From Streptomyces sp. SLBN-31 (GTDB lineage: Bacteria; Actinomycetota; Actinomycetes; Streptomycetales; Streptomycetaceae), in NCBI RefSeq assembly GCF_006715395.1, contig NZ_VFNC01000002.1:1240001-1304000 (forward strand): a stretch of DNA of 64,000 bases, in the 5' to 3' direction. This document shows positions 1 to 64,000 of the stretch, in pieces. The position numbers were made by a program, and so were the translations under genes. A model generated the notes under the pieces. It saw nothing but the letters and a program-made list of their open reading frames with translations, was not told the origin of the DNA and made no database searches. Position 1 is the stretch's first letter; each line of letters opens with the position of its first letter.

Positions 1-962
1 GTCAGCGCCCTTGATGCCATGCCGTAGGTGTAGAGGTTGTGGCCGACGCCCTGGAGACTGATCGCCTCGACGGGCGCCTGGTCACCGGTGGAGCCGTAGC
101 GGGTGCGGGTCCAGCCGGAGGCGGGCGTGTCGGTGGCGGCCGGGGTCTGGCCGACGCCGAGGACGTCGGTCCACTGCTTGATCTCCTCCCCGAAGTTGGG
201 GTAGCGCAGCGTCGCGTCGTCGGTGCCGTGCCACAGCTGCATGCGCGGTCGGCGCCCGGTGTAGCCGGGGTATGCGCCGCGCACCAGGTCGCCCCACTCC
301 CGCGGGGTGTGGGTGACGGTGCCGTTCGCGCAGGCGCTGTTCCACTCGGAGCCGTCGGTGGTGGCGAAGCAGCCGAAGGGCACGCCGGAGAAGGCCGCGC
401 CGGCCGCGAACACGTCCGGGTAGTCGCCGAGCAGGACGTTCGTCATCATCGCTCCGGAGGAGATGCCGGTGGCGAAGATCTTGCCGGGGTCCGCGCTGTA
501 GGTCCGGGTGACCCAGTCGATCATGGACTTGATGCCGACGGGGTCGCTGCCGCCGCCGCGCTTGAGGGCCTGGGGCGAGGAGACGTCGAAGCACTTGCTG
601 GCCCGGGTGACCGAGGGGTAGATCACGACGAAGCCGTAGGTGTCGGCGAGTTGCGCCCACTCGGTGCCGTTGTACATGGCCGGCCCGGAGCCGGTGCAGT
701 AGTGCACGGCCACGACGACCGCGGGGTGCGCGGTGACGCCGGCGGGCACGTAGAGGTACATCCGCAGGTTGCTGGGGTTGGTCCCGAAGTTCGTGACCTC
801 GGTGAGGGTGGCGGTGGGGACGGCGGCGCGCGTGGCGGCGGCGGCCGGCGGCGCGGTGAGGGTCACCGCGGCGAGTAACGGCAGCAGTACGGCGACCAGC
901 GCCGACAGGATCGTCCGCAACGGTCTGCTCACGGTCGCGCGGGGGCGGGTGCGGGTGGACAC
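1..962 (-). CDS. Secreted CE1-type esterase / PHB-depolymerase-like, 3' end outside window
   Basis: This gene encodes an extracellular alpha/beta-hydrolase esterase of the PHB depolymerase / acetylxylan-feruloyl esterase group. The start is the GTG at 962-960, preceded by GGGAG about 10 nt upstream. The product begins with a signal peptide: an Arg-rich head, a hydrophobic stretch (LSALVAVLLPLLAAVTL) and an Ala-rich cleavage region. The nucleophile elbow is GISSGAM (GxSxG), and HYCTGSGPAM matches the oxyanion region of the family. About 320 codons are visible and the frame runs off the left edge after the GVGHNLYTYG segment, which should carry the catalytic His, so any binding module is out of view. 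Leu codon 29 is TTA (878-876), which implies bldA control. It is divergent from a pectate lyase pair, suggesting a plant cell-wall degradation role. Confidence 0.87.
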   Translation of the reverse strand, partial: MSTRTRPRATVSRPLRTILSALVAVLLPLLAAVTLTAPPAAAATRAAVPTATLTEVTNFGTNPSNLRMYLYVPAGVTAHPAVVVAVHYCTGSGPAMYNGTEWAQLADTYGFVVIYPSVTRASKCFDVSSPQALKRGGGSDPVGIKSMIDWVTRTYSADPGKIFATGISSGAMMTNVLLGDYPDVFAAGAAFSGVPFGCFATTDGSEWNSACANGTVTHTPREWGDLVRGAYPGYTGRRPRMQLWHGTDDATLRYPNFGEEIKQWTDVLGVGQTPAATDTPASGWTRTRYGSTGDQAPVEAISLQGVGHNLYTYGMASRAL

Positions 963-1092
963 GTCCTTGTGCTCCCTTCTGGGCGTTCCGGAAATACGGG
1001 CCACCCCTTCCGGAAGACACTCGGGAACTCCCGGGAATCTCCCGGAAAAGAGGAGGCGTGCGTCCCGCATGGTGACATGGACACAACCGTCA

Positions 1093-1106
1093 TGGAAGCG
1101 CTCCCA
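1093..1106. promoter_or_regulatory. CebR-like LacI-family operator
   Basis: TGGAAGCGCTCCCA differs at one position from the 14-bp CebR palindrome TGGGAGCGCTCCCA, which represses cellulose and cello-oligosaccharide genes in Streptomyces. It lies in the 374-bp divergent region 963-1336, about 130 bp upstream of the esterase start. Binding by CebR itself is inferred; a related LacI-family repressor could use the same core. Confidence 0.55.
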
Positions 1107-1186
1107 CGCGACTTCCGCACCCAGATCCGGACAAGCCCTTGCACCGCACCGACCGGACCGAATTCTTTTGCGCAAAGCGTTGACCA

Positions 1187-1198
1187 GAAAGCGCTTTC
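1187..1198. promoter_or_regulatory. Perfect GAAAGCGCTTTC palindrome, LacI-type operator for the pectate lyases
   Basis: A perfect 12-bp palindrome with the central CG step typical of LacI-family operators lies about 140 bp upstream of the first pectate lyase. A second palindrome, TTTGCGCAAA, is at 1167-1176. The rest of the intergenic region (963-1336) shows no gene. Sugar-induced derepression is inferred from position and symmetry. Confidence 0.5.
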
Positions 1199-1336
1199 CC
1201 CCTACGGTCCGTTCAGCGATGTGACTTGCAGGCGCCCTCCGGGGGTCAAAGGGTCACAATGCCCCCGCGTCACGCTCAACATGGCGAACATCGTTCACAT
1301 ATACGATCACGCACGCTGTCGAAGGGACGCACCCGC

Positions 1337-2314
1337 ATGCGTACTCGCCCCCCACGTACACACGCGCAAAGATCCACAGCGGTGACGGCCACGGCGGCCG
1401 CCCTCGCCGCCGTCACCGTCCTCGCTCTCCCCCAGTCCGCCTCGGCGGCGGAGTCCTCGCCGGTCGGGTTCGGTGCCGGCACCACCGGCGGCGCCGGCGC
1501 CACGACGACGACCGTCTCTACGCTGTCGGCGTTCAAGTCGGCCGTCACCGGAAGCACCGCGAAGGTCGTCAGGGTCAGTGGCCTGATCCCACTGAGCGGC
1601 CAGGTGGACGTCGGCTCCAACACCACGGTGCTCGGCGTCGGTTCGTCGTCCGGGTTCACCGGCGGCGGACTGCGGCTGAAGAACGCCACCAACGTGATCA
1701 TCCGCAACCTGAACATCAGCAGGGCGGTCGGCACGGACGCCATCACGGTCCAGAAGTCGACCAAGGTCTGGATCGACCACAACTCCCTGTCGTCCGACCG
1801 TACCCACGGCAAGGATTACTACGACGGCCTGGTCGACATCACCCACGCGTCCGACTACGTGACCGTCTCCTGGAACACCTTCAAGGACCACTACAAGGGT
1901 TCCCTTGTCGGCCACAGCGACAACAACGCGAGCGAGGACACCGGGCACCTGCGGGTGACGTACCACCACAACTGGTTCGACAACGTGAACTCCCGCATCC
2001 CCAGCCTGCGTTTCGGCACCGGGCACTTCTACGACAACTATGTGGTCGGCGCCGAGACGGCCGTGCACTCCCGCATGGGCGCGCAGATGCTCGTCGAGAA
2101 CAACGTGTTCCGCTCCACCCAGGTCGCCGTCACCACCAACCGCGACAGCGACGTGGACGGCTACGCCAACCTCAAGGGCAACGACCTGGGCGGCGCCACG
2201 ACCGAGATCTCACAGGTCGGGACCTTCACCAGCCCGCCCTACGGCTACACGGCCGAGCCGGCCTCCTCCGTCGTCGCCTCGGTGACCGGCGGCGCGGGCA
2301 CCGGAAAGCTCTGA
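1337..2314 (+). CDS. Secreted pectate lyase, polysaccharide lyase family 1
   Basis: This is an extracellular calcium-dependent pectate lyase that cleaves polygalacturonate by beta-elimination. The chosen start is ATG 1337, with GAAGGGA about 9 nt upstream; it gives 325 residues and a clean signal peptide (Arg-rich head, hydrophobic core, cleavage near SASAAES). An upstream in-frame start at 1226 would add an unlikely 37 residues. The family signatures WIDHN, VTVSWN and the RIPSLRFG segment, which holds the catalytic Arg, are in order along a right-handed beta-helix. The next gene, a family 3 pectate lyase, starts 32 bp downstream on the same strand, so the two are probably co-transcribed under the upstream LacI-type palindromes. 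Confidence 0.93.
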   Translation: MRTRPPRTHAQRSTAVTATAAALAAVTVLALPQSASAAESSPVGFGAGTTGGAGATTTTVSTLSAFKSAVTGSTAKVVRVSGLIPLSGQVDVGSNTTVLGVGSSSGFTGGGLRLKNATNVIIRNLNISRAVGTDAITVQKSTKVWIDHNSLSSDRTHGKDYYDGLVDITHASDYVTVSWNTFKDHYKGSLVGHSDNNASEDTGHLRVTYHHNWFDNVNSRIPSLRFGTGHFYDNYVVGAETAVHSRMGAQMLVENNVFRSTQVAVTTNRDSDVDGYANLKGNDLGGATTEISQVGTFTSPPYGYTAEPASSVVASVTGGAGTGKL

Positions 2315-2346
2315 CCCCACCCCCCTCAAAAAGAAGGCATCGGGAC

Positions 2347-3150
2347 ATGACTTCATCAACTTCCTTACGCGCCCGCAGGCGCGCACTGGCCGGCGCCCTG
2401 GCCGCGCTCGGCCTCACGTCTGTCATGATCATGACGGAAGGAGCCGCTCCGGCGAGTGCCGCCACCTGGCCCACCGCCAACGGCAGCCAGGCCGTCACCG
2501 CCACCATCTCGATCTCCGGTACCAAGGACTACGGGATGAAGCGCCTCTACGGCAGCGGCGACCTCGGCACCGGCGGGCAGAACGAGGACCAGGACCCGAT
2601 CCTGGATCTGGCGGCCGGCGCCGTCCTGAAGAACGTCATCATCGGCGCGCCCGCCGCGGACGGCATCCACTGCGAGGGCAGCTGCACGCTGCAGAACGTG
2701 TGGTGGGAGGACGTCGGCGAGGACGCGGCGACGTTCCGGGGCTCCTCGTCCTCCAACGTGTACACCGTCTCCGGCGGTGGTGCGAAGGAGGCCAGCGACA
2801 AGGTGTTCCAGTTCAACGGCGCCGGCACGCTCAACGTCTCGAACTTCGCCGTGCAGAACTTCGGCAAGCTGGTGCGCAGCTGCGGCAACTGCAAGACGCA
2901 GTACAAGCGGACGATCAACCTCAACACCATCGAGGCGACCTACAAGGGCACCGCGCTCGTCGGCATCAACACCAACTACGGCGACAGCGCGACCCTGAAG
3001 AAGATCACCATCATCGGTGACAGCAGCAAGAAGATCGTGCCCTGCCAGAAGTACATCGGCAACAACACGGGCGCGGAGCCGCCGAAGAACGGTTCGGGTC
3101 CGGACGGGACGTACTGCAAGTACGCGAGTTCGGACATCACCTACAAGTAG
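2347..3150 (+). CDS. Secreted pectate lyase, polysaccharide lyase family 3
   Basis: This is a 267-residue secreted pectate lyase of family PL3. It has an N-terminal signal peptide (LRARRRALAGALAALGL, ending near APASAATW). The diagnostic segments ADGIHCEGSCTL and NVWWEDVGEDAATFRG are present, followed by the Cys-rich SCGNCKTQYKR region, and the size is normal for the family. The seventh codon is TTA (2365-2367), so translation should depend on the bldA tRNA. It follows the PL1 lyase by 32 bp with an AAGAAGG-type ribosome site. The two enzymes have different folds but act on the same polymer. A strong hairpin ends the unit at 3172-3210. Confidence 0.92.
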   Translation: MTSSTSLRARRRALAGALAALGLTSVMIMTEGAAPASAATWPTANGSQAVTATISISGTKDYGMKRLYGSGDLGTGGQNEDQDPILDLAAGAVLKNVIIGAPAADGIHCEGSCTLQNVWWEDVGEDAATFRGSSSSNVYTVSGGGAKEASDKVFQFNGAGTLNVSNFAVQNFGKLVRSCGNCKTQYKRTINLNTIEATYKGTALVGINTNYGDSATLKKITIIGDSSKKIVPCQKYIGNNTGAEPPKNGSGPDGTYCKYASSDITYK

Positions 3151-3171
3151 CCCTCCCCCCACGGTGGATCA

Positions 3172-3210
3172 GGCCGTACGAAGCACACCCGCACGGTGCT
3201 TCGTACGGCC
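3172..3210. terminator. Bidirectional terminator hairpin
   Basis: A perfect 15-bp stem (GGCCGTACGAAGCAC with its complement at 3196-3210) encloses a 9-nt loop. It sits between the convergent pectate lyase and paaX-like genes and begins 6 bp before the paaX stop codon. Confidence 0.8.
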
Positions 3211-3216
3211 GCCGTG

Positions 3217-3969
3217 TCAGGTGCCCATGTCCCTGGTGATCTGCTGCTGGTAGTCCGCGTACGCGGCGCGCAGGGCCGGACCCGGCCAGTCGGCGGGGAG
3301 GAGCCCGGCGGGCAGCACGGGGTCCGTCAGCAGATGGCGTACGACCGCGGCGAAGGCGGCGAAGACTTCCGCGGGCCGGTCGGCCCGAGCGATGTGGGCC
3401 AGCAGGGCGCGGGCGGTGGCGGCCCACGCGTCCAACGGCCACAGCCCTTCGGCCAGTTCGCGCGCCGGGCGGTCGGGGCGGGCGGTGCAGGTCTCGGCCA
3501 CCGCCGACAGGTCGCCCGGCAGGGGGCGGCTGAGGTTGGCGGGACGCAGCCACACCCCCTCACGCAGTTCGGCCAGTCGCAGGGCGGTGAGACGGGCGCG
3601 CAGCTCGGCGCGTTCGGCGGGGCCGCGGCCGGTCGCCGTGACCACCACCATCTCCCAGTCACCGCTCCACGCGCGCGTGCGTGCCTCGACCGCCTCGTCC
3701 TGTCGGCGCTGGCGCGCCAGCAGACGGTCGCTGAGCCGGTAGACGGAGTCGTCCGAGCGCCGCAGGTCCCCGGCGGTGACCATCCGGCTGAGCGCGGCAC
3801 GCAGCGTGGAGCCGCCGACGCCGAAGGGCTCCACCGCCCGGACGAGATCCTTCACGGCGAGTTCCGGCGGGTGCGTGCCCAGCAGCAGGCTCAGCACGAC
3901 CGACCTCGCGGACAGCGGCCGCAGGTCGACCTGGCCGGACCGCTCCGAGACGTTCATGCGCATGGGCAC
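3217..3969 (-). CDS. PaaX-family transcriptional regulator
   Basis: This is a 250-residue PaaX-like repressor; the family uses acyl-CoA ligands such as phenylacetyl-CoA. The N-terminal winged helix (LSARSVVLSLLLG... VGGSTLRAALSRMVTAGDLRR) is followed by the PaaX central and C-terminal domains. The start is GTG 3969, which sits about 14 nt after a strong AAGGAGG (3983-3989); in-frame ATG codons at 3963 and 3957 are alternatives. It is divergent from an AidB-like acyl-CoA dehydrogenase, a pairing that suggests local control by an acyl-CoA ligand. An inverted repeat in the 50-bp gap is a candidate operator. Confidence 0.85.
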   Translation of the reverse strand: MPMRMNVSERSGQVDLRPLSARSVVLSLLLGTHPPELAVKDLVRAVEPFGVGGSTLRAALSRMVTAGDLRRSDDSVYRLSDRLLARQRRQDEAVEARTRAWSGDWEMVVVTATGRGPAERAELRARLTALRLAELREGVWLRPANLSRPLPGDLSAVAETCTARPDRPARELAEGLWPLDAWAATARALLAHIARADRPAEVFAAFAAVVRHLLTDPVLPAGLLPADWPGPALRAAYADYQQQITRDMGT

Positions 3970-3990
3970 GTACTCTACGGGCGCCTCCTT

Positions 3991-4026
3991 GTTGCATCAT
4001 TGCTGCGAGCGCAGAAAAGATGCAAC
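3991..4026. promoter_or_regulatory. Inverted repeat between paaX-like and acyl-CoA dehydrogenase genes
   Basis: The arms GTTGCATC (3991-3998) and GATGCAAC (4019-4026) are perfect 8-bp complements separated by 20 bp. The right arm contains the first ATG of the dehydrogenase frame (4020), and the left arm lies just upstream of the paaX ribosome site. This position would let one dimer pair cover both promoters. The assignment to PaaX is inferred. Confidence 0.5.
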
Positions 4027-5714
4027 ATGTCGGCATGGTCTCGACACCCGTTCCCGCGCGGCCGCAGCCGCAGTACGCCACGCACGACGTCACCAACCAA
4101 CCGCCTCCCCTGACCCCGTACGACGCCTCCGAGGACACCGCTCTGCTGGAAGGTCTGCGGCGCGAGGGCGCCGGATGGGCCGAGGAGGGCGTCCGCCGGC
4201 TGGGGCTGCGGGCCGGCAGCGCCGAGGCGCAGGAGTGGGCGGAACTCGCCAATGTCCACGAGCCGGTGCTGCGCACGCACGACCGGTACGGCAACCGGAT
4301 CGACGAGGTCGACTTCCACCCCGCCTGGCACCACCTGATGCGGGCCGCGGTCGCCGAGGGACTGGCCGGGGCGCCGTGGGCGGACGCCCGGCCCGGCGCC
4401 CACGTCGCCAGGACCGCCGGCGGGCTGGTGTGGGGGCACACCGACGCGGGGCACGGCTGCCCGACGTCGATGACGTACGCGGCGGTCCCCGCGCTGCGCG
4501 CGCAGCCGGACCTGGCCAAGGTCTACGAACCCCTGCTGACCGGCCGCGAGTACGACCCCACGCTGAGGGTGCCGACCGAGAAGCCCGGGCTGCTCGCGGG
4601 CATGGGGATGACCGAGAAGCAGGGCGGCTCCGACGTCCGTACGAACACGACCACGGCGTGGCCGACCGCCGAGCCCGGCGTGTACCGGCTGCGCGGGCAC
4701 AAGTGGTTCACGTCGGCGCCGATGTGCGACGTGTTCCTGGTCCTGGCACAGGCCCCGGAGGGGCTCTCCTGCTTCCTGGTGCCGCGGATCCTGCCCGACG
4801 GGACCCGCAACACCTTCCGCATCCAGCGACTGAAGGACAAGCTGGGCAACCGCTCCAACGCCTCCTCCGAGCCGGAGTTCGACGGGACGGTGGCCTGGCT
4901 GGTCGGGCCCGAGGGCCGGGGCGTGAAGACGATCATCGAGATGGTCAACTGCACGCGTCTGGACTGCGTGATGATGTCGGCCACGCTGATGCGCAAGACG
5001 CTCGTCGAGGCGGGCCACCACGCGCGCCACCGCAGCGCGTTCGGGGCGCGGCTGGTCGACCAGCCGCTGATGCGCAACGTTCCGGCCGATCTCGCGCTGG
5101 AGTCGGAGGCCGCCACCACACTCACCCTACGGCTGGCCGGCGCGGCCGACCGGGCGGTCCGCGGGGACGCCGGTGAGACGGCCTTCCGGCGGATCGCCAC
5201 GGCCGTGGGCAAGTACTGGGTGACCAAGCGGGGCCCGGCCTTCACCGCCGAGGCCCTGGAGTGCCTGGGCGGCAACGGCTACGTCGAGGAGTCGGGCATG
5301 CCCCGCCACTACCGCGAGGCCCCGCTGCTGTCGATCTGGGAGGGCTCGGGCAACGTCAACGCCCTGGACGTGCTGCGGGCGCTGCGCCGGGAGCCCGGCA
5401 CCGCGCAGGCCCTCTTCGACGAACTGGCCCTGGCGCGGGGCGCGGACGCCCGGCTGGATGCCGCCGTGGTCCGCCTGGAAGGGCTGCTCACCACCGGTTC
5501 CGAGGCCGGCGCGCGCCGCCTGGTGGAGTCGATGGCGCTGGCCCTGCAGGCGTCCCTCCTGGTCCGGCACGCCCCGCCCGCAGTGGCCGACGCCTTCTGC
5601 GCGACCCGGCTGGGCGGCGACTGGGGACACGCCTTCGGCACGCTGCCCGACGGCGCCGACCTGGACGCGATCCTGGAGCGGTCCCTGCCGGACGGCGGGT
5701 CGCCCTTGCCATAG
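4020..5714 (+). CDS. AidB-like acyl-CoA dehydrogenase
   Basis: This is a flavin acyl-CoA dehydrogenase of the AidB / isovaleryl-CoA dehydrogenase-like subgroup (564 residues; E. coli AidB is about 540). The AidB-type N-terminal extension with the FHPAWHHLMRAA segment, the FAD-binding GMGMTEKQGGSDVRTNTT motif, and the C-terminal ECLGGNGYVEESGMPRHYRE and IWEGSGNVNALDVLRAL segments are all present. The start is uncertain: ATG 4020 and ATG 4035 both lack a clear ribosome site, so translation could be leaderless, and 4020 lies inside an operator-like repeat. AidB homologues are linked to alkylation stress, but the PaaX neighbour favours a role in acyl-CoA or aromatic catabolism. The substrate is unknown. 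Confidence 0.88.
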   Translation: MQHVGMVSTPVPARPQPQYATHDVTNQPPPLTPYDASEDTALLEGLRREGAGWAEEGVRRLGLRAGSAEAQEWAELANVHEPVLRTHDRYGNRIDEVDFHPAWHHLMRAAVAEGLAGAPWADARPGAHVARTAGGLVWGHTDAGHGCPTSMTYAAVPALRAQPDLAKVYEPLLTGREYDPTLRVPTEKPGLLAGMGMTEKQGGSDVRTNTTTAWPTAEPGVYRLRGHKWFTSAPMCDVFLVLAQAPEGLSCFLVPRILPDGTRNTFRIQRLKDKLGNRSNASSEPEFDGTVAWLVGPEGRGVKTIIEMVNCTRLDCVMMSATLMRKTLVEAGHHARHRSAFGARLVDQPLMRNVPADLALESEAATTLTLRLAGAADRAVRGDAGETAFRRIATAVGKYWVTKRGPAFTAEALECLGGNGYVEESGMPRHYREAPLLSIWEGSGNVNALDVLRALRREPGTAQALFDELALARGADARLDAAVVRLEGLLTTGSEAGARRLVESMALALQASLLVRHAPPAVADAFCATRLGGDWGHAFGTLPDGADLDAILERSLPDGGSPLP

Positions 5715-5752
5715 GCGAGATCTGCGCACAGTGACCTCCCGATCCCGCTGCG

Positions 5753-5775
5753 TTGTCAGTGGCGTGGTGCAGACT
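5753..5775 (+). promoter_or_regulatory. RecA-independent DNA-damage-type promoter
   Basis: TTGTCAGTG (5753-5761), an 8-bp spacer and CAGACT (5770-5775) match the actinobacterial RecA-independent damage promoter TTGTCRGTG-N8-TANNNT, except that the -10 begins with C. It lies 36 bp upstream of the HEAT-repeat gene. A near copy with the same spacing and the same -10 is at 8690-8712. Confidence 0.55.
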
Positions 5776-5811
5776 CACGGACAGTTGGCGCTTCGCCTGG
5801 GGGAGGACAAC

Positions 5812-7824
5812 GTGTTCACGGGGATCGACGAGGTCGACTGGGCCTCGCTGAGGCACGCGTACGGAAGCGCGGAGGACGTGCCCGGACTGCTGAGGGGCCT
5901 GGCCTCCGCGGACCCGGCCGAGCGGGAGACCGCGCTGGACGGCATGTACGGAGCGGTGCATCACCAGGGAGACGTGTACGACTCGACGCTTGCGTGTCTG
6001 CCGTTCCTGCTCGCCCTGGTGGCGAACGAAGCGGTGCCCGAGCGGGGCGGCATCGTCGAACTGCTGGTCAGCATCGGGCAGGACGGCGAGGAGCGGGTCG
6101 GCGACGACACCCGCGCCATGGCCCGCGCGGCGGTCCGGGCGGGCGCCGAGGTCTTCGTACGGCTGAACCAGGACCCCGACCCCGAGGTACGGCGGGCGGC
6201 GGCGGGCGCGCTGGTGAGGTTCCTCGACGCACCCGCGCGCGTGCTGGGTCTGGTGCGGGAGCGGCTCACCGTGGAGCGGGACGACCGGGTCCTGCTCGCC
6301 CTCGCCGAGGCCCTCGGGGTGTTCGCGCGCCGGCACCCCGGGCCGGCGGCCGAGGCGGTGGAGCTGCTGGCGGCCCAGAGCGCGCCGCCGTTCGGGCCCG
6401 GACTGCGGCTGGCGGCGCTCGGACAGCTCGCGGGCTGCGCCCCCGACTGGCTTCCCGAGGAACTGGTGCCCACCGTGGTAAGGCTGCTCAGGGAGCGCTC
6501 GACGCTGCGGCCGTGCCGCCCCGGGGAGCCGGACCGGCCGGAGACGGACACGCTCATCGGCCGGCTGCGGCGGCTGCGCCCCTCGGACGAGGAGGGCTCA
6601 CAGCTGCTGCGGACCCTGCACAGCGCGCTCGACGACCGGGTGGAGGAGCGGATCGCTCTGCTGGTCGGGCAGTTGAGCAGCCCGGACGCGACCGACAGGT
6701 GCAACGCGGTGTGGATGTCCATGGGGCTGTTCCGCGAGTGGCGTGCCGACTACGGCGAACCGGTCGCGCTGATCGGCGCCCAACTGGGCGCCGAGGAGGA
6801 CCGGTTGCGCGACGCGGCGCTGGCCGTCCTGGAAGGCCTCCTCGACCTGGCCGCCCCGGCCGCGGACCACCTCCACACGCTGGTCGCCTCCCGTCCGGAG
6901 CTGTGGGTACGGCACTGGGAACACGGGTCGCCGAGCCTGGGCACCGGACTCAAGGCCCTGGCCCTGTGCGGAGATCCGCGGGCGACGCCCCTGCTGGCCG
7001 AGGTGCTGGCCGGACCCGTCGTGCCGAATGAGCTCGGGCGCGTGGTGGTCCATCTGGGGCCCGCGGCGCGCCCCTTGGCACCGGCCCTGCGACAAAGGCT
7101 CGGCGAGGTCCCGCTCGACTCCCCCGACACCTACGACCGGGCGGCACCGCTGCTGTGGGCACTGGGGGCCCTCGGGGACGTCGAGTCGGTACCTCAGGTG
7201 CTGCGCCTGCTGCTGGGCATGCCGGACGGGCTGCGGTCCCGGGACACGGTGGTGGAGTCGGCGGCCCGCGCCCTGGGGGCTTTCGGGCCGGCGGCCGGTG
7301 AGGCGGCACCCGTGCTGCGGGGCCTGCTGGACTCCGGGGCGGCGGTCGCCGCCGCAGCGGCGCTGTGGGCGGTGGAGGAGGACACGGCGGCGGTACTGCC
7401 GGTGCTGCTGCGGGAGTTGAGGGGCGAGCGGCGCGGACGGACGGCGGCGGCCGACGCGCTGGCGCGGCTGGGTCCCGCGGGCCGTCCCGCACTGGCCGAC
7501 CTGCGGCGCATGGCCGCGGCCGACGACCTGTGGCAACGGACGTCGGCGGCGTGCGCCCTGTGGCGGATCGGCGGGGCCGGGCACACGGACGTCGCCGCTC
7601 CCGTCCTGCGGGCGGCCTGGGCGGCGAACCCGCACACCCGTCCCCCGGTCGCCGAGTGCGTCACCGCACTGGGCCCCGTCGCCGAGCCCCTCCACGATCT
7701 GCTGCGCGCCGAACTCGCCTCCCCACGGCGCCACCAGGCGTCCCTGGGCGGCTACGGCAGCCACGACATCGCCGACGACCTGCGACTGCTACGGGTGTGC
7801 CGGGAAGGGATGAGCGCCGCCTAG
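5812..7824 (+). CDS. HEAT-repeat (PBS-lyase-type) protein
   Basis: This is a 670-residue cytoplasmic protein built of repeated two-helix units rich in Ala, Leu, Arg and Glu, of the HEAT / PBS-lyase repeat type. Examples are DPDPEVRRAAAGALVRFL near residue 125 and LGALGDVESVPQVLRLLLG near residue 450. There is no catalytic motif, signal peptide or membrane segment, so a scaffold or protein-binding role is likely. The start is GTG 5812, with GGGGGAGG 6 nt upstream; longer in-frame starts lack a ribosome site. A promoter resembling RecA-independent DNA-damage promoters lies 36 bp upstream, and the same element precedes the propeller gene at 8753. The partner is unknown. Confidence 0.8.
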   Translation: MFTGIDEVDWASLRHAYGSAEDVPGLLRGLASADPAERETALDGMYGAVHHQGDVYDSTLACLPFLLALVANEAVPERGGIVELLVSIGQDGEERVGDDTRAMARAAVRAGAEVFVRLNQDPDPEVRRAAAGALVRFLDAPARVLGLVRERLTVERDDRVLLALAEALGVFARRHPGPAAEAVELLAAQSAPPFGPGLRLAALGQLAGCAPDWLPEELVPTVVRLLRERSTLRPCRPGEPDRPETDTLIGRLRRLRPSDEEGSQLLRTLHSALDDRVEERIALLVGQLSSPDATDRCNAVWMSMGLFREWRADYGEPVALIGAQLGAEEDRLRDAALAVLEGLLDLAAPAADHLHTLVASRPELWVRHWEHGSPSLGTGLKALALCGDPRATPLLAEVLAGPVVPNELGRVVVHLGPAARPLAPALRQRLGEVPLDSPDTYDRAAPLLWALGALGDVESVPQVLRLLLGMPDGLRSRDTVVESAARALGAFGPAAGEAAPVLRGLLDSGAAVAAAAALWAVEEDTAAVLPVLLRELRGERRGRTAAADALARLGPAGRPALADLRRMAAADDLWQRTSAACALWRIGGAGHTDVAAPVLRAAWAANPHTRPPVAECVTALGPVAEPLHDLLRAELASPRRHQASLGGYGSHDIADDLRLLRVCREGMSAA

Positions 7825-7897
7825 GGAACTCTCGCACCGGGTGGCCGGGCACAGCCGGTGCGACGGCAGGGCGTGCCGCCGCCCCAGCCAGCCGCTG

Positions 7898-8482
7898 TCA
7901 CCTCGTCTTGCGTCCCCACAGGGGGCCGAAGCGGGCCCACTCGGTGTCCCACATGTCCAGGCGTCGGCGCTCCAGGCGGCCGCACAGCATCCGGCCGCCG
8001 ACGAAGGGGACCGCCGCGGCGCTGATGCCGACCAGGACACCGATGAGGGCGGCCCGGACATGGGCCTGGGCGACGCCGGCGGGCCGGGTGACCAGGTGGC
8101 CCTGCCGGTCGGACCAGATCGGGACCGTGCTGCCGGCCGGGCTGCCGGGACCCACCCGGACCTGGCCGGTGTGCCGGCTGCCGTCCGGCGCGGTCCAGCT
8201 CACGTTGCCCCACACCTGGTCGCCGCTCGCCGTCCGGGAGTTGGCGGTGGCCTTTCCCGGGGCCTTCGCGGTCAGCCGCGCGTCGACGCGGTGCCATTCG
8301 GCCCGCTCGCGGGCCAACCCGTTCTCCACGGACTGGGTGGCCGCCAGAGCGGCCAGCACCCCGGCGATCACGGTGACCACCCAGGCGCCGAGCACGACCC
8401 AGGCCTCCACCGCGTCGGTGCGGCGTTTCAACGGGTTGCGTCGCCAGCGCCACAGCCACACCCTCGGACCACGGAACGCCAT
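7898..8482 (-). CDS. Rv1733c-like two-pass membrane protein
   Basis: This is a 194-residue membrane protein with one hydrophobic segment near residues 27-50 (AWVVLGAWVVTVIAGVLAAL) and another near 140-160 (RAALIGVLVGISAAAVPFVG). Between them is an extracytoplasmic domain with VWGNVSWTAPDGSRHTGQV, as seen in Streptomyces Rv1733c-family proteins. The start at ATG 8482 is set by GGAGG 9 nt upstream; the ATGs at 8506 and 8500 lie at or before that ribosome site. No function is established. It is convergent with the HEAT-repeat gene. Confidence 0.75.
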   Translation of the reverse strand: MAFRGPRVWLWRWRRNPLKRRTDAVEAWVVLGAWVVTVIAGVLAALAATQSVENGLARERAEWHRVDARLTAKAPGKATANSRTASGDQVWGNVSWTAPDGSRHTGQVRVGPGSPAGSTVPIWSDRQGHLVTRPAGVAQAHVRAALIGVLVGISAAAVPFVGGRMLCGRLERRRLDMWDTEWARFGPLWGRKTR

Positions 8483-8689
8483 AGAAGGCAGCCTCCTCAT
8501 GAGCACATGACCATCCCCGATCTCCCTCCCTTACGGGCCGAGATCCCCGGATGCTCAGGCGGGTACCCCGACTCGACGGTCGCACGGCTTCCCGAATCGC
8601 GCGGGCCACTTCGCGAAAGAGTCCGAAAGATCGCGGTCCGGGGCTGCCAGGGCCGCGCTGAGCTGCGGCGATGCCGTACCCAGAGGTGA

Positions 8690-8712
8690 CTGTCAGTGGC
8701 TGGGTGCAGACT
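8690..8712 (+). promoter_or_regulatory. Second RecA-independent DNA-damage-type promoter
   Basis: CTGTCAGTG (8690-8698), an 8-bp spacer and CAGACT (8707-8712) repeat the element at 5753-5775 with one change in the first hexamer position. It lies 40 bp upstream of the Asp-box propeller gene. Confidence 0.5.
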
Positions 8713-8752
8713 GGCCGATGTCTGGGATAAAGACGTCGCGGAGGTGATCGGC

Positions 8753-9835
8753 ATGACCGAGGTACTGCTGGCCGTGGGCACGCGCAAAGGCCTCTTCATC
8801 GGGCGGAGGCGGGGTGGCACCTGGGAGTTCGACGAGAGTCCGTACTTCAACGCGCAGGCCGTGTACTCGGTCGCGATCGACACCCGGGGCGGGCGTCCCC
8901 GGCTGCTGGCCGGCGGCGACAGCGCCCACTGGGGCCCGTCCGTGTTCCACTCCGACGACCTCGGCCGCAGCTGGACCGAACCGGCCCGGCCGGCCGTCAA
9001 GTTCCCCAAGGACACGGGGGCGTCGCTGGAGCGGGTGTGGCAGCTGCACCCGGCGGCCGCGGAGGACGACGTGGTGTACGCGGGCACCGAGCCGGCCGCG
9101 CTGTACCGCTCGGAGGACCGAGGGGAGACCTTCGAACTGGTCCGCCCGCTGTGGGAGCACCCGACCCGGTCCAAGTGGGTTCCGGGCGGCGGCGGCGAGG
9201 GGCTGCACACCGTGCTCACCGACAAACGCGACCCACGGGCCGTGACGGTCGCCGTGTCGACGGCGGGAGTGTTCCGGACCACGGACGGCGGCGCTAGCTG
9301 GACGCCCTCCAACTCCGGTGTCTCCGCTGTGTTCCTGCCCGACCCCAACCCGGAGTTCGGTCAGTGCGTGCACAAGGTCGCCCGGGACGCGGCCGACCCG
9401 GACCGGCTGTACCTGCAGAACCACTGGGGTGTGTACCGGAGCGACGACGCGGGCGCGCACTGGACCGACATCGGCGAAGGCCTTCCGTCCACCTTCGGCT
9501 TCGCGGCAGCGGCCCACCCCCACCGCGGCGACACGGCGTACGTGTTTCCGATCAACGCCGACGCCGACCGCGTGCCGGCCGACCACCGCTGCCGGGTGTT
9601 CCGCACGGCGGACGCGGGCAAGAGCTGGGAGCCGCTGTCGGCGGGCCTGCCCGCGGAGGACCACTACGGCACGGTGCTGCGGGACGCCCTGTGCACGGAC
9701 GACGCCGACCCGGCGGGCGTGTACTTCGGCAACCGCAACGGCGAGGTGTTCGCGTCGGCCGACGACGGCGACAGCTGGCGGCAGTTGGCGTCGCATCTGC
9801 CGGACGTGCTGTGCGTGCGGGCCGCGGTGGTCTGA
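8753..9835 (+). CDS. Asp-box (BNR) beta-propeller protein, sialidase-like fold
   Basis: This is a 360-residue cytoplasmic protein with repeated Asp-box motifs (S/T-x-D-x-G-x-x-W): [34 protein letters not shown] and SADDGDSW. They mark the blades of a sialidase or sortilin-like propeller. The N-terminus [14 protein letters not shown] is typical of actinobacterial WD40/YVTN/BNR-like proteins. The start at ATG 8753 is fixed by GGAGGTGAT at 8740-8748, a near-complete anti-16S match. There is no signal peptide and no evident sialidase catalytic set, so enzymatic activity should not be assumed. The uracil-DNA glycosylase gene follows after 76 bp, and the upstream promoter is of a DNA-damage type, so a stress-linked unit is possible. 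Confidence 0.8.
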
Positions 9836-9911
9836 TGAGTCGAGTGGGGGGATCGCACGGCCTTGGCCACCGGTTGATCTCCGCTGCCCGTACGGCAGTA
9901 GGGTGACGCCC

Positions 9912-10589
9912 GTGGCACCACGACCGTTGCATGAAATCGTCGAAGCGGGCTGGGCGAAGGCCCTGGAACCCGTCGCCGGACGGATCGCCGAGATGGGGGA
10001 CTTCCTGCGCGGGGAGATCGCCGCGGGGCGCACCTACCTCCCCGCCGGAGCGAACGTCCTGCGGGCCTTCCAGCAGCCCTTCGACGAGGTACGCGTCCTG
10101 ATCGTCGGGCAGGATCCGTACCCGACCCCCGGACACGCGGTGGGACTGTCCTTCTCGGTGGCACCGGAGGTGCGGCCGCTGCCGGGCAGTCTCATCAACA
10201 TCTTCCGGGAGCTCAACACCGATCTGGGGCTCCCCCAGCCGTCCAACGGCGATCTGACGCCGTGGACCCGGCAGGGGGTGCTGTTGCTCAACAGGGCGCT
10301 GACCACCTCCCCGCGCAAGCCCGGCGCGCACCGGGGCAAGGGCTGGGAGGAGGTCACCGAGCAGGCGATACGGGCCCTGACCGCCCGTGGAAAACCGCTG
10401 GTGTCCATCCTGTGGGGCCGCGACGCGCGCAATCTGCGGCCGCTTCTCGGCCGCCTGCCGTCCGTCGAGTCCGCCCATCCCTCCCCCATGTCGGCCGACC
10501 GCGGCTTCTTCGGGTCCCGTCCCTTCAGCCGCGCCAACGACCTGCTGATCGGACAGGGCGGACAGCCGGTGGACTGGCGCCTGCCGTGA
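9912..10589 (+). CDS. ung: Uracil-DNA glycosylase, family 1
   Basis: This is a base-excision repair enzyme that removes uracil from DNA. Motifs in order are [17 protein letters not shown] (water-activating loop with the catalytic Asp), [26 protein letters not shown], and [20 protein letters not shown] (the minor-groove HPSP loop with the catalytic His). GTG 9912 gives 225 residues and the start [10 protein letters not shown] typical of Streptomyces Ung2; GTG 9903 is an alternative. Its stop overlaps the GTG of the next gene by 4 bp, which implies translational coupling. Confidence 0.95.
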
Positions 10590-11602
10590 CCGACGGCGAC
10601 CCGGACACACGGGACACGGACTCCGCCGGGCGGGGCGGGGGTTCCGTCGGCGTCCTCGCCGTCGACTCCGGGGGCTCCGGGCTGCGTGCCGCCGTCGCGA
10701 GCCTGCGGCGGGCCACCCTCGCGGAGGCGTCGTCGTCGCTGCCGGTGCGCACGGGGCCGCGGGGCATCGACCCCGGGCATCTGATGGAGCAACTGGTGCC
10801 CATGGTGCGGGCGTTGCTGAGCGAGAGCGGTGTGACCCGGCTGCGGGCGGCGGTCGTCGGGGCCGCCGGGCTCGCCACTCTGGGGGACGGGCTGAGGGCC
10901 GAGCTTCCGGGCGCGCTGCGCCGGGAGTTCGGGGTGCGGCGAGTGGCCCTGGCGGCCGACGCGGTCACCGCGTACGTCGGCGCGCTCGGTCCGCGCGCCG
11001 GTGCCGTCGTCGCGGCCGGCACGGGGCTGATCGCCATCGGCACCGACCTGACCGGCTGGCGTCGTGCGGACGGCTGGGGCCATCTGCTCGGTGACTGCGG
11101 CGGCGGCGCCTGGATCGGACGGGCCGGGCTGGAGGCCGCGCTGCGCGCGTACGACGGACGGGCCGGTGGGTCCGCGGCCCTGCGGGCGCGCGCCGAGGGG
11201 CTGTTCGGGCCCCTGCCGGGCCTGCCGGGGCGGCTCTACCCCCGCCCGGACCGCCCCGCCGTCCTCGCCTCCTTCGCACCGGAGGTCGCCGCCTGCGCCG
11301 AGAGCGATCCGGTGGCGGCGGGCATCCTGCGCGCGGCCGCGCGGCACATGGCCGAGTCCGCCGCGGCGGTGTGCCCGGCCGGGGGCGAGCCCGTGGTCGC
11401 CTTCACGGGTGGTCTGTTCAAGATGGGCGAGCCCCTCCTCGTACCGCTGGAGGAGGAACTGGCCGAAAAGCTGTCCTGGGCGCGGCGGGAGACGGCCGCC
11501 GGTGACCCGCTCACCGGCGCCGCGCGCATCGCCGCCGATCTGGCGGCCGACGGTCTCACTCTGCCGGGTGACGCGGCGCTGTTGTCCGTGGTGACCACAT
11601 AA
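10586..11602 (+). CDS. BadF/BadG/BcrA-type ATPase, N-acetylglucosamine kinase-like
   Basis: This is a 338-residue sugar kinase-like protein of the ASKHA fold. The phosphate-1 motif [14 protein letters not shown], the phosphate-2 region [14 protein letters not shown], the [17 protein letters not shown] loop and the adenosine motif [13 protein letters not shown] are in the usual order. This arrangement matches the BadF/BcrA-type ATPase family that includes N-acetylglucosamine kinases; the substrate is not shown by the sequence. The GTG start overlaps the ung stop (GTGA), so both are made from one transcript. The first roughly 20 residues are low complexity. Confidence 0.85.
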
Positions 11603-11763
11603 GCGACCATCCCCGGGCTTCTCCCCATGCTTGGCGATGCGCCCGGTTCGTACTCCGATCACTTCTGATCCGTACGTTACTCATCAGACAAAACCGGACG
11701 GATACCGCTCACCTGCACCCTCCCCGAACAGGGAAGCCCAGGAAGCCAGTAACATGCGTCGCC

Positions 11764-12687
11764 ATGAGCTCCCCCACTGGACCCGCGTCCGGCCTGCCAG
11801 TACGAATGCCGCGACCTCGCCAGCCCGGGCGGCACCGCCGACCCGAGCCGCTGGCGGCTCCCGAGGGCGCGCCCGCGCTCGTCCTCGCGGTGCCGGGCAC
11901 TCCCGCCGCTCCCACGCGCAGTCTCGCCGAGGAGGTCGTGAGCATCGCCCGCTCCGAGCTCCCCGGCCTCGACGCGCGGATCGGCTACCTGGACGGGGAC
12001 GACGCGGAGTTCCCCACGCTCCAGTCCGTGCTCGCGCACGCCGCCGAGGAGCGCTCGGCCCGCTATGAGCAGGCCAAGGCCGCCGGTCACGACGTCAAGG
12101 AGCCGGACGGCCCCGTGGCCGTCGTCGTGCCGCTGCTGGCCGGCCCGGACAGCGCGCTGCTGCGTGTCATCCGCCAGGCCGTCATGGACAGTCGGGTCGC
12201 GGCGGACCTGACCGATGTGCTGGGCCCGCACCCGCTGCTCGCCGAGGCGCTGCACGTGCGGCTGTCGGAGGCCGGTCTGGCCCGCGCCGACCGGGCCCGC
12301 CTGTTCACGGTGGCGACCGCGGCGGACGGCATCATCCTGGCCTCGGTCGGCGGTGACGAGGCGGTGCAGGCGGCGGGGATCACCGGCATGCTGCTCGCCG
12401 CGCGCCTGGCCGTGCCGGTGATGGCGGCGGCGCTGGACCAGGAGGGCGCGATCGCATCCGTGGCCGAGCAGCTGCGTTCCTCGGGCTCGCAGCAGCTGGC
12501 GCTGGCGCCGTACCTGATAGGGCCGGAGATCGACCCGGGTCTCATCGAGGAGGCGGCCAGGGAGGCGGGCTGCTCCGCCGCCGAGGCGCTCGGCCCGTAC
12601 CCGGCGATCGGCAAGCTCGCGCTGGCCAAGTACACGACGGCGCTGGGCATCGCCCCGCAGCAGCCGCAGGGTGCGCCGGTCCGCTGA
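11764..12687 (+). CDS. CbiX / sirohydrochlorin chelatase-like protein lacking metal-binding His
   Basis: This is a 307-residue protein with the tandem chelatase fold of the CbiX/SirB family. Two repeats are visible: ALVLAVPGTPAAPTRSLAEE... PVAVVVPLLAGPDSALLR, and ARLFTVATAADGIILAS... QQLALAPYLIGPEID. In active class II chelatases the first strand ends in HGS/HGT and the second in a G-x-H segment, providing the metal and catalytic histidines. Here these positions read VPGTP and AGPDS, so chelatase activity is doubtful. The start at ATG 11764 has no strong ribosome site. A GC-rich hairpin at 12715-12760 terminates the unit. Confidence 0.75.
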   Translation: MSSPTGPASGLPVRMPRPRQPGRHRRPEPLAAPEGAPALVLAVPGTPAAPTRSLAEEVVSIARSELPGLDARIGYLDGDDAEFPTLQSVLAHAAEERSARYEQAKAAGHDVKEPDGPVAVVVPLLAGPDSALLRVIRQAVMDSRVAADLTDVLGPHPLLAEALHVRLSEAGLARADRARLFTVATAADGIILASVGGDEAVQAAGITGMLLAARLAVPVMAAALDQEGAIASVAEQLRSSGSQQLALAPYLIGPEIDPGLIEEAAREAGCSAAEALGPYPAIGKLALAKYTTALGIAPQQPQGAPVR

Positions 12688-12714
12688 CGCACCGCGCACG
12701 GCATCGCCGCAGGC

Positions 12715-12760
12715 AAGCCGCAGGGCCCGCTCCGGACTTCGGGAGCGGGCTCTGCGGCTT
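12715..12760. terminator. Bidirectional terminator hairpin
   Basis: A 19-bp stem with one G-U pair (12715-12733 with 12742-12760) and an 8-nt loop lies between the convergent CbiX-like and lactonase genes, followed by a short T-containing tract. Confidence 0.8.
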
Positions 12761-12775
12761 TGTGTCGCTCCGGGC

Positions 12776-13807
12776 TCAGGCGAAGACCACGCACGAGGCG
12801 GCGGGCACCTCGACCGAGCCCTCGTAGCGGGGCAGTCCCGTGGCCGGGTCGACGGCGAACCAGGTCACCTCGCCGGAGCGCTCGTTCGCGGCGTACAGGA
12901 AGCCGTGGGACTCGGTGAGGGCCCGGGGCCAGTCGCCGCCGCACGGGACGGTGCCGGCCAGACGCAGCCCGTCGCCCTCCACGACGAAGGTGGACAGGAC
13001 GTCCTCACCCCGGGTGGCCGTCCACACGAAACGGCCGTCGGGCGAGACCACGATCCCCGAGGGATAGGCGTCGCCCGCCGGGGCGGCGGGCAGCACCTGC
13101 ACCTCGGTGAGCGGCTTGAGGGTGCCCGCGTCGGCGTCCCAGTGGCAGACGGTGACGGTCGGGGTGAGCTCGTTGACCACGTACGCGCGCGTGCCGTCCG
13201 GGTGGAAGGCGAGGTGACGCGGGCCCGAGCCGGGGCGCAGGGGACACTCCCGGTGCAGGTCCAGGGCGCCGCCGTCGAGGGCGCACACGCGGACCGAGTC
13301 CGTGCCGAGGTCCACGCTGACGGCCCAGCGGCCGCTGGGGTCGGGCTGCACCTGGTGGGCGTGCGGGCCCTGCTGGCGACGGGCGTGGGGGCCGGATCCG
13401 GTGTGCTGGAGGATGCCGGAGACGGTGTCGCCGAGGGTGCCGTCCGGGCGGACGGGGACGGCGGAGACGCTGCCGGAGCCGTAGTTGGCGGTCAGGACGT
13501 GTCCGTCGAGGACGCTCAGGTGTGTCGGCTCCTGACCGCCGACCGGCACGGGAGCGCCGGCCCGTTCCAGCCGGTCCCCCCGTACCCGGTACGCGGCCAC
13601 CGCGCCCTCGGCCGTCTCGCTGACCGCGTAGAGGGTGCCCGCGTCGGGCGCCAGGGCCAGGTAGGACGGGTCGGGCGTGCCGTCGACGCTGCCGAGCAGG
13701 TTCAGGCCGCCGTCTCCCGTCACGGCCGCCGTCACGATGCCGGGGCCTCCGGCCGCCGTGAACGATCCGATGAAGGCCCGCCGTAGCCGCCTGCCGCCGT
13801 CTGTCAC
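12776..13807 (-). CDS. Lactonase-family beta-propeller (6-phosphogluconolactonase-like)
   Basis: This is a 343-residue seven-bladed propeller of the YbhE/Pgl lactonase family, which in some members hydrolyses 6-phosphogluconolactone. Typical segments are RRAFIGSFTAAGGPGIVTA, PSYLALAPDAGTLYAVSE, GSGPHARRQQGPHAHQVQ and GPRHLAFHPDGTRAYVVNEL. There is no signal peptide. The start is GTG 13807 with GAGAGGGG upstream. It lies 88 bp downstream of the FUSC transporter on the same strand. The precise substrate is inferred from the family only. Confidence 0.88.
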   Translation of the reverse strand: MTDGGRRLRRAFIGSFTAAGGPGIVTAAVTGDGGLNLLGSVDGTPDPSYLALAPDAGTLYAVSETAEGAVAAYRVRGDRLERAGAPVPVGGQEPTHLSVLDGHVLTANYGSGSVSAVPVRPDGTLGDTVSGILQHTGSGPHARRQQGPHAHQVQPDPSGRWAVSVDLGTDSVRVCALDGGALDLHRECPLRPGSGPRHLAFHPDGTRAYVVNELTPTVTVCHWDADAGTLKPLTEVQVLPAAPAGDAYPSGIVVSPDGRFVWTATRGEDVLSTFVVEGDGLRLAGTVPCGGDWPRALTESHGFLYAANERSGEVTWFAVDPATGLPRYEGSVEVPAASCVVFA

Positions 13808-13895
13808 CGCAGTCCCCTCTCGGTCTGTGCCGTCGGAGGCGACCGTAGCAGTCGATCAACCGAGGTCTAGACCAAAGGGGTGGAAAGTTCGGGGG

Positions 13896-15392
13896 TCACG
13901 CTCCCACCAGGCGGGAGCCCGAGGGCGTCCGCAGCGGTGTCGCGAGTTCCGCGAGGGCCCGTTCCAGGCCGTGCAGGTGGGTGAGGGCGGGTTCGGCCAC
14001 GGGCGGCTCGCCGACGAGGGCGGCGGGCTGCCGTCGTCCGTCGCCGGTCAGCGCCTCGACGGCGGCCTCGACGCGCCAGCAGGCGGCGGCGAGCCGGGCG
14101 TCGTGGGAGGCCTCCGGGTCGGCGGCGACCGTGACCAGGCCGCGGATCTCGCGGGCGCAGTCGTCGAGCAGGTCCAGCACCCGGCGGGCGCGCCGCTTGC
14201 GGCCCAGCATCGGGTTGAGCGGGTGAACGAGGGGCGCCACGGACAGCCGTACGCGGCCCAGCAGCTGTTCCAGTTCGGCCACCTTGGGTGCCGGGTCGGC
14301 TTCGGGGACGCCCGCCAGCCGTGCGGCGGCCTCCGCGGTGCAGGCGTGCACGCAGCGCAGGGCGCGCTGGATCCAGGCGTCGGTGGTGGTGTGGGTGGTG
14401 ACCGGGAGGACGAGGAGCACGGCCAGCGCGGCGCCCAGCGCGCCGACGGCGGTCTCGGCCAGGCGCAGCACCAGCAGGCCGGGGGTGAGCACGCCCAGCA
14501 GCCCGTAGAGAAGCTCGGCGAGGAGGGTCACGCAGAGCATCATCCAGGTGTACGAGACCGCGGCCGAGTAGAAGATCCCGAAGACACAGGCGGCGAGGAG
14601 TACGGCGGTGGGGAGGGCCGCTCCGTCCACCGGGACGGCGATCAGGACGCCCAGGCCGATGCCGATCACGGTGCCCAGGACCCGGCGGAAGCCGCGGACC
14701 AGGGTCTCTCCGCGCGAGGTGGTGTTGACGAAGACCCACCAGGTGGCGCCGACGGCCCAGTACCAGCGCTGTCCGGACACCAGGTGGCCCACGAGGAGCG
14801 CGAAGCCCGCCCCGGCGGTGGCCTGGACGGCCTGGCGGGTGGTCACTCGGGCCAGGCCGGTACCCGGCGGCGGGGCGGGAGCGGGCGCCGGGGGCAGGTG
14901 AGCCTCGTAGCACCACAGGCCGAAGCGCACGGCCGCGGCGGTGAGCACGGACAGGACGACGGCGACGTACAGCTCGGGCAGCTGCCCGGTCGTCGCGTGC
15001 AGGAACTGCGCCATGAAGAACGTCATGAACGCGAACACGCCGAGGCTGTGTCCGCGCGGGCCGAAGCGGCGGGCGTACACGCCGGCGCCGACGACGGCGA
15101 GGAAGACGAGGTCGCGGGCGACCGGGTGGGCGTGCAGCTCGGCCGCGGCGGCGAGCACCGGCAGGCCGACGGCGGGCAGCAGCGCGGTGGTGACCGCCTG
15201 TCCGCGGACGGTGGCGTCGGAGACGGTGAACAGCGCCAGCAGCGCGGCCAGGCCGCCGGTGACCGTACCGGGGAGGGAGAGTCCGGCCAGAGCGCACAGG
15301 ACCACGGCCGCTCCGATCCCGGCGACGGCGCGGGCGGCGAACCGCAGCCGCAGCCGCCCCGGGTCCGGAGCCACGAACACCCTCTTCAGCAC
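13896..15392 (-). CDS. FUSC-family inner membrane protein (aromatic acid exporter-like)
   Basis: This is a 498-residue membrane protein. Two hydrophobic helix bundles (residues about 15-140 and about 185-310) are typical of FUSC/YccS/AaeB-type proteins, and a long helical cytoplasmic C-terminal region follows. The segment GQRWYWAVGATWWVFVNTTSRGETLVRGFRRVLGT is the conserved second half-module. The start is GTG 15392; longer upstream readings would run through the divergent promoter. AaeB relatives export aromatic carboxylic acids, but the substrate here is unknown. It is divergent from an Lrp-family regulator, which may control it. Confidence 0.85.
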   Translation of the reverse strand: MLKRVFVAPDPGRLRLRFAARAVAGIGAAVVLCALAGLSLPGTVTGGLAALLALFTVSDATVRGQAVTTALLPAVGLPVLAAAAELHAHPVARDLVFLAVVGAGVYARRFGPRGHSLGVFAFMTFFMAQFLHATTGQLPELYVAVVLSVLTAAAVRFGLWCYEAHLPPAPAPAPPPGTGLARVTTRQAVQATAGAGFALLVGHLVSGQRWYWAVGATWWVFVNTTSRGETLVRGFRRVLGTVIGIGLGVLIAVPVDGAALPTAVLLAACVFGIFYSAAVSYTWMMLCVTLLAELLYGLLGVLTPGLLVLRLAETAVGALGAALAVLLVLPVTTHTTTDAWIQRALRCVHACTAEAAARLAGVPEADPAPKVAELEQLLGRVRLSVAPLVHPLNPMLGRKRRARRVLDLLDDCAREIRGLVTVAADPEASHDARLAAACWRVEAAVEALTGDGRRQPAALVGEPPVAEPALTHLHGLERALAELATPLRTPSGSRLVGA

Positions 15393-15585
15393 GCTTACCC
15401 GCCCCCTTGGACACCGGCATGAAAAAGGCGCCGCGGGGTCCGCAGCGCCATCGACGTCCTCATTGCAGCATCCGACGTCCTGCTGGCTCAAGCGGCGCCG
15501 ATTATGCTGGGCCGTTGGCACAGCGACACCGGTCCGGGGGCGGCCACGGGCGGGCCAACGGACCATGCACGAGGGGAATCCGCAC

Positions 15586-16062
15586 ATGGCGGTCGACGAA
15601 CTCGACACCCGCATCCTGCGGCTGCTGCTGGAGCAGCCCCGTACGAGCGTGCGCGAGTACGCCCGCATCCTGGGGGTCGCCCGCGGCACCCTGCAGGCCC
15701 GTCTGGACCGGCTGGAACGGGACGGCGTGATCACGGGCACGGGCCCCACGCTCTCCCCCGCCGCGCTCGGTCACCCCGTCCTCGCGTTCGTGCACATCGA
15801 GGTCACCCAGGGACACCTCGACGACGCGGGGGACGCGCTGGCGGCCGTGCCGGAGATCGTGGAGGCCTTCTCCATCACGGGCGGCGGCGATCTGCTGACG
15901 CGGGTCGTGGCGCGCGACAACGCCCACCTCGAGGACGTCATCCAGAAGTTGATCAGCATGCCCGGCGTGGTCCGCACCCGCACCGAGGTGGCCCTGCGCG
16001 AACGGGTCCCGCAGCGGCTGCTGCCGTTGGTCGAGTCGATCGGCCGGGCGGCACGGAAGTGA
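15586..16062 (+). CDS. Lrp/AsnC-family transcriptional regulator
   Basis: This is a 158-residue Lrp/AsnC regulator. It has an N-terminal winged helix (LDTRILRLLLEQPRTSVREYARILGVARGTLQARLDRLERDGVI) and a C-terminal RAM ligand domain (VEAFSITGGGDLLTRVVARDNAHLE). The start is ATG 15586 with GAGGGG 8-9 nt upstream. It is divergent from the FUSC transporter across a 193-bp gap, so regulation of that exporter is the simplest reading. The carboxylase gene follows after 83 bp with its own ribosome site. Confidence 0.9.
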   Translation: MAVDELDTRILRLLLEQPRTSVREYARILGVARGTLQARLDRLERDGVITGTGPTLSPAALGHPVLAFVHIEVTQGHLDDAGDALAAVPEIVEAFSITGGGDLLTRVVARDNAHLEDVIQKLISMPGVVRTRTEVALRERVPQRLLPLVESIGRAARK

Positions 16063-16145
16063 CCTCGCACCCGAGGGCAGCTCGGCCGGTGCGCCTGAGA
16101 TCATGACCGGGCCGGTCGATGTGGTCCGTGTCCAGGAGGGCTCCC

Positions 16146-19100
16146 ATGGGTGCTGCCGCCGTGCTCGTCGCCAACCGCGGGGAGATCGCCGTACGCGTCC
16201 TGCGCGCCGCGGCGGAGGCCGGGCTGCGTACGGTCGCGGTGTACGAAGAGGGCGACACCGCGCACACGCGATCGGCCGACGAGGCGGTGCCGCTGAGCGG
16301 CTACCTGGACGGTGCCGCGCTGCTCGCCGCCGCCCGCGCCACCGGATGCGGCTTCCTGCACCCCGGCTACGGCTTCCTGAGCGAGGACGCCGGGTTCGCG
16401 CGCCGGTGCGGGGAGGCCGGGATCGTCTTCGTCGGGCCCTCCCCCGAGGTTCTGGACGTCTTCGGGGACAAGCGACGGGCCCGGGAGCTCGCCGCCGGGC
16501 TCGGCGTTCCCTGCTCGCCGGGGCCGTCGGGCCCGACGGGGCGAGGGAGTTGCTGGCGGACGGGCCCGTGATGGTGAAGGCGGCCGGCGGGGGCGGCGGT
16601 CGCGGGATGCGGGTCGTGCGCCGGGCGGAGGAGCTTGAGGAGGCGTGGGAGCGGTGCCGTTCGGAGGCGCAACAGGGCTTCGGGCGGGGCGAGTTGTACG
16701 CGGAGCGGCTGCTGGAGGGCGCTCGGCACATCGAGGTGCAGATCGTCGGTGACGCGACCGGCGCCGTCACGCACCTGTGGGACCGGGACTGCAGCGCCCA
16801 GCGACGCCACCAGAAGCTGGTCGAGATCGCGCCCGCTCCCGAACTCGGCGACGGCGTACGGGAGAAGATCCTCGGCGCGGCCCTGCGGCTGGCCCGTGCC
16901 ACCCGCTGCTCCAGCCTGGTCACCTTCGAGTTCCTGGTGCGCGGCGAGGAGTTCTCCTTCATCGAGGCCAATCCCCGTCTCCAGGTGGAGCACACGGTCA
17001 CCGAAGAGGTGACCGGCCTCGACCTGGTCGCCCTGCAACTGCGGATCGCCGCCGGGGCGACACTCGAGGAGCTGGGGCTCCCGGGGCCGCCCGCCGCGCC
17101 GCGCGGGTTCGCCGTGCAGGCGCGGGTCACCGCCGAGGAGGCCGGACGGATCACGCGTTTCGACCTGCCGACCGGGCCGGGCATCCGGGTGGAAACGGCC
17201 GTCCGGGCGGGGGCCGAGGTCGGCATGCGGTACGACCCCCTGCTGGCGAAGGTGGTCGCGCACGTTCCGTCCGGCGGCGTGGAGGCGGCCTGTGCGCGGG
17301 CGCGGCGGGCGCTGGGCGAGTTCGGGGTGGAGGGGGTGCGAACCGGGATTCCGCTGCTGCGGGAGGTGCTCGCCGAGCCGCGCTTCTGGGCGCACACGGG
17401 CGTGGTGGCCGAGCTCGCGGACGCCTTCGCCGAACCCGGGGCGCCGGCCGAGGAAGGCGCGGTCCTCGCGCCCCTCGGCGGAACCGTCGTCTCCGTCGAC
17501 GTCGCCCCCGGTGAACGGGTGCGTTCCGGACAGCAGTTGCTGGTGCTGGAGGCCATGAAGATGGAGCACGTGGTACGGGCCCCCGGCTCCGGAGCGGTAC
17601 GGCTGCTGCACGCGCGCGTGGGCGAAACGGTCGGCGCGGGAACCTTGTTGGCCACCCTCGACGAGATCACCGGCGGTCAGGAGGGCACGGGTACCGCCGA
17701 ACGGGCGGACCCCGACGCGATCCGCCCGGATCTCGCCGAGGTCGTCCACCGGCACTCCTTCGGCCTGGACGAGAACCGTCCCGAGGCGGTGGCCAAGCGG
17801 CACTCCCTCGGGCGGCGCACCGCCCGCGAGAACATCGCCGACCTGTGCGACCCGGGCACCTTCACCGAGTTCGGCGCCCTGGCGATCGCCGCCCAGCGCC
17901 GGCGCCGTTCCCTGGACGACCTGATCCGCTCGACGCCGGCCGACGGCATGGTGACCGGCACGGGGAGCGTCGACGGCCGACCGTGCGTCGTGATGTCGTA
18001 CGACTACACGGTCCTGGCCGGCACCCAGGGGCTGCAGAACCACCGCAAGACCGACCGGATGCTGGAGCTCGCCGAGCAACGGCGGCTGCCCGTGGTGCTG
18101 TTCGCGGAGGGCGGCGGCGGCAGGCCCGGGGACACGGACACCACCGCCGTCGCGGGACTGGACGTGACGACCTTCGGGCGGATGGGGCGGCTGAGCGGCA
18201 CGGTTCCGCTGGTCGGTGTCGTCTCGGGCCGGTGCTTCGCGGGCAACGCCGCCCTGCTGGGCTGCTGCGACGTCGTGATCGCCACGCCCGACGCGACCAT
18301 CGGGATGGGCGGGCCCGCGATGATCGAGGGCGGCGGGCTCGGCGTGTACCGGCCGGAGGAGGTGGGCCCGCTGTCGGTGCAGGTGCCCAACGGCGTCGTG
18401 GACGTCGCGGTCGCCGACGAGGCGGAGGCCGTGCGGGTGGCCCGCCGCTACCTGTCGTACTTCCAAGGTGCGCGGGCGAGTTGGGAGGCGCCGGACCAGC
18501 GGCTCCTGCGCCACGTCGTGCCGGAGAACCGGCGGCGGGCGTACGACATGCGGACGGCGGTCGCGGGCCTCGCGGACACCGACTCGGTGCTGGAGCTGCG
18601 GGCTGGGTTCGGGGTCGGGGTGCTGACCTGTCTGGTGCGGATCGAGGGGCGGCCGTTGGGGCTGATCGCCAGCAATCCGGCGCATCTGGGCGGAGCGATC
18701 GACCGGGACGCGGCCGACAAGGCGGCGCGCTTCCTGCAGTTGTGCGACGCGTTCGGGCTGCCGGTGGTCTCGCTGTGCGACACCCCGGGGTTCATGGTCG
18801 GCCCGGACGCCGAATGCACCGCGACCGTACGGCACTTCGCGCGGCTGTTCGTGACGGGCGCCAACCTGCGGGTTCCGCTGGTGAGTCTGGTGCTGCGCAA
18901 GGCGTACGGGCTCGGGGCGATGGCCATGATGGGCGGCTCCACCCGGGCTCCGGTGGCCACGGCCGCCTGGCCGAGCGGGGAGTTCGGCGGGATGGGCCTG
19001 GAAGGCGCGGTCCGCCTCGGCTACCGCAAGGAGCTGGCGGCGATCGCCGACCCGGCCGAGCGAACCCGCGCCTTCGAGGAGCGCGTCGCCGAGCTGTACG

Positions 19101-19246
19101 AACGCGGGAAGGCGGTCAACGCGGCGGCCGCGCTGGAGATCGACGCGGTCATCGACCCGGCCGGGTCGCGGGAGTGGGTCCTGGCGGCGCTGGATGGTCA
19201 CCCCGTTCCGGAGCCGGGTCACCGGCCTTTCGTGGACACGTGGTGA
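16146..19246 (+). pseudogene. Fused acyl-CoA carboxylase (BC-BCCP-CT) with one apparent frameshift
   Basis: This is a single-chain biotin-dependent acyl-CoA carboxylase resembling actinobacterial long-chain acyl-CoA carboxylases. In order it has biotin carboxylase (VLVANRGEIAVRV; VKAAGGGGGRGMR; FIEANPRLQVEHTVTEE), a biotin carrier domain with the biotinyl-Lys in VLEAMKMEHVV, and carboxyltransferase N and C halves (MSYDYTVLAGTQGLQNHRKT; LCDTPGFMVGPDAE; GAMAMMGGSTRAP). ATG 16146 is preceded by GGAGGG. The frame breaks at a CCC run (16509-16511): one added C restores GVPLLAGAVGPDGARELLADG. About 120 residues precede the break and about 910 follow it. All domains and catalytic motifs are otherwise intact, so this is either a very recent inactivation or a sequencing error in a homopolymer. 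Confidence 0.8.
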
Positions 19247-19266
19247 GCGGGGGCAATCCCCGCGTG

Positions 19267-19307
19267 ACCGGACGGTGCCCCGTCCCCCGCCCGGGGCACC
19301 GTCCGGT
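19267..19307. terminator. Bidirectional terminator hairpin
   Basis: A perfect 16-bp stem (ACCGGACGGTGCCCCG and its complement at 19292-19307) with a 9-nt loop separates the convergent carboxylase and FAD oxidase genes. Confidence 0.85.
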
Positions 19308-19319
19308 CCTCGGATGCGG

Positions 19320-20708
19320 TCAGGCGGGCCGGATGTTCTGGTTGAGGCGGAAGACGTTGTCCGGGTCGAGGTCGGCCTTGACGCGGGCCAGCCGTTCGTA
19401 GTTGCCGCCGTAACTGGCGCGGATCCGCTCCTGGCCCTCGTCCATCATCATGTTCACGTAGGCGCCGCCCGCCGAGTACGGGTGCAGGGCGTCGGAGTAG
19501 TCGACGGCCCAGCGCTTGATCAGCTCGGCGTTGGCGGGGTCGGGGTCGACGCCCGCGTAGACGGTGGACCACCGGGCGCTCCGGTAGCCCCACGGTGTCT
19601 CGTCGGGGCCGACGTCATGGGCGGCGCCGTCGATCGGGTAGAGGTGCATCGTCGACTGCACGGTGGGCACCTCGGCACCGAACTTGGCGTGCAGTTCCAC
19701 GGCCTCGTCCGGGATCTCCTCGACGAAGTCTGCGCGCCAGTACCACTGGTGGCCGGGCGGGTAGAGCCCGTCGAACATGGCCTGCAGGTCGGGGTGGGGC
19801 ATCGGTCCGACGGCGTGCAGCATCGGCTCCGGCAGGGCGTCGAGGAGCGGCGCCATCTCGCGCGCGGCGGCCTCGGGGTCGCCGCCGGTGTGGCACCAGA
19901 CGACGCCGGCGGTCTTGCGGAGCCGGATCTCCTCGGGGAACGGCGGCGCCGGTGGCACGGTGCCGTACAGGAAGAAGGCGTTGACGTCGCGGGGCGCGTT
20001 CGGGAGGAAGTCCCGGTAGGCGGCGAGGACGTCGGCGCTGATCTCGACGGGCCAGAAGGTCGGGCCGGCCACCACCGTGTCGATCTCGTGCAGCCGGAGC
20101 CGGAAGGAGGTGACGACGCCGAAGTTGCCGCCGCCTCCGCGCAGCGCCCAGAACAGGTCGCTGTTCTCGTCGGCGCTCGCGCGCACCTGGCGACCGTCGG
20201 CCAGGACGACGTCGGCGGCGAGGATGTTGTCGATGGTGAGGCCGCACCTGCGGGTGAGGTGGCCCAGGCCGCCGCCGGTGGCGAGGCCGCCCACGCCGGT
20301 GGTGGAGACGATGCCGCTGGGGGTGGCGAGGCCGTGGACGTGGGTGGCGCGGTCCACCTCGCCCCAGACGCATCCGCCGCCGACGGTGACCGTACGGGCC
20401 CCGGGGTCGACGTGGATGTCCTTCATGAGGGACAGGTCGGCGACCACTCCCCCGTCGACGGTGCCCATCCCGGCACCGTGGTGGCCGCCGCCGCGGACCG
20501 CGAGGGGCAGGTCGTGGGCGCGGGCGAAGCCGATCGCCCGGGCGACGGCGTCCGCGTCGGCGCAGCGTGCGACGAGGGCGGGACGCCGGTCGATCATCGC
20601 GTTGTAGACGGTGCGGGCCTGCTCGTAGCCGGAGTCCTCGGGGCCGATCAGCTCTCCCGTGAAGTCCGCGAGTTCCCGTCGTGCCGCCTGGGCCGGAGTG
20701 GTGGTCAT
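19320..20708 (-). CDS. FAD-linked oxidase, berberine-bridge-enzyme-like
   Basis: This is a 462-residue PCMH-type FAD oxidoreductase with a C-terminal BBE segment. The His that covalently holds FAD is in VRGGGHHGAGMG. The family's second FAD-linking Cys is not seen in ATPSGIVSTTGVGGLATGGG, so a single covalent bond is expected. The C-terminus ASYGGNYERLARVKADLDPDNVFRLNQNI is the conserved BBE end. The start is ATG 20708 with GGGGG upstream; 28 extra upstream codons are unlikely to be translated. There is no secretion signal. It lies 106 bp downstream of a large LAL regulator on the same strand. The substrate is unknown; relatives oxidise sugars or secondary metabolites. Confidence 0.9.
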   Translation of the reverse strand: MTTTPAQAARRELADFTGELIGPEDSGYEQARTVYNAMIDRRPALVARCADADAVARAIGFARAHDLPLAVRGGGHHGAGMGTVDGGVVADLSLMKDIHVDPGARTVTVGGGCVWGEVDRATHVHGLATPSGIVSTTGVGGLATGGGLGHLTRRCGLTIDNILAADVVLADGRQVRASADENSDLFWALRGGGGNFGVVTSFRLRLHEIDTVVAGPTFWPVEISADVLAAYRDFLPNAPRDVNAFFLYGTVPPAPPFPEEIRLRKTAGVVWCHTGGDPEAAAREMAPLLDALPEPMLHAVGPMPHPDLQAMFDGLYPPGHQWYWRADFVEEIPDEAVELHAKFGAEVPTVQSTMHLYPIDGAAHDVGPDETPWGYRSARWSTVYAGVDPDPANAELIKRWAVDYSDALHPYSAGGAYVNMMMDEGQERIRASYGGNYERLARVKADLDPDNVFRLNQNIRPA

Positions 20709-20814
20709 GCGATATCCCCCGTTTCCTCGTGAGTCGGGTTGATACGCACGTTCTACTCGGGTTGCGCGGGTGCGGGCATCGGTGGGCATCACCTACCTCG
20801 GCCGCCCGCGATAC

Positions 20815-23415
20815 CTACGTTTCGCGCTCGGGCAGCAGTCCCAGCTCCGTGGCGCGGCCGGCGACGTGCCGGCGGGTGGGCGCGTCCAGTTTGCCGAGGA
20901 CGGCGCGGACGTGGTTGTCGACGGTACGGACGGACACGACGAGGCGCTCGGCGATCTCCGCGTTGGTCAGGCCCTGGGCGAGCAGACGCACGACCTGGAG
21001 CTGGCGTTCGGTGAGCCGGCCGGGGTTGCCCCGGGTGGCGGCGAGCGGGCCGCGCGGGATGTGCCGCACGCCGAGCCGGCGCAGTTCGGCGCGGACGAGG
21101 CCGGCCAGCGGTTCGGCGCCCAGGGCGTCGAGTTCCGCGAGGGCTTCGAGCTTGTCGGCGGGGTGCGGGCTCTCCGCGAAGGCGGCGGCGTGCTCGTAGG
21201 GGCAGCCGGCGGCCTTCCAGACGGCCGCGGCCTCCCGCCAGTGGCCGCGCGCCTGGAGGGCGTAGGGGTGGTCGGAGTCGTGGGCCGGTACCGGATGACC
21301 GGCCTTGGTGAGCCAGTAGCCGAGTTCGGCGCCGTAGGGGATGCCGGGCAGGTGACGGGCCTGGGCGTGGACCGGGGCCGCGGCCGCCACCACGGCGTCC
21401 GTGTCGCCGCGCAGCCAGGCCGCCTCCGCCTGGGCGGCCGCCACCGGGCCGGTGCGCTGGAGCTCCCTGGTCCGTACGGCGATGTCCCGGGCCTCGGCGA
21501 GGAGCTCGCCGGCTCCGGGCCTGCCGGACCGGACGCGTACCCGCGCCAGTACGGTCAGGGCGGGGCAGCGGGCCGGCGGGAAGTCGTGGATGCCGAACTC
21601 GGCGTGCCGTTCGGCGTCCTCCCAGTCGGCGGCGGCCAGGCGGCGCAGGGCCAGTTCGACGTGGAGGTAGGTGAGGAAGCCGAGGTGCTCGGCGCGGTCG
21701 GCCAGGTCCAGGGCCGGCGGCAGGAAGCGGTCGGCGTCCGCGTACTGCAGGTTGTCCAGGAGGGTCCAGATCAGGTTGGCGTAGGCGCGGCAGGCGTGCT
21801 CGACCTCGCCGGCACCGAGGGCGACCTCCAGGCTCTCCTCGAGCTGCTTGCGCCCTTCGGGGTCGCCGCCCCGCCAGCGGGCCGTGCCGAGGTTGTTGAG
21901 GGCGTGCGAGAGGATCGCCGAGTCGTCGGCCTTGCGGGCCAGGACGATGGCGCGTTCGGCGTGTTCGACGGCCTCGGGGTAGCGGTCGGACAGCATGCGC
22001 AGCTGGGCGATGTTGCTGACGGCCAGGGCGAGCAGCCGGTCGTCGCCCGCGTGTTCCAGGACGGTGACGGCCTCACGGGCGGCGGCCTGGGCCTGGTCGG
22101 CGTCGCCGGCCCACCAGTGGATGCGGGAGAGCCAGCGCAGGTCGGAGCCGAGGGCGAGGATGTCGCCGAGTGAGCGGCGCAGGGCGACCGCCTCGCGCTC
22201 GGCGGTGACGGCGGCGGCCGTGTCGGCGACGGTGTAGCTCTCCACGGCGTGGCGTTCGAGCAGGTCGGCGAGTTCGGCCGGGCCGTAGCGGTGGCGCTGG
22301 CGCAGGACGAGCCCGAGCTGGGCCGCGGCCTCGCGGTGGGCGCCGGCGTCGGCGGCGTCCCGGGCGGCGTCGGGGCCGTGGCGGGCGATGGCGTCCAGGT
22401 CGCCGGCCCGCGCCGCGTGGTGGACGATGCGGGCGGCGTCGGCGCCGGGCCGGGCGACGAGCGCGGCGAGGACGTGGCGGTCGAGCTCGATGCGCCGGGC
22501 GGCGGGCACGGAGTCGGCGACGGCCCGCCGGATCAGCTCGTGCCGGAAGGCGATCCGTTCCGGGGTGACGGTGAGCAGCCCGCGCTGCTCGGCCTCGGCG
22601 AGGACCGCCATGCCGTCGGCGACCAGCGCGTCGACCAGTCGGCGTTCGACGGCCGAGGGGACGACGGCGAGCTGTTCCAGGGCGTCCACGGTGGCCGGCG
22701 GCAGCCCGCGCAGCCGCGCGAGCACGGCGTCGACGACCGTGGGCGGCACTCCCCCGGTGCCGCCGGCCGCCAGGACCTCGGTGACGAAGAAGGGGTTGCC
22801 GGAGGTCACCTGGTACACCTGCTCCGGGTCGAGCCGGCCGGCCGCGCTGAGCTCGGTCACGGCGCCCAGGGAGAGCCGGGCCAGGGGCAGGCGGTGCACG
22901 CGGGGGGCGCGGGAGACCTGGCCGAGGAGGTGACGCAGGGGGTGGCCGCTGTGCAGTTCGTCGTCGCGGTAGGTCAGGACGAGCAGGGCGGGCAGCCGGT
23001 CCATGCGCCGGACGAGGAAGCGCAGGGCGTCCAGGGAGGCCTCGTCGGCCCAGTGCACGTCCTCGACGACGAGTACCGCAGGATGCGGAGTCACGGCGAG
23101 CTCGGCGTGCAGGGACTCGTAGACGCGGTGCCGATCGGCGCCGTCCGTGACGGCTCGGGCGAGCTCGGCGCCGACGCTGCCGACCAGGTCGCGGAAGGGC
23201 CCGAGCGGGCGCCGGGTGGTGAGGTCGTCGCACTGGCCGACCAGTACCCGCGCCTGCCCGGACAACCGCTCGGGCAGGGCTCCGACCAGGCTCGACTTGC
23301 CGATTCCCGCCTCGCCGAAGACAAGCGCCACCGAACCGGCGCCGTCCGCCGCCTGTCGTGCGGCCGAGGCCAGCAGCTCCAGCTCGGGCTCACGCTCGAG
23401 GATCCCCCGGTCCAC
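20815..23415 (-). CDS. LAL-family (large ATP-binding LuxR) transcriptional regulator
   Basis: This is an 866-residue regulator. The N-terminal AAA ATPase has Walker A GEAGIGKSS (about residues 34-42) and Walker B VLVVEDVHWADE. A long TPR-like helical middle region follows, and the C-terminal LuxR helix-turn-helix is TERQLQVVRLLAQGLTNAE... VRTVDNHVRAVLGKL. LAL proteins often control sugar use or secondary metabolism. The adjacent downstream FAD oxidase is the most obvious target. The start ATG 23415 is preceded by a 355-bp gene-free region with a GC-rich tandem repeat. Confidence 0.92.
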   Translation of the reverse strand: MDRGILEREPELELLASAARQAADGAGSVALVFGEAGIGKSSLVGALPERLSGQARVLVGQCDDLTTRRPLGPFRDLVGSVGAELARAVTDGADRHRVYESLHAELAVTPHPAVLVVEDVHWADEASLDALRFLVRRMDRLPALLVLTYRDDELHSGHPLRHLLGQVSRAPRVHRLPLARLSLGAVTELSAAGRLDPEQVYQVTSGNPFFVTEVLAAGGTGGVPPTVVDAVLARLRGLPPATVDALEQLAVVPSAVERRLVDALVADGMAVLAEAEQRGLLTVTPERIAFRHELIRRAVADSVPAARRIELDRHVLAALVARPGADAARIVHHAARAGDLDAIARHGPDAARDAADAGAHREAAAQLGLVLRQRHRYGPAELADLLERHAVESYTVADTAAAVTAEREAVALRRSLGDILALGSDLRWLSRIHWWAGDADQAQAAAREAVTVLEHAGDDRLLALAVSNIAQLRMLSDRYPEAVEHAERAIVLARKADDSAILSHALNNLGTARWRGGDPEGRKQLEESLEVALGAGEVEHACRAYANLIWTLLDNLQYADADRFLPPALDLADRAEHLGFLTYLHVELALRRLAAADWEDAERHAEFGIHDFPPARCPALTVLARVRVRSGRPGAGELLAEARDIAVRTRELQRTGPVAAAQAEAAWLRGDTDAVVAAAAPVHAQARHLPGIPYGAELGYWLTKAGHPVPAHDSDHPYALQARGHWREAAAVWKAAGCPYEHAAAFAESPHPADKLEALAELDALGAEPLAGLVRAELRRLGVRHIPRGPLAATRGNPGRLTERQLQVVRLLAQGLTNAEIAERLVVSVRTVDNHVRAVLGKLDAPTRRHVAGRATELGLLPERET

Positions 23416-23597
23416 TCACCGATTGTGCCACCGGGGAGGGTGCCAGGTCTTGGCGAGCGGTCGGGCGGTCCTGCCCGGGCCGGGCGACGGACGGCAGCTC
23501 GTGAACACGGTCGAGGGGGCGCACTTCGCCGCCCGAGCGGGGGAGGCACCCGGCCGAGCCGTCCGGCGGTGTGCCGGTCTTCCGGGCCGCTCCCGTC

Positions 23598-23678
23598 CGC
23601 GGGCGCCGGGCCGCGGCTCGGGCGCGGGCGCCGGGCCGCGGCTCGGGCGCGGGCGCCGGGCCGCGGCTCGGGCGCGGG
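23598..23678. repeat. 25-bp GC-rich tandem repeat in an intergenic region
   Basis: Just over three copies of a 25-bp unit (GGGCGCCGGGCCGCGGCTCG plus GGCGC) start at 23601, 23626 and 23651. The period is not a multiple of three, so it is not a coding repeat. It lies between the LAL regulator and the LysR-effector-like gene (gap 23416-23770), and no gene or relic was recognised in the rest of that gap. Each unit is rich in short palindromes (GGCGCC, CCGCGG). Confidence 0.85.
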
Positions 23679-23770
23679 GCCGGAGCGGCGTGCCGCGCGG
23701 GCGGCGACGCCGCGGCCGTGGTCCGAGCCGCGGCTCAGCCACCGCTCATGCCGGCCGCGTGCCGCGCGGC

Positions 23771-24517
23771 CTAGGAGCGGCGGCGGGGCTTTCCCCGCTT
23801 GGGGGTCTTCGACGTGCCCGCCCTCGGGCTGCGGGTCTGCGTCTTCGCCGCCGCGGGCTTGCGGCGGGGCGCCGGCTTGTCCACGGGCTTCTGCTCCGGC
23901 TGCGGCTTGCGGCCGCGGGAGCTGTTGACCGTACGGCCGCGGACGATGCCGATGAAGTCCTCCACCAGCTCGGTGGTGGCGTCCTCCGGCCAGGACAGGG
24001 CCACACTCGACTGCGGCGCGTCGGTCACCGGACGGTAGGTGAGGTCCTTGCGGTGGTGGAGACGGGCCAGGGACTGGGGCACCACCAGCAGGCCGACCCC
24101 CGCCGCGACCAGCTCCACGGCGTCCTCGGTCGTCGCCGGGCGCTCGAAGGCGGGCTCGCCGGGCGGGGCGTCCCAGTCGAGGACGTCGTCGAGGGGGTGG
24201 AAGACCACCTCGTCGGCCAGGTCGGCGAGGGTGATCTCCTCCGCGGCCGTGATCACGTGGTCCTTGGGCACGACGGCCACGGTCGTCTCGGTGTAGAGGG
24301 GGATGGCGCTGAAGTGCGTCCGGTCCACCGGGAGCCGCACCAGCCCCGCGTCGGCCTCGCCGGCCCGCAGCACGTCCGGGGCCTCGGCGGCCGCCACGGG
24401 CCGGAGGGCCAGCGGGATGCCGGGCAGGCGCTCGTTCCAGATCCGCACCCACTTGGCGGGCGTCGTCCCCGGGACGTACGCGAGCCGGAACGTCTGGGAT
24501 GCCTCCGTGCCTGTCAC
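23771..24517 (-). CDS. LysR substrate-binding-domain protein without DNA-binding domain
   Basis: This is a 248-residue protein. Residues about 10-200 form a type 2 periplasmic-binding fold as in LysR effector domains (FRLAYVPGTTPAKWVRIWNERLP; GEADAGLVRLPVD; AVELVAAGVGLLVVPQSLA). No helix-turn-helix precedes it. The last roughly 48 residues are a Lys/Arg/Pro-rich tail (APRRKPAAAKTQTR...) resembling histone-like DNA- or RNA-binding tails. It is divergent from a DUF5997 gene, a pairing I associate with Streptomyces from general knowledge. It may sense a metabolite and bind nucleic acid through the tail; this is inference. Confidence 0.78.
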   Translation of the reverse strand: MTGTEASQTFRLAYVPGTTPAKWVRIWNERLPGIPLALRPVAAAEAPDVLRAGEADAGLVRLPVDRTHFSAIPLYTETTVAVVPKDHVITAAEEITLADLADEVVFHPLDDVLDWDAPPGEPAFERPATTEDAVELVAAGVGLLVVPQSLARLHHRKDLTYRPVTDAPQSSVALSWPEDATTELVEDFIGIVRGRTVNSSRGRKPQPEQKPVDKPAPRRKPAAAKTQTRSPRAGTSKTPKRGKPRRRS

Positions 24518-24575
24518 CCCGCCAGGTTACCGGCCGTGGTCGGAGGCGTCGTACGCGCTCGATACCCTGGACCTC

Positions 24576-24983
24576 ATGAGTTCGCACCAGACCGCCCAGA
24601 CGATGAAGCCCGCCACCGCTGCGAAGAAGCTGGGTGTGTACCTCGAGGCCACCCCCGCAGAGTTCCGTGAGGGTGTCGTCTCGCGCGCCCAGCTCGACGA
24701 GCTCCAGGCGAATCCGCCCGAGTGGCTGCGCGAGCTGCGGGCCAACGGCCCGCACCCCCGTCCGGTGGTCGCGGCGAAGCTGGGCGTCTCCATCTCGGGT
24801 CTCGCGCGCGGCGGGGTCACCGAGGCCCTCACCACCGAGGAGATCGAGGCCCTGAAGCAGGAGCAGCCCGAGTGGCTGGTCAAGGAGCGCGCGACGCAGT
24901 CGGAGGTCCGCAAGGAGGGCGCGCGGATCAAGAAGCGCGACGCCGAGCGGGCGGCGGGCGAGGATCAGGCTCCGCGTTCCTGA
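24576..24983 (+). CDS. DUF5997 family protein
   Basis: This is a 135-residue conserved actinobacterial protein. The core runs from AKKLGVYLEATPAEFREG to GVTEALTTEEIEALKQEQPEWL, followed by a charged helical C-terminus. The short helix pair RPVVAAKLGVSISGLARGGV looks like a helix-turn-helix, so a DNA-binding role is possible but unproven. The start is ATG 24576. It is divergent from the LysR-effector-like protein across 58 bp, and a hairpin at 24992-25043 closes the unit. Confidence 0.8.
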   Translation: MSSHQTAQTMKPATAAKKLGVYLEATPAEFREGVVSRAQLDELQANPPEWLRELRANGPHPRPVVAAKLGVSISGLARGGVTEALTTEEIEALKQEQPEWLVKERATQSEVRKEGARIKKRDAERAAGEDQAPRS

Positions 24984-24991
24984 CGCCCTGC

Positions 24992-25043
24992 GGACGGAGG
25001 AGCGTTCGGTGACTTTCCGTCACCGGATGCGCGCCCTCCGTCC
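24992..25043 (+). terminator. Two-tier hairpin, likely terminator of the DUF5997 gene
   Basis: Outer arms GGACGGAGG (24992-25000) and CCTCCGTCC (25035-25043) enclose an inner stem CGGTGAC / GTCACCG (25007-25013, 25019-25025). It begins 8 bp after the stop codon. Confidence 0.6.
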
Positions 25044-25114
25044 ATCGTCGAGGTATCTGACGGTGTGTCACGACGAAGGTCACAAAAGCGTATCGGACAT
25101 TCCGGCCGTCAACC

Positions 25115-25144
25115 TTCACACGAGCCGCACAAGTTGGCTAGCTT
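25115..25144 (+). promoter_or_regulatory. Candidate promoter for the riboswitch-controlled NlpC/P60 gene
   Basis: TTCACA (25115-25120), an 18-bp spacer and TAGCTT (25139-25144) form a plausible vegetative-type promoter. Transcription from about 25151 would place the c-di-AMP riboswitch in the 5' leader. Confidence 0.4.
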
Positions 25145-25194
25145 GGCCTCAGGCCGCTCGTGTCACTCCGGCGAACCCCGCCGGGAAGAGCGGC

Positions 25195-25349
25195 CTCCGC
25201 CGAATCCGGTGCGCCCTCGTGGCGGCCGGAACCGGGGACCCAACCGATTCATGGGGTGAATCGGCCCAACTGCGCTTCGGGGCAAGGGCCGTAGGGCATG
25301 CCTTCCGGAATTGACCGCCCGAACCCGACAGCTAACTCGGTAGGCGGAG
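25195..25349 (+). promoter_or_regulatory. ydaO/yuaA-type cyclic di-AMP riboswitch
   Basis: The leader of the NlpC/P60 gene carries the ydaO consensus. P1 is CTCCGCC (25195-25201) pairing with GGCGGAG (25343-25349). Inside it are GAATCCGG, ACCGGGGACCCAA, ATGGGGTGAATCGG, GTAGGGC and the near-invariant GAACCCGACAGCTAAC (25321-25336). In actinomycetes this riboswitch turns off cell-wall hydrolase genes when c-di-AMP is high. The ribosome site GGAAGGAG (25353-25360) follows P1 directly, so control could act on transcription or on translation. Confidence 0.92.
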
Positions 25350-25370
25350 TACGGAAGGAGTACGGCCCCC

Positions 25371-27269
25371 ATGGCGCCGGAACGATCGTCGCGTGCCGGA
25401 GGCTTCGGCCTCCCCGGTGTGCGCAACTCCGCCCTCGCGACGGCCGCCCTCACCTCGGTGGCCCTGTTCTCGCAGACGGCCGACGCCTCGCCCCAGCCGG
25501 GCGACGAAGCACCCAGCCGGGAAGACGTCCAGCAGCGCGTGAGCAGCCTGTACGACCGTGCCGAGGACGACACCGGGCAGATCAACCTGACCCGCGTGCA
25601 GAACGCGCGCGGCACCGGCGAGCGTGGCGGTCAGCCGCGCAGGGGCTCGGACCCCGACCTGGACAACGTCACCCGGCAGTGGTTCGACATGGCACGGGCG
25701 TCCATCGGGCCGACCGTCCCGGCGATCCTCCCGTCCGACCGCACCCCGGCCAGGCGGCCCGCCGCCGGCCGGCCCGCGCGTCCGGTGGAGGCTCGTGCGC
25801 CTCGTGAGCTGCAGGCCCCCGCCCGGGCCGTACCCGAGCTGCCCGCCGCCGGGCCGCGGCGCCCGGTGGCCGAACTGCCCGCCGGCCCGACGGCGGCGCT
25901 CCCCGCGGTGCCCCAGCCCCGCCAGGAAGCGGCCGCCCCGGCTCCGGCGGAGTCGAGGCAGACCTCGCTGCGCAGGTCAAAGCAGGAGAGCCAGCGCAAG
26001 GTCGCTGCGGCCAGCGACCTGCTGTACCGGCACGTGGCCCGACAGACCTCCGCCCCGCGTCCCGCCGTCGCCCCGCAGCCGGACCGGAGCACCTGGCAGG
26101 CGGCCCCGCAGGGCGCCGCCCCCGCGGTGATCGAGGCCACGCCCGCGCAGCCCAGCTGGGCGGCCCAGGTCCAGCAGGCGGACACGGCACGCACGATGAA
26201 CGACTCCGCACCGGCCCAGCCCGACTGGACGCCCCAACCCCAGCAGCCCGCCACCACAGGCACGAGCACCGCGGCCGCTCCGGCACAGCCGGGTTGGGAC
26301 ACGGGCGCACAGCAACTCGTCGCCCAGACGATGACCCCGTCCGCCCCCGCGCAACCCGGCTGGGACACCGGCGCACAGCAACTCATCGCGCAGACCATGA
26401 CCCCGTCCGCCCCCGCGCAACCCGGCTGGGACACCGGCGCACAGCAACTCATCGCCCAGACGATGACCCCGTCCGCCCCCGCGCAACCCGGCTGGGACAC
26501 CGGCGCACAGCAACTCATCGCCCAGACGATGTCCCCCTCCGCGCCGGCCCAGCCGAGCTGGGCGATGCCCGCCCAGCAGACGGCCACCGCGGGCACGAGC
26601 GCTGCAGCAGCCCCGGCACAGCCGGGCTGGGACACGGGCGCACAGCAACTCGTCGCCCAGACGATGACGCCGGCCGCTCCGGCACAGCCCGGCTGGGACA
26701 CCGGCGCACAGCAGATCATCGCTGCGGCGGCGCCGCAGGCGGACTGGCGGGATCCGGTTGCGCAGGAGCAGGCTCGGCGGAGGGCCGACGAGGCTCGGCG
26801 GCTGCGGGAGCCGTCGGTTCTGGACACCGGCGTGCCGGTGGTCGAGGACTGGCGGGCACCGCAACCGACCGTCCTGGAGACGGGCGTACCGGCCGTCGAG
26901 ACGTCCACCGGCACGAAGGCCGACCGCGCCGTGGAGTTCGCCCGCGCGCAGATCGGCAGGCCGTGCCTGTGGGGTGCCGTCGGCCCGGAGTCGTACGACA
27001 ACGCGGGGCTCACCCAGGCCGCCTGGAAGGCCGCCGGTGTCGCGCTGCCTCGCAGCACGCACGAGCAGTCGAGCGCCGGCACGGTGATCCCCCTCGCCGA
27101 GAGCCGCCCCGGTGACCTGATCTTCTTCCACGACAACTTCAGCCATGTGGGTCTCTACACGGGCAACGGTCTGATGATCCACGCCCCCGGTCCGGGCTCC
27201 GTCATCCGCGAGGAGTCGATCCACAACGCCGGGGAGGCGGCGATCCGTATCGCGGTGCGACCGGCCTGA
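25371..27269 (+). CDS. Secreted NlpC/P60 cell-wall protein with 22-residue repeats and Asn at the catalytic Cys position
   Basis: This is a 632-residue exported protein. A signal peptide (ALATAALTSVALFSQTADA) is followed by a helical, Arg/Pro/Ala-rich region. Next come PAQPGWDTGAQQL-type repeats: four 66-bp units from about 26272, a variant unit, then two more to about 26736. The C-terminal NlpC/P60 domain occupies about residues 515-632. The domain keeps the His (SHVGLYTGNG, His592) and the P60 layout, but the catalytic D-C-S-G-L motif reads YDNAGLTQ, so Asn544 replaces Cys. Cys532 in GRPCLWG is the only nearby Cys. The protein may be a non-hydrolytic wall binder, or Cys532 might compensate. 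Expression is under a c-di-AMP riboswitch. Confidence 0.88.
   Translation: MAPERSSRAGGFGLPGVRNSALATAALTSVALFSQTADASPQPGDEAPSREDVQQRVSSLYDRAEDDTGQINLTRVQNARGTGERGGQPRRGSDPDLDNVTRQWFDMARASIGPTVPAILPSDRTPARRPAAGRPARPVEARAPRELQAPARAVPELPAAGPRRPVAELPAGPTAALPAVPQPRQEAAAPAPAESRQTSLRRSKQESQRKVAAASDLLYRHVARQTSAPRPAVAPQPDRSTWQAAPQGAAPAVIEATPAQPSWAAQVQQADTARTMNDSAPAQPDWTPQPQQPATTGTSTAAAPAQPGWDTGAQQLVAQTMTPSAPAQPGWDTGAQQLIAQTMTPSAPAQPGWDTGAQQLIAQTMTPSAPAQPGWDTGAQQLIAQTMSPSAPAQPSWAMPAQQTATAGTSAAAAPAQPGWDTGAQQLVAQTMTPAAPAQPGWDTGAQQIIAAAAPQADWRDPVAQEQARRRADEARRLREPSVLDTGVPVVEDWRAPQPTVLETGVPAVETSTGTKADRAVEFARAQIGRPCLWGAVGPESYDNAGLTQAAWKAAGVALPRSTHEQSSAGTVIPLAESRPGDLIFFHDNFSHVGLYTGNGLMIHAPGPGSVIREESIHNAGEAAIRIAVRPA
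26272..26736 (+). repeat. 66-bp in-frame coding repeats in the NlpC/P60 gene
   Basis: The GWDTGAQQ codons begin at 26292, 26358, 26424 and 26490, exactly 66 bp apart, and again at 26625 and 26691, also 66 bp apart, with a diverged unit between the blocks. Near-identical nucleotide sequence shows recent duplication, and copy number probably varies between strains. Confidence 0.9.
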
Positions 27270-27284
27270 CGCGACGACACCGGT

Positions 27285-27308
27285 GAGCCGGGGGCGGGCC
27301 GCCGGCTC
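27285..27308 (+). terminator. Candidate terminator after the NlpC/P60 gene
   Basis: GAGCCGG (27285-27291) pairs with CCGGCTC (27302-27308) across a GC-rich 10-nt loop, beginning 16 bp after the stop codon. The stem is short. Confidence 0.35.
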
Positions 27309-27318
27309 GCGTCCCTGA

Positions 27319-27438
27319 CGTACGGTCCGCAAGCGCATCGAGAAGACCTACCGCAAACTGGGCACACGCGACCGAGTCAGCACGGTCCTGCGTGCCCGGC
27401 GTCTCGGCCCGGTGCCCGCACCGTCCGCACGGCGGTAG
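27319..27438 (+). pseudogene. Relic of a LuxR-type C-terminal DNA-binding domain
   Basis: Directly after an in-frame TGA (27316-27318), the frame reads RTVRKRIEKTYRKLGTRDRV, then STVLRARRLGPV to a TAG at 27436. This matches the second half of a LuxR helix-turn-helix (recognition helix, then the YRKLG-x-R segment). The N-terminal part and any start codon are missing. It lies between the NlpC/P60 gene and a VOC gene and probably marks a deletion. Confidence 0.55.
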
Positions 27439-27466
27439 GGGTGCCGTCAGACCTCCGGAGCCCGTC

Positions 27467-27892
27467 ATGAAGCCGAACCGTTCCATCCCCGCCGCGACGG
27501 TCATCCCCGTCCTGATCTACCCGGACGTGCGCGCGGCGGTCGACTGGCTGGGCGCGGCCTTCGGCTTCGTCGAGCGGGTACGCATCGGCGAGGACCACCG
27601 TGCCCAACTCGCCTACGGCGACGGGGCGGTGATCGTCGGCGACGTCCGCAAGGACCGTCGGCCGCCCCGCCCCGGCGAGGTCACCCACTCGGTCACCGTC
27701 CGTGTGGCCGACGCCCGGGGCCACTGCGAGCGGGCCCGGGAGCACGGCGCGCGCATCCTCATGGAGCCGACCGACTTCGAGTACGGCGAGCGCCAGTACA
27801 CGGCCGAGGATCCCGCCGGTCACCAGTGGACGTTCTCGCAGACGCTCGCGGACGTCGCTCCGGAGGAGTGGGGCGGGACGTCGGTCGGCTGA
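27467..27892 (+). CDS. VOC (glyoxalase/bleomycin-resistance fold) protein
   Basis: This is a 141-residue vicinal-oxygen-chelate protein. The paired beta-alpha-beta-beta-beta modules begin at VIPVLIYPDVRAAVDWLGAAFGF and at THSVTVRVADARGHCERAREHGA, ending with AEDPAGHQWTFSQ. The start is ATG 27467 after a weak purine tract. The reaction is not predictable from the sequence. Its stop is 7 bp from the stop of the convergent ECF41 gene. Confidence 0.85.
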   Translation: MKPNRSIPAATVIPVLIYPDVRAAVDWLGAAFGFVERVRIGEDHRAQLAYGDGAVIVGDVRKDRRPPRPGEVTHSVTVRVADARGHCERAREHGARILMEPTDFEYGERQYTAEDPAGHQWTFSQTLADVAPEEWGGTSVG

Positions 27893-27899
27893 CCCGCGC

Positions 27900-28835
27900 T
27901 CAGCCGGCCCGGCCGGTCGCGAGCCGGCGCGCCCGCTCCGCCTCCCGCCTGAGCGCCCACGCGTCCGCGACCGTTCCCAGGTGCCCCAGCTTGTCGGGGT
28001 TGATCACCGAGCGGATCGTCCGGACCCGTCCGTCGAGGACGTCGAGCGCCATGACGCTGACCACCCTGCCGTCCCGGTCCCGGAAGAGCGCGCCCGGCCG
28101 GCCGTTGACCTGCCGCCGCTCCAGTACCACACCGACGCTGCCGATCTGCGGCGCGAACTCGGCGAGGACGCGGGCCACGTGCTCGGCGCCGATGACCGCG
28201 TTGGCCAGCTGCGGCGCCTTGCCGCCGCCGTCGCCCGCCATGTGCACGTCGGCGGCGAGGAGTTCGCGCAGCGCGTCGACGTCGCCCTCGCGGAAGGCGT
28301 CGAAGAACCGCCCGGCGAGCTCCTCGCGCTCCTTGCGGCCGGCCTCGAACCGGGGCAGTCCGGCGTCCATGTGCCGACGGGCCCGTACGGCGAGCTGGCG
28401 GCACGCCGCCTGGGAGCGGCCCACGGCCGAGGCGATGTCCGGGAAGCCGAACCCGAAGACCTCCCGCAGCACGAAGACGGCCCGCTCCAGCGGCGTCAGC
28501 CGTTCCAGCAGCAACAGGGCGGCCATGGACAGCGAGTCGGACAGTTCGGCGGAGCGCTCCGGGTCCTCGTAGGGGTCGGCGAGCAGCGGCTCGGGGAACC
28601 AGGCGCCGGCGTACTCCTCCCGCCGTACCCGGGCCGAACGCAGGACGTCGACGCAGATCCGGGTGACCACGGCCGAGAGGTAGGCCTTGATGGAGGTGGG
28701 CCGGGTCGGGGCGGCCTGCCAGCGCAGCCAGGCCTCCTGGAGCGCGTCCTCCGCCTCGCTCACGCTGCCGAGCATGCGGTAGGCGATCGAGAACAGCAGC
28801 GGCCGCAGCTCCTCGAACTCCTCGGTGCGGGTCAC
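27900..28835 (-). CDS. ECF41-family sigma factor (SigJ-like) with SnoaL-like C-terminal domain
   Basis: This is a 311-residue extracytoplasmic-function sigma factor of group ECF41. Region 2 (FEELRPLLFSIAYRMLGSVSEAEDALQEAWLRW) and region 4 (LTPLERAVFVLREVFGFGFPDIASAVGRSQAACRQLAVRAR) are followed by a SnoaL-like extension that acts as an in-built anti-sigma module in this group. Both hallmarks are present: DGGGK, and NPDKL near the C-terminus. The GTG start overlaps the epimerase stop by 4 bp (GTGA). ECF41 genes are usually paired with a carboxymuconolactone decarboxylase, oxidoreductase or epimerase gene; here the partner is an epimerase. An ECF41-type promoter lies upstream of the pair. Confidence 0.95.
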   Translation of the reverse strand: MTRTEEFEELRPLLFSIAYRMLGSVSEAEDALQEAWLRWQAAPTRPTSIKAYLSAVVTRICVDVLRSARVRREEYAGAWFPEPLLADPYEDPERSAELSDSLSMAALLLLERLTPLERAVFVLREVFGFGFPDIASAVGRSQAACRQLAVRARRHMDAGLPRFEAGRKEREELAGRFFDAFREGDVDALRELLAADVHMAGDGGGKAPQLANAVIGAEHVARVLAEFAPQIGSVGVVLERRQVNGRPGALFRDRDGRVVSVMALDVLDGRVRTIRSVINPDKLGHLGTVADAWALRREAERARRLATGRAG

Positions 28836-29764
28836 ACCAGCTCCTCCTTGAAGCCCTGGCGCCAGGACGGGTGGCGCAGCTGCCAGCCCAGCTCCCGTTT
28901 GGCCTTGGAGTTGGAGAAGCCGCGCCCCTGCGTCATCATGATCACCGCCTGGTCGCCGGCCAGCAGCCGGGCCAGCCACACGGGCACCCGGCGCGGCGGC
29001 TTGGCTCCGGCGCACTCGGCGAGGTGGGGCAGCCAGTCGTTCGCCGGGGCCGGCTCGTCGTCGACGATGTTGAACACGCCGGCCGCCTTCTGCTCCACGG
29101 CCAGCACCGTGGCGCTCGCGGCGTCGTCGAGGTGGATCCAGGAGCTGTGTCCCGCGGCATCGCCGACCAGCGGATACTGCCGCTTGCGCACCAGCACGAC
29201 CTGGTCGTCGATGGCACCGGGCCCGTAGAAGGCGCCGTAGCGCAGCACCGCGCCGCCGTACGCGAGGACCGCCTCCTCGGCGTGCCGCATCGCCTCCATG
29301 CCGGTCTGGGCGGCGGTGCCCTCCAGCAGGTCCAGCGGGTCCTCCTCGGTCTTCACCCAGCCGTCACGCCGGATGCCGTTCCAGCTCGCGTAGCCCTGCG
29401 CGACGACGTGCGGGACGCCGGTCGCCTGGGCCGCGGCCAGCAGGTGGTCCGTGCCCTCGGTGCGCAGCCGGTTGGTCTTGGCGAACCAGCGGTCGGGGTG
29501 CTTCAGATCCGGCTTGCCCGCGTGCGCCACGGAGATCGCGGTCATCTGGTGCACGATCACGTCCGGCCGCGCCTGGGCGACCGCCTCGCCGACCGAGGCC
29601 GCGTCGAGCCCGTCCATCACGACACCCTGCGCGCCCAGCCGCTGCAGCAGCCCCAGCTTGGCCGCGCCGGTCGTCGTGGCCGTCACCTGATGTCCCCTGG
29701 CCACGAGCTGCGGCACCAGCCGCCGCCCGAGCACCCCGGATCCGCCTGCCACGAACACCCGCAC
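28832..29764 (-). CDS. NAD-dependent epimerase/dehydratase family protein, ECF41 partner
   Basis: This is a 310-residue SDR-fold protein. The N-terminal VRVFVAGGSGVLGRRLVPQL carries the GxxGxxG nucleotide-binding motif, and the extended SDR features VVAQGYASWNG and AVLRYGAFYGPG follow. The start is GTG 29764, with a GGAAGGTGA ribosome site just upstream. The stop overlaps the GTG of the ECF41 sigma gene, so the two are coupled, and the operon is probably driven by the sigma factor's own promoter (29807-29834). The substrate is unknown. Confidence 0.9.
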   Translation of the reverse strand: MRVFVAGGSGVLGRRLVPQLVARGHQVTATTTGAAKLGLLQRLGAQGVVMDGLDAASVGEAVAQARPDVIVHQMTAISVAHAGKPDLKHPDRWFAKTNRLRTEGTDHLLAAAQATGVPHVVAQGYASWNGIRRDGWVKTEEDPLDLLEGTAAQTGMEAMRHAEEAVLAYGGAVLRYGAFYGPGAIDDQVVLVRKRQYPLVGDAAGHSSWIHLDDAASATVLAVEQKAAGVFNIVDDEPAPANDWLPHLAECAGAKPPRRVPVWLARLLAGDQAVIMMTQGRGFSNSKAKRELGWQLRHPSWRQGFKEELV

Positions 29765-29806
29765 GATGATCACCTTCCCGGTCCCCGAATCAGTTCTCAC
29801 CGTCAG

Positions 29807-29834
29807 GACGAGACAGACACCCGCGTCTGTGACA
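29807..29834 (-). promoter_or_regulatory. ECF41-type autoregulatory promoter
   Basis: On the minus strand, TGTCACA (29834-29828), a 17-bp spacer and CGTC (29810-29807) match the ECF41 target promoter consensus. The predicted start of transcription is about 35 bp upstream of the epimerase GTG, so the epimerase-sigma operon is likely autoregulated. Confidence 0.8.
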
Positions 29835-29870
29835 TGGGAGGGAGATCGGCGCGAGTACGGGTGGCGTGCG

Positions 29871-30611
29871 TCAGGACGGGGCCAGCACGCAGAACTCGTG
29901 GTCCTCCGGATCGGCCAGGCAGGTCCAGGGGACGTCGCCCTGGCCGAGGTCGAGGTCGGTGGCTCCGAGGGCCCGCAGCCGGCCCACCTCGGCCTCCTTG
30001 TCGTCACCGGGGCGGGGCAGCAGGTCGAGATGGACGCGGTCCGGCACGGTCTTCGCGTCCGGGGTGCGCAGGAATTCGAGATACGGGCCGGTGCCCTCGG
30101 CGGAGCGCCAGACCGCGCGGTCGTCGGCCACCTCGTGCAGGGTCCAGTCCAGCGCCTCGCCCCAGAACCGGGCCATGGCCCGGGGGTCGGCGCAGTCGAC
30201 CACGATCGCGGCGATCGGGCCGGTGTCCCGGTAGACGTCCCGGGGCTCCAGCACACAGAACTCGTTGCCCTCGACGTCCGCGAGGACCGTCCACGGCACC
30301 CTGCCCTGGCCCACGTCGACGGGCGTCGCCCCCAGGGCCTTCACGCGCTCGACCAGCTCCGCCCGGTGGGCCTCGGAGGTGGTGGCGAGATCGAGGTGCA
30401 CACGGTTCTTCGCCGTCGTCCCGGGGTAGGGGACGGGAACCGCGTCGATGCCCACGTAGACGGGGTCGGGCCAGATCAGCCCTCCGGCGGGGCCGACGTA
30501 GGTGGTCACACCGGGGTGGTACGCGCTCCAGCCGAGCGCCTGCGCCCAGAACCGGCCCACGGCCACGGGGTCGAGAGCCTTGATGTTCACCTGAACGGGT
30601 TGCACTGCCAT
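29871..30611 (-). CDS. Two-domain VOC protein
   Basis: This is a 246-residue protein made of two homologous VOC modules. The first starts at VNIKALDPVAVGRFWAQALGW and the second at AAIVVDCADPRAMARFWGEAL. Each ends in a matched segment (VPWTVLADVEGNEFCVLEP and VPWTCLADPEDHEFCVLAP), pointing to internal gene duplication. The Asp/Glu positions could bind a metal. The start ATG 30611 lies 31 bp after the stop of an MFS exporter on the same strand, so co-transcription is likely, and a role in antibiotic or toxin tolerance is possible. Confidence 0.85.
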   Translation of the reverse strand: MAVQPVQVNIKALDPVAVGRFWAQALGWSAYHPGVTTYVGPAGGLIWPDPVYVGIDAVPVPYPGTTAKNRVHLDLATTSEAHRAELVERVKALGATPVDVGQGRVPWTVLADVEGNEFCVLEPRDVYRDTGPIAAIVVDCADPRAMARFWGEALDWTLHEVADDRAVWRSAEGTGPYLEFLRTPDAKTVPDRVHLDLLPRPGDDKEAEVGRLRALGATDLDLGQGDVPWTCLADPEDHEFCVLAPS

Positions 30612-30642
30612 GCCGGTGATCCTATGCACCGGCCACGTGGGC

Positions 30643-32196
30643 TCAGACCGCTCCGGGGCCCATGCCGCCCTTGAGGCGTTCCAGGTCGGACGGGCGGACC
30701 TGGATGGCGAGGACGGCGACCAGGGCGGCGACGACGGTGAAGATCGCCGCCGTGACGAAGGCGGCGGAGATGCCGGCCGTGAGGACCTCGTCGGACCAGG
30801 GGGGCGGGAGTTTGCCGGTGTTCCGGAAACGGAGGCGCTCGGCGGGGGTGGCCTGCGCCAGGAAGCCGGCGACCTGCTTGTGGGCCTCGTTGGTGCTGGC
30901 CGTGCCGAACATGGTGACCAGGATGGACAGGCCGAGCGAACCGCCCACCTGCTGGGTGGCGTTGAGGAGCCCTGAGGCCGCACCGGTCTCCCGGACGGAG
31001 ACGTCGGAGAGCGCCATGAGGGTGAGCGAGACGAACTCCATGCCCATGCCCAGACCGAAGACACAGATCGGGCCGAGGATGCTGCCGGCGTACGTCGAGT
31101 CGACGTCGGTCAGGGTCAGCCAGGCCAGCCCCGCTGCCGCGAGCACGGCCCCCACCACCATGAACGGCTTGGGGCCGAACCTCGGCAGGAACCGGGAGGC
31201 GAGCGCCGCGCCGACCGCGATCACCGCGCTGACCGGCAGGAAGGCGAGCCCGGCCTGCAACGGGCTGAAGCCCAGCACGTCCTGGACGAAGAGCGTCAGG
31301 AAGAAGAACATGCCGAAGATCGCGGCCGCGAGGCTCAGCATGATGCCGTAGGTGCCGGCGCGGTTGCGGTCGGCGAACATGTGCAGCGGGGTGATCGGCT
31401 GGTCGGAGCGCCGCTCGATCAGGACGAACGCCGCCAGGACGACGACGGCGGCACCGAACGAGGCCAGCGTGAACGCGTCCCGCCAGCCCTCCTGCGCGGC
31501 CCTGATGAAGCCGTACACCAGCAGCACCATGCCGAGCGTGGAGGTCAGCGCGCCGGCGATGTCGAAGTGGCCGGGGTGGCGTTCGGACTCCCTGATCCAG
31601 CGGGGTGCGGCGAGGGCTATCAGCACTCCGATGGGCACGTTGACGAAGAGCACCCACCGCCAGTTGAGCCACTCGACGATCATCCCGCCCGCCAGCAGTC
31701 CGATCGCGCCGCCGCCGGAGGAGACCGCCGCGAAGACGCCGAAGGCACGGTTGCGTTCGGGGCCCTCGCGGAAGGTCGTGCTGATCAGGGCGAGCGAGGT
31801 CGGGGAGGCGATGGCCCCGCCGACGCCCTGCAGGGCGCGTGCGGCGAGGAGTTCACCGGAGTTCTGGGCGAGTCCGCCGAGCAGGGAGGCGAGCGCGAAC
31901 AGCAGCACCCCGAAGATGAACATGCGGCGCCTGCCGAGGATGTCGCCGGTGCGCCCGCCGAGCAGCAACAGCCCGCCGAAGGTGAGCGTGTAGGCGTTGA
32001 CCACCCAGGACAGGCTGGTGGTGGAGAAGTCCAGGGCGCTCTGGATGTGCGGCAGCGCGATGTTCACGATGGTGATGTCGAGCACCACCATGAGCTGGCA
32101 GGACGCGATGACCAGCAGCGCCATGCCGTTTCCGCCGCCGCCCGATTCCCGGGTGGTGGCCTGTGCTGCGGAGGTCGGCTGGGGGCTGCTGCTCAT
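30643..32196 (-). CDS. DHA2-family (14-TMS) MFS exporter
   Basis: This is a 517-residue drug:H+ antiporter-type transporter of the EmrB/QacA group. Motif A-like GGRTGDILGRRRMFIFG, motif C-like ALQGVGGAIASPTSLALI, and LDITIVNIALPHIQ in TMS1 are present, with about 14 hydrophobic segments. The start is ATG 32196. It lies 88 bp downstream of the PfkB kinase and 31 bp upstream of the VOC gene, all on the same strand. Export of a toxic compound is the family expectation; the substrate is unknown. Confidence 0.92.
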   Translation of the reverse strand: MSSSPQPTSAAQATTRESGGGGNGMALLVIASCQLMVVLDITIVNIALPHIQSALDFSTTSLSWVVNAYTLTFGGLLLLGGRTGDILGRRRMFIFGVLLFALASLLGGLAQNSGELLAARALQGVGGAIASPTSLALISTTFREGPERNRAFGVFAAVSSGGGAIGLLAGGMIVEWLNWRWVLFVNVPIGVLIALAAPRWIRESERHPGHFDIAGALTSTLGMVLLVYGFIRAAQEGWRDAFTLASFGAAVVVLAAFVLIERRSDQPITPLHMFADRNRAGTYGIMLSLAAAIFGMFFFLTLFVQDVLGFSPLQAGLAFLPVSAVIAVGAALASRFLPRFGPKPFMVVGAVLAAAGLAWLTLTDVDSTYAGSILGPICVFGLGMGMEFVSLTLMALSDVSVRETGAASGLLNATQQVGGSLGLSILVTMFGTASTNEAHKQVAGFLAQATPAERLRFRNTGKLPPPWSDEVLTAGISAAFVTAAIFTVVAALVAVLAIQVRPSDLERLKGGMGPGAV

Positions 32197-32284
32197 GGTG
32201 CGCTTGCTCTCGGTGAACGACGGCGTTCAATGTCCGACCGTACGCCCCCGCCGTACGCCTCACCACTCGGTCACGTGCCGGCCG

Positions 32285-33223
32285 TCAGTCCCGGGTTTTG
32301 CCGGTCATGGCGAACTCGTCGGCCTCGGGGAGGTCGAAGTCCCCGTGGTCGCTGCCGAGCCCCTGGGCGACCAGTGCCGCCGCGGCGCTGCCGAGAACAG
32401 CGGCCTCTCGGGGGGTGCGGCCCAGGCCGACTCCGCGCAGGAAGCCGGCCGAGAACGCGTCGCCGCAGCCGGTGGTGTCCACGACGTCCACCTCGAAGGC
32501 CGGGACCGGTTCGGTGCCGTCGGCGGTCACCAGGAGCGCGCCGTCGCCGCCGCGGGTGACGGCGACGAGCCCGGCCCCGGCGGCCAGGAACTTCTTCGCG
32601 CCGGTCACCAGGTCCTCCTCCTCGCTGAAGCCGAGGACCTGGTCGTCGTTGGGGAGCAGGTAGTCGACGTACTTGAGGAGCGGCTCGATCTGGTCGTAGG
32701 TGCCCAGTGCGCCGGGGGCCAGGAGGTCGACGGAGGTGACCACGTCGTGTTCCCGGGCGAAGTGCAGGATGCGCGCCGCGACGTCGGCACCGATCAGTTC
32801 GGGGCCGCCCAGGTGCAGATGGGTGGCTTCGGCGACGGCGTCCCAGGGGACGTCGTCGAGGCCGTAGGTGACGTTGGCGCCGAGCAGGTGGAGGGAGGGC
32901 CGGTCGCCGTTGGGGCGGATCGGCAGGACGGTGGCGGAGGTGGAGGTGTCGATACGGCGGACCAGCAACTCCGTGTCGATTCCCGCCCCGTTCAGCAGCT
33001 GGACGAGCATGTCGCCGGTCGGATCGGTGCCGATCGCCCCGGTGGTGCGGACTCCGGCGCCGAGTTTGGCGAGGGTGAGCGCGGTGCCGGCGGCCGTACC
33101 GGCGGCGGTCATCCGGATGTCGTCGACGAGGGTGGCGCCCTGGCCCTCGGGTATCTCCTCCACCGGACGTACCAGCACGTCCAGCACGTGCACACCCATC
33201 GTCACGACCTGCTGTGCCTTCAT
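32285..33223 (-). CDS. PfkB-family carbohydrate kinase
   Basis: This is a 312-residue ribokinase-fold kinase. The N-terminal motif (MTAAGTAAGTALTLAKLGA) and the C-terminal PfkB signature DTTGCGDAFSAGFL, with the catalytic Asp, are present. ATG 33223 has GGAGGG upstream and overlaps the aldolase stop (ATGA), giving tight coupling. A kinase followed by a class II aldolase-type cleavage fits a pathway in which a sugar or ketose is phosphorylated and then split. The actual sugar cannot be read from the sequence. Confidence 0.9.
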   Translation of the reverse strand: MKAQQVVTMGVHVLDVLVRPVEEIPEGQGATLVDDIRMTAAGTAAGTALTLAKLGAGVRTTGAIGTDPTGDMLVQLLNGAGIDTELLVRRIDTSTSATVLPIRPNGDRPSLHLLGANVTYGLDDVPWDAVAEATHLHLGGPELIGADVAARILHFAREHDVVTSVDLLAPGALGTYDQIEPLLKYVDYLLPNDDQVLGFSEEEDLVTGAKKFLAAGAGLVAVTRGGDGALLVTADGTEPVPAFEVDVVDTTGCGDAFSAGFLRGVGLGRTPREAAVLGSAAAALVAQGLGSDHGDFDLPEADEFAMTGKTRD

Positions 33224-33906
33224 CGGGTTCCCTCCTGCGCGGGTGGTACGGGGTGGGTGGTGCCGTAGTCGCGGGCGATCGCTGCCTCGATGACCGCGAG
33301 TTGCCGCTGTTCGTCGAGGACGCGCGGGGTGCCGAGCGCGGCGGCGCGCTGGTAGACGCCGCACGCCCACTCCAGCAGCAGGGCGTGCTCGACGGCCTTG
33401 TCGAGGGTGGGCGCGTGGGTGAGTGCGCCGTGGTTGGCCATGAGGGCGGCGCTGCGGCCCTCCAGCGCGGCGAGGACCGACTCGGCGAGTTCCGGGGTGC
33501 CGAAGGTGGCGTACGGTGCGACCCGTACGGTGCCGCCGAGGCTGAGCAACTGATAGTGCACGCAGGGCAGTTCGTCGAGGACGAGGGAGAGTGCGGTGGC
33601 CATGGGCGCGTGGGTGTGGACGACCGCGCCGGTGCCGTAGCGCCGGTAGACGCCGAGGTGCAGGTCCAGTTCGGAGGTCGGCCGGAGGGTACCGGCCACG
33701 ACCTTGCCGTCGAGGTCGACCACGGTGACCTGGTCCGGGGTGAGTTCGGCGAGCACGGCTCCGGTCGCGGTGACGGCGACCCGGTCCCCCACGCGCACGC
33801 TGACGTTCCCGGCGGTGCCGATGAGCAGCCCCTCGGCGCCCAGGCGGCGGCAGGCGTCCGCGACGGCGCTCCGCTCCGGCTGAAGTGCCGAGCTTGAGTC
33901 GGTCAT
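33220..33906 (-). CDS. Class II aldolase/adducin-family protein, fuculose-phosphate aldolase-like
   Basis: This is a 228-residue zinc aldolase-type enzyme. Substrate-binding GTAGNVSVR, zinc ligands in VVHTHAP, and LMANHGALTH are conserved as in L-fuculose-1-phosphate and L-ribulose-5-phosphate enzymes. The start is ATG 33906. Its stop overlaps the PfkB kinase start by 4 bp. A divergent TetR gene lies 58 bp away with an inverted repeat between them, suggesting local repression. Confidence 0.9.
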   Translation of the reverse strand: MTDSSSALQPERSAVADACRRLGAEGLLIGTAGNVSVRVGDRVAVTATGAVLAELTPDQVTVVDLDGKVVAGTLRPTSELDLHLGVYRRYGTGAVVHTHAPMATALSLVLDELPCVHYQLLSLGGTVRVAPYATFGTPELAESVLAALEGRSAALMANHGALTHAPTLDKAVEHALLLEWACGVYQRAAALGTPRVLDEQRQLAVIEAAIARDYGTTHPVPPAQEGTR

Positions 33907-33918
33907 GGGCGCGACCGT

Positions 33919-33951
33919 AACCTAAACATGAAACAAAGTCACGTTCAGGTT
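33919..33951. promoter_or_regulatory. Candidate TetR operator
   Basis: AACCTAAAC (33919-33927) and GTTCAGGTT (33943-33951) form an inverted repeat (8 of 9 positions) with a 15-bp spacer. It fills the 58-bp gap between the aldolase operon and the divergent tetR gene. The AT-rich centre stands out from the GC-rich surroundings. Confidence 0.55.
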
Positions 33952-33964
33952 CGGAGGTTGTTCC

Positions 33965-34612
33965 GTGGGTGAGCCGACCACGCGTCCGGGTGGGGCCGCT
34001 CCCCTGCGGCGCACCCCTCAACAGGCGCGCAGCAGGGCCCGGTTGGCGCGGGTGCTGGAGACGGCGGAGCAGATCCTGATCAGGGACGGGGTGGAGGCCC
34101 TGACGACGACCCGGGTGGCCGCGGCGGCGCGGGTCTCGGTCGGCTCGCTGTACCAGTACCTGCCCGATCGTGACGCGATCATCGACGCGCTCGCGGCCGG
34201 TTACTTCGCCAAGCTGGAGGCCGCCATGGACGGTCTCGTCGATGCCGCGGCGGCCGAGCGCTGGGAGGATCCGGTCGGCATGCTCGTCGACGCCTTCGCC
34301 GGGATCTACCGCAGCGAACACGGTTTCAGGGCGCTGTGGTTCGGCAGCGGTCTGACCGAGCGGACCCGGACCGCCGACCGCGACCACAAGCGCCGGATGG
34401 CCGACGGGATCCGCCGTGTCCTGCTGGCCCTCGGTCTCGCCCGGGACGACGAGGCCCTGGCTCGCGCCTGCCACTGCGCGGTCCTGGCGGCCGACGCCCT
34501 CGCCCAGGAGGCCTTCCGCCGCGAGCCGCTCGGGGACGCGGAGCTACTGGAGGAGGCCAAGGTGATGCTGCGCGGCTACCTCGCCGCGGTCACGGCCCGC
34601 TATCGCGGCTAG
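33965..34612 (+). CDS. TetR-family transcriptional regulator
   Basis: This is a 215-residue TetR regulator. The N-terminal helix-turn-helix (ARLARVLETAEQILIRDGVEALTTTRVAAAARVSVGSLYQYLPDRDAI) is followed by a helical ligand domain. The start is GTG 33965 with GGAGG 7 nt upstream. It is divergent from the aldolase-kinase genes, which it probably controls through the inverted repeat at 33919-33951. Confidence 0.92.
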   Translation: MGEPTTRPGGAAPLRRTPQQARSRARLARVLETAEQILIRDGVEALTTTRVAAAARVSVGSLYQYLPDRDAIIDALAAGYFAKLEAAMDGLVDAAAAERWEDPVGMLVDAFAGIYRSEHGFRALWFGSGLTERTRTADRDHKRRMADGIRRVLLALGLARDDEALARACHCAVLAADALAQEAFRREPLGDAELLEEAKVMLRGYLAAVTARYRG

Positions 34613-34687
34613 GGCTGTCGCTTGGGATCAGGTCGGCTGCGGGGGACGGTGCCTTGCGGCCGAGCCGAGCGGGGAGGCCGGCCAAGG

Positions 34688-35221
34688 AAGGGCGCCGACA
34701 AGAACCTGGACGCCGCACGGCTGGCCGTGGCGGGCGACTCCGTCGGCGGCAACATGAGCGCCGCGCTGACCCTGATGGCCAAGCAGCGCGGGGACGTCCC
34801 GCTGGTGCAGCAGGTGCTGTTCTACCCGGTCACCGACGCGAGCTTCGACACCGCCTCCTACCACCAGTTCGCCACCGGCTACTTCCTGCGCCGGGACGCC
34901 ATGCAGTGGTTCTGGGACCAGTACACCACCGACGCGGCGGAACGGGCACAGATCACCGCCTCCCCGCTGCGCGCCTCCACCGAGCAACTGGCCGGACTGC
35001 CCCCGGCGCTGGTCATCACCGGCGAGGCCGACGTACTGCGCGACGAGGGCGAGGCCTACGCGAACAAGCTGCGCCAGGCCGGCGTCCCCGTCACCGCCGT
35101 GCGCTACCAGGGCATCATCCACGACTTCGTGATGCTCAACGCCCTGCGCGAGACACACGCCGCCGAAGCCGCCATCAACCAGGCCGTCGCCACCCTGCGC
35201 ACGGCCCTGCACACCAACTGA
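34688..35221 (+). pseudogene. 5'-truncated alpha/beta hydrolase (HSL/esterase family)
   Basis: About 178 codons match the C-terminal half of an HSL-type esterase. The nucleophile GDSVGGNMS, the acid region ALVITGEADVLRDEG and the catalytic His in YQGIIHDFVML are all intact. The N-terminal half with the HGGG oxyanion motif is missing: homology begins at LDAARLAVAGDS, just after the tetR stop codon. The 75-bp junction (34613-34687) includes GGGCTGTCGC and GGATCAGG-type sequence reminiscent of insertion-sequence ends, so an IS-mediated deletion is possible. Confidence 0.75.
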
Positions 35222-35238
35222 ACCGGGAGACAGCGGAC

Positions 35239-35956
35239 ATGACCACCACCCCCACCGCCCTTCTCGTGCACGGCGCCTTCGCCGACGCCGGCAGCTGGGC
35301 CGGTGTCGTCGCGGAGCTGCAGAACCACGGCATCCCCGTGATCCCCCCGCCGAACCCGCTGCGCGGGCTGGCCTCCGACGCCGCGTACATCGCCTCGCTC
35401 GCCGCACAGATCGACGGTCCCGTCGTCCTCGTCGGGCACTCCTACGGCGGCGCGGTCATCACGGTGGCCGGTGCCGCCGAGAACGTCGTCGGCCTGGTCT
35501 ACATCGCGGGCCTACGTTCCCGAACAGGGCGAGAGCCTCGGCGAGTCGCAGGGGCGCTTCCCGCTCTCGCCGCTGGTGAGCAACCTCAAGGAGTGGACGT
35601 ACCCGGTCGAGGGCGGGCGGACGGCCGTCGAGGTCACCATCCAGGCCGAGGCGTTCCCCGGCATCTTCGCCGCCGACGTGCCCGCTCCGGTGACCAAGAC
35701 CCTGGCGGTGTCCCAACGGCCCCTAGCCACCTCGGTGTTCGACGAGCCGGCGGCGGCCGCCGCATGGCAGACCAAGCCGTCGTGGGCGCTCGTCGCGGGG
35801 GCGGACGAGGCGATCAACCCGGAGGTGGAGCGCTTCGGCGCGAAGCGGGCGGGCGCGACGACTCGCGAGCTGGAGGGCGCCTCACACGCCGTCGCCGTCT
35901 CCCGGCCCAAGGAGGTCGCCGACCTGATCCGCGACGCGGTACGCGCGACGAGCTGA
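35239..35956 (+). pseudogene. Alpha/beta hydrolase with a one-base frameshift
   Basis: This is a lid-less alpha/beta hydrolase of about 238 residues. It opens with LLVHGAFADAGSWAGVV, carries the nucleophile VVLVGHSYGGAVI, and ends with the His region EGASHAVAVSRPKEVADLI. The frame breaks at GGG (35508-35510), where one extra G changes the expected IAAYVPEQGES into another frame. Removing that G restores a full-length protein. The start is ATG 35239 with GGGAGA upstream. It lies 17 bp after the truncated esterase, so two adjacent hydrolases are damaged. Confidence 0.8.
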
Positions 35957-36011
35957 CGCGGCCCGGCGTTGAGCCCCCGCGGCGGATCCGAAGCGGCCCG
36001 GGCCCGGGCCG

Positions 36012-36869
36012 TCAGGGCTCGCGGTACAGCGTGGTGAGGAGTTCGATCGCCGCGGGGGTGGCCGGGTGCGGGTCGTCGCGCCACCAGGCGAGGCGTACGG
36101 CGACGGGCTCGGCGTCGCGGACGGGGCGGTAGACCACGCCGGGCCGTGGGTACTGGTGGGCGGTCGACTCCGCCGTCATGCCGACCCGGCGGCCGCCGGC
36201 GATGACGTTGAGCCAGTCGTCGACGTCGTGGGTCTCCTCGGTGGCCGGGCGGGCGTCGGGCGGCCACAGGTCGGGGGTCGTGGTACCGGTCCGCCGGTCG
36301 ACGAGAAGGGTGCGGTCGGCGAGGTCCGCGAGGCGCACCGAGCGGCGCCTGGCCAGCGGGTCGTCGGAGGACAGGGCGCACAGCCGGCGTTCCAGGCCGA
36401 CGATGGCACTGTCGAAGCGCCGGTCCTCCCCCAGCGGCCTGCGCACCACCGCGAGGTCGCAGACGCCCTCCGCGAGACCGGCGGTGGCGGAGTTGACGCG
36501 GATCAGCTGCAGGCCGGTCTCCGGGTGGGCCCGGGCCCACTGCCGCTGGAAGACGGGGGTGTGCCGGCCGAGTGCCGACCAGGCGTAGCCGACCCGCAGT
36601 TCGGCACGGTCCGAGGTCGCCGCGTGGACCATGTCCGACACCTCCGCGAGGACCCGACGGGCGTGCCGGAGCACGCGCTGCCCGGCCACGGTCGGCGTGA
36701 CCGTTCGGGAGGTCCGCCGCAACAGCCTTACGCCCAGCACCCGTTCGAGCGAGGCCAGGGTCCGGGACACGGCCGCCTGGGAGACGCCGAGGGCGATGGC
36801 CGCGTCGGTGAAGGTGCCCTCGTCGACGATGGCCACGAGGCAGCGCAGCTGTCGTATCTCCACATCCAT
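36012..36869 (-). CDS. LysR-family transcriptional regulator
   Basis: This is a 285-residue LysR regulator. The N-terminal winged helix (EIRQLRCLVAIVDEGTFTDAAIALGVSQAAVSRTLASLERVLGVRLL) is followed by a substrate-binding domain. The start is ATG 36869. It is divergent from an EamA-type exporter across 68 bp that contains an AT-rich CATTTTGCGCATG segment, a plausible LysR site. It probably regulates the exporter. Confidence 0.92.
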   Translation of the reverse strand: MDVEIRQLRCLVAIVDEGTFTDAAIALGVSQAAVSRTLASLERVLGVRLLRRTSRTVTPTVAGQRVLRHARRVLAEVSDMVHAATSDRAELRVGYAWSALGRHTPVFQRQWARAHPETGLQLIRVNSATAGLAEGVCDLAVVRRPLGEDRRFDSAIVGLERRLCALSSDDPLARRRSVRLADLADRTLLVDRRTGTTTPDLWPPDARPATEETHDVDDWLNVIAGGRRVGMTAESTAHQYPRPGVVYRPVRDAEPVAVRLAWWRDDPHPATPAAIELLTTLYREP

Positions 36870-36937
36870 GACTCAAGCGTATAGATCGACGGCCAGACGC
36901 ATTTTGCGCATGGGCGGCAGGGTCCGACGATCGGGGC

Positions 36938-37873
36938 ATGCGTCTGGTCCGTACGCCCGCTCCCGCGCCCGTGCCCCCGGTAGCCGCGCCCGTTGCCCCG
37001 GCCGCGCGATCCGCCGGGCCGAGTCCGGCAGGCGTGGTCGCGATGGTCGGCAGTGGCCTGTCCAACCAGACCGGCGCCGCGATCGGTTCCCTCGCCTTTC
37101 CCGTGCTCGGGCCCGTCGGGGTCGTGGCGGTACGCCAGTACGTCGCCGCGATCGTGCTGCTGGCGGTGGGCCGGCCCCGGCTGCGGACGTTCACCTGGCG
37201 GCAGTGGCGGCCCGTGCTGGCGCTGGCCGTGGTCTTCGGCACGATGAATCTCTCCCTGTACAGCGCCGTCGGCCGAATCGGCCTCGGCCTCGCGGTGACC
37301 CTGGAGTTCCTCGGCCCCCTCACCATCGCCCTGGCCGCCGCCCGGCGCCGGGCGGACGCCTGCTGCGCGGCGATCGCCGCCGCGGGTGTCGTCACGCTGA
37401 TGCGGCCGCGGCCCTCCACGGACTACGTCGGCATGGGCCTGGGTCTGCTGGCGGCCGCCTGCTGGGCCTCGTACATCCTCCTCAACCGCACCGTCGGCCG
37501 GCGGCTGCCCGGCGCCCAGGGCTCGGCCGCCGCGGCCGGTGTCTCGGCCCTGCTGTTCCTGCCGGTCGGCGTGGCCGTCGTGCTCCGGCATCCGCCGGCC
37601 GCCACTGCGCTGGCCTGCGCCGTGGCGGCCGGTGTGCTCTCCTCGGCGGTGCCCTTTCTGGCCGACCTGTTCACCCTGCGCCGGGTCCCCGCACCCGCGT
37701 TCGGCCTGTTCATGAGCGTCAATCCGGTCCTCGCGGCGGCCGTGGGCCGGGTGGGGCTCGGCCAGCGCCTGGGCTGGGCCGAGTGGGCGGGCATCGGCGC
37801 GGTCGTCGTCGCCAACGCCCTGAGCATCCTCGGCGCGGGGCGTTCCGGAAGCGGTGGCGTCAGGCGCCGGTGA
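36938..37873 (+). CDS. EamA-family (RhtA-like) exporter
   Basis: This is a 311-residue transporter with ten predicted membrane segments in two EamA halves, like the threonine/homoserine exporter RhtA. Characteristic stretches are GAAIGSLAFPVLGPVGVVAVRQ, LALAVVFGTMNLSLYSAVGRI and LGQRLGWAEWAGIGAVVVANALS. The start is ATG 36938. Its 3' end overlaps the convergent helR gene by 14 bp. The substrate is unknown; relatives export amino acids or other small metabolites. Confidence 0.88.
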   Translation: MRLVRTPAPAPVPPVAAPVAPAARSAGPSPAGVVAMVGSGLSNQTGAAIGSLAFPVLGPVGVVAVRQYVAAIVLLAVGRPRLRTFTWRQWRPVLALAVVFGTMNLSLYSAVGRIGLGLAVTLEFLGPLTIALAAARRRADACCAAIAAAGVVTLMRPRPSTDYVGMGLGLLAAACWASYILLNRTVGRRLPGAQGSAAAAGVSALLFLPVGVAVVLRHPPAATALACAVAAGVLSSAVPFLADLFTLRRVPAPAFGLFMSVNPVLAAAVGRVGLGQRLGWAEWAGIGAVVVANALSILGAGRSGSGGVRRR

Positions 37874-40034
37874 GGACGACGAGTTGCCGGGTGGCCCGGG
37901 TCATCGCGACGTAGTGGTCGACCGCTCCTTCGATGCCGTCGCCGAAGTCCTGCGGGTCGACGAGGACGACCAGGTCGAATTCCAGGCCCTTCGACAGCTC
38001 CGGTGTCAGGGACCGGACACGGGCCGTCGCCCGGAACCCGGGGTGGCCGATGACGCAGGCGATGCCTTCGGCGTGCGCGGCGAGCCAGCCGTCGAGGACC
38101 GGGTCGAGGTCTGCGAGGGAGCCGTGGACGACCGGGATGCCGGCGCTGCGGATGGAGGTCGGCACGTTGGCGTCCGGGAGCACTGCCCGGATGACCGGCT
38201 CGGCCTCGGCCATCACCTCCCCGGGAGTGCGGTAGTTGATGTTCAGCGACGCCAGTTCGATCCGGTCGAGCCCGATCCTCTCCAGCCGTTCCCGCCACGA
38301 CTCGGCGAAGCCGTGCCGGGCCTGGGCGCGGTCCCCGACGATGGTGAAGCTGCGCGAGGGACAGCGCAGCAGCAGCATCTGCCACTCCGCGTCGGTCAAC
38401 TCCTGGGCCTCGTCCACGACGATGTGCGCGAACGGACCGGCGATGAGATCCGGTTCGGCGGTGGGCAGTTCGGCCTCGTCGACCAGGCTGACCCGGGCGT
38501 CCTCGCCGCGCAGCATCCGCACCAGGCCCTCACCGTCGTCGCCGTCGGAACCGGAGTCCGCCGCGGCCTGGATCAGGTTGTCGACGACCTGCTCCATGCG
38601 CTCGCGCTGGGCGGCCAGGATCGCCTCGCCGCGGTGCTCGCGGCGTGCCGACTCCGGGTCGCCGAGGCGCTGCCGCGCCGCGTCCAGGAAGGGCAGGTCG
38701 GACACCGTCCAGGCCTGCGGGGACTCCTTCCGCTGCAGCCTGCGGACCTCCTCGGGGCCGAGCCAGGGGGCGCACCGGCGCAGGTAGGCGGGGACCGACC
38801 AGAGGTCCGCGACGAGGTCCGCCGCCTCGACCAGCGGCCAGGCTCGGTCGAACGCTGCACGCAGTTCCCGGTTCTGCCGCAACGACCGGTGCAGCAGGTC
38901 GGGCGGGACATCCTCGCCGTCATGCTTGTCCGCCAGGATCGTCAGCAGTTCGCGCCAGACCTGCTCGCGGGCCTCGTTGTGCGGGGTGCCGGGCTCCGCC
39001 GCCTCGAACGCCTCCGCCCAGTCGTCGGGGCTCAGCCGGACGTCGGACCAGTGGGTCTCGACGGTCATTCCCCGGGTCGGGAGCTCCTCGTAGAAGCGGA
39101 CGGCCGCCTCGACCGCGCCCACCAGTTCCGCGGACGCCTTGAGGCGGGCCACCTCGGGGTCGTTCTCCACGGCCGCCGTCGCGCCCTCGGCGACGAGGTC
39201 CCGCAGGACACAGGTCCGCACGCCCTCCTCGCCGAGGCTGGGCAGGACGTCGGAGACGTAGGCCAGGTAGGGCCGGTGCGGGCCGACGAACAGGACGCCG
39301 CCCCTGCGGTGGGAAAGGCGGGGGTCGGAGTACAGCAGGTAGGCGGAGCGGTGCAGGGCGACCACGGTCTTCCCGGTGCCGGGCCCGCCGTCCACGACGA
39401 GGGCGCCGCGGGAGCCCGCCCGGATGATGGCGTCCTGGTCGGCCTGGATGGAGCCGAGGACGTCCCGCATCCGGTCCGATCGGTTGGTGCCGAGGCTGGC
39501 GATGAAGGCGGACTGGTCGTCGAGCGCGGCGTGCCCGGCGAACGCGTCGGGGGTGAACACCTCGTCCCAGTAGTCGCTGATCCGGCCGCCGGTCCAGCGA
39601 TACCTGCGGCGGCTGGCCAGCCCCATCGGCCGGGCGTGGGTGGCGCCGAAGAACGGTTCGGCGGCGGGCGAGCGCCAGTCCACCAGCAGCCGGCGCCCGG
39701 TGCTGTCCGTGAGGCCGAGCCGTCCGACGTAGACGGGCTCGGTGTCGTCCGCGCCGACCATGCGGCCGAGGCACAGGTCGAGGCCGAAGCGGCGCAGGGC
39801 GCGCAGCCGGGCGGTCAGCCGGTGGATCTCGGCGTCCCGGTCCATCGCCTGCCGGCCCAGGCCGCCGGGCGCCCTGCGTTCGGCGTCGAGGCGGTCGGAC
39901 AGTTCGGCGATGGTCTCGTCGAGGCACGCGGCGATCGCCGCGAAGTGCTGCTCGTCATCGGCGATCAGCGCTGGGTCGGCTTTCGCGACCAGACGGTCGG
40001 ACAGGGCGAACGCACTGGCGGTCGCGGGGTTCAC
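37860..40034 (-). CDS. helR: HelR, RNA polymerase-protecting helicase-like ATPase (rifamycin resistance)
   Basis: This is a 724-residue HelD-like superfamily 1 motor protein. HelR displaces rifamycins from RNA polymerase and recycles stalled complexes. Features are an N-terminal helical arm (ADDEQHFAAIAACLDETIAELSDRL), YVGRLGL... LLVDWRSPAAEPFFGATHA, Walker A GGPGTGKTV near residues 216-223, Walker B IVVDEAQELTDAEWQ, and LTPELSKGLEFDLVVLVDP. The C-terminal YVAMTRATRQLVVL is the UvrD-like motif VI. GTG 40034 gives the family's normal start. A rifamycin-associated element lies 462 bp upstream with a glycosyltransferase relic between, so helR was probably the second gene of a rifamycin-inducible unit. 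Confidence 0.92.
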   Translation of the reverse strand: MNPATASAFALSDRLVAKADPALIADDEQHFAAIAACLDETIAELSDRLDAERRAPGGLGRQAMDRDAEIHRLTARLRALRRFGLDLCLGRMVGADDTEPVYVGRLGLTDSTGRRLLVDWRSPAAEPFFGATHARPMGLASRRRYRWTGGRISDYWDEVFTPDAFAGHAALDDQSAFIASLGTNRSDRMRDVLGSIQADQDAIIRAGSRGALVVDGGPGTGKTVVALHRSAYLLYSDPRLSHRRGGVLFVGPHRPYLAYVSDVLPSLGEEGVRTCVLRDLVAEGATAAVENDPEVARLKASAELVGAVEAAVRFYEELPTRGMTVETHWSDVRLSPDDWAEAFEAAEPGTPHNEAREQVWRELLTILADKHDGEDVPPDLLHRSLRQNRELRAAFDRAWPLVEAADLVADLWSVPAYLRRCAPWLGPEEVRRLQRKESPQAWTVSDLPFLDAARQRLGDPESARREHRGEAILAAQRERMEQVVDNLIQAAADSGSDGDDGEGLVRMLRGEDARVSLVDEAELPTAEPDLIAGPFAHIVVDEAQELTDAEWQMLLLRCPSRSFTIVGDRAQARHGFAESWRERLERIGLDRIELASLNINYRTPGEVMAEAEPVIRAVLPDANVPTSIRSAGIPVVHGSLADLDPVLDGWLAAHAEGIACVIGHPGFRATARVRSLTPELSKGLEFDLVVLVDPQDFGDGIEGAVDHYVAMTRATRQLVVLTGA

Positions 40035-40228
40035 GGCAAGGGCTCCGATCTGGAGGGTTACGGCGATGGACGCGCGGGATGGGACCGGGAGCGCCGCGTG
40101 AGGTGGCCCCCCGGGGGCGTCACCGGCCTGGTCGCCGGGGTGTGCGGTTGTCGAGTGCCGGGCTCCGGACCGGCCGTCGCCTGGTGTGCCAGGCCCCAGT
40201 CCGGCGATCACGCGAGGTGCCGTTCCGC

Positions 40229-40436
40229 TCAGCCGAACGAGTCGGCCAGCAGCTTTGTGGCGGTGGCCGCTCCCTCGGTGCGGACAGTGCCGGCCACGGT
40301 GGCCGCTCGTTCGCGGCCTCCGGGGTCAAGGCCGTCTTGAGGACGGCCGAGAGGCGCGTGCCTACGGGCCGAACGGCACCGCCGCCATCGGCTGGGCGAC
40401 CCCGCGCGATCCATACGTCGACCACACCACACGCAC
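40229..40436 (-). pseudogene. Internally deleted GT1 glycosyltransferase relic, probably a rifamycin glycosyltransferase
   Basis: GTG 40436 follows a GGGGGAG ribosome site and opens a frame reading VRVVWSTYGSRGVAQPMAAV, the N-terminus of glycopeptide/macrolide-type glycosyltransferases (MRVLxSTYGSRGDVxP). After about 24 codons the sequence jumps to the C-terminal end of the same family: TRLSAVLKTALTPEAANER and then, after a one-base shift, ATVAGTVRTEGAATATKLLADSFG and a stop at 40231-40229. Some 330 central codons are gone and at least two frameshifts follow. It lies between the RAE and helR on the helR strand, so an ancestral rgt-type resistance gene is the best guess. Family assignment is by pattern only. 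Confidence 0.65.
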
Positions 40437-40495
40437 TACGCGACTCCCCCTTTCCGCAGGTCCTGGCCTCAGGCCGACGATTGTGCGGCATGACG

Positions 40496-40515
40496 GGGGC
40501 CTTGCCGCAAGCCCC
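40496..40515. promoter_or_regulatory. Rifamycin-associated element (RAE)
   Basis: GGGGCCTTGCCGCAAGCCCC is the reverse complement of GGGGCTTGCGGCAAGGCCCC, the RAE sequence known upstream of actinomycete rifamycin resistance genes. The near-palindrome has flanking G (40495) and C runs that extend the arms. On the minus strand the order is RAE, glycosyltransferase relic (start 60 bp away), then helR. Confidence 0.85.
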
Positions 40516-40530
40516 CCGGTGCGCTATAAG
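40502..40530 (+). promoter_or_regulatory. Vegetative-type promoter overlapping the RAE, pointing away from helR
   Basis: TTGCCG (40502-40507), a 17-bp spacer and TATAAG (40525-40530) form a near-consensus promoter whose -35 lies inside the RAE. Transcription would start near 40537, at the edge of a strong hairpin. No intact gene lies downstream on this strand; the next gene is the convergent araC-like gene. On the opposite strand TTGCGG, also inside the RAE, precedes a weaker CACAAT with a 19-bp spacer. Confidence 0.5.
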
Positions 40531-40538
40531 TTGAGAGT

Positions 40539-40564
40539 GGCAAGGAGTGGACGAACTCCTTGCC
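40539..40564 (+). terminator. Hairpin at the very start of the RAE-promoter transcript
   Basis: GGCAAGGAGT (40539-40548) pairs perfectly with ACTCCTTGCC (40555-40564) around a 6-nt loop, followed by TTCGTCGTTTCC. It would form the first 2-28 nt of the plus-strand RNA. It could be an attenuator, a stabilising 5' stem or a transcription stop. The following 40565-40772 shows no convincing gene; a 98-codon frame from GTG 40547 has no coding character. Confidence 0.4.
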
Positions 40565-40772
40565 TTCGTCGTTTCCGCGGGTCCTTCGGGGTCCGCGTCG
40601 AGGGCGGCACCTCAGCCCGTCGCGCGTCGTTCCAGCCCCTCGCCCGCAATGAGGCGGGGCCAGGACTCCCCACGCGGTCCTGGCTCCGGCCCTCGTCCGC
40701 CCCGTACGTCCGGCGCGCTGATCACAGGATGCGCGGACGCCCACCGGTCTGTCGTTGGCACACGGTCCACAC

Positions 40773-41765
40773 CTACTTGGCGCACGGTCCACGGCGCAGT
40801 TCGCTCGGCGGGACGCCGTACGCCGTGCGGAAGGTCCGGGTGAACTCCGCGGCCCGGGGAAAGCCCCAGCGGGCGGCGACGGCGTGGATCGGCAGGGCCC
40901 GCAGCGCCGGATCGCTGAGGTCCCGGCGGGCGTTCGCCAGCCGCTGGTCGCGGATGTACGCGGCGACGGTGGTGCCCTCGGCCTGGAAGAGCCGGTACAG
41001 GTAGCTGCGCGAGATGTGGTGGGCCGCAGCGACGCGGGCGGGGGTCAGTTCGTGGTCGGCGAGGTGGCGGCGGATGAACGCCTTGATGCGCAGGGTCAGC
41101 GTCCGCGCGTGCGTCTCGGGCGGCACCCGGCGCTCGGCGTCGAGGGCGTGGGCGAAGACGGCGGTGATGAGGTCGGCGACGACGGTGCCGAGCCGCGGCG
41201 CGTCGGACGGCCCGTAGGAGGCGGTGTCCGAGACCAACTGGACGAGGAACTGCGCCAGTAGTGCTCCGATGCCCTCGCGGCTGGAGATGCGGCTGCCGAT
41301 GATCCGGTCCGCCCGGTCCCCGGGCAGCGCCACGAGGGCCCGCGGTATCTCGACGCCGATCATGCTGACCGGTTCGCTCCCGGTGTGGATCTCGTACGAC
41401 CGTGAGGAGCTGTTGGCGTGGATGTCGTCGCTGCGGTAGGCGAGCTGCTCCCGGCCCCAACTGGCCGCTCCCTCGCCCCGTCTGAGGAGGGAGAGGTGGA
41501 AGACCTCGGGGTCGGAGCACCGTATGAGCTTCGGTGTGCGGCGGAACACGAGGTGGTCGAAGGTCGCCGGCCACACGGTCACGTCGCCCAGGCTGATCAC
41601 GCGCTGCGTTCCGCGGTAGTCCGCCGCACGGTCGCTGGCCAGATCCATGGGCGCGTGGGTGCGGCCGAGACGCTCGGTCCAGGCCTCGAAACGGTCGGCC
41701 GCCGGAAGGTCCAGAGTCCGCAGAACCGATTCGTCCAACACGGCCGTAGTCAACCACAGGCGCAC
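40773..41765 (-). CDS. AraC-family transcriptional regulator
   Basis: This is a 330-residue regulator. The N-terminal AraC-binding-like domain is followed by a C-terminal double helix-turn-helix (RIKAFIRRHLADHELTPARVAAAHHISRSYLYRLFQ; VAARWGFPRAAEFTRTFRTAYGVPPSELRR). The start is uncertain: GTG 41765 has only a weak GGGCCG upstream, and TTG 41753 is a possible alternative. It is divergent from the MoxR-VWA cassette across 113 bp and may regulate it. No ligand can be assigned. Confidence 0.88.
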   Translation of the reverse strand: MRLWLTTAVLDESVLRTLDLPAADRFEAWTERLGRTHAPMDLASDRAADYRGTQRVISLGDVTVWPATFDHLVFRRTPKLIRCSDPEVFHLSLLRRGEGAASWGREQLAYRSDDIHANSSSRSYEIHTGSEPVSMIGVEIPRALVALPGDRADRIIGSRISSREGIGALLAQFLVQLVSDTASYGPSDAPRLGTVVADLITAVFAHALDAERRVPPETHARTLTLRIKAFIRRHLADHELTPARVAAAHHISRSYLYRLFQAEGTTVAAYIRDQRLANARRDLSDPALRALPIHAVAARWGFPRAAEFTRTFRTAYGVPPSELRRGPCAK

Positions 41766-41784
41766 CGGCCCGGAAAAAATGCGG

Positions 41785-41814
41785 CTGACAGTCCGGGGCG
41801 GATGACGCTACGCT
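41785..41814 (+). promoter_or_regulatory. Candidate promoter of the MoxR-VWA cassette
   Basis: CTGACA (41785-41790), an 18-bp spacer and TACGCT (41809-41814) lie 65 bp upstream of the first cassette gene, in the divergent gap with the araC-like gene. Confidence 0.4.
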
Positions 41815-41878
41815 CGCCCGCGATGACGACTTCCTCCGTTCACAGATTGGGGGCCCCGTCCGCGCAAGGTGAGTGCTG

Positions 41879-43234
41879 ATGGCCACTCACATCGCGAACG
41901 GCGATTCCCGCCTCTCCCTCTGGCTGCGCGTGCGCGAGTACGCCGTGCCGCCCTCCATGATCGAGACCGCGACCGCCCGGCGCCTCGCCGGGGACTGGGC
42001 GGGCGCCTGCGCCGCCGCACGGGTCGACGTCGACCTCGATCCGCGTTCCGTGACGCGTGGCCACGGCCGTGAGCTGGCGGCCCGAGTACGGGACGACCTA
42101 CGGCATCTGGCCCCAGATCTGCTGCGCTGGCACATGCCGCGGATCGCCCCCGACGGACTGCTGAGGCCCGGGCTGACCGTCGGTCTGGCCCGGTACACCG
42201 CCGAGGGCCGTGACGGCCCCTACCCGGTGCACCTGGTCGCCCGGACCCCGCCCGCCTGGGCCGATGCCGGCCAGCGGATCGCTCTGGCGGTGTGGGACGG
42301 GTCGCGGTCCGCGACGGTCGCCTGCCCGCATCCACACCCCCATCCGCGCTTCCGAATGGACCTGCACCGGCACCTGTGGGACGCGCGCAGGGCGGGTGAG
42401 CTGCGGGTCCGTTCGGGGGCCGACCGGCCGGCGGGCACAGCTGACTGTGCGCTGCCGCGGTCGGCGCCGAACGGGCACCGGTGTGCCATGGACCGTTGGG
42501 CGGCCGAGGCGCGGCTCGTGCTGCGGGCCGACGAGCGGGCCACCGCACCCGGTGTCGTGGTGCGGCTGGGCCGACGCTACCGGCTGCTCGTCGACCCGCT
42601 CGGCGGCACTCCGGTACAACTCCGCACGGATGGAGACGGGTTGCCGGTCCTGCCCGACGCCGCGACCTGGGTTCCGCCCGACCTGGAACTGCTGCGCGCC
42701 GGTGCGATCGACGCCGGCCGGCTGCACCCGCTGGTCGCGGCCGCGCTGGCACCCGCTCGCGCCTCGGCCGGGCCCCCTCGGGCCCCCGAGCGGGCGGACC
42801 GGCCCCACCTCGTCGACTGCCGGGGAGAGGTCCACCGGATCGGCCAGGTCGACGGGGTGCTCACCGCACTCGACCACCGAGCGGACGAGATCCGGCGCGA
42901 GGAACTGCTGGCCGCCCTGACCGGCACCCCGCTGCCCTGTCTGCAGGCCATCGACCGGGCGCACCGTCGGCCCGACTGCCTCACCGGGGTCCGCGAACGC
43001 CTTGACCACGGCGACACCGCCGGCGCGCTGGCCGTCGTGGAAGGGCTGCTGGGGCCGGGAGCGGTGCTGCGGGACGGGCCGTTGCGGGAGGAATTGGAGG
43101 CGGCCGCCCAACGGCGCATCGCCTACGGCCTGTTCCGGAACGGACTGGCCGGCCCGGCCCCGGGCCGAGTCCTGCCGGGCACACCCCGACCACCCTCCTG
43201 GCGCGGACGCCCCCGCCACGGCGCCGTCCGCTGA
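41879..43234 (+). CDS. Uncharacterised protein, first gene of a MoxR-VWA cassette
   Basis: This is a 451-residue protein I do not recognise. It has no signal peptide or membrane segment. It starts MATHIANGDSRLSLWLRVRE and contains an Arg/Asp-rich N-terminal half, a His/Pro cluster (CPHPHPHPRFRMDLHRHLW), a compact middle segment GVVVRLGRRYRLLVDPLGG, and a helical C-terminus. The start is ATG 41879, with AAGGTGAG just upstream. The MoxR-type ATPase gene begins 115 bp downstream, so the protein is probably the client, substrate-recruiting subunit or effector of that ATPase. This is inference from gene order only. Confidence 0.7.
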   Translation: MATHIANGDSRLSLWLRVREYAVPPSMIETATARRLAGDWAGACAAARVDVDLDPRSVTRGHGRELAARVRDDLRHLAPDLLRWHMPRIAPDGLLRPGLTVGLARYTAEGRDGPYPVHLVARTPPAWADAGQRIALAVWDGSRSATVACPHPHPHPRFRMDLHRHLWDARRAGELRVRSGADRPAGTADCALPRSAPNGHRCAMDRWAAEARLVLRADERATAPGVVVRLGRRYRLLVDPLGGTPVQLRTDGDGLPVLPDAATWVPPDLELLRAGAIDAGRLHPLVAAALAPARASAGPPRAPERADRPHLVDCRGEVHRIGQVDGVLTALDHRADEIRREELLAALTGTPLPCLQAIDRAHRRPDCLTGVRERLDHGDTAGALAVVEGLLGPGAVLRDGPLREELEAAAQRRIAYGLFRNGLAGPAPGRVLPGTPRPPSWRGRPRHGAVR

Positions 43235-43349
43235 CCCGACGCCCAGCCACCGGCACGTCCGCCGAACCCACGCCACGGCAGCACCGTCCGCCGAACCCCC
43301 ACCCCGCCACCGCCCCTTTCCACCCACACAACCCCCAAGGTGATCACCC

Positions 43350-44585
43350 ATGCCCATGCGCTCCTCGTCCGTCCTGCCCCGCATGTCCGCCGACGACCCC
43401 CAACTCGACGTCGCCGACGCGCTGTTGACGCTTCTGCGTGACGCCTCCACCGAACCCCGCCCCGACATCCAGCTGGAGGCGCTCACCCTTGCCGTGGCCG
43501 CGGATCTGCCCGTGCTGCTGTGGGGCGAGCCGGGTATCGGGAAGACCGCCGCGCTGACTCAGCTGGCCGCGGCCCTCGACCTTCCGCTGACCACGGTGAT
43601 CGCCAGCGTGCACGAGCCGTCGGACTTCTCCGGGCTGCCCATCGTCGGCGACGACCCGGCCGAGCAGGGCGTCCCGATGGCCCCGCCGGACTGGGCGGTG
43701 CGCCTGGTGCGGGCCGGCCGCGGGCTGCTGTTCCTGGACGAGCTGTCCACCGCGCCGCCGGCCGTCCAGGCCGCCCTGCTCCGGCTGGTGCTGGAGCGGC
43801 GTATCGGGGCCCTGCGGCTGCCGCCCGGCGTGCGGATCGTGGCCGCAGCCAACCCGCGCTCCTCGGCGGCCGACGGCTGGGAGTTGAGCCCGCCGCTGGC
43901 CAACCGGTTCGTGCACCTGCAGTGGACCCACGACCACGAGGTCGTCGTACGCGGCCTGGGCGGGACCTGGCCCCGGGCCACCCTGCCGCGGCTCGACCCG
44001 CACGGGCTGCCGGAGGCCGTGGACTTCGCGCGTCGGGCGGTCTGCGGGCTGCTGACCGCCCGTCCGGCCCTGGTGCACCGGCTGCCCAGCAGTGAGACCC
44101 GCCGGGGCGGCCCCTGGCCCTCACCACGGAGCTGGGAGATGACGCTGCGTCTGATCGCCTTCGCGACCGCGGCCGGCTCCTCCCGAGACGTGCTGTCGCT
44201 GCTGGTCAGAGGGACGGTGGGAGACGGTCCGGGGCTGGAACTGCTGGCGAGCGTGGACCGGATGGACCTCCCGGACCCCGAGGACCTGCTCGCCGATCCG
44301 GCCGCCGCCGTCCTGCCCGAGCGGGGGGATCTGCGCCAGGCCGCCCTGGACGGTGTGGTGGCCGCGGTCCGCGCCCGCCCGGACAAGTCCCGCTGGGACG
44401 CGGCCTGGGAGCTGCTCGTGCGGGCGGTGCGGACCGGTGCCCCTGACCTGGTGGTCGTACCCGCGAGCACGCTGGCCTCGCTGCGTCGGGAGGACTGGGA
44501 CGTACCGGCGTCCATCGAGGAACTCGCCGGAGTGGTGTCCCTGTCCCGGCGCGCGGACGAGGCGGCCGCCAGGGTGGCCCGATGA
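43350..44585 (+). CDS. MoxR-type AAA+ ATPase
   Basis: This is a 411-residue AAA+ ATPase of the MoxR/AAA_5 type. It has Walker A LLWGEPGIGKTAAL, Walker B GLLFLDELSTAPPAVQ, sensor 1 RIVAAANPRSSAADGWEL and an Arg finger region PPLANRFVHLQW. The C-terminal lid region is followed by a helical extension. The start is ATG 43350 with AAGGTGAT upstream. Its stop overlaps the next start (ATGA), so it is coupled to a metallopeptidase-VWA protein. MoxR ATPases act as chaperones with VWA partners, often for metal-centre insertion or complex activation. Confidence 0.9.
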   Translation: MPMRSSSVLPRMSADDPQLDVADALLTLLRDASTEPRPDIQLEALTLAVAADLPVLLWGEPGIGKTAALTQLAAALDLPLTTVIASVHEPSDFSGLPIVGDDPAEQGVPMAPPDWAVRLVRAGRGLLFLDELSTAPPAVQAALLRLVLERRIGALRLPPGVRIVAAANPRSSAADGWELSPPLANRFVHLQWTHDHEVVVRGLGGTWPRATLPRLDPHGLPEAVDFARRAVCGLLTARPALVHRLPSSETRRGGPWPSPRSWEMTLRLIAFATAAGSSRDVLSLLVRGTVGDGPGLELLASVDRMDLPDPEDLLADPAAAVLPERGDLRQAALDGVVAAVRARPDKSRWDAAWELLVRAVRTGAPDLVVVPASTLASLRREDWDVPASIEELAGVVSLSRRADEAAARVAR

Positions 44586-45823
44586 GCGGGGAAGCGCCGG
44601 GGGCCCTGGACGAGGCCAAGCTCTTCACCGCCCGCCTGCAGGCCGCCCGCGCCCGCCCCTATCTGGCCACGGCCCTGTTCGCCCTGCACACCGTCGCGTC
44701 CCGGACGGTGCCGACGATGGCCGTCGACCGGCACTGGCGCTGCTACGTCTCACCCGGGTTCGTGGACCGCACGCCGGTCGAGGAGTTGGCCGGAGTGTGG
44801 GTGCACGAGGTGTCCCACCTGCTGCGCGAGCACCACCGGCGCAGCGACCGGGTCGCGAGGGAGCGCGGGCTCACCGGTCCGGCCGAACGGCTGCGGATGA
44901 ACATCGCCGCGGACTTCGAGATCAACGACGACGTGTACGGCGACGGGCTGCCCCGGCCCGAGGGCGCCGTCCATCCCGGGATCCTCCAACTGCCCACGGG
45001 GCAGCTGATGGAGGACTATCTGCGTCAGTTCCGGCTCGGCCCGCACACCGACGGCCTGGCCTGGCTGGACTGCGGCAGCGGCGTCGACGGGCGGGAGCGG
45101 GAGTGGGACCTGGGCCCGGAAGGCGCGCACGGACTGAGCGAGCAGGAGCGGGACGCCGTCCGCTTCCGGGTGGCGCAGGGCATCAAGGGCCGCCCCGGCC
45201 ACGCCCCAGAGCAGTGGCGGCGGTGGGCGGAGGAGGCGTTCCACCCGCCGCAGCCGTGGCGGGAGTTGCTGGGGGCGGCGGTGCGCTCGGCGGCGACCGC
45301 ACCGGGTGCGGGCGAGGACTACTCCTACGGTCGTCCGGCGCGGCGCTCGGCGGGACTGTCCGGCGTGGTGCTGCCCGCTCTGCGGCGCCGGCCGCCCCGC
45401 GTGTGCGTGGTCATCGACACCTCCGGCTCGGTCAGCGACGCCGAACTGGGCAGCGCGCTGCTGGAGGTCGCCGCGATCTCCCGTGCCGTGGGCGGCCGTC
45501 GGGACCTGGTCACCGTCGTGCCGTGCGATGCGGCGGCGCGGGTCGCGCACCCCCTGTGCCGCGCGGAGGGCATCCCGCTGCTCGGCGGCGGTGGTACGGA
45601 TCTGCGCACCGGCTTCGCCAAGGCGCTGCGGACGCGTCCGGGCCCCGATGTAGTCGTGGTCCTGACCGACGGGCAGACCCCCTGGCCCGAGGAGCGGCCG
45701 GCCTGCCGGACGGTGGTGGGCCTGTTCCCCCGTCCGGACGACTCCTGGGACGAGGACGATCCGGAGTACGTGCCGGACACCCCGCCGACGTGGGCCCGCG
45801 TGGTCCACATCGGTCCCGGGTGA
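44582..45823 (+). CDS. Metallopeptidase-like / VWA protein (DUF2201-type)
   Basis: This is a 413-residue protein. The N-terminal half has a zincin motif HEVSHLLREHH (HExxH) in a putative metallopeptidase domain. The C-terminal half is a VWA-like domain with an intact MIDAS: DTSGS (VCVVIDTSGSVSDAEL), Thr in GGGGTDLRTG, and Asp in VVLTDGQTPW. It is translationally coupled to the upstream MoxR ATPase (4-bp overlap). The layout suggests a VWA adaptor with a possible protease that works with the ATPase. The natural substrate is unknown. Confidence 0.9.
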   Translation: MSGEAPGALDEAKLFTARLQAARARPYLATALFALHTVASRTVPTMAVDRHWRCYVSPGFVDRTPVEELAGVWVHEVSHLLREHHRRSDRVARERGLTGPAERLRMNIAADFEINDDVYGDGLPRPEGAVHPGILQLPTGQLMEDYLRQFRLGPHTDGLAWLDCGSGVDGREREWDLGPEGAHGLSEQERDAVRFRVAQGIKGRPGHAPEQWRRWAEEAFHPPQPWRELLGAAVRSAATAPGAGEDYSYGRPARRSAGLSGVVLPALRRRPPRVCVVIDTSGSVSDAELGSALLEVAAISRAVGGRRDLVTVVPCDAAARVAHPLCRAEGIPLLGGGGTDLRTGFAKALRTRPGPDVVVVLTDGQTPWPEERPACRTVVGLFPRPDDSWDEDDPEYVPDTPPTWARVVHIGPG

Positions 45824-46008
45824 GGCCGCCGCGGCGCCGCACGGACCTCAGGCCGGCGACCGTGCGATACGCACAGATGCCCTGTGCGGATCTCACGGTC
45901 GGCCGGTGACAGACGATCGATGACCGCGACCGGGGGCTCTGCCATCGTGAGGGGTGAGAGGCGCCGAGAGGGCCGAAGCGTACGCCGCCGGCCCGTCAGG
46001 AGGCTGCC

Positions 46009-46131
46009 GTGGACAAGCGGTACGAGGTGTACTGCCTCACCGACCCGCACTTCTGCGACGCGCCGCACCACGGCCGCTCCGGGCGGCCGCTTTCGACGGG
46101 CCGACCGCCCTCTCCGTCGGACGCCGCCCGG
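46009..46131 (+). pseudogene. 5' stub of a class III lanthipeptide synthetase (LanKC) gene
   Basis: GTG 46009, with AGGAGG 6 nt upstream, opens a frame reading MDKRYEVYCLTDPHFCDAPH, the characteristic N-terminus of LanKC/RamC-like synthetases (MD-x-RYEVYC-x-AD-x-x-FYD). After about 28 residues similarity stops, and the frame runs into the 3' end of the convergent amidohydrolase gene. Only the start of the lyase domain survives. The 185-bp upstream region (45824-46008) holds the leader but no lanthipeptide precursor gene. Family assignment is by pattern recognition. Confidence 0.6.
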
Positions 46132-49100
46132 TCAGTCGTCGTACGGCCCGTGGCCGTCGCAGCAGCCGTCTCTTCGCATCAGCCGTCCCAGTCCGAGCCA
46201 GTCGTCCTCGGCGGCCGCCGTCCGCCGGGCCGTGGGTTCGAACGCGGCGACCAACTCCTCGGTGGTGCAGGGCACCCCGCCGCGGAGCACGGCGACGGTG
46301 CGCACGAGGGTGGCGAAGTCCGTGAACGGGTCGCCGTCGACGACGGTGAGGTCGGCGAGCCTGCCCTCCTCGACGGTGCCGAGCTCGTCGTCCAGGCCGA
46401 AGAGACGGGCGGGCAGGACGGTGGCCGTGCGCAGGGTCTGGGCCGGGGACAGCCCGCCCCGGTGCAGGGCGCGCAGGCCGAGGTGCAGGGCGAGGCCGAC
46501 GGGGACGAGCGGCTGGTCGGTGCCGAGGGCGACGAGTCCGCCGGCGGCGAGGATGCGCCGGTAGATGTCCGTCTCGGTGCGCACGGTGGCCAGCTGGGCC
46601 GCGGTGGGCGGGACGCCGGCCGACTGCTTGACGGCCGCGGTGTCCCACGGGGGCATCACCACGGTGACCCGAGGGTCGTCGGCGAGGCCGGGGTCGGCGC
46701 CGAGGAGGGGAGCGGCGCTGAAGGGGGTGGCGATCAACGAGAAGTCCACGCCCCGCTGGGTGTAGATCTCCACGACGTCCTGATAGGCGCGCCCGGAGGC
46801 GGTGACGGCGTGCCCGAACTCAGCTCGCTGTGTGGCCTGCAGATGGGTCGTCAGGTCCTGTCCGAGCTGGACGCCGGGCGAGAGCAGATGCCCTCCGGTG
46901 CGCACGCCGAGCTGTTCGTGGGCGAAGCGGGCCGCCTCCCGCATCACCCAACCCGGAGCGCGGACGTACGTCTTGACGAAGTCCCAGTCCAGCGCGGCAC
47001 CTCGCGCCAGCGAGCGGCGCAGTCCCGCGCGGGTGCGGTGGGCGCGGCCCATGCTGTAGGCGACGCGGGCTCCGTCGAGGAGTTCGCCGGTGGCCAGCAG
47101 GCGGGGCCCGGCGAGCTGTCCCGCGGCCACCGCCTCGCGGATGCGGGCCTGTTCGTAGGCGAATCCGCCGAGGGAGACGGCGGTGGTGATGCCGTAGGTG
47201 AGCTGGCCGACGGTCTGGCGGCCGCCGTAGGTGCTCTGCCAGGGGTGGGTGTGGGTGTCCCAGAGGCCGGGCAGGACGGTGCGGTCGGAGGCGTCGACGC
47301 GGCGGAGGGCGGCCCGGCGTCCGGAGCGGTGCGGCTCGACCGCCGTGATCCGTCCGCCGCTGACCACGATGTCGACGTCGTCGCGGGTCGTCTCGCCGGT
47401 GCCGTCCCACAGCCGTCCGGCGTGCACGACCAGGTCCGGCGGAGTGGGTCTGTGGGCGTCGAGGGGCACGCGGACGGTGTGCGCCGGCCCGCCGTCGACG
47501 CCGATGAGGCGCAGCCGGTCACCGGAGAGGTAGAGCAGGGTGGCGGAGTCGGCGGACCAGGAGGGGTGGTCGGCGGGTTCGTCGGTAAGCGTGCGCAAGT
47601 CGCCGCGTGGGGTGCCGTCGGGGTCGACGGGCAGCAGGCACAGCGCGGACTCGACGATCACCGCCAGCATGCGGCCGTCGGGCGACCAGACGGGCCCGGA
47701 GTCGTACCGGTCGGCGATCGAGGTGTGGGGTGCCACGGCGTGCAGGCGGGCGGCGCCGGTGGTGGTGTCGACGATCCGGACCAGGTTGTAGCCCTCCCGG
47801 AAGCGGGCGTTGAGCCGGTTGCGGTCGCACAGGGCGAGGTGGCGGCCGTCCGGCGACCAGCTGGGGCGGCCGGGCAGCCCGCCGCCGCCGAGCGGCGCGG
47901 CCAGGGCGCGCTCCTCGCCGGACGCCAGGTCGCGGACGAGCAGCTTGCCGGTCATGTCGAGGCAGGCGAGCCGCCGTCCGTCGGGCGACAGCGCCGGATG
48001 CACCCGCCCGCCGGTGGCCAGCGCGGTCTCCTCGCCGGTGGCGAGGTCGTGGCGGTAGACGCCGAGGAGTCCGTCCCGGTCGTCGGCGTAGACGAGCGAG
48101 TGCCCGTCGGGGGCCCAGGAGGGACCGAGCAGATAGCGGGTGACGTCCGCCTTGTGCAGTCGCCGGGGCGGACGACCGCCCGAACTGTCGGCCAGCCACA
48201 GCGAGTTGAGGGCGGCGAAGGCGATCCGGCGGCCGTCGGGAGAGAGGGCGGGCAGGTGGATGCCGCGCACCGGCCGGGTGCGGGCCTGCCCGAGGTCGTA
48301 CTTCTTGACCCGGTAGCGCGGCCGGCGCACGGGCAGCACGCCCTCGAACGGCACGGTCCGCGGTTGTCCGGGGCTGTCCGGTCGTACGAGGGTGAAGGCG
48401 CCGTCGAGGGTCATGAGCAGTTCGCCCTCGCTCGTCCAGCGCGGGGGCACCGGGGCGATGTCACCGGTGACGGGGACCGCGCGGCCCTCGACGACGAGGG
48501 TGCAGGAGCCGTTCGGGGCGGCGGTGGTCCGCAGGTGGGCCAGGCGGCCGTCGGCGGCGACGGCCGGCGTCATGACCTGGACGGCCTCCGTCTCGGTGTA
48601 CCGGACGGTGACGGCGCCGGTGCCGTCGGCGGGCACGGCGGCGATGGTGCGGGCCTCCACGGTCAGGCCGAGGGAGGTGGTGACGGTCCTCGCGCGGACG
48701 AACAGGATGTGGGCGCCGTCCGGTGTCCAGGTGGGGTCGAAGTCCTCCCACGGGGTGTCCTGCAGCGGGCCCTGCTGTCCGGGCAGGCCCGTGACGCGTG
48801 TGATGCGGCCGGTGCGCAGGTCGAGGACGTGGATGCGGTACGGGCCGCCGTCGACGGGGTCGCCGCCGCGTTCGGAGGCGAAGACGAGGCGGGTGCCGTC
48901 GGGCGACCAGGCGGGGCCGCGGTCGTCCCAGGGCCCGTCGGTGCGCCGGCGCAGCTCGGAGCCGTCGGGGCGTACGGTCCACAGGTGGAAGCCGCCGTCC
49001 CGGTAGGCGCACAGGGCGATGGTCCGGCCGTCCGGGGAGTGGGTCGGCCGGCCCGGTTCCAGGTCGGGCGGCGTCAGGGGGCGGGCGGTGCCGCCGGCGC

Positions 49101-49323
49101 GGGGCATTGACCACAGGGTGCCCTGCACCTCGGCGACCAGGTGGTCGCCGGCGGGGGCGAGGGTGGCCGCGCCGTTGGTGGCACGGGTGAAGGTCAGGGA
49201 GGCGACGTCGGTGCGCTGTCGTGCCGCGACCGCCGGGGCCGCCCCCATGAGGGGCAACGTGCCTGCGGCGGCGAGGAGTTGACGGCGGGTCGGACGGAAG
49301 GTGGGGCTCCAGTCACGGTCCAT
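46132..49323 (-). CDS. Tat-exported WD40-like propeller-amidohydrolase fusion
   Basis: This is a 1063-residue exported protein. A twin-arginine signal (PTRRQLLAAAGTLPLMGAAPAVAA) is followed by TolB/PD40-type propeller repeats with many SPDGR motifs (about residues 45-640). A C-terminal amidohydrolase (about 650-1040) has metal ligands HxH in WDTHTHPWQST, the likely carboxylated Lys in DFVKTYVRAPG, a His in GGHLLSPG, and the Asp in ALGTDQPLVP. The start is ATG 49323; the longer reading lacks a ribosome site. The propeller may present a peptide or other polymer to the hydrolase. The substrate is unknown. Confidence 0.88.
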   Translation of the reverse strand: MDRDWSPTFRPTRRQLLAAAGTLPLMGAAPAVAARQRTDVASLTFTRATNGAATLAPAGDHLVAEVQGTLWSMPRAGGTARPLTPPDLEPGRPTHSPDGRTIALCAYRDGGFHLWTVRPDGSELRRRTDGPWDDRGPAWSPDGTRLVFASERGGDPVDGGPYRIHVLDLRTGRITRVTGLPGQQGPLQDTPWEDFDPTWTPDGAHILFVRARTVTTSLGLTVEARTIAAVPADGTGAVTVRYTETEAVQVMTPAVAADGRLAHLRTTAAPNGSCTLVVEGRAVPVTGDIAPVPPRWTSEGELLMTLDGAFTLVRPDSPGQPRTVPFEGVLPVRRPRYRVKKYDLGQARTRPVRGIHLPALSPDGRRIAFAALNSLWLADSSGGRPPRRLHKADVTRYLLGPSWAPDGHSLVYADDRDGLLGVYRHDLATGEETALATGGRVHPALSPDGRRLACLDMTGKLLVRDLASGEERALAAPLGGGGLPGRPSWSPDGRHLALCDRNRLNARFREGYNLVRIVDTTTGAARLHAVAPHTSIADRYDSGPVWSPDGRMLAVIVESALCLLPVDPDGTPRGDLRTLTDEPADHPSWSADSATLLYLSGDRLRLIGVDGGPAHTVRVPLDAHRPTPPDLVVHAGRLWDGTGETTRDDVDIVVSGGRITAVEPHRSGRRAALRRVDASDRTVLPGLWDTHTHPWQSTYGGRQTVGQLTYGITTAVSLGGFAYEQARIREAVAAGQLAGPRLLATGELLDGARVAYSMGRAHRTRAGLRRSLARGAALDWDFVKTYVRAPGWVMREAARFAHEQLGVRTGGHLLSPGVQLGQDLTTHLQATQRAEFGHAVTASGRAYQDVVEIYTQRGVDFSLIATPFSAAPLLGADPGLADDPRVTVVMPPWDTAAVKQSAGVPPTAAQLATVRTETDIYRRILAAGGLVALGTDQPLVPVGLALHLGLRALHRGGLSPAQTLRTATVLPARLFGLDDELGTVEEGRLADLTVVDGDPFTDFATLVRTVAVLRGGVPCTTEELVAAFEPTARRTAAAEDDWLGLGRLMRRDGCCDGHGPYDD

Positions 49324-49478
49324 GGGACCCCACACTGGTGCATCGCCCGCCCCGGATTCAATCGACGGCACACGTCAGGACACCGAAAGTGAAGGATCGA
49401 TCTTGCTACAAAGGAGGTTGCGGTGACCTGTTCCGACCGGAATCCGCCGTACGACAGCCACCGCGCGGAAGGCCGAAC

Positions 49479-50087
49479 ATGATCGACATCGCCAAGGAGT
49501 ACCGCGTCGGGCTGCCGGCGTGGATCGACGAGGAGCTGGCCGACGTACCGGCCGTCGTCCCGGGCCGTGAGGAGCGTATGCGGCTGGTGCACCGGCTTGC
49601 CGACCGCAACTGGCGTGCGGGCGACGGCGGTCCGTTCGCGGCGCTCGTCGCCGAGCGGGACACCGGCCGGATCGTCTCGGTCGGCGTCAACGTCGTCCTC
49701 GCCTCCGGTGTCTCAAGCGCGCACGCCGAGGTCCTCGCGCTCGGTCTGGCCCAGCGGGCGACGGGCAGCTGGGACCTCGGCGGCGAAGGGCTCCCGGCGC
49801 ACGAACTGGTCGTCAACTGGCGCCCCTGCGTGCAGTGTTACGGAGCCGCCCTGTGGTCCGGCGTGCGGGGTCTGGTGATCGCCGGCGCCGGACCGGAGCT
49901 GGAGGAGCTCACCACGTTCGACGAGGGACCGCTGCGCACGGACTGGGCCGAGCAGTTCGAGGAGCGGGGTATCGAGGTCGTGGGTGACGTGCTGCGCGAG
50001 GAGGCCCTGACGGTGTTCCGCGCCTACCGGGAGGCCGTCGACGCCGGGGACATCGTCGTCTACAACGCGCGCGGGGGCTCCAAGTAG
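49479..50087 (+). CDS. Cytidine/guanine-deaminase-like zinc deaminase
   Basis: This is a 202-residue deaminase with the zinc motif SSAHAEVLAL (HAE) and PCVQCYGAAL (PCxxC). It lies closest to the tRNA-adenosine/guanine deaminase-like branch of the cytidine deaminase superfamily. The start is ATG 49479 with GGAAGG 6 nt upstream. The extra C-terminal region (AEQFEERGIEVVGDVLREEALTVFRAYREAVDAGDIVVYNARGG) is longer than in minimal deaminases. The substrate is not determined. It is convergent with the desulfurase-like gene, stops being 8 bp apart. Confidence 0.85.
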   Translation: MIDIAKEYRVGLPAWIDEELADVPAVVPGREERMRLVHRLADRNWRAGDGGPFAALVAERDTGRIVSVGVNVVLASGVSSAHAEVLALGLAQRATGSWDLGGEGLPAHELVVNWRPCVQCYGAALWSGVRGLVIAGAGPELEELTTFDEGPLRTDWAEQFEERGIEVVGDVLREEALTVFRAYREAVDAGDIVVYNARGGSK

Positions 50088-50094
50088 GCGTGGG

Positions 50095-51318
50095 TCAGCG
50101 GGCGTCGGTGGCGGGGAGGGCCAGGAACTCGGACAGTCCGGTCAGCAGCCGGTCGACGTCCTCGGTGTCGTTGTAGGGCGCGAGTCCGACGCGCAGCCCG
50201 CCGGTGTCGCCGAGGCCGAGCCGACGGGAGGCCTCGATCGCGTAGAAGGAGCCCGAAGGGGCGTGGACCGCGCGTTCGGCGAGGAAGCGGTAGGCGTCGG
50301 CGGTGCTGTGGTGCGCGAAGGTCAGCAGCAGGGTGGGGGTGCGGTCGGTGGCCCGGGAGTGAACGGTGACGCCCTCCAGCGCCGACAGGCCCTTGTCGAG
50401 CCGCTCGCGCAGGACTCGCTCGTGCTCTTCGAGCGCCGCGAAGGAGGTGGCCAGGCGTTCGCGGCGGCTTCCCGTGGCACTGCTGTCGAGTTCGGCGAGG
50501 AAGTCGACGGCCGCGCGGGTTCCGGCGAGGAACTCGTAGGGCAGGGTGCCCAGTTCGAAGCGCTCCGGGACGGTGTCGGTGGACGGCAGCAGCTTGTCCG
50601 GGTGCAGGGTCTCGAGCAACTCCGGCCGGGCGGCGAGCACTCCGAGGTGCGGGCCGAGGAACTTGTACGGCGAGCAGACGTAGAAGTCGGCACCGAGCCG
50701 CTCCAGGTCGACGCGCGCGTGGGCGGTGTGGTGGACGCCGTCGACGTAGGTCAGTGCGCCCGTCTCGCGCGCCAGCCGGGCGATGTCGGCCACGGCGGGG
50801 CGCGTTCCGATGAGGTTGGAGGCGGCGGTGACGGCGACCAGCCGGGTGCGCTCGGACAGTACGGCCCGGACGTGGTCCACGGTCAGCTCCCCGGTCGCGG
50901 GGTCGAAGTCGGCCCAGCGCACGGTGGCCCCGGCCCGGGCGGCGGCCTGCGCCCAGGGGCGGATGTTGGCGTCGTGGTCGAGCCGGGTGACGACCACCTC
51001 GTCGCCGGGCTGCCAGGTGCTGGCGAGGGTGCGGGAGAAGTCGTACGTGAGCTGGGTGGCGCTGCGCCCGAAGACGATCCCGGACTCGTGTGCGCCGAGC
51101 AGGTCGGCCATGGCCTGCCGGGCCCCGGTGACGATGGCGTCGGCGTTGCGCTCCCCCACCGTCACCTGTCCCCGGTTCGACAGGGGATTCGCCAGGGCGT
51201 CCGCGATGGCCCGGATGACGGGTTCGGGCGTCTGGGTGCCGCCGGGGCCGTCGAAGTGGGCGGTTCCCGCGGCCAGGGCCGGGAACCGGGAGCGCAGTGC
51301 GCTGATGTCGTAGGTCAC
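50095..51318 (-). CDS. Cysteine desulfurase-like PLP enzyme
   Basis: This is a 407-residue class V aminotransferase-fold protein of the cysteine desulfurase-like subgroup. The PLP Lys is in YVCSPYKFLGPHLGVL. Asp and His of the cofactor pocket are in TYVDGVHHTAHARVDL, and DGPGGTQTPEPVIRAI is at the N-terminus. The active-site loop Cys of true IscS/SufS enzymes is not evident, so desulfurase activity is uncertain. The start is ATG 51318. It is third in a likely operon after the MFS transporter and the P450. Confidence 0.88.
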   Translation of the reverse strand: MTYDISALRSRFPALAAGTAHFDGPGGTQTPEPVIRAIADALANPLSNRGQVTVGERNADAIVTGARQAMADLLGAHESGIVFGRSATQLTYDFSRTLASTWQPGDEVVVTRLDHDANIRPWAQAAARAGATVRWADFDPATGELTVDHVRAVLSERTRLVAVTAASNLIGTRPAVADIARLARETGALTYVDGVHHTAHARVDLERLGADFYVCSPYKFLGPHLGVLAARPELLETLHPDKLLPSTDTVPERFELGTLPYEFLAGTRAAVDFLAELDSSATGSRRERLATSFAALEEHERVLRERLDKGLSALEGVTVHSRATDRTPTLLLTFAHHSTADAYRFLAERAVHAPSGSFYAIEASRRLGLGDTGGLRVGLAPYNDTEDVDRLLTGLSEFLALPATDAR

Positions 51319-51390
51319 GTGGTGCTCCTGTGGGTGCCGAGGGCCGTCTGTCCGACACCTCAGCCTGTCATGGGCACCCGCGCGTGATCA

Positions 51391-52593
51391 CTACGGCGTC
51401 GTGGGTCGGCTCCGACAGTCCGCCGGGCCGGACGGGACGTCCCATCGCAGGTGCAGGGTGTCCGGCTTGCGGAAGACCAGGCCGTACGGCGAGGCGGGCC
51501 GCCCGGGGTCGAGGCGCAGGCCGGGGAGTCGTTCGAGCAGGCGCTGAAGGGCGATGCGGGTCTCCAGGCGGGCGAGGTGGGCGGCGAGGCAGTGGTGCGG
51601 ACCGTGGGCGAAGGCCAGTTGCAGGCGGGCGTTGTCGCGGCGGACGTCGAAACGGTCCGGGTCGGGGAAGACGGCCGGGTCGCGGTTGGCGCCTGCCAGG
51701 GAGACGGTGACGAGGTCGCCGCGGCGGACGGTGGCCGGTCCGAGCCGTGTGTCGCGGGTGGCGTAGCGGTCGACGACGGCCGCGCCCGGTTCGAGGCGCA
51801 GGGACTCCTCGATCGCGCCGTCCAACAGCGCGGGGTCGGTCCGCACGAGGGCGAGCTGGTCGGGGTGGCTCAGCAGGTGCAGCAGCGCGTTGGTGATCAT
51901 CGCCTCGGTGGTCTCGATGCCGCCGAACATCAGCACCGCCGCGTTGGACGCCACCTCGGCCGGTGCCAGCCGGTCGGCGGCGGAGACGAGCAGCGAGGAC
52001 GCCCGCCGGTCCGCGACGGTGGCCTCCACGGCGTCCTTCAGCCGCGCGTACGCGGTGGCGCCGGCGGGTCCGGCCGCCGCACCGGCGGTGAGGTCCGAGA
52101 CCGCTCGCACGATGGCCTCGTACCACGAGAGCACGGTGTCCGTGGTGGTGCCGGCCAGGCCGAGGGCCTCGGTGACGACGGCGACGGCGAGGGGGCCCGC
52201 GAAGGCGCGGCGCAGTTCGGCGGCGCCGGTCGTCTCGATTTCGGTGATCAGTCGGTCGGTCTCCCGCTCGATGAAGGAGCCGAACCCCTCCCGGACCGCC
52301 CGGGGCCGGAAGGGGGCGGCGAAGGGCTCGCGGTGGCGGGTGTGCTCGGCGCCGTCCAGGGACAGCATGCTCGGCCCGACCACCTGCGCGGTGGTGAACC
52401 GGGGGTCGTCGACGGTGAAGGCGGCCGCGTCCCGCATCACGTCGAGCGCCAGATCACGGCGGGTCACCAACCAGCCGTTCAGCTCGGGCAGCCACGACAC
52501 CGGCTCGTGCGCGCGCAGGAGTGCCAGCCGCGGGTGCGGATCGCGGGCGAGTTCGGCGAGCGTGGTCGAGGCGCCGAGGGGGAATCCGATCAC
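51391..52593 (-). CDS. Cytochrome P450
   Basis: This is a 400-residue bacterial class I P450. The I-helix is MFGGIETTEAMI, the ExxR motif is IEESLRLEP, and the heme loop is LAFAHGPHHCLAAHLARLE, with the ligand Cys after two His residues. The start is GTG 52593 with only a weak purine tract. It lies 26 bp downstream of an MFS transporter and 72 bp upstream of the desulfurase-like gene, so a small catabolic or tailoring operon is likely. No ferredoxin gene is adjacent, and the substrate is unknown. Confidence 0.92.
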   Translation of the reverse strand: MIGFPLGASTTLAELARDPHPRLALLRAHEPVSWLPELNGWLVTRRDLALDVMRDAAAFTVDDPRFTTAQVVGPSMLSLDGAEHTRHREPFAAPFRPRAVREGFGSFIERETDRLITEIETTGAAELRRAFAGPLAVAVVTEALGLAGTTTDTVLSWYEAIVRAVSDLTAGAAAGPAGATAYARLKDAVEATVADRRASSLLVSAADRLAPAEVASNAAVLMFGGIETTEAMITNALLHLLSHPDQLALVRTDPALLDGAIEESLRLEPGAAVVDRYATRDTRLGPATVRRGDLVTVSLAGANRDPAVFPDPDRFDVRRDNARLQLAFAHGPHHCLAAHLARLETRIALQRLLERLPGLRLDPGRPASPYGLVFRKPDTLHLRWDVPSGPADCRSRPTTP

Positions 52594-52619
52594 ACCCAAG
52601 GCTAAACGCGGGTCGGTGG

Positions 52620-53882
52620 CTACACGCTGTCGGTCGCCGCGGTGGTCGGCGCCCGGGTGCCGGTGCTGCCGAACCGGATGCCCTTGGCCTCCTTGCCGAC
52701 GGCGCTGAGCACGATCACCGCGGTCAGGGCCGGCACCACGGTCCAGGTCATCGCCGCGGGATAGCCGTGCCGTTCGGCGACAGCCTCCTGGATGGGCAGG
52801 TTGAGGGCGGCGATCAGGTTGCCGAGCTGGTAGGTGACACCCGGATAGAAGCCGCGGATTGCGTCTGGGCTCATCTCGGTCAGATGCGCGGGGATGACGC
52901 CCCAGGCCCCCTGCACGCACACCTGCATCAGGAAGGAGGAGAGCATCAGCCGGCCCGCGGTGGTGGACAGCACGAAGAAGGGCACCACGACCAGGCCCGC
53001 GGCGGCCGCGACCATGATCGTGCGGCGGCGGCCCAGCCGCTCGGAGTAGGCCCCGAGCAGGGATCCGCCGATCATCGCGCCGACGTTGTAGACCACGGCG
53101 ATGGCGATCGCGGTGTCCGGCGACAGGCCCAGGCCCTTCTTGACGAAGGTCGGGTAGACGTCCTGGGTGCCGTGCGACATCCAGTTGAAGGCGGTCATCA
53201 ACGCCACCAGGTACACGAAGCGCCGCAGCACCGCCGGGTTCCTGAACACCTGGTGGGCGGGGGTGCGGTTGACGGCCACGCTCTTCTCCCACACCTCGCT
53301 CTCCTCGACCCGCGTCCGCACCCACAGGGCGACGAGGGCGGGCACCAGGCTGAAGGCGAACAACCCGCGCCAGCCGAAGGCGGGTTCGATGCCGAGGAAC
53401 GCGACGGCGGCGAGCAGGTAACCCAGCGAGTAGCCGCTCTGCAGCAGCCCCGACCAGAAACCGCGCCGCTCGGCGGGGATCTTCTCCATGGCCAGTGCCG
53501 CGCCGAGGCCCCACTCGCCGCCCATCCCGATGCCGTACAGCAGCCGCAGCACCAGCAGCACGGTGTAGTTGGGCGCGAAGGCGCAGGCGAAGCCGACGAG
53601 CGAGTAGAAGACGACATCGGCCATGAGCGGCACGCGCCGGCCCTTGCGGTCCGCCCACATGCCGAAGATCAGGGCACCGACCGGCCGCATCACGAGGGTG
53701 ACGGTGGTGAGGAAGGCCATGTCGGTGAGCGAGACACCGAAGTCGTCGGCGATCTCGCTGTAGACGAGTACGACGAGGAAGTAGTCGAAGGCGTCCATCG
53801 CCCACCCCAAGTAGGCGGCGACGAAGGCGTTGCGCTGGTCCTTGGTGAGTCCCGATGCCTGTTCCCGAACGGTCTTCAGCAT
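52620..53882 (-). CDS. MFS transporter, SHS/MHS-like importer
   Basis: This is a 420-residue, 12-segment transporter resembling sialate/lactate and other carboxylate:H+ symporters. Marker stretches are [21 protein letters not shown], the motif A-type loop [18 protein letters not shown], and [21 protein letters not shown]. The start is ATG 53882. It is first in a probable MFS-P450-desulfurase-like operon, so it may import the substrate that the P450 oxidises. A divergent IclR regulator lies 418 bp upstream. Confidence 0.9.
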
Positions 53883-54300
53883 GCCAGCCCTCCCGTGGTT
53901 CCGCGGGTGAGGCTAGGTGGGACCGGCGGAGGGGACAACGCGCTACGCGGCAAAGATCACACAAAGGGGTGACGGTGTGTTCACGGCGGTCACTTCCGCG
54001 ACCGTCACCCGCACCTGGCCCACAGCCCCGCCGCAGAGCGCGGCGAGGGCGGTCAGGCCGGCGTCGGGTCCGGGGTGCGGCACGGGCCTGCCGGCGTCCA
54101 CCGCCAACGCGGCGGGAGGGGAACGGCGTTGGGGCGGCCCCAGATGCGCAGGGCGACAAGCTTTCGGCAAACTCTCGACCCATCCCCTAACCCCACCCTC
54201 GTTCGAGCGACGCCGCTCCGGACGACGGCGCGGCGCACGCGCGACCACGCACCACACCGTCATCACACGGGGCTCACACGTGAACACGGGGGTAAGACAC
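53883..54300. other. 418-bp divergent intergenic region, no gene recognised
   Basis: This gap separates the MFS-P450 operon from the divergent IclR gene. It contains short TCACAC/GTGTGTTCAC-type symmetric stretches near 53956-53990 and ACACGTGAACAC near the IclR start, which could be regulator sites. A 114-codon minus-strand frame (53943-54287) has no recognisable domain and no good ribosome site. Confidence 0.4.
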
Positions 54301-55089
54301 GTGCATCGATCGACTACGGCGACCGCGACCGCCGCGGCGCCCCCACGGACCGGACCGCTCGCCCCGGCGCGCTCGCCCGGCCTGGCCGGACCGCTGTCCG
54401 CGACATCCGGACGCGGCGTGCTGGAAGGCGCCTTCGCCCTGCTCGACGCCCTGCGTCACCGGGAGGACGCCGGAGTGACCATGCTGGCCGCTGCGTGCGG
54501 TCTGCCCAAGACGACCGCGTACCGGCTGCTCGACCAACTCGTGGAGCTGGGGGCCGTCGAACGCAGTGCCGGCCGCTATCGCATCGGACCCGGCATGTTC
54601 CGTCTGGGCCAGGGCTGGCAGCCGCACCCGGGTCTGCGCGCGGCCGCGCAGCGGCCACTGCGGCGGCTGGCGGCCGCCACCGGCACGACCGCCACCCTCG
54701 CCGTGCTGTACGAGGGGCAGACGCTGATCCTCGACCGGACCGCCACCGACCTCTCCCGGCCGGTCCCCGACGACCGGCGGATCTGGCCCTGGTACACGGC
54801 GACCGGCAAGATCCTGGCCGCCTGGGCGGGACCCGACCTGGCGCTCGGACCGCTGCCCCGGTCCTGGCCGGACGAGGCCGCCCTCATCCGGGAGTCCGGC
54901 GTCGCCTACGACCGCGAGGAGGTGCTGGAGGGCGTCTGCTGCGCCGCCGTACCGGTGTTCGTCGCCGGTGGGGTACCGGTGCCGGCGCTGGGTGTCCTGA
55001 CCGGGCCGGACCACCGCCTGCAACGCCTCGCCGGGACGGCCCGCCGGGCGGCGTCGGCCATCACGGCGGCCCTCGGACGGCAACGCTGA
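54301..55089 (+). CDS. IclR-family transcriptional regulator
   Basis: This is a 262-residue regulator. An N-terminal low-complexity stretch is followed by an IclR winged helix (GVLEGAFALLDALRHREDAGVTMLAAACGLPKTTAYRLLDQLVELGAVE) and an effector domain (PLRRLAAATGTTATLAVLYEGQTLILDR... WYTATGKILAAWAG). The start is GTG 54301 with GGGGG 8 nt upstream; GTG 54280 is an alternative. It is divergent from the MFS-P450 operon and probably controls it. Confidence 0.88.
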   Translation: MHRSTTATATAAAPPRTGPLAPARSPGLAGPLSATSGRGVLEGAFALLDALRHREDAGVTMLAAACGLPKTTAYRLLDQLVELGAVERSAGRYRIGPGMFRLGQGWQPHPGLRAAAQRPLRRLAAATGTTATLAVLYEGQTLILDRTATDLSRPVPDDRRIWPWYTATGKILAAWAGPDLALGPLPRSWPDEAALIRESGVAYDREEVLEGVCCAAVPVFVAGGVPVPALGVLTGPDHRLQRLAGTARRAASAITAALGRQR

Positions 55090-55139
55090 CCGGCCCGGTG
55101 CAACCCTGGCCGCCGGGGCGGCTCACGGACGCCACGCCC

Positions 55140-55416
55140 CGCCCGTTCCGCTCAGCGGCACAGCGGGCGAAGTTCGACCCGGACCGTTTCCTCCCCGGCG
55201 CCCCGCACGGACCGGCGGACCGCACGAGTTACGTGCCGTTCGGCTGGGCGCCGAAGAAGTGCGTCGGCGCCAACATCGGGACGTTCCAGCTGATGGCCCT
55301 GTCACCTGCTGTGCACGCGCTACCGTCTGACGGCGCGGAGGCCGCACGAGATCACGATGGCGCTGCGGTTCGCACCGGTGCCGGAGAACTTCCGCGGCCG
55401 GCTGACCCGCCGCTGA
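55140..55416 (+). pseudogene. C-terminal relic of a second cytochrome P450
   Basis: Just after the IclR gene the sequence encodes KFDPDRFLPGAPHGPADR and the heme loop YVPFGWAPKKCVGANIG with its ligand Cys, then FQLMAL. A shift near 55298 changes frame, and the new frame continues CHLLCTRYRLTARRPHEI to FRGRLTRR and a stop at 55414. Everything upstream of the meander region is missing. The heme loop differs from that of the intact P450 at 51391-52593, so this is not a copy of it. The stretch 55417-55675 shows nothing further that I recognise. Confidence 0.75.
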
Positions 55417-55675
55417 CGGCGCGGCCGGCCCGCGACCGGCGCGGTCGGCCCCTCAGGAACCCGCCAGGAAGGTGAGGCGCACCCTCCGGCCGGTGCTGTC
55501 CTTGCTGGTGTCCGCCAAACTCCGTCAGGGCAACCCGACCCCCGAGGCGCCGGAACCGTCCCAACGGCGCGAGCACGCCTACATCCGTGGTGAGAGGAGC
55601 GGCTCACCCATACCGGCCCGACAATCATCCACGGGGAGGTGCGAATGACCCTAAAATGGGAAAAGCACTCCATGG

Positions 55676-58204
55676 ATGATCGAGGGCAGCGTGTCGGCCA
55701 ACGGTATGGCGTCGAGTTCATACCCGCTCAGCGCCGCGGGTGTCGGCGCAGCGCCCGAGCGCGACGACGCGTTGGTGAGGGCCGTGGTCCATGCCGTGGA
55801 GGTCACCGGAGCACATACCGGAAGCGTGTTCCTGCTCTCCGGTGACCGTCGCTCGCTCGTCGTGGCCGCGTCCTGCGGGACACCGCCCTCCCTGCTCAGC
55901 GGGTGGCGTCGGATCCCGGTCAGCAGCCGTATGCCGGTGGCGGAGGCGTGCCGCTCCGGGCGCATGGTCCACCTGGCCGGCGCGGAGGAGACGATGCGGC
56001 GCTTCCCCCAGCTCTCCATCGCCCTGCCCTACCCGTTCGGCTCTGCATCGGTCCCCGTACGGGCGGGCGAGCGGACCTTCGGCGCCATCGCCGTGGTGTG
56101 GACGGCAAGGCCTGACGGGACAGGACTGTCGAGGGCGCAGCGCGGGCAGCTGCGCTCCGCCGCCGACCGGCTGGGCACCGCCCTCGCCGGACTGCGGGCC
56201 CGCGGCACGCTCGGTGAGTACGACGAGCGGACGGCTCCGGTACTGGTCCCGCTGCCGTCCTCTCCGATGATCCGCGTGGGCCTGTTCGACTGGAACCTCG
56301 ACACCGGAGCCCTCACCGCCGACGACGAGCTGTGCGCGATCTTCGGGATTCCGCCCCGGGAGTTCGACGGACAGGCGGCCACGCTGGCGGCCTGCATCGA
56401 GCCCGCGGATCTGCCCGGGTTCCGGTCCGCCGCACGTGCCGCGGTCGAGGAGGGGCACGTACTGGCGCACGGCCTGCGCATCCTGGACGGCCGAGGCGGG
56501 CACCGCCTCGTGGAGCTGTGGGGCCGGGTGCCGGAGAGCCCCGACGACTCGGGGGCCTCGTGCCACCTGGTCGGCGCCGTGCTCGACTCGGGGAGCGGCA
56601 TGGCGGCCGTGGCGGCCATCGAACGGCTCGCGGACGGTTTCTTCGCGCTCTCTCCCGACGGACGGCTCACCTACGCCAACCACAGCCTGGAGGATCTGCT
56701 GCGGGTCCGCCAGGACGAACTACTCGGCCGGCGCCCCTGGGACGTCCTGCCGTGGCTGGCCGATCCGGTGTACGAGGACCGCTACCGGGCCGCCCTCATC
56801 TCCCAGCAACCGGTCTCCTTCCTGGTCCGCCGCCCACCGGACGAGTGGCTGGTCTTCTCCCTCCACCCGGGCGCGCAGGGCATGACGGGCTGGGCCTCAC
56901 GCGTGCGACAGCCCGTACCGGCCGGCACCGGACCCGGTACACAGGTCGCCGAGGAGGCACGGCCCATCTCCTTGGCGCCGCCGCCCGCCGTCCCCCGCGT
57001 GGGTTCCCTCTACCGGGTGCTCTCGCTGGGCAGTGCCCTCACCGAGGCGGTCACCGCGCACGAGGTGTTCGACGCCGTCGCCGATCAGTTGCTGCCCGCT
57101 TTCGGCGGCCAGAAACTGGCGATCGCCGTGGTGGAGGAGCGGCGCCTGCACCTGCTCGCGCAGCGCGGCTACTCGAAGCGCTTTCTCGCCCGGTTCGAAG
57201 GCACCCCGCTGCACGCCCGGCTGCCCGTGACGGACGCGCTGACCTCCGGGGCCCCGCTCTTCGTCGAGTCCCGGAAGCAGCTGCGTGAGAGCTATCCCGG
57301 GCTCATGGTGGGTCACACCAACTCCTGGGCGTTCCTGCCGTTGATCGCCTCGAACCACCCGGTCGGCGCCTGCATGCTCGGCTTCGACGACATCCACCGG
57401 TTCCCGGACGAGGAGCGCGGGGTGCTCACCGCGCTGGGCGGCCTGATCGGCCAGGCCCTGGAGCGCGCCAGACTCTACGACGCCGAATTCGCCCTCGCCC
57501 GCGGCCTGCAGAACGCGCTGCTGCCGCACCGGCTGCCCACTCTGCCGGGGCTGAACATCACCGGACGTTATCTTCCGGGCACCCGGGGGATGGACATCGG
57601 CGGCGACTGGTACGACGTCATCCCCACCGGCGACGAAGTCGCACTGATCGTCGGGGACGTCGAGGGGCACAACGTCCCCGCCGCGGCCGCCATGGGCCAG
57701 CTGCGCAGCGCCATGCGGGCCTTCGTCGCCGCCGGCCAACGACCGAGCGACGTCGTCGCCGGCACCAACCGGCTGCACATGGACCTCGACCCGGTGCTCC
57801 TCGCCAGCTGCTGCTACGCCCAGTTCCATCCCCGCTCGGGGATCGTGCGCATCGTCCGGGCGGGCCATCTCCCGCCCCTGTTGCGCCTGCCCGACGGGAA
57901 CACCAAGATCCTGGATGTGCCCGGCGGCCCCCTGCTCGGCATCGACGCGACGGCACACTTTCCGGAGTCGGAGCTGCGTCTCGCTCCCGGAGCGGTCCTG
58001 GCCCTCTATACGGACGGGTTGATCGAGAGGCGCGACTCGGACATCGGCTCCGACGTCGAGCGACTCCGGGGGTCGCTGGCCCGGCTTGGCGGGGGTGGCC
58101 TGGACGATCTGGCCGACGGGCTGCTGCGGGATGCCTGCCACGCCTCCCCCGACAGGGCGGACGACATCGCGCTCCTGCTCACCGAGTACGCCCCACCACG
58201 TTGA
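55676..58204 (+). CDS. GAF-PAS-PAS-GAF-SpoIIE phosphatase
   Basis: This is an 842-residue cytoplasmic sensor phosphatase of the PP2C/SpoIIE type that in Streptomyces acts on anti-sigma-factor antagonists. It has GAF (about 30-175), PAS (about 195-300), PAS (about 305-400), GAF (about 430-590) and a SpoIIE domain (about 605-840). Metal-binding motifs are DIGGDWYDVIP and IVGDVEGHNVPAAAAMGQLR, with LALYTDGLIERR and DDIALLL near the end. The start is uncertain. A strong GGGGAGG sits before ATG 55645 in a different frame, while ATG 55676 and ATG 55706 in the main frame lack ribosome sites. Either an indel or reinitiation from a short leader frame may be involved. Confidence 0.88.
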   Translation: MIEGSVSANGMASSSYPLSAAGVGAAPERDDALVRAVVHAVEVTGAHTGSVFLLSGDRRSLVVAASCGTPPSLLSGWRRIPVSSRMPVAEACRSGRMVHLAGAEETMRRFPQLSIALPYPFGSASVPVRAGERTFGAIAVVWTARPDGTGLSRAQRGQLRSAADRLGTALAGLRARGTLGEYDERTAPVLVPLPSSPMIRVGLFDWNLDTGALTADDELCAIFGIPPREFDGQAATLAACIEPADLPGFRSAARAAVEEGHVLAHGLRILDGRGGHRLVELWGRVPESPDDSGASCHLVGAVLDSGSGMAAVAAIERLADGFFALSPDGRLTYANHSLEDLLRVRQDELLGRRPWDVLPWLADPVYEDRYRAALISQQPVSFLVRRPPDEWLVFSLHPGAQGMTGWASRVRQPVPAGTGPGTQVAEEARPISLAPPPAVPRVGSLYRVLSLGSALTEAVTAHEVFDAVADQLLPAFGGQKLAIAVVEERRLHLLAQRGYSKRFLARFEGTPLHARLPVTDALTSGAPLFVESRKQLRESYPGLMVGHTNSWAFLPLIASNHPVGACMLGFDDIHRFPDEERGVLTALGGLIGQALERARLYDAEFALARGLQNALLPHRLPTLPGLNITGRYLPGTRGMDIGGDWYDVIPTGDEVALIVGDVEGHNVPAAAAMGQLRSAMRAFVAAGQRPSDVVAGTNRLHMDLDPVLLASCCYAQFHPRSGIVRIVRAGHLPPLLRLPDGNTKILDVPGGPLLGIDATAHFPESELRLAPGAVLALYTDGLIERRDSDIGSDVERLRGSLARLGGGGLDDLADGLLRDACHASPDRADDIALLLTEYAPPR

Positions 58205-58223
58205 CCAGTCCCCGCCGCCACCG

Positions 58224-59384
58224 TCACGTGCCCCAGATCTTCCGGTACGCCTCCCGGTATCCCACCGGATCCCAGGTCGTGGCGCCGTGACTGTTGTCGG
58301 CCGTGCTGATGTGGACGGGGGCCACATACCCGCTGGCCGGCCGGCCGGAGAAGGCCCGGTTGAACTCGTCGACGATCTGCCAGCCCTGCAGGGACAGCGG
58401 CTCCGGCACGGTGGCCGCCTGGTACTGCCTGCTGTTGATCCGCTGGAAGGCGGAGGGGTCGCCGTCGCCGGCGCCGATGTTGAAGGGCGGGCCGGAACCC
58501 TTCTTGCCGGCCGCGCGGAACGCCGGGGCGGCATCGGCGAAGTACAGGTCGTTGATGGCGACGGAGTGGGTCCATCTCCCCTGGAAGCGGGAGAGCAGTG
58601 AGGAGATCTCCCGGGGCGTGCGGCTGCTGGCATCCGGGATCGGGATGTTCTCGTACGCGAGCAGCTTCACCCCCGCGCAGGTGGCCAGCTCCTTCCTGAT
58701 CAGGTCGGACTTGTACTTGGCGAAGGGGATCGAGGCATCGGTGAAGACCACGGCCCCGGCCGTGCCGCCGGAGCTCGAGATGACCCACTGCGCACTGGCT
58801 CTGGCCACGTCCTCGACCTTGGTGGTGACATTGGTGAAGAGCCTGGGGCGCCGGCTGGGGCCGGGGGAGGCGACCGCGTGCCAGCCGATGAGCGGGATGC
58901 CCGCCGCGTTCGCACGCGCCACCTGCTGCGAGGTCGAGCCCGGGTCGAAGCCCCCGATGACGATCCCCGAGGGTCTGACGTCCACGGCCTCGCTCATCGC
59001 CGCCTGGATGCCGGCGGGCGTGCCGCCACCGTCGATCACCCGCACGTCCCAGCCGATGACGCCCGCGGCTTTCCGCACGCTGTCCGCGGCGCCCGCGACT
59101 CCGGGATTGGTCATGGTCTGGGCGACGTAGACGATGGTCTTGCCGGCCACCGCGGTGGGACCGCTTGTCGGCCCGTTCCAGGGGACGTCGGTCCGCTCCG
59201 CCCGGCTGACGGCGGCCTGGGCCCTGGTCTGGGCCGCGGGGCAGCCGCTCGGACCCGAGGTGGAGTGCGCCGGACCGCTCGACGAGCCGCGTTCACAGCC
59301 GGCCAGCACGACGACCGCGACCACCAGGGCGGTGGCAGTGGATCGCGCGTCGCGGACGGTGGGGGTGTTGCGGTTGCGGTGCAC
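58224..59384 (-). CDS. Sugar-type ABC transporter substrate-binding lipoprotein
   Basis: This is a 386-residue exported binding protein. The lipoprotein signal LVVAVVVLAGCERG has the lipobox Cys. The mature part is a periplasmic-binding type 1 fold as in ribose-binding proteins (GKTIVYVAQTMTNPGVAGAADSVRKAAG; GIVIGGFDPGSTSQQVARANAAGIPLIGW). The start is GTG 59384 with AAGGAG upstream. It is the last gene of the ATPase-permease-binding protein operon, a less common order. The ligand is unknown and need not be a simple sugar. Confidence 0.9.
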   Translation of the reverse strand: MHRNRNTPTVRDARSTATALVVAVVVLAGCERGSSSGPAHSTSGPSGCPAAQTRAQAAVSRAERTDVPWNGPTSGPTAVAGKTIVYVAQTMTNPGVAGAADSVRKAAGVIGWDVRVIDGGGTPAGIQAAMSEAVDVRPSGIVIGGFDPGSTSQQVARANAAGIPLIGWHAVASPGPSRRPRLFTNVTTKVEDVARASAQWVISSSGGTAGAVVFTDASIPFAKYKSDLIRKELATCAGVKLLAYENIPIPDASSRTPREISSLLSRFQGRWTHSVAINDLYFADAAPAFRAAGKKGSGPPFNIGAGDGDPSAFQRINSRQYQAATVPEPLSLQGWQIVDEFNRAFSGRPASGYVAPVHISTADNSHGATTWDPVGYREAYRKIWGT

Positions 59385-59440
59385 GGAAGCTCCTTGCGGA
59401 GGATGCCGCCCGGGCACTCTGGCGGTGCCCGCGGCGTAGG

Positions 59441-60547
59441 TCATGGAGGGCTGGCCCGCGTGCCGTCGTCCTGTGTCGCGGTGGGCGAACCGCGGGCGAC
59501 GACCGCACCGGTGCGCAGTCGGCGACGAGCGGAGTAGCCGGCCAGTCCGACGGCGATGAGCAGGGTGCCGCCGTAGAACAACGGCACCGTCCAGAAGTCG
59601 CCGCCCATCTGGGCGATGCCGGTGAGGCCGACGGCCAGGACGGCGACGGCGACGAGGGTGCCCAGGGCGTTGGGGCGCCCGGGTTTGATGGCGGTGGAGC
59701 CGAGGAGGGCCCCGACGAATGCGGGCAGCAGGTAGTCGAGGCCGACGCTGGGATTGCCGATCTGCTGCTGGGCCGCGAGCAGCACTCCGTCGAAGCCGAC
59801 GATCAGTCCCGACGCGGCGAAGGCGTAGACGGTGTACTTGCGGGTCGGGATGCCGACCAGGTCGGCGGCGCGTGGGTTCGAGCCGATGACGTACAGGTAC
59901 CTGCCGAGCGGCAGCCGCTCCAGCACCACCCAGAGGGCGACCGCGAGCGCGAGCACGTAAAAGGCGGGAACCGGCAGGCCGAGGAACGTCGAGTCGTAGA
60001 TGTCGGTGAAGGCGGCCGGGAGGCCTTGCGGGCCGGCGACGATCCGGCCGCCGCCGGTGACCCATCCGGTCACCGCGTACATCATGCTGCCGGTCCCGAG
60101 CGTGGCGATGAACGAATCGATCCGTCCGAATTCGACGACGACACCGTTGAGGACGCCCACGACACCCCCTCCGGCGATCACCGTGAGGCAGGCGAGCGGC
60201 CAAGGCCAGCCGGCGCCCACGACGAGCTGCATCACCATGACGTGCGCCAGGCCGAGACCGTAGCCGATGGAGAGGTCGAACGCGCCGGTCACGATGGGGA
60301 CCATCGCGGCGAGTGCCAGGATGGCCGGGATCGACTGGTTGGACAGGATCGAGTCGACGGTGTCCCGGGTGGGAAAGGTACGCGGCAGGGTGAGGGAGAA
60401 GATCAGGAAGAGCAGGGCGGTGAGGGTCAGGAGGCCGTAGGCGCCGATGAGTTGCCCGCTGCGGCCGTGCAGTCGGGCGAGTCGCCTCGGTGGTCCCGAG
60501 CGACGCGGCCGTGGTGGGGGCGCAGCCGGAGAGGGGGAGCCGGTCAC
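59441..60547 (-). CDS. Sugar-type ABC transporter permease (RbsC-like)
   Basis: This is a 368-residue inner membrane permease with about ten hydrophobic segments. Family marks are VPIVTGAFDLSIGYGLGLA, FIATLGTGSMMYAVTGWVTGG and GSNPRAADLVGIPTRKYTVYAF. GTG 60547 overlaps the ATPase stop by 4 bp (GTGA), so translation is coupled. The binding-protein gene follows after 56 bp. Confidence 0.92.
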   Translation of the reverse strand: MTGSPSPAAPPPRPRRSGPPRRLARLHGRSGQLIGAYGLLTLTALLFLIFSLTLPRTFPTRDTVDSILSNQSIPAILALAAMVPIVTGAFDLSIGYGLGLAHVMVMQLVVGAGWPWPLACLTVIAGGGVVGVLNGVVVEFGRIDSFIATLGTGSMMYAVTGWVTGGGRIVAGPQGLPAAFTDIYDSTFLGLPVPAFYVLALAVALWVVLERLPLGRYLYVIGSNPRAADLVGIPTRKYTVYAFAASGLIVGFDGVLLAAQQQIGNPSVGLDYLLPAFVGALLGSTAIKPGRPNALGTLVAVAVLAVGLTGIAQMGGDFWTVPLFYGGTLLIAVGLAGYSARRRLRTGAVVARGSPTATQDDGTRASPP

Positions 60548-62118
60548 GGATTCGCCGCGGTTCCGGAGGAGGGCAGGGCCGAAGCCGCCCGCGTGAGCTC
60601 GGTGACCGTGAGGGCCGGGCCGGTCAGCTCGGTCGTCACGGATCCGCGGACGAAGACCAGGGCGCGCCGACACACGGCCACGACCTCCTCGAAGTCGCTG
60701 GAGATGAGGAGGACCGCGAGGCCGGCGGCAAGGGCCTCGTCGAGCAGGCGGTGGATCGCGGCTTTGGCACCGATGTCCACGCTCGCCGTCGGTTCCTCGA
60801 GGATCAGCAGGCGCAGGGCCAGCCGCAGCCACCGGCCGATCATGACCTTCTGCTGGTTGCCCCCGGACAGGGTGGCGATGGCAGCCTCGCCGTCGTCGGG
60901 ACGCACCGAGAACCGTTCGATCAGGGTGCCGGCCTCGGCGCGTTCGCGGCGGGGGCTGATCCAGCGCAGCGCCGACATGCCTCCCGCCCGGGGGTTGGCC
61001 AGGAGGTTCTCCCGTACGGTCAGCTCGGCGAGGCAACCTTCCCGCTGTCTGTCACCGGGGACGAGGGCGATACCCCGTCCGACGGCGTCCACGACCGTAC
61101 GGGGGTGGTACGGGCGACCGCCGAGAAATGCCCGTCCGCCGAGGAGGGGCCGGGCGCCCGCGAGGGCTCGGGCGAGGTCCATGTGTCCGGCGCCCGTGAG
61201 GCCGACCAGGCCGAGGACTTCCCCCCGCCTGAGCTCCAGACTGACCGGTCCCGCGTCGGGGGTGCGCACCCCCTCCAGGGTCAGGATGGCCGGGCCGCCG
61301 GGCGGGGTGGTGGCGGGGCGGTGATCGGTCGGCCCCTCACCGGTGATGGCGCGCACCAGGCGGGCAGGAGTGTGGCTCGCCGGCGAGCCGTGGCTGACCA
61401 GGCGTCCGTCGCGCAGCACGGCGAAGGTGTCGGCGACCTCGTACACCTCGTCCAGGCGATGGCTGACGTAGAGGATGCCGTGCCCCCGGTCGCGCAGGGT
61501 GTGCAGCACCCGGAACAGCCGGGTGCAGTCCGCGGCGGGCAGGCGGGCGGTCGGCTCGTCGAGGACGATGAGTCTCGCCCGTGCCGCCAGGGCTCGTGCG
61601 ACGGCGACAAGCGAACGCTCGGCCGGGGCGAGGCGGGAGATCGGCGTGTCGGGGTCGAGATGTCCGGCGACGACCCGCAGGGCCTCGGTGCAGTGTTCTC
61701 GGGTGAGCCGCCAGGAGATCAGTCCGGCGCGGCGCGGATACCCGGTGCTCAGAGCGATGTTCTCGGCTACCGTCATCCACTCCACCAGGCCGAGGTCCTG
61801 ATGGATGAAGGACATGTGCCGGGAAGCGGCGGGACTCCCGAGCGGGTGCCCGGCCACGGTGACCTGCCCCGAGTCGGCGTGGTGGACGCCGGCGAGCACC
61901 TTGATGAGCGTGGACTTCCCCGCTCCGTTGGGACCGAGGAGGGCGAGGACGCTGCCGGCGTGGACATCGAGGTCGATCCCGGCGAGCGCGAGGGTTCCCC
62001 CGAAGCGCTTGGCAAGTCCGCGGACACGGACCAGAGGTTCCGCCCCGAAGGGCGGGACCGGATGCGCAGAGGTGTCGTGGGCCTCGTGCACGGACCTCTC
62101 CGGGGTTGGACCTGTCAT
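60544..62118 (-). CDS. Sugar-type ABC transporter ATPase (RbsA-like, two NBDs)
   Basis: This is a 524-residue tandem ATPase. The first half has Walker A ALLGPNGAGKSTLIKVL, a degenerate signature SRLAPAERSLVAVARAL and Walker B LIVLDEPTA. The second half has the degenerate Walker A GLTGAGHMDLAR typical of this family, a canonical signature LSGGNQQKVMIGRWL, and LLILEEPTASVDIGAK. The start is ATG 62118 with GGGAAG just upstream; 19 further in-frame codons upstream lack support. The degenerate first signature departs from the usual family sequence and may affect ATP turnover. Confidence 0.92.
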   Translation of the reverse strand: MTGPTPERSVHEAHDTSAHPVPPFGAEPLVRVRGLAKRFGGTLALAGIDLDVHAGSVLALLGPNGAGKSTLIKVLAGVHHADSGQVTVAGHPLGSPAASRHMSFIHQDLGLVEWMTVAENIALSTGYPRRAGLISWRLTREHCTEALRVVAGHLDPDTPISRLAPAERSLVAVARALAARARLIVLDEPTARLPAADCTRLFRVLHTLRDRGHGILYVSHRLDEVYEVADTFAVLRDGRLVSHGSPASHTPARLVRAITGEGPTDHRPATTPPGGPAILTLEGVRTPDAGPVSLELRRGEVLGLVGLTGAGHMDLARALAGARPLLGGRAFLGGRPYHPRTVVDAVGRGIALVPGDRQREGCLAELTVRENLLANPRAGGMSALRWISPRRERAEAGTLIERFSVRPDDGEAAIATLSGGNQQKVMIGRWLRLALRLLILEEPTASVDIGAKAAIHRLLDEALAAGLAVLLISSDFEEVVAVCRRALVFVRGSVTTELTGPALTVTELTRAASALPSSGTAANP

Positions 62119-62227
62119 GTTCTTCCCGATGCGCATCAGTGACATTAGCGGCACGTGCCACACATTTTGGGACATCTGGCCGCTCTCTGTGACCCCAACG
62201 GAGCAGAGAATCGCCGGGGCCGGCGCC

Positions 62228-64000
62228 TCAGGCCCCCTCGAGCCCGCATTCGGCCCAGATGACCTTGCCCTGCTGGGTGTAGCGCGTGCCCCAGCTCTGC
62301 GTCAGCTGCGCGACGAGGAACAGGCCGCGGCCGCCTTCGTCGGTGCCGGCCGCTCGGCGCAGATGCGGGGCGGTGTTGCTGGTGTCGGAGACCTCGCAGA
62401 TCAGGACGCGGTCGTAAAGCAGCCGTACCCGGATGGGCCCTGCGCCGTGGCGGATGGCGTTCGTGACCAGCTCGCTGAGCACCAGTTCGACGGCGAACGC
62501 GGCCTCGTCGATTCCCCAGTCGGTCAGTTGCCGGGTGGCGGAGGCGCGCACCTCGCTGACCAGGGCCGGGTCCGCGGGCAGGTCCCAGGTGGCGATCCGC
62601 TCGGGGTCCAGGGCGTGGGTGCGGGCGACGAGCAGGGCTATGTCGTCGCAGGGGTGAGCGGGGGCCACCGTGTCGAATACCGCCTCGCAGGTCTCGTCGG
62701 GCGTGCCGTGGGCTTGGGTCAGCGTGGCGCTCAGCTGATCGAGGACCACGTCGACGTCGCGGTGACGGTCCTCGATGAGCCCGTCGGTGTAGAGGACCAG
62801 CTGGCTGTTCTCAGGGAGGTCGAGCTCGGCGGCTTCGAACGGCAGACCGCCGAGGCCGAGCGGCGGTCCGGCGGGCAGGTCGGGGAACCACACGGTGCCG
62901 TCGGGGCGGACCAGGGCGGGCGGGGGATGGCCGGCGCGGGCCATGGTGCACTGCTGCGTGGTCGGGTCGTAGATGGCGTAGAGACAGGTCGCGCCGACGA
63001 TGCCCGCGTCCACGGCGCCGGGGTCCTCCCGGTCCAGGCGTCCCACGAGTTTGTCGAGGTGGGTGAGGACCTCGTCCGGGGGGAAGTCGAGTTCGGCGAA
63101 ACTGCGGGCGGCCGTGCGCAGCCGCCCCATGGTGGCGGCGGAGAGCATGCCGTGGCCGACGACGTCGCCGACGAAGAGCCCGATGCGGCTGCCGGACAGG
63201 GGTATGACGTCGTACCAGTCCCCGCCCACCTCGGATTCGGCGGGCAGGTAGCGATGGGCGACCTCGACGGCGTCCTGGTCCGGCACACCGTGCGGGAGCA
63301 GGCTGCGCTGCAGGGCCAGGACCATGGCGCGTTCGCGCGTGTAGCGCCGGGCGTTGTCGATGGACAGTGCGGCACGGGCGGCCAGTTCCTGGGCCAGCGA
63401 CCGGTCGTCGTCCCCGAACGGTGGCGAGCCCTGCGCGCGGTAGAAGCCGGCCACGCCCAGGACCGCGCCGCGGGCGACCAGGGGCACCGCGATGAGGGAG
63501 TGGACGTGGCTGAGCAGCTGTGCGGAGTGCTCAGGGTCCTGCGCGAACCAGCCCGCGGCAGTCTTCAGGTCCGGTTCCAGCACTGCCTGGCCACTCGTCA
63601 GACACCGCGACTGCGGCATCGTCGGACCGTAGTCGATCTGCTTGCCGACCGGATGGAAGGGACAGTCGTCATGGATGCCGTGGACCACCGTACGGCGTAG
63701 GTCACTGCGGGGATCGGCGGACTCCTCGCCGCGGAGCACGGCTTCCGGCAGGTCGATGGTGACGAAGTCGGCCAGTTGCGGCACCGCCGACTCGGCGAGC
63801 TCCCGGGCGGTAGTGCGCACATCAAGGGTGGTGCCTATGCGGACGCCGGCCTCCGACAACAATTCCAGGCGGCGGCGCGCGGCCAGGGCGTAGGTCCCCA
63901 CGTGGGGCTCCCCCACCATCATGAGCCCTCGCGCCGGGGGCGGGGAGTCGGAAGTCTCGTCCGTCGCGCCGTCGCCGGCCGTGACGTGCTGGACGCCCAC
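62228..64000 (-). CDS. GAF-SpoIIE phosphatase-HATPase sensor protein, 5' end outside window
   Basis: At least 590 residues are visible, reaching the right edge. They comprise a GAF domain (about 25-215), a SpoIIE/PP2C phosphatase (about 235-455, with VGGDWYDVIPL, FVGDVVGHGMLSAATMGRLR and LVLYTDGLIEDR) and a C-terminal HATPase of the RsbW/SpoIIAB type (about 465-585, with LSELVTNAIRHG and DEGGRGLFLVAQL). Such phosphatase-kinase fusions act in partner-switching control of sigma factors or related regulators. The edge codon is GTG, but homologous proteins often continue upstream with a PAS domain, so the true start may be outside. It is co-oriented with the ABC operon, ending 110 bp before the ATPase start. 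Confidence 0.9.
   Translation of the reverse strand: MGVQHVTAGDGATDETSDSPPPARGLMMVGEPHVGTYALAARRRLELLSEAGVRIGTTLDVRTTARELAESAVPQLADFVTIDLPEAVLRGEESADPRSDLRRTVVHGIHDDCPFHPVGKQIDYGPTMPQSRCLTSGQAVLEPDLKTAAGWFAQDPEHSAQLLSHVHSLIAVPLVARGAVLGVAGFYRAQGSPPFGDDDRSLAQELAARAALSIDNARRYTRERAMVLALQRSLLPHGVPDQDAVEVAHRYLPAESEVGGDWYDVIPLSGSRIGLFVGDVVGHGMLSAATMGRLRTAARSFAELDFPPDEVLTHLDKLVGRLDREDPGAVDAGIVGATCLYAIYDPTTQQCTMARAGHPPPALVRPDGTVWFPDLPAGPPLGLGGLPFEAAELDLPENSQLVLYTDGLIEDRHRDVDVVLDQLSATLTQAHGTPDETCEAVFDTVAPAHPCDDIALLVARTHALDPERIATWDLPADPALVSEVRASATRQLTDWGIDEAAFAVELVLSELVTNAIRHGAGPIRVRLLYDRVLICEVSDTSNTAPHLRRAAGTDEGGRGLFLVAQLTQSWGTRYTQQGKVIWAECGLEGA

What the first reader, a model, noticed from the sequence alone, without database searches (positions are those of the whole stretch)
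37860..40515. Eroded rifamycin resistance locus: RAE, deleted glycosyltransferase, intact helR
The 20-bp sequence at 40496-40515 equals the rifamycin-associated element. Reading on the minus strand, a ribosome site and GTG 40436 open an N-terminal glycosyltransferase peptide (VRVVWSTYGSRG), which is fused by deletion to the C-terminal end of the same family, and helR follows. This suggests an ancestral RAE-rgt-helR unit in which the drug-modifying enzyme was lost while target protection was kept. The element, the relic peptides and helR are seen directly; the rgt identity is inferred.
Basis: partly seen in the sequence, partly recalled or inferred. Interest (0 to 1): 0.8.

Follow-up and report, generated by a model that had tools for sequence, protein, structure and literature searches.

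The report
Decayed rifamycin-resistance operon before helR
A soil Streptomyces has kept a gene that should protect its RNA polymerase from rifamycin antibiotics but has lost the drug-modifying gene that once stood in front of it, a loss also seen in many relatives, and the shared drug-response switch in front turns out to be larger and more symmetrical than the short published motif.

Summary
A perfect RAE (40496-40515, minus), remains of an Rgt-like glycosyltransferase gene and an intact helR (37860-40034) are present. The relic is three segments left by two deletions, not one fusion; its C-terminal piece is out of frame. In 97 classifiable Streptomyces genomes, 28 keep the intact gene between RAE and helR, 23 show relics, 39 have RAE directly before helR, 5 have an unexplained gap, 1 has rox there and 1 is cut off. 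Six close homologues fetched later all keep an open, full-length gene. Relics drift without coding constraint: recurrent loss of the modifying enzyme, target protection kept. A 5' relic of the same gene precedes rph in 7 of 12 testable loci. This genome retains rox and rph, both with RAEs, but no close Rgt relative. Beyond the finding: the RAE is the core of a ~90-bp module in 212 distinct loci. By sequence it looks like a mirror-symmetric bidirectional promoter whose -35 boxes lie in the RAE palindrome, with a terminator-like hairpin on the antisense side. No experiment backs that reading yet.

The parts
37860..40034 (-). helR, intact, 724 aa, GTG start 40034, stop TGA 37862-37860
   Evidence: NF041254 motor_HelR 1276.8 bits, cut-off 750, profile 1-706 of 706; translation without internal stop
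40043..40046 (-). GGAG, likely ribosome site of helR, 8 nt before GTG 40034
   Evidence: read directly from the sequence
40228..40354 (-). relic segment 3: C-terminal end of the Rgt-like gene (about gene nt 1087-1219), out of frame with segment 1
   Evidence: 76-78% DNA identity to L047, L185, L039; 3' relic score 65, 0 of 100 shuffles
40353..40380 (-). relic segment 2: 27-28 nt of the gene (nt 156-183)
   Evidence: 89% to L047, E 1.9e-4; 92.6% to L260, E 6.7e-6, and 88.9% to L257, L258, L262
40382..40436 (-). relic segment 1: 5' end of the Rgt-like gene (nt 1-55) from GTG 40436
   Evidence: segment with leader 40515-40382 is 81-86% identical to L047, L185, L039
40362..40436 (-). 24-codon micro-ORF left by the deletion (GTG to TAG)
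40496..40515 (-). RAE, perfect 20-mer
   Evidence: one of three RAEs with at most 1 mismatch in this genome
40505..40510 (-). proposed sense -35 TTGCGG inside the RAE
   Evidence: positions 5-10 of the RAE, 97-100% conserved except 92% at position 9, in 160 loci
40480..40485 (-). proposed sense -10 CACAAT, 19 bp from TTGCGG
   Evidence: A31, A33, T35 99-100% conserved in 160 loci; 97%, 97%, 93% in 30 loci of other families of the class
40502..40507 (+). proposed antisense -35 TTGCCG inside the RAE
   Evidence: mirror image of the sense box about window base 40506
40527..40532 (+). proposed antisense -10 TAAGTT, 19 bp from TTGCCG
   Evidence: sense positions -17, -16, -13, -12 are 99-100% conserved in 160 loci and 90-100% in 30 loci of the class, where the neighbouring TA at -11/-10 falls to 80%; AANNTA in 209 of 212 distinct loci
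40539..40564 (+). inverted repeat GGCAAGGAGT-6-ACTCCTTGCC, read as hairpin at the start of the antisense transcript
   Evidence: 10-bp stem predicted; such a hairpin in 197 of 212 distinct loci against 77.9 in shuffles; arms covary
40565..40576 (+). T-rich tail after the hairpin (weak in this copy)
   Evidence: at least 4 T in 10 after the hairpin in 118 of 212 distinct loci against 26.4 in shuffles

Best explanation
This is a helR gene behind a RAE that was formerly the second gene of an RAE - Rgt-like glycosyltransferase - helR operon. Two internal deletions removed about 1 kb of the glycosyltransferase gene, leaving its leader, its first 18 codons, a 28-nt middle scrap and its last ~40 codons as filler (shown). 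When rifamycin is present the RAE promoter should transcribe through this ~400-nt filler into helR, and HelR should then pull rifamycin-stalled RNA polymerase off DNA and dislodge the drug (inferred from published work on RAE-linked helR in S. venezuelae and M. abscessus, known to me here through a review and passages of other papers). Drug modification is left to rox and rph, which carry their own RAEs elsewhere in the genome (shown by sequence). The same loss has happened repeatedly in Streptomyces and related families.
For: RAE exact. Intact gene between RAE and helR in 49 of 173 non-redundant loci. Six further close homologues (L257-L262, among the nine best-scoring other genomes of 392) each have an open full-length gene in front of helR; all six align to window segments 1 and 3, four of six to segment 2. 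Relic segments aligned, 0 of 100 shuffles. In the helR tree the window sits inside a clade supported at 98 and 95 (SH-aLRT, quick tree) with intact L041, L043, L044, L185 and another relic, L014, cut differently; intact/not-intact needs at least 28 changes on 167 rows, on a tree where 56 of 164 inner branches are weak. Glycosyltransferase and helR distances correlate in 49 intact loci (Mantel r 0.48, 0 of 999 permutations). Relic codons lack third-position excess: 262:281:228 in 29 relics that aligned (of 43) against 155:124:306 in 48 intact genes. Own genome has no Rgt relative at E 1e-90, but has rox (878.9 bits, cut-off 800) and an 865-codon rph, each with a RAE. No terminator-like site between RAE and helR.
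Against: No expression data: rifamycin response of this helR is not shown. About 330 nt of untranslated leader after the micro-ORF could lower helR expression. A separate promoter near helR is not excluded; the consensus scan finds none but covers only one promoter type. The closest helR by identity, S. panaciradicis (92%), is cut by its contig edge and its 510 nt upstream show no glycosyltransferase similarity better than E 0.15, so the age of the deletions is unknown. The relic codon count includes some letters beyond deletion joints, which dilutes it towards equal thirds; in the eight loci with a 224-nt spacer, where alignment is colinear, my sum is still 79:83:59. rph was given to the family search only as its first 454 aa and so scores below its cut-off (782.5 against 999).
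Confidence: 0.92

Rival explanations
1. The glycosyltransferase N-terminal relic is kept as a functional leader (uORF, translational coupler or RNA element) rather than drifting debris. Some relatives keep a ~47-codon N-terminal remnant in a spacer of exactly 224 nt.
For: Eight loci have a 224-nt spacer (L012, L016, L042, L113, L134, L141, L157, L164); in five of them the remnant's stop lies 4 nt before the helR start. 28 of 29 aligned relics are stop-free over 35 codons, the window being the exception. 5' pieces survive in 41 of 43 relics, 3' pieces in 10.
Against: No third-position excess in relics; similar spacers measure 217, 225, 230, 233, 240 and 243 nt; 64 of 173 loci have RAE directly before helR with no relic needed; stop codons are rare in GC-rich DNA, so open frames mean little; deletions that keep the promoter and leader must start after the first codons.
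Confidence: 0.06
2. RAE-helR is the original form and the glycosyltransferase was inserted several times; the window then lost such an insertion.
For: Some distant genera (Plantactinospora, Frankia, several Nonomuraea) have RAE close to helR without recognisable glycosyltransferase. Unrooted counts of changes cannot tell gain from loss. Two loci have rox instead (L116, L146).
Against: Relics also occur in Streptosporangiaceae and Thermomonosporaceae (L053, L064, L066, L081, L086, L101, L104, L114), an intact copy in Actinomadura craniellae (L110), and helR and the enzyme co-evolve. For the window itself, loss is certain because gene pieces remain.
Confidence: 0.2
3. helR here is no longer under RAE control and is expressed constitutively from its own promoter; the RAE is itself a leftover.
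For: A ~480-nt gap separates RAE and helR start.
Against: The RAE is letter-perfect and the flanking boxes match the consensus in this copy while the coding part has decayed; no promoter-like or terminator-like site was found between.
Confidence: 0.08
4. RAE is purely the binding site of an unknown rifamycin-responsive regulator, as published papers suggest, and the symmetric -10-like boxes are parts of that regulator's site rather than promoters.
For: The outer GGG/CCC arms of the palindrome are 99-100% conserved, more than two overlapping -35 boxes need. Bringing the two B. subtilis promoters into steric overlap abolished induction (PMC12802891, section read), so a shared-core arrangement may need a switching factor.
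Against: The two mirrored boxes differ in sequence (CANAAT and TANNTT) yet each keeps the A at position 2 and T at position 6 typical of -10 elements (recalled rule); the hairpin beyond one of them keeps pairing while its letters change.
Confidence: 0.45

Closest known systems
RAE-linked helR of Streptomyces venezuelae (SVEN_6029) and helR of Mycobacterium abscessus
   Same: HelR family protein with an upstream RAE; in mycobacteria the RAE is reported to overlap the -35 of a promoter (PMC10719064, section 9 read), as seen here by sequence
   Different: A decayed Rgt-like gene lies between RAE and helR here. In M. smegmatis a first promoter starts ~20 bp before the RAE in the sense direction; in the Streptomyces module that region is a hairpin and I see no conserved sense promoter there
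Rgt, RAE-linked rifamycin glycosyltransferase (NCBIfam NF000354)
   Same: Intact relatives match the model over nearly its whole length as best family, and also sit directly behind RAEs
   Different: 9 of 9 tested score below the curated cut-off; the window copy is destroyed
B. subtilis helD / pps two-promoter rifampicin alarm (PMC12802891; abstract, passages and the model section seen)
   Same: Two opposed promoters in front of a HelD-type gene and of a drug-modifying gene
   Different: There the promoters converge 39 bp apart; here they would diverge from a shared core and the antisense product would end in its own hairpin

Membership tests
HelR (RNA polymerase recycling motor) | NCBIfam NF041254 above curated cut-off over full length | tested here: met
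   1276.8 bits against 750; profile 1-706 of 706
HelR (RNA polymerase recycling motor) | intact reading frame | tested here: met
   724 codons from GTG 40034 to TGA 37860
HelR (RNA polymerase recycling motor) | rifamycin-induced expression and protection of RNA polymerase | not testable with these tools
   needs cultures
RAE regulon | RAE palindrome upstream of a rifamycin-resistance gene | tested here: met
   exact 20-mer; same element with 1 mismatch before rox and rph in this genome
RAE regulon | RAE overlaps a -35 element of a sense promoter | tested here: inconclusive
   TTGCGG-19-CACAAT present and conserved; spacing is 19 bp and no start site was measured
Rgt glycosyltransferase (NF000354) | score above curated cut-off 800 (intact relatives) | tested here: not met
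   473.5-687.8 bits, 9 of 9 below; window relic piece of 33 aa has no family match
Rgt glycosyltransferase (NF000354) | transfers sugar to rifamycin | not testable with these tools
   needs enzyme assay
B. subtilis-type dual-promoter rifampicin alarm | two convergent promoters about 39 bp apart | tested here: not met
   the proposed promoters diverge and share the RAE as -35 region; published distance read
B. subtilis-type dual-promoter rifampicin alarm | induction lost in rifampicin-resistant RNA polymerase | not testable with these tools
   needs reporter strains

The most novel reading that the evidence does not exclude
The RAE is not just a 19-bp regulator site but the shared -35 core of a mirror-symmetric bidirectional promoter: a weak sense promoter (TTGCSG-19-CANAAT) that drives the resistance gene and an opposed antisense promoter (TTGCSG-19-TANNTT) that makes only a ~30-40 nt RNA ending in its own terminator hairpin. 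Competition of RNA polymerase between the two, shifted by rifamycin-bound polymerase with or without a RAE-binding factor, is the drug sensor. New genes join this regulon by sitting behind an Rgt-like lead gene and inheriting its promoter when that gene decays, as happened for helR and apparently for rph.
Probability: 0.33. Interest if true: 0.85.

Novelty: new variant of a known kind. Interest (0 to 1): 0.62.

Why it matters
How actinobacteria sense rifamycin through the RAE is stated to be unsolved in a 2022 review (PMC10719064, section 9 read) and a 2026 paper (PMC12802891, passages). The conserved ~90-bp module with two opposed -10-like boxes and an antisense hairpin gives a concrete, cheap test of that question. 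The recurrent loss of the modifying enzyme while target protection is kept shows which part of a two-layer resistance operon is dispensable, and gives a route by which operon decay hands an inducible promoter to the next gene. In the listings and passages I saw from seven library searches I met no description of RAE-enzyme-helR operons, but the two original helR papers were not held, so priority is open.

Tried and rejected
Reading the near-invariant TATAGC just before the RAE as a sense -10 (first promoter): dropped, because I see no -35 at a usable distance, conservation ends just upstream of the hairpin, and in other families the TATA part varies while AANNTA stays. Protein-site reading of the upstream inverted repeat: weakened by arm covariation and by loops of mostly 6-9 but 0 to 22 nt. 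RNAalifold on 100 copies of the module found only the RAE hairpin, so the upstream hairpin rests on the pair counts and the shuffle test, not on that program. Sense terminator or promoter between RAE and helR: none found; Rfam: nothing at E 1. Compensation test, whether loss of the enzyme goes with other inactivating enzymes: rph in 5 of 28 intact, 13 of 23 relic, 18 of 39 direct and 2 of 5 gap genomes, Fisher p 0.0055 for intact against the rest; neither rox nor rph in 5 of 28 intact against 1 of 67 others, p 0.008; but with independent pairs on the helR tree the median p is 0.29 for rph and 0.5 for rox-or-rph, so it is only a lead; rox alone shows no association (p 0.80). 18 of 67 genomes without the enzyme before helR have an Rgt relative elsewhere. 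The antisense hairpin in the window has a weak T tail and is not called by the tool's terminator rule.

Dropped or doubled before counts: of 99 genomes with helR at E 1e-100, G017 and G028 (partial or split genes) were not classified. Of 180 helR loci 7 were identical to another over helR residues 50-600; 6 of the remaining 173 were set aside as 'other' before the tree (two RAE-rox-helR, one further relic L033, three contig edges L029, L038, L078). 13 of 173 lacked a RAE with at most 4 mismatches within 1800 nt or enough flank for the profile of 160. The 221 loci hold 9 places twice; one search repeats the main counts on the 212 distinct ones, and those are the numbers given in the report. Of the RAE places listed I used 30 automatic loci and 40 that I chose (one held already), leaving out others, such as the tandem two-mismatch set in G040. 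For these palindromic sites the strand was chosen by the flanking boxes, which favours the boxes; in the class set the chosen strand has 7 or 8 of 8 box letters in 28 of 30 loci, the other strand 5 at most. The left arm in the pair counts was picked as best complement, which inflates pairing. Of 33 rox loci only the 10 with long gaps were tested for relics.
Full report
Where the window lies. The genome is 9.47 Mb in three contigs. The named relatives with the nearest HelR are Streptomyces (best 92%, S. panaciradicis), so it is a Streptomyces or very close.

The observation. The RAE is exact and the only such site in the window. helR is a full-length member of the HelR family; its best solved relative by sequence is the HelD of entries 6yxu and 6yys, which PMC8655204 names as M. 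smegmatis (passage). Between RAE and helR, DNA alignment to intact genes shows three segments: leader plus gene nt 1-55, gene nt 156-183, and gene nt ~1087-1219, reproduced with other relatives.

What is missing. Relatives carry, between RAE and helR, a ~400-430 aa glycosyltransferase beginning VRVLLSTYGSRGDV or similar. Its best NCBIfam model is Rgt (NF000354), best Pfam domains EryCIII-like_C and Glyco_transf_28, and its nearest solved structures by sequence are GtfB, GtfA and GtfD, glycopeptide enzymes as I recall. All nine proteins tested, four of them before helR and five behind other RAEs, lie below the curated Rgt cut-off, so I call it Rgt-like.

How common the loss is. Of 150 Streptomyces genomes, 99 had helR at E 1e-100. 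In the 97 that could be classed: intact enzyme 28, relic 23, RAE directly before helR 39, unexplained gap 5, rox in that place 1, contig edge 1. In the 80 named loci as first classed: direct 25, intact 23, relic 23, gap 6, other 3. Relics retain different parts: for example codons 1-81 (L064), 304-384 (L021), 351-417 (L133), 1-160 and 225-413 (L014), 240-408 (L033), and the window's ends, so several separate deletions are involved. On a helR tree of 167 rows the intact state changes at least 28 times, with many weak branches; on 95 genus rows, 17 times. Horizontal transfer is not excluded as a source of some changes.

Relics are debris. Mismatches to the 5' end of intact genes fall 155:124:306 on codon positions in 48 intact genes but 262:281:228 in the 29 of 43 relics that aligned. 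Many loci need no relic at all.

The rest of the resistance set. The genome has three RAEs with at most one mismatch: helR, rox and rph. rox passes the rifampin monooxygenase cut-off; rph's first 454 aa best match the rifamycin phosphotransferase model NF041857, below its whole-protein cut-off because only that part was given; the rph frame has 865 codons. A second rox-like gene, 67% identical, lies at G000:C2:370060-371478. No Rgt relative reaches E 1e-90 (best Rgt-model score 125.7 bits). Of 71 RAE loci examined, the first recognised gene was rox in 33, rgt in 16 (some leading on to helR; in L250 a relic before rph), rph in 12 and helR in 10; 9 of these 71 are places already held among the helR loci.

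Same relic before rph. In 7 of 12 testable rph loci (L207, L218, L221, L234, L238, L250, L251), and in 1 of the 10 rox loci tested (L213), the gap behind the RAE holds a 5' remnant of the same gene, 0 of 100 shuffles each. This suggests that rph too once followed an Rgt-like lead gene. The window genome's own rph gap shows none (L003, 67 of 100 shuffles).

The RAE module. Aligned without gaps on the RAE, 160 non-redundant helR loci show conservation from about -34 to +49, far beyond 20 bp; the same holds for rox, rph and rgt RAEs (70 of 71 loci keep at least 9 of 12 box letters; the exception, L211, appears to have one extra base before CAGAAT). In 212 distinct loci TATA stands at -13..-10 in 211, AANNTA at -17..-12 in 209 and the CANAAT box at 30-35 in 199. 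About the palindrome's centre (position 9), the sense box CANAAT at 30-35 and the antisense box TANNTT at -12..-17 are exact mirror positions, each 19 bp from a TTGCSG lying in the RAE. In 30 loci from other families of the class these same positions stay at 87-100% while neighbours loosen. Just past the antisense box begins an inverted repeat: a hairpin of at least 7 pairs in 197 of 212 distinct loci (shuffles 77.9, largest 86) and in 20 of 30 class loci (9.6, largest 12), followed by at least 4 T in 10 in 118 of 212 (26.4, largest 34) and 10 of 30 (2.3, largest 4). Arms change together, for example C-G in 147 and A-T in 39 of 203 loci at one pair, and the class set has 24 different 9-mers at the first arm in 30 loci. 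Conservation ends there.

Meaning. Shown: the conserved geometry. Inferred: that both boxes are promoters and that the antisense transcript self-terminates. Published work places RAE over a sense -35 in mycobacteria and leaves the mechanism open (PMC10719064, section 9 read; PMC12802891, passages). The B. subtilis alarm uses two opposed promoters, but steric overlap abolished its induction, so the RAE cannot simply be the same device; a regulator that switches polymerase between the two sides is an equal possibility.

Literature limits. In seven library searches (listings and abstracts seen, passages of three papers) I met no description of RAE-enzyme-helR operons or of an antisense side to the RAE. 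The original helR papers were not held, and the 2014 RAE paper was not looked up, so they may contain parts of this. PMC8655204 (passages) notes RAEs clustered on the HelR branch.

Noticed in passing
L116 and L146 (S. anulatus NRRL B-2873; G005): RAE-rox-helR arrangement: a rifampin monooxygenase gene stands where the glycosyltransferase is in other strains.
   Followed up: partly
L207, L218, L221, L234, L238, L250, L251 (RAE to rph gap): 5' remnants of the Rgt-like gene lie between RAE and rph, as before helR.
   Followed up: partly
L012, L016, L042, L113, L134, L141, L157, L164: Spacers of exactly 224 nt between RAE and helR with a ~47-codon 5' remnant; scattered over the helR tree, which hints at transfer or one old deletion.
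   Followed up: partly
G000:C2:370060-371478: Second rox-like gene (67% identical to the RAE-linked one); the whole-genome scan lists no RAE within 3 mismatches beside it.
   Followed up: no
95-97 genus genomes: rph is rarer in genomes that keep the enzyme before helR (5 of 28 against 33 of 67), but the link is not significant after tree correction.
   Followed up: partly
L038 1-510: S. panaciradicis, closest helR, has a stretch before helR with repeats (by eye) and no glycosyltransferase similarity, and ends at the contig edge.
   Followed up: no
window 43350-45823: Two adjacent plus-strand frames that look like a MoxR-type ATPase and a VWA-type partner (by eye from the translations, no search done).
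   Followed up: no
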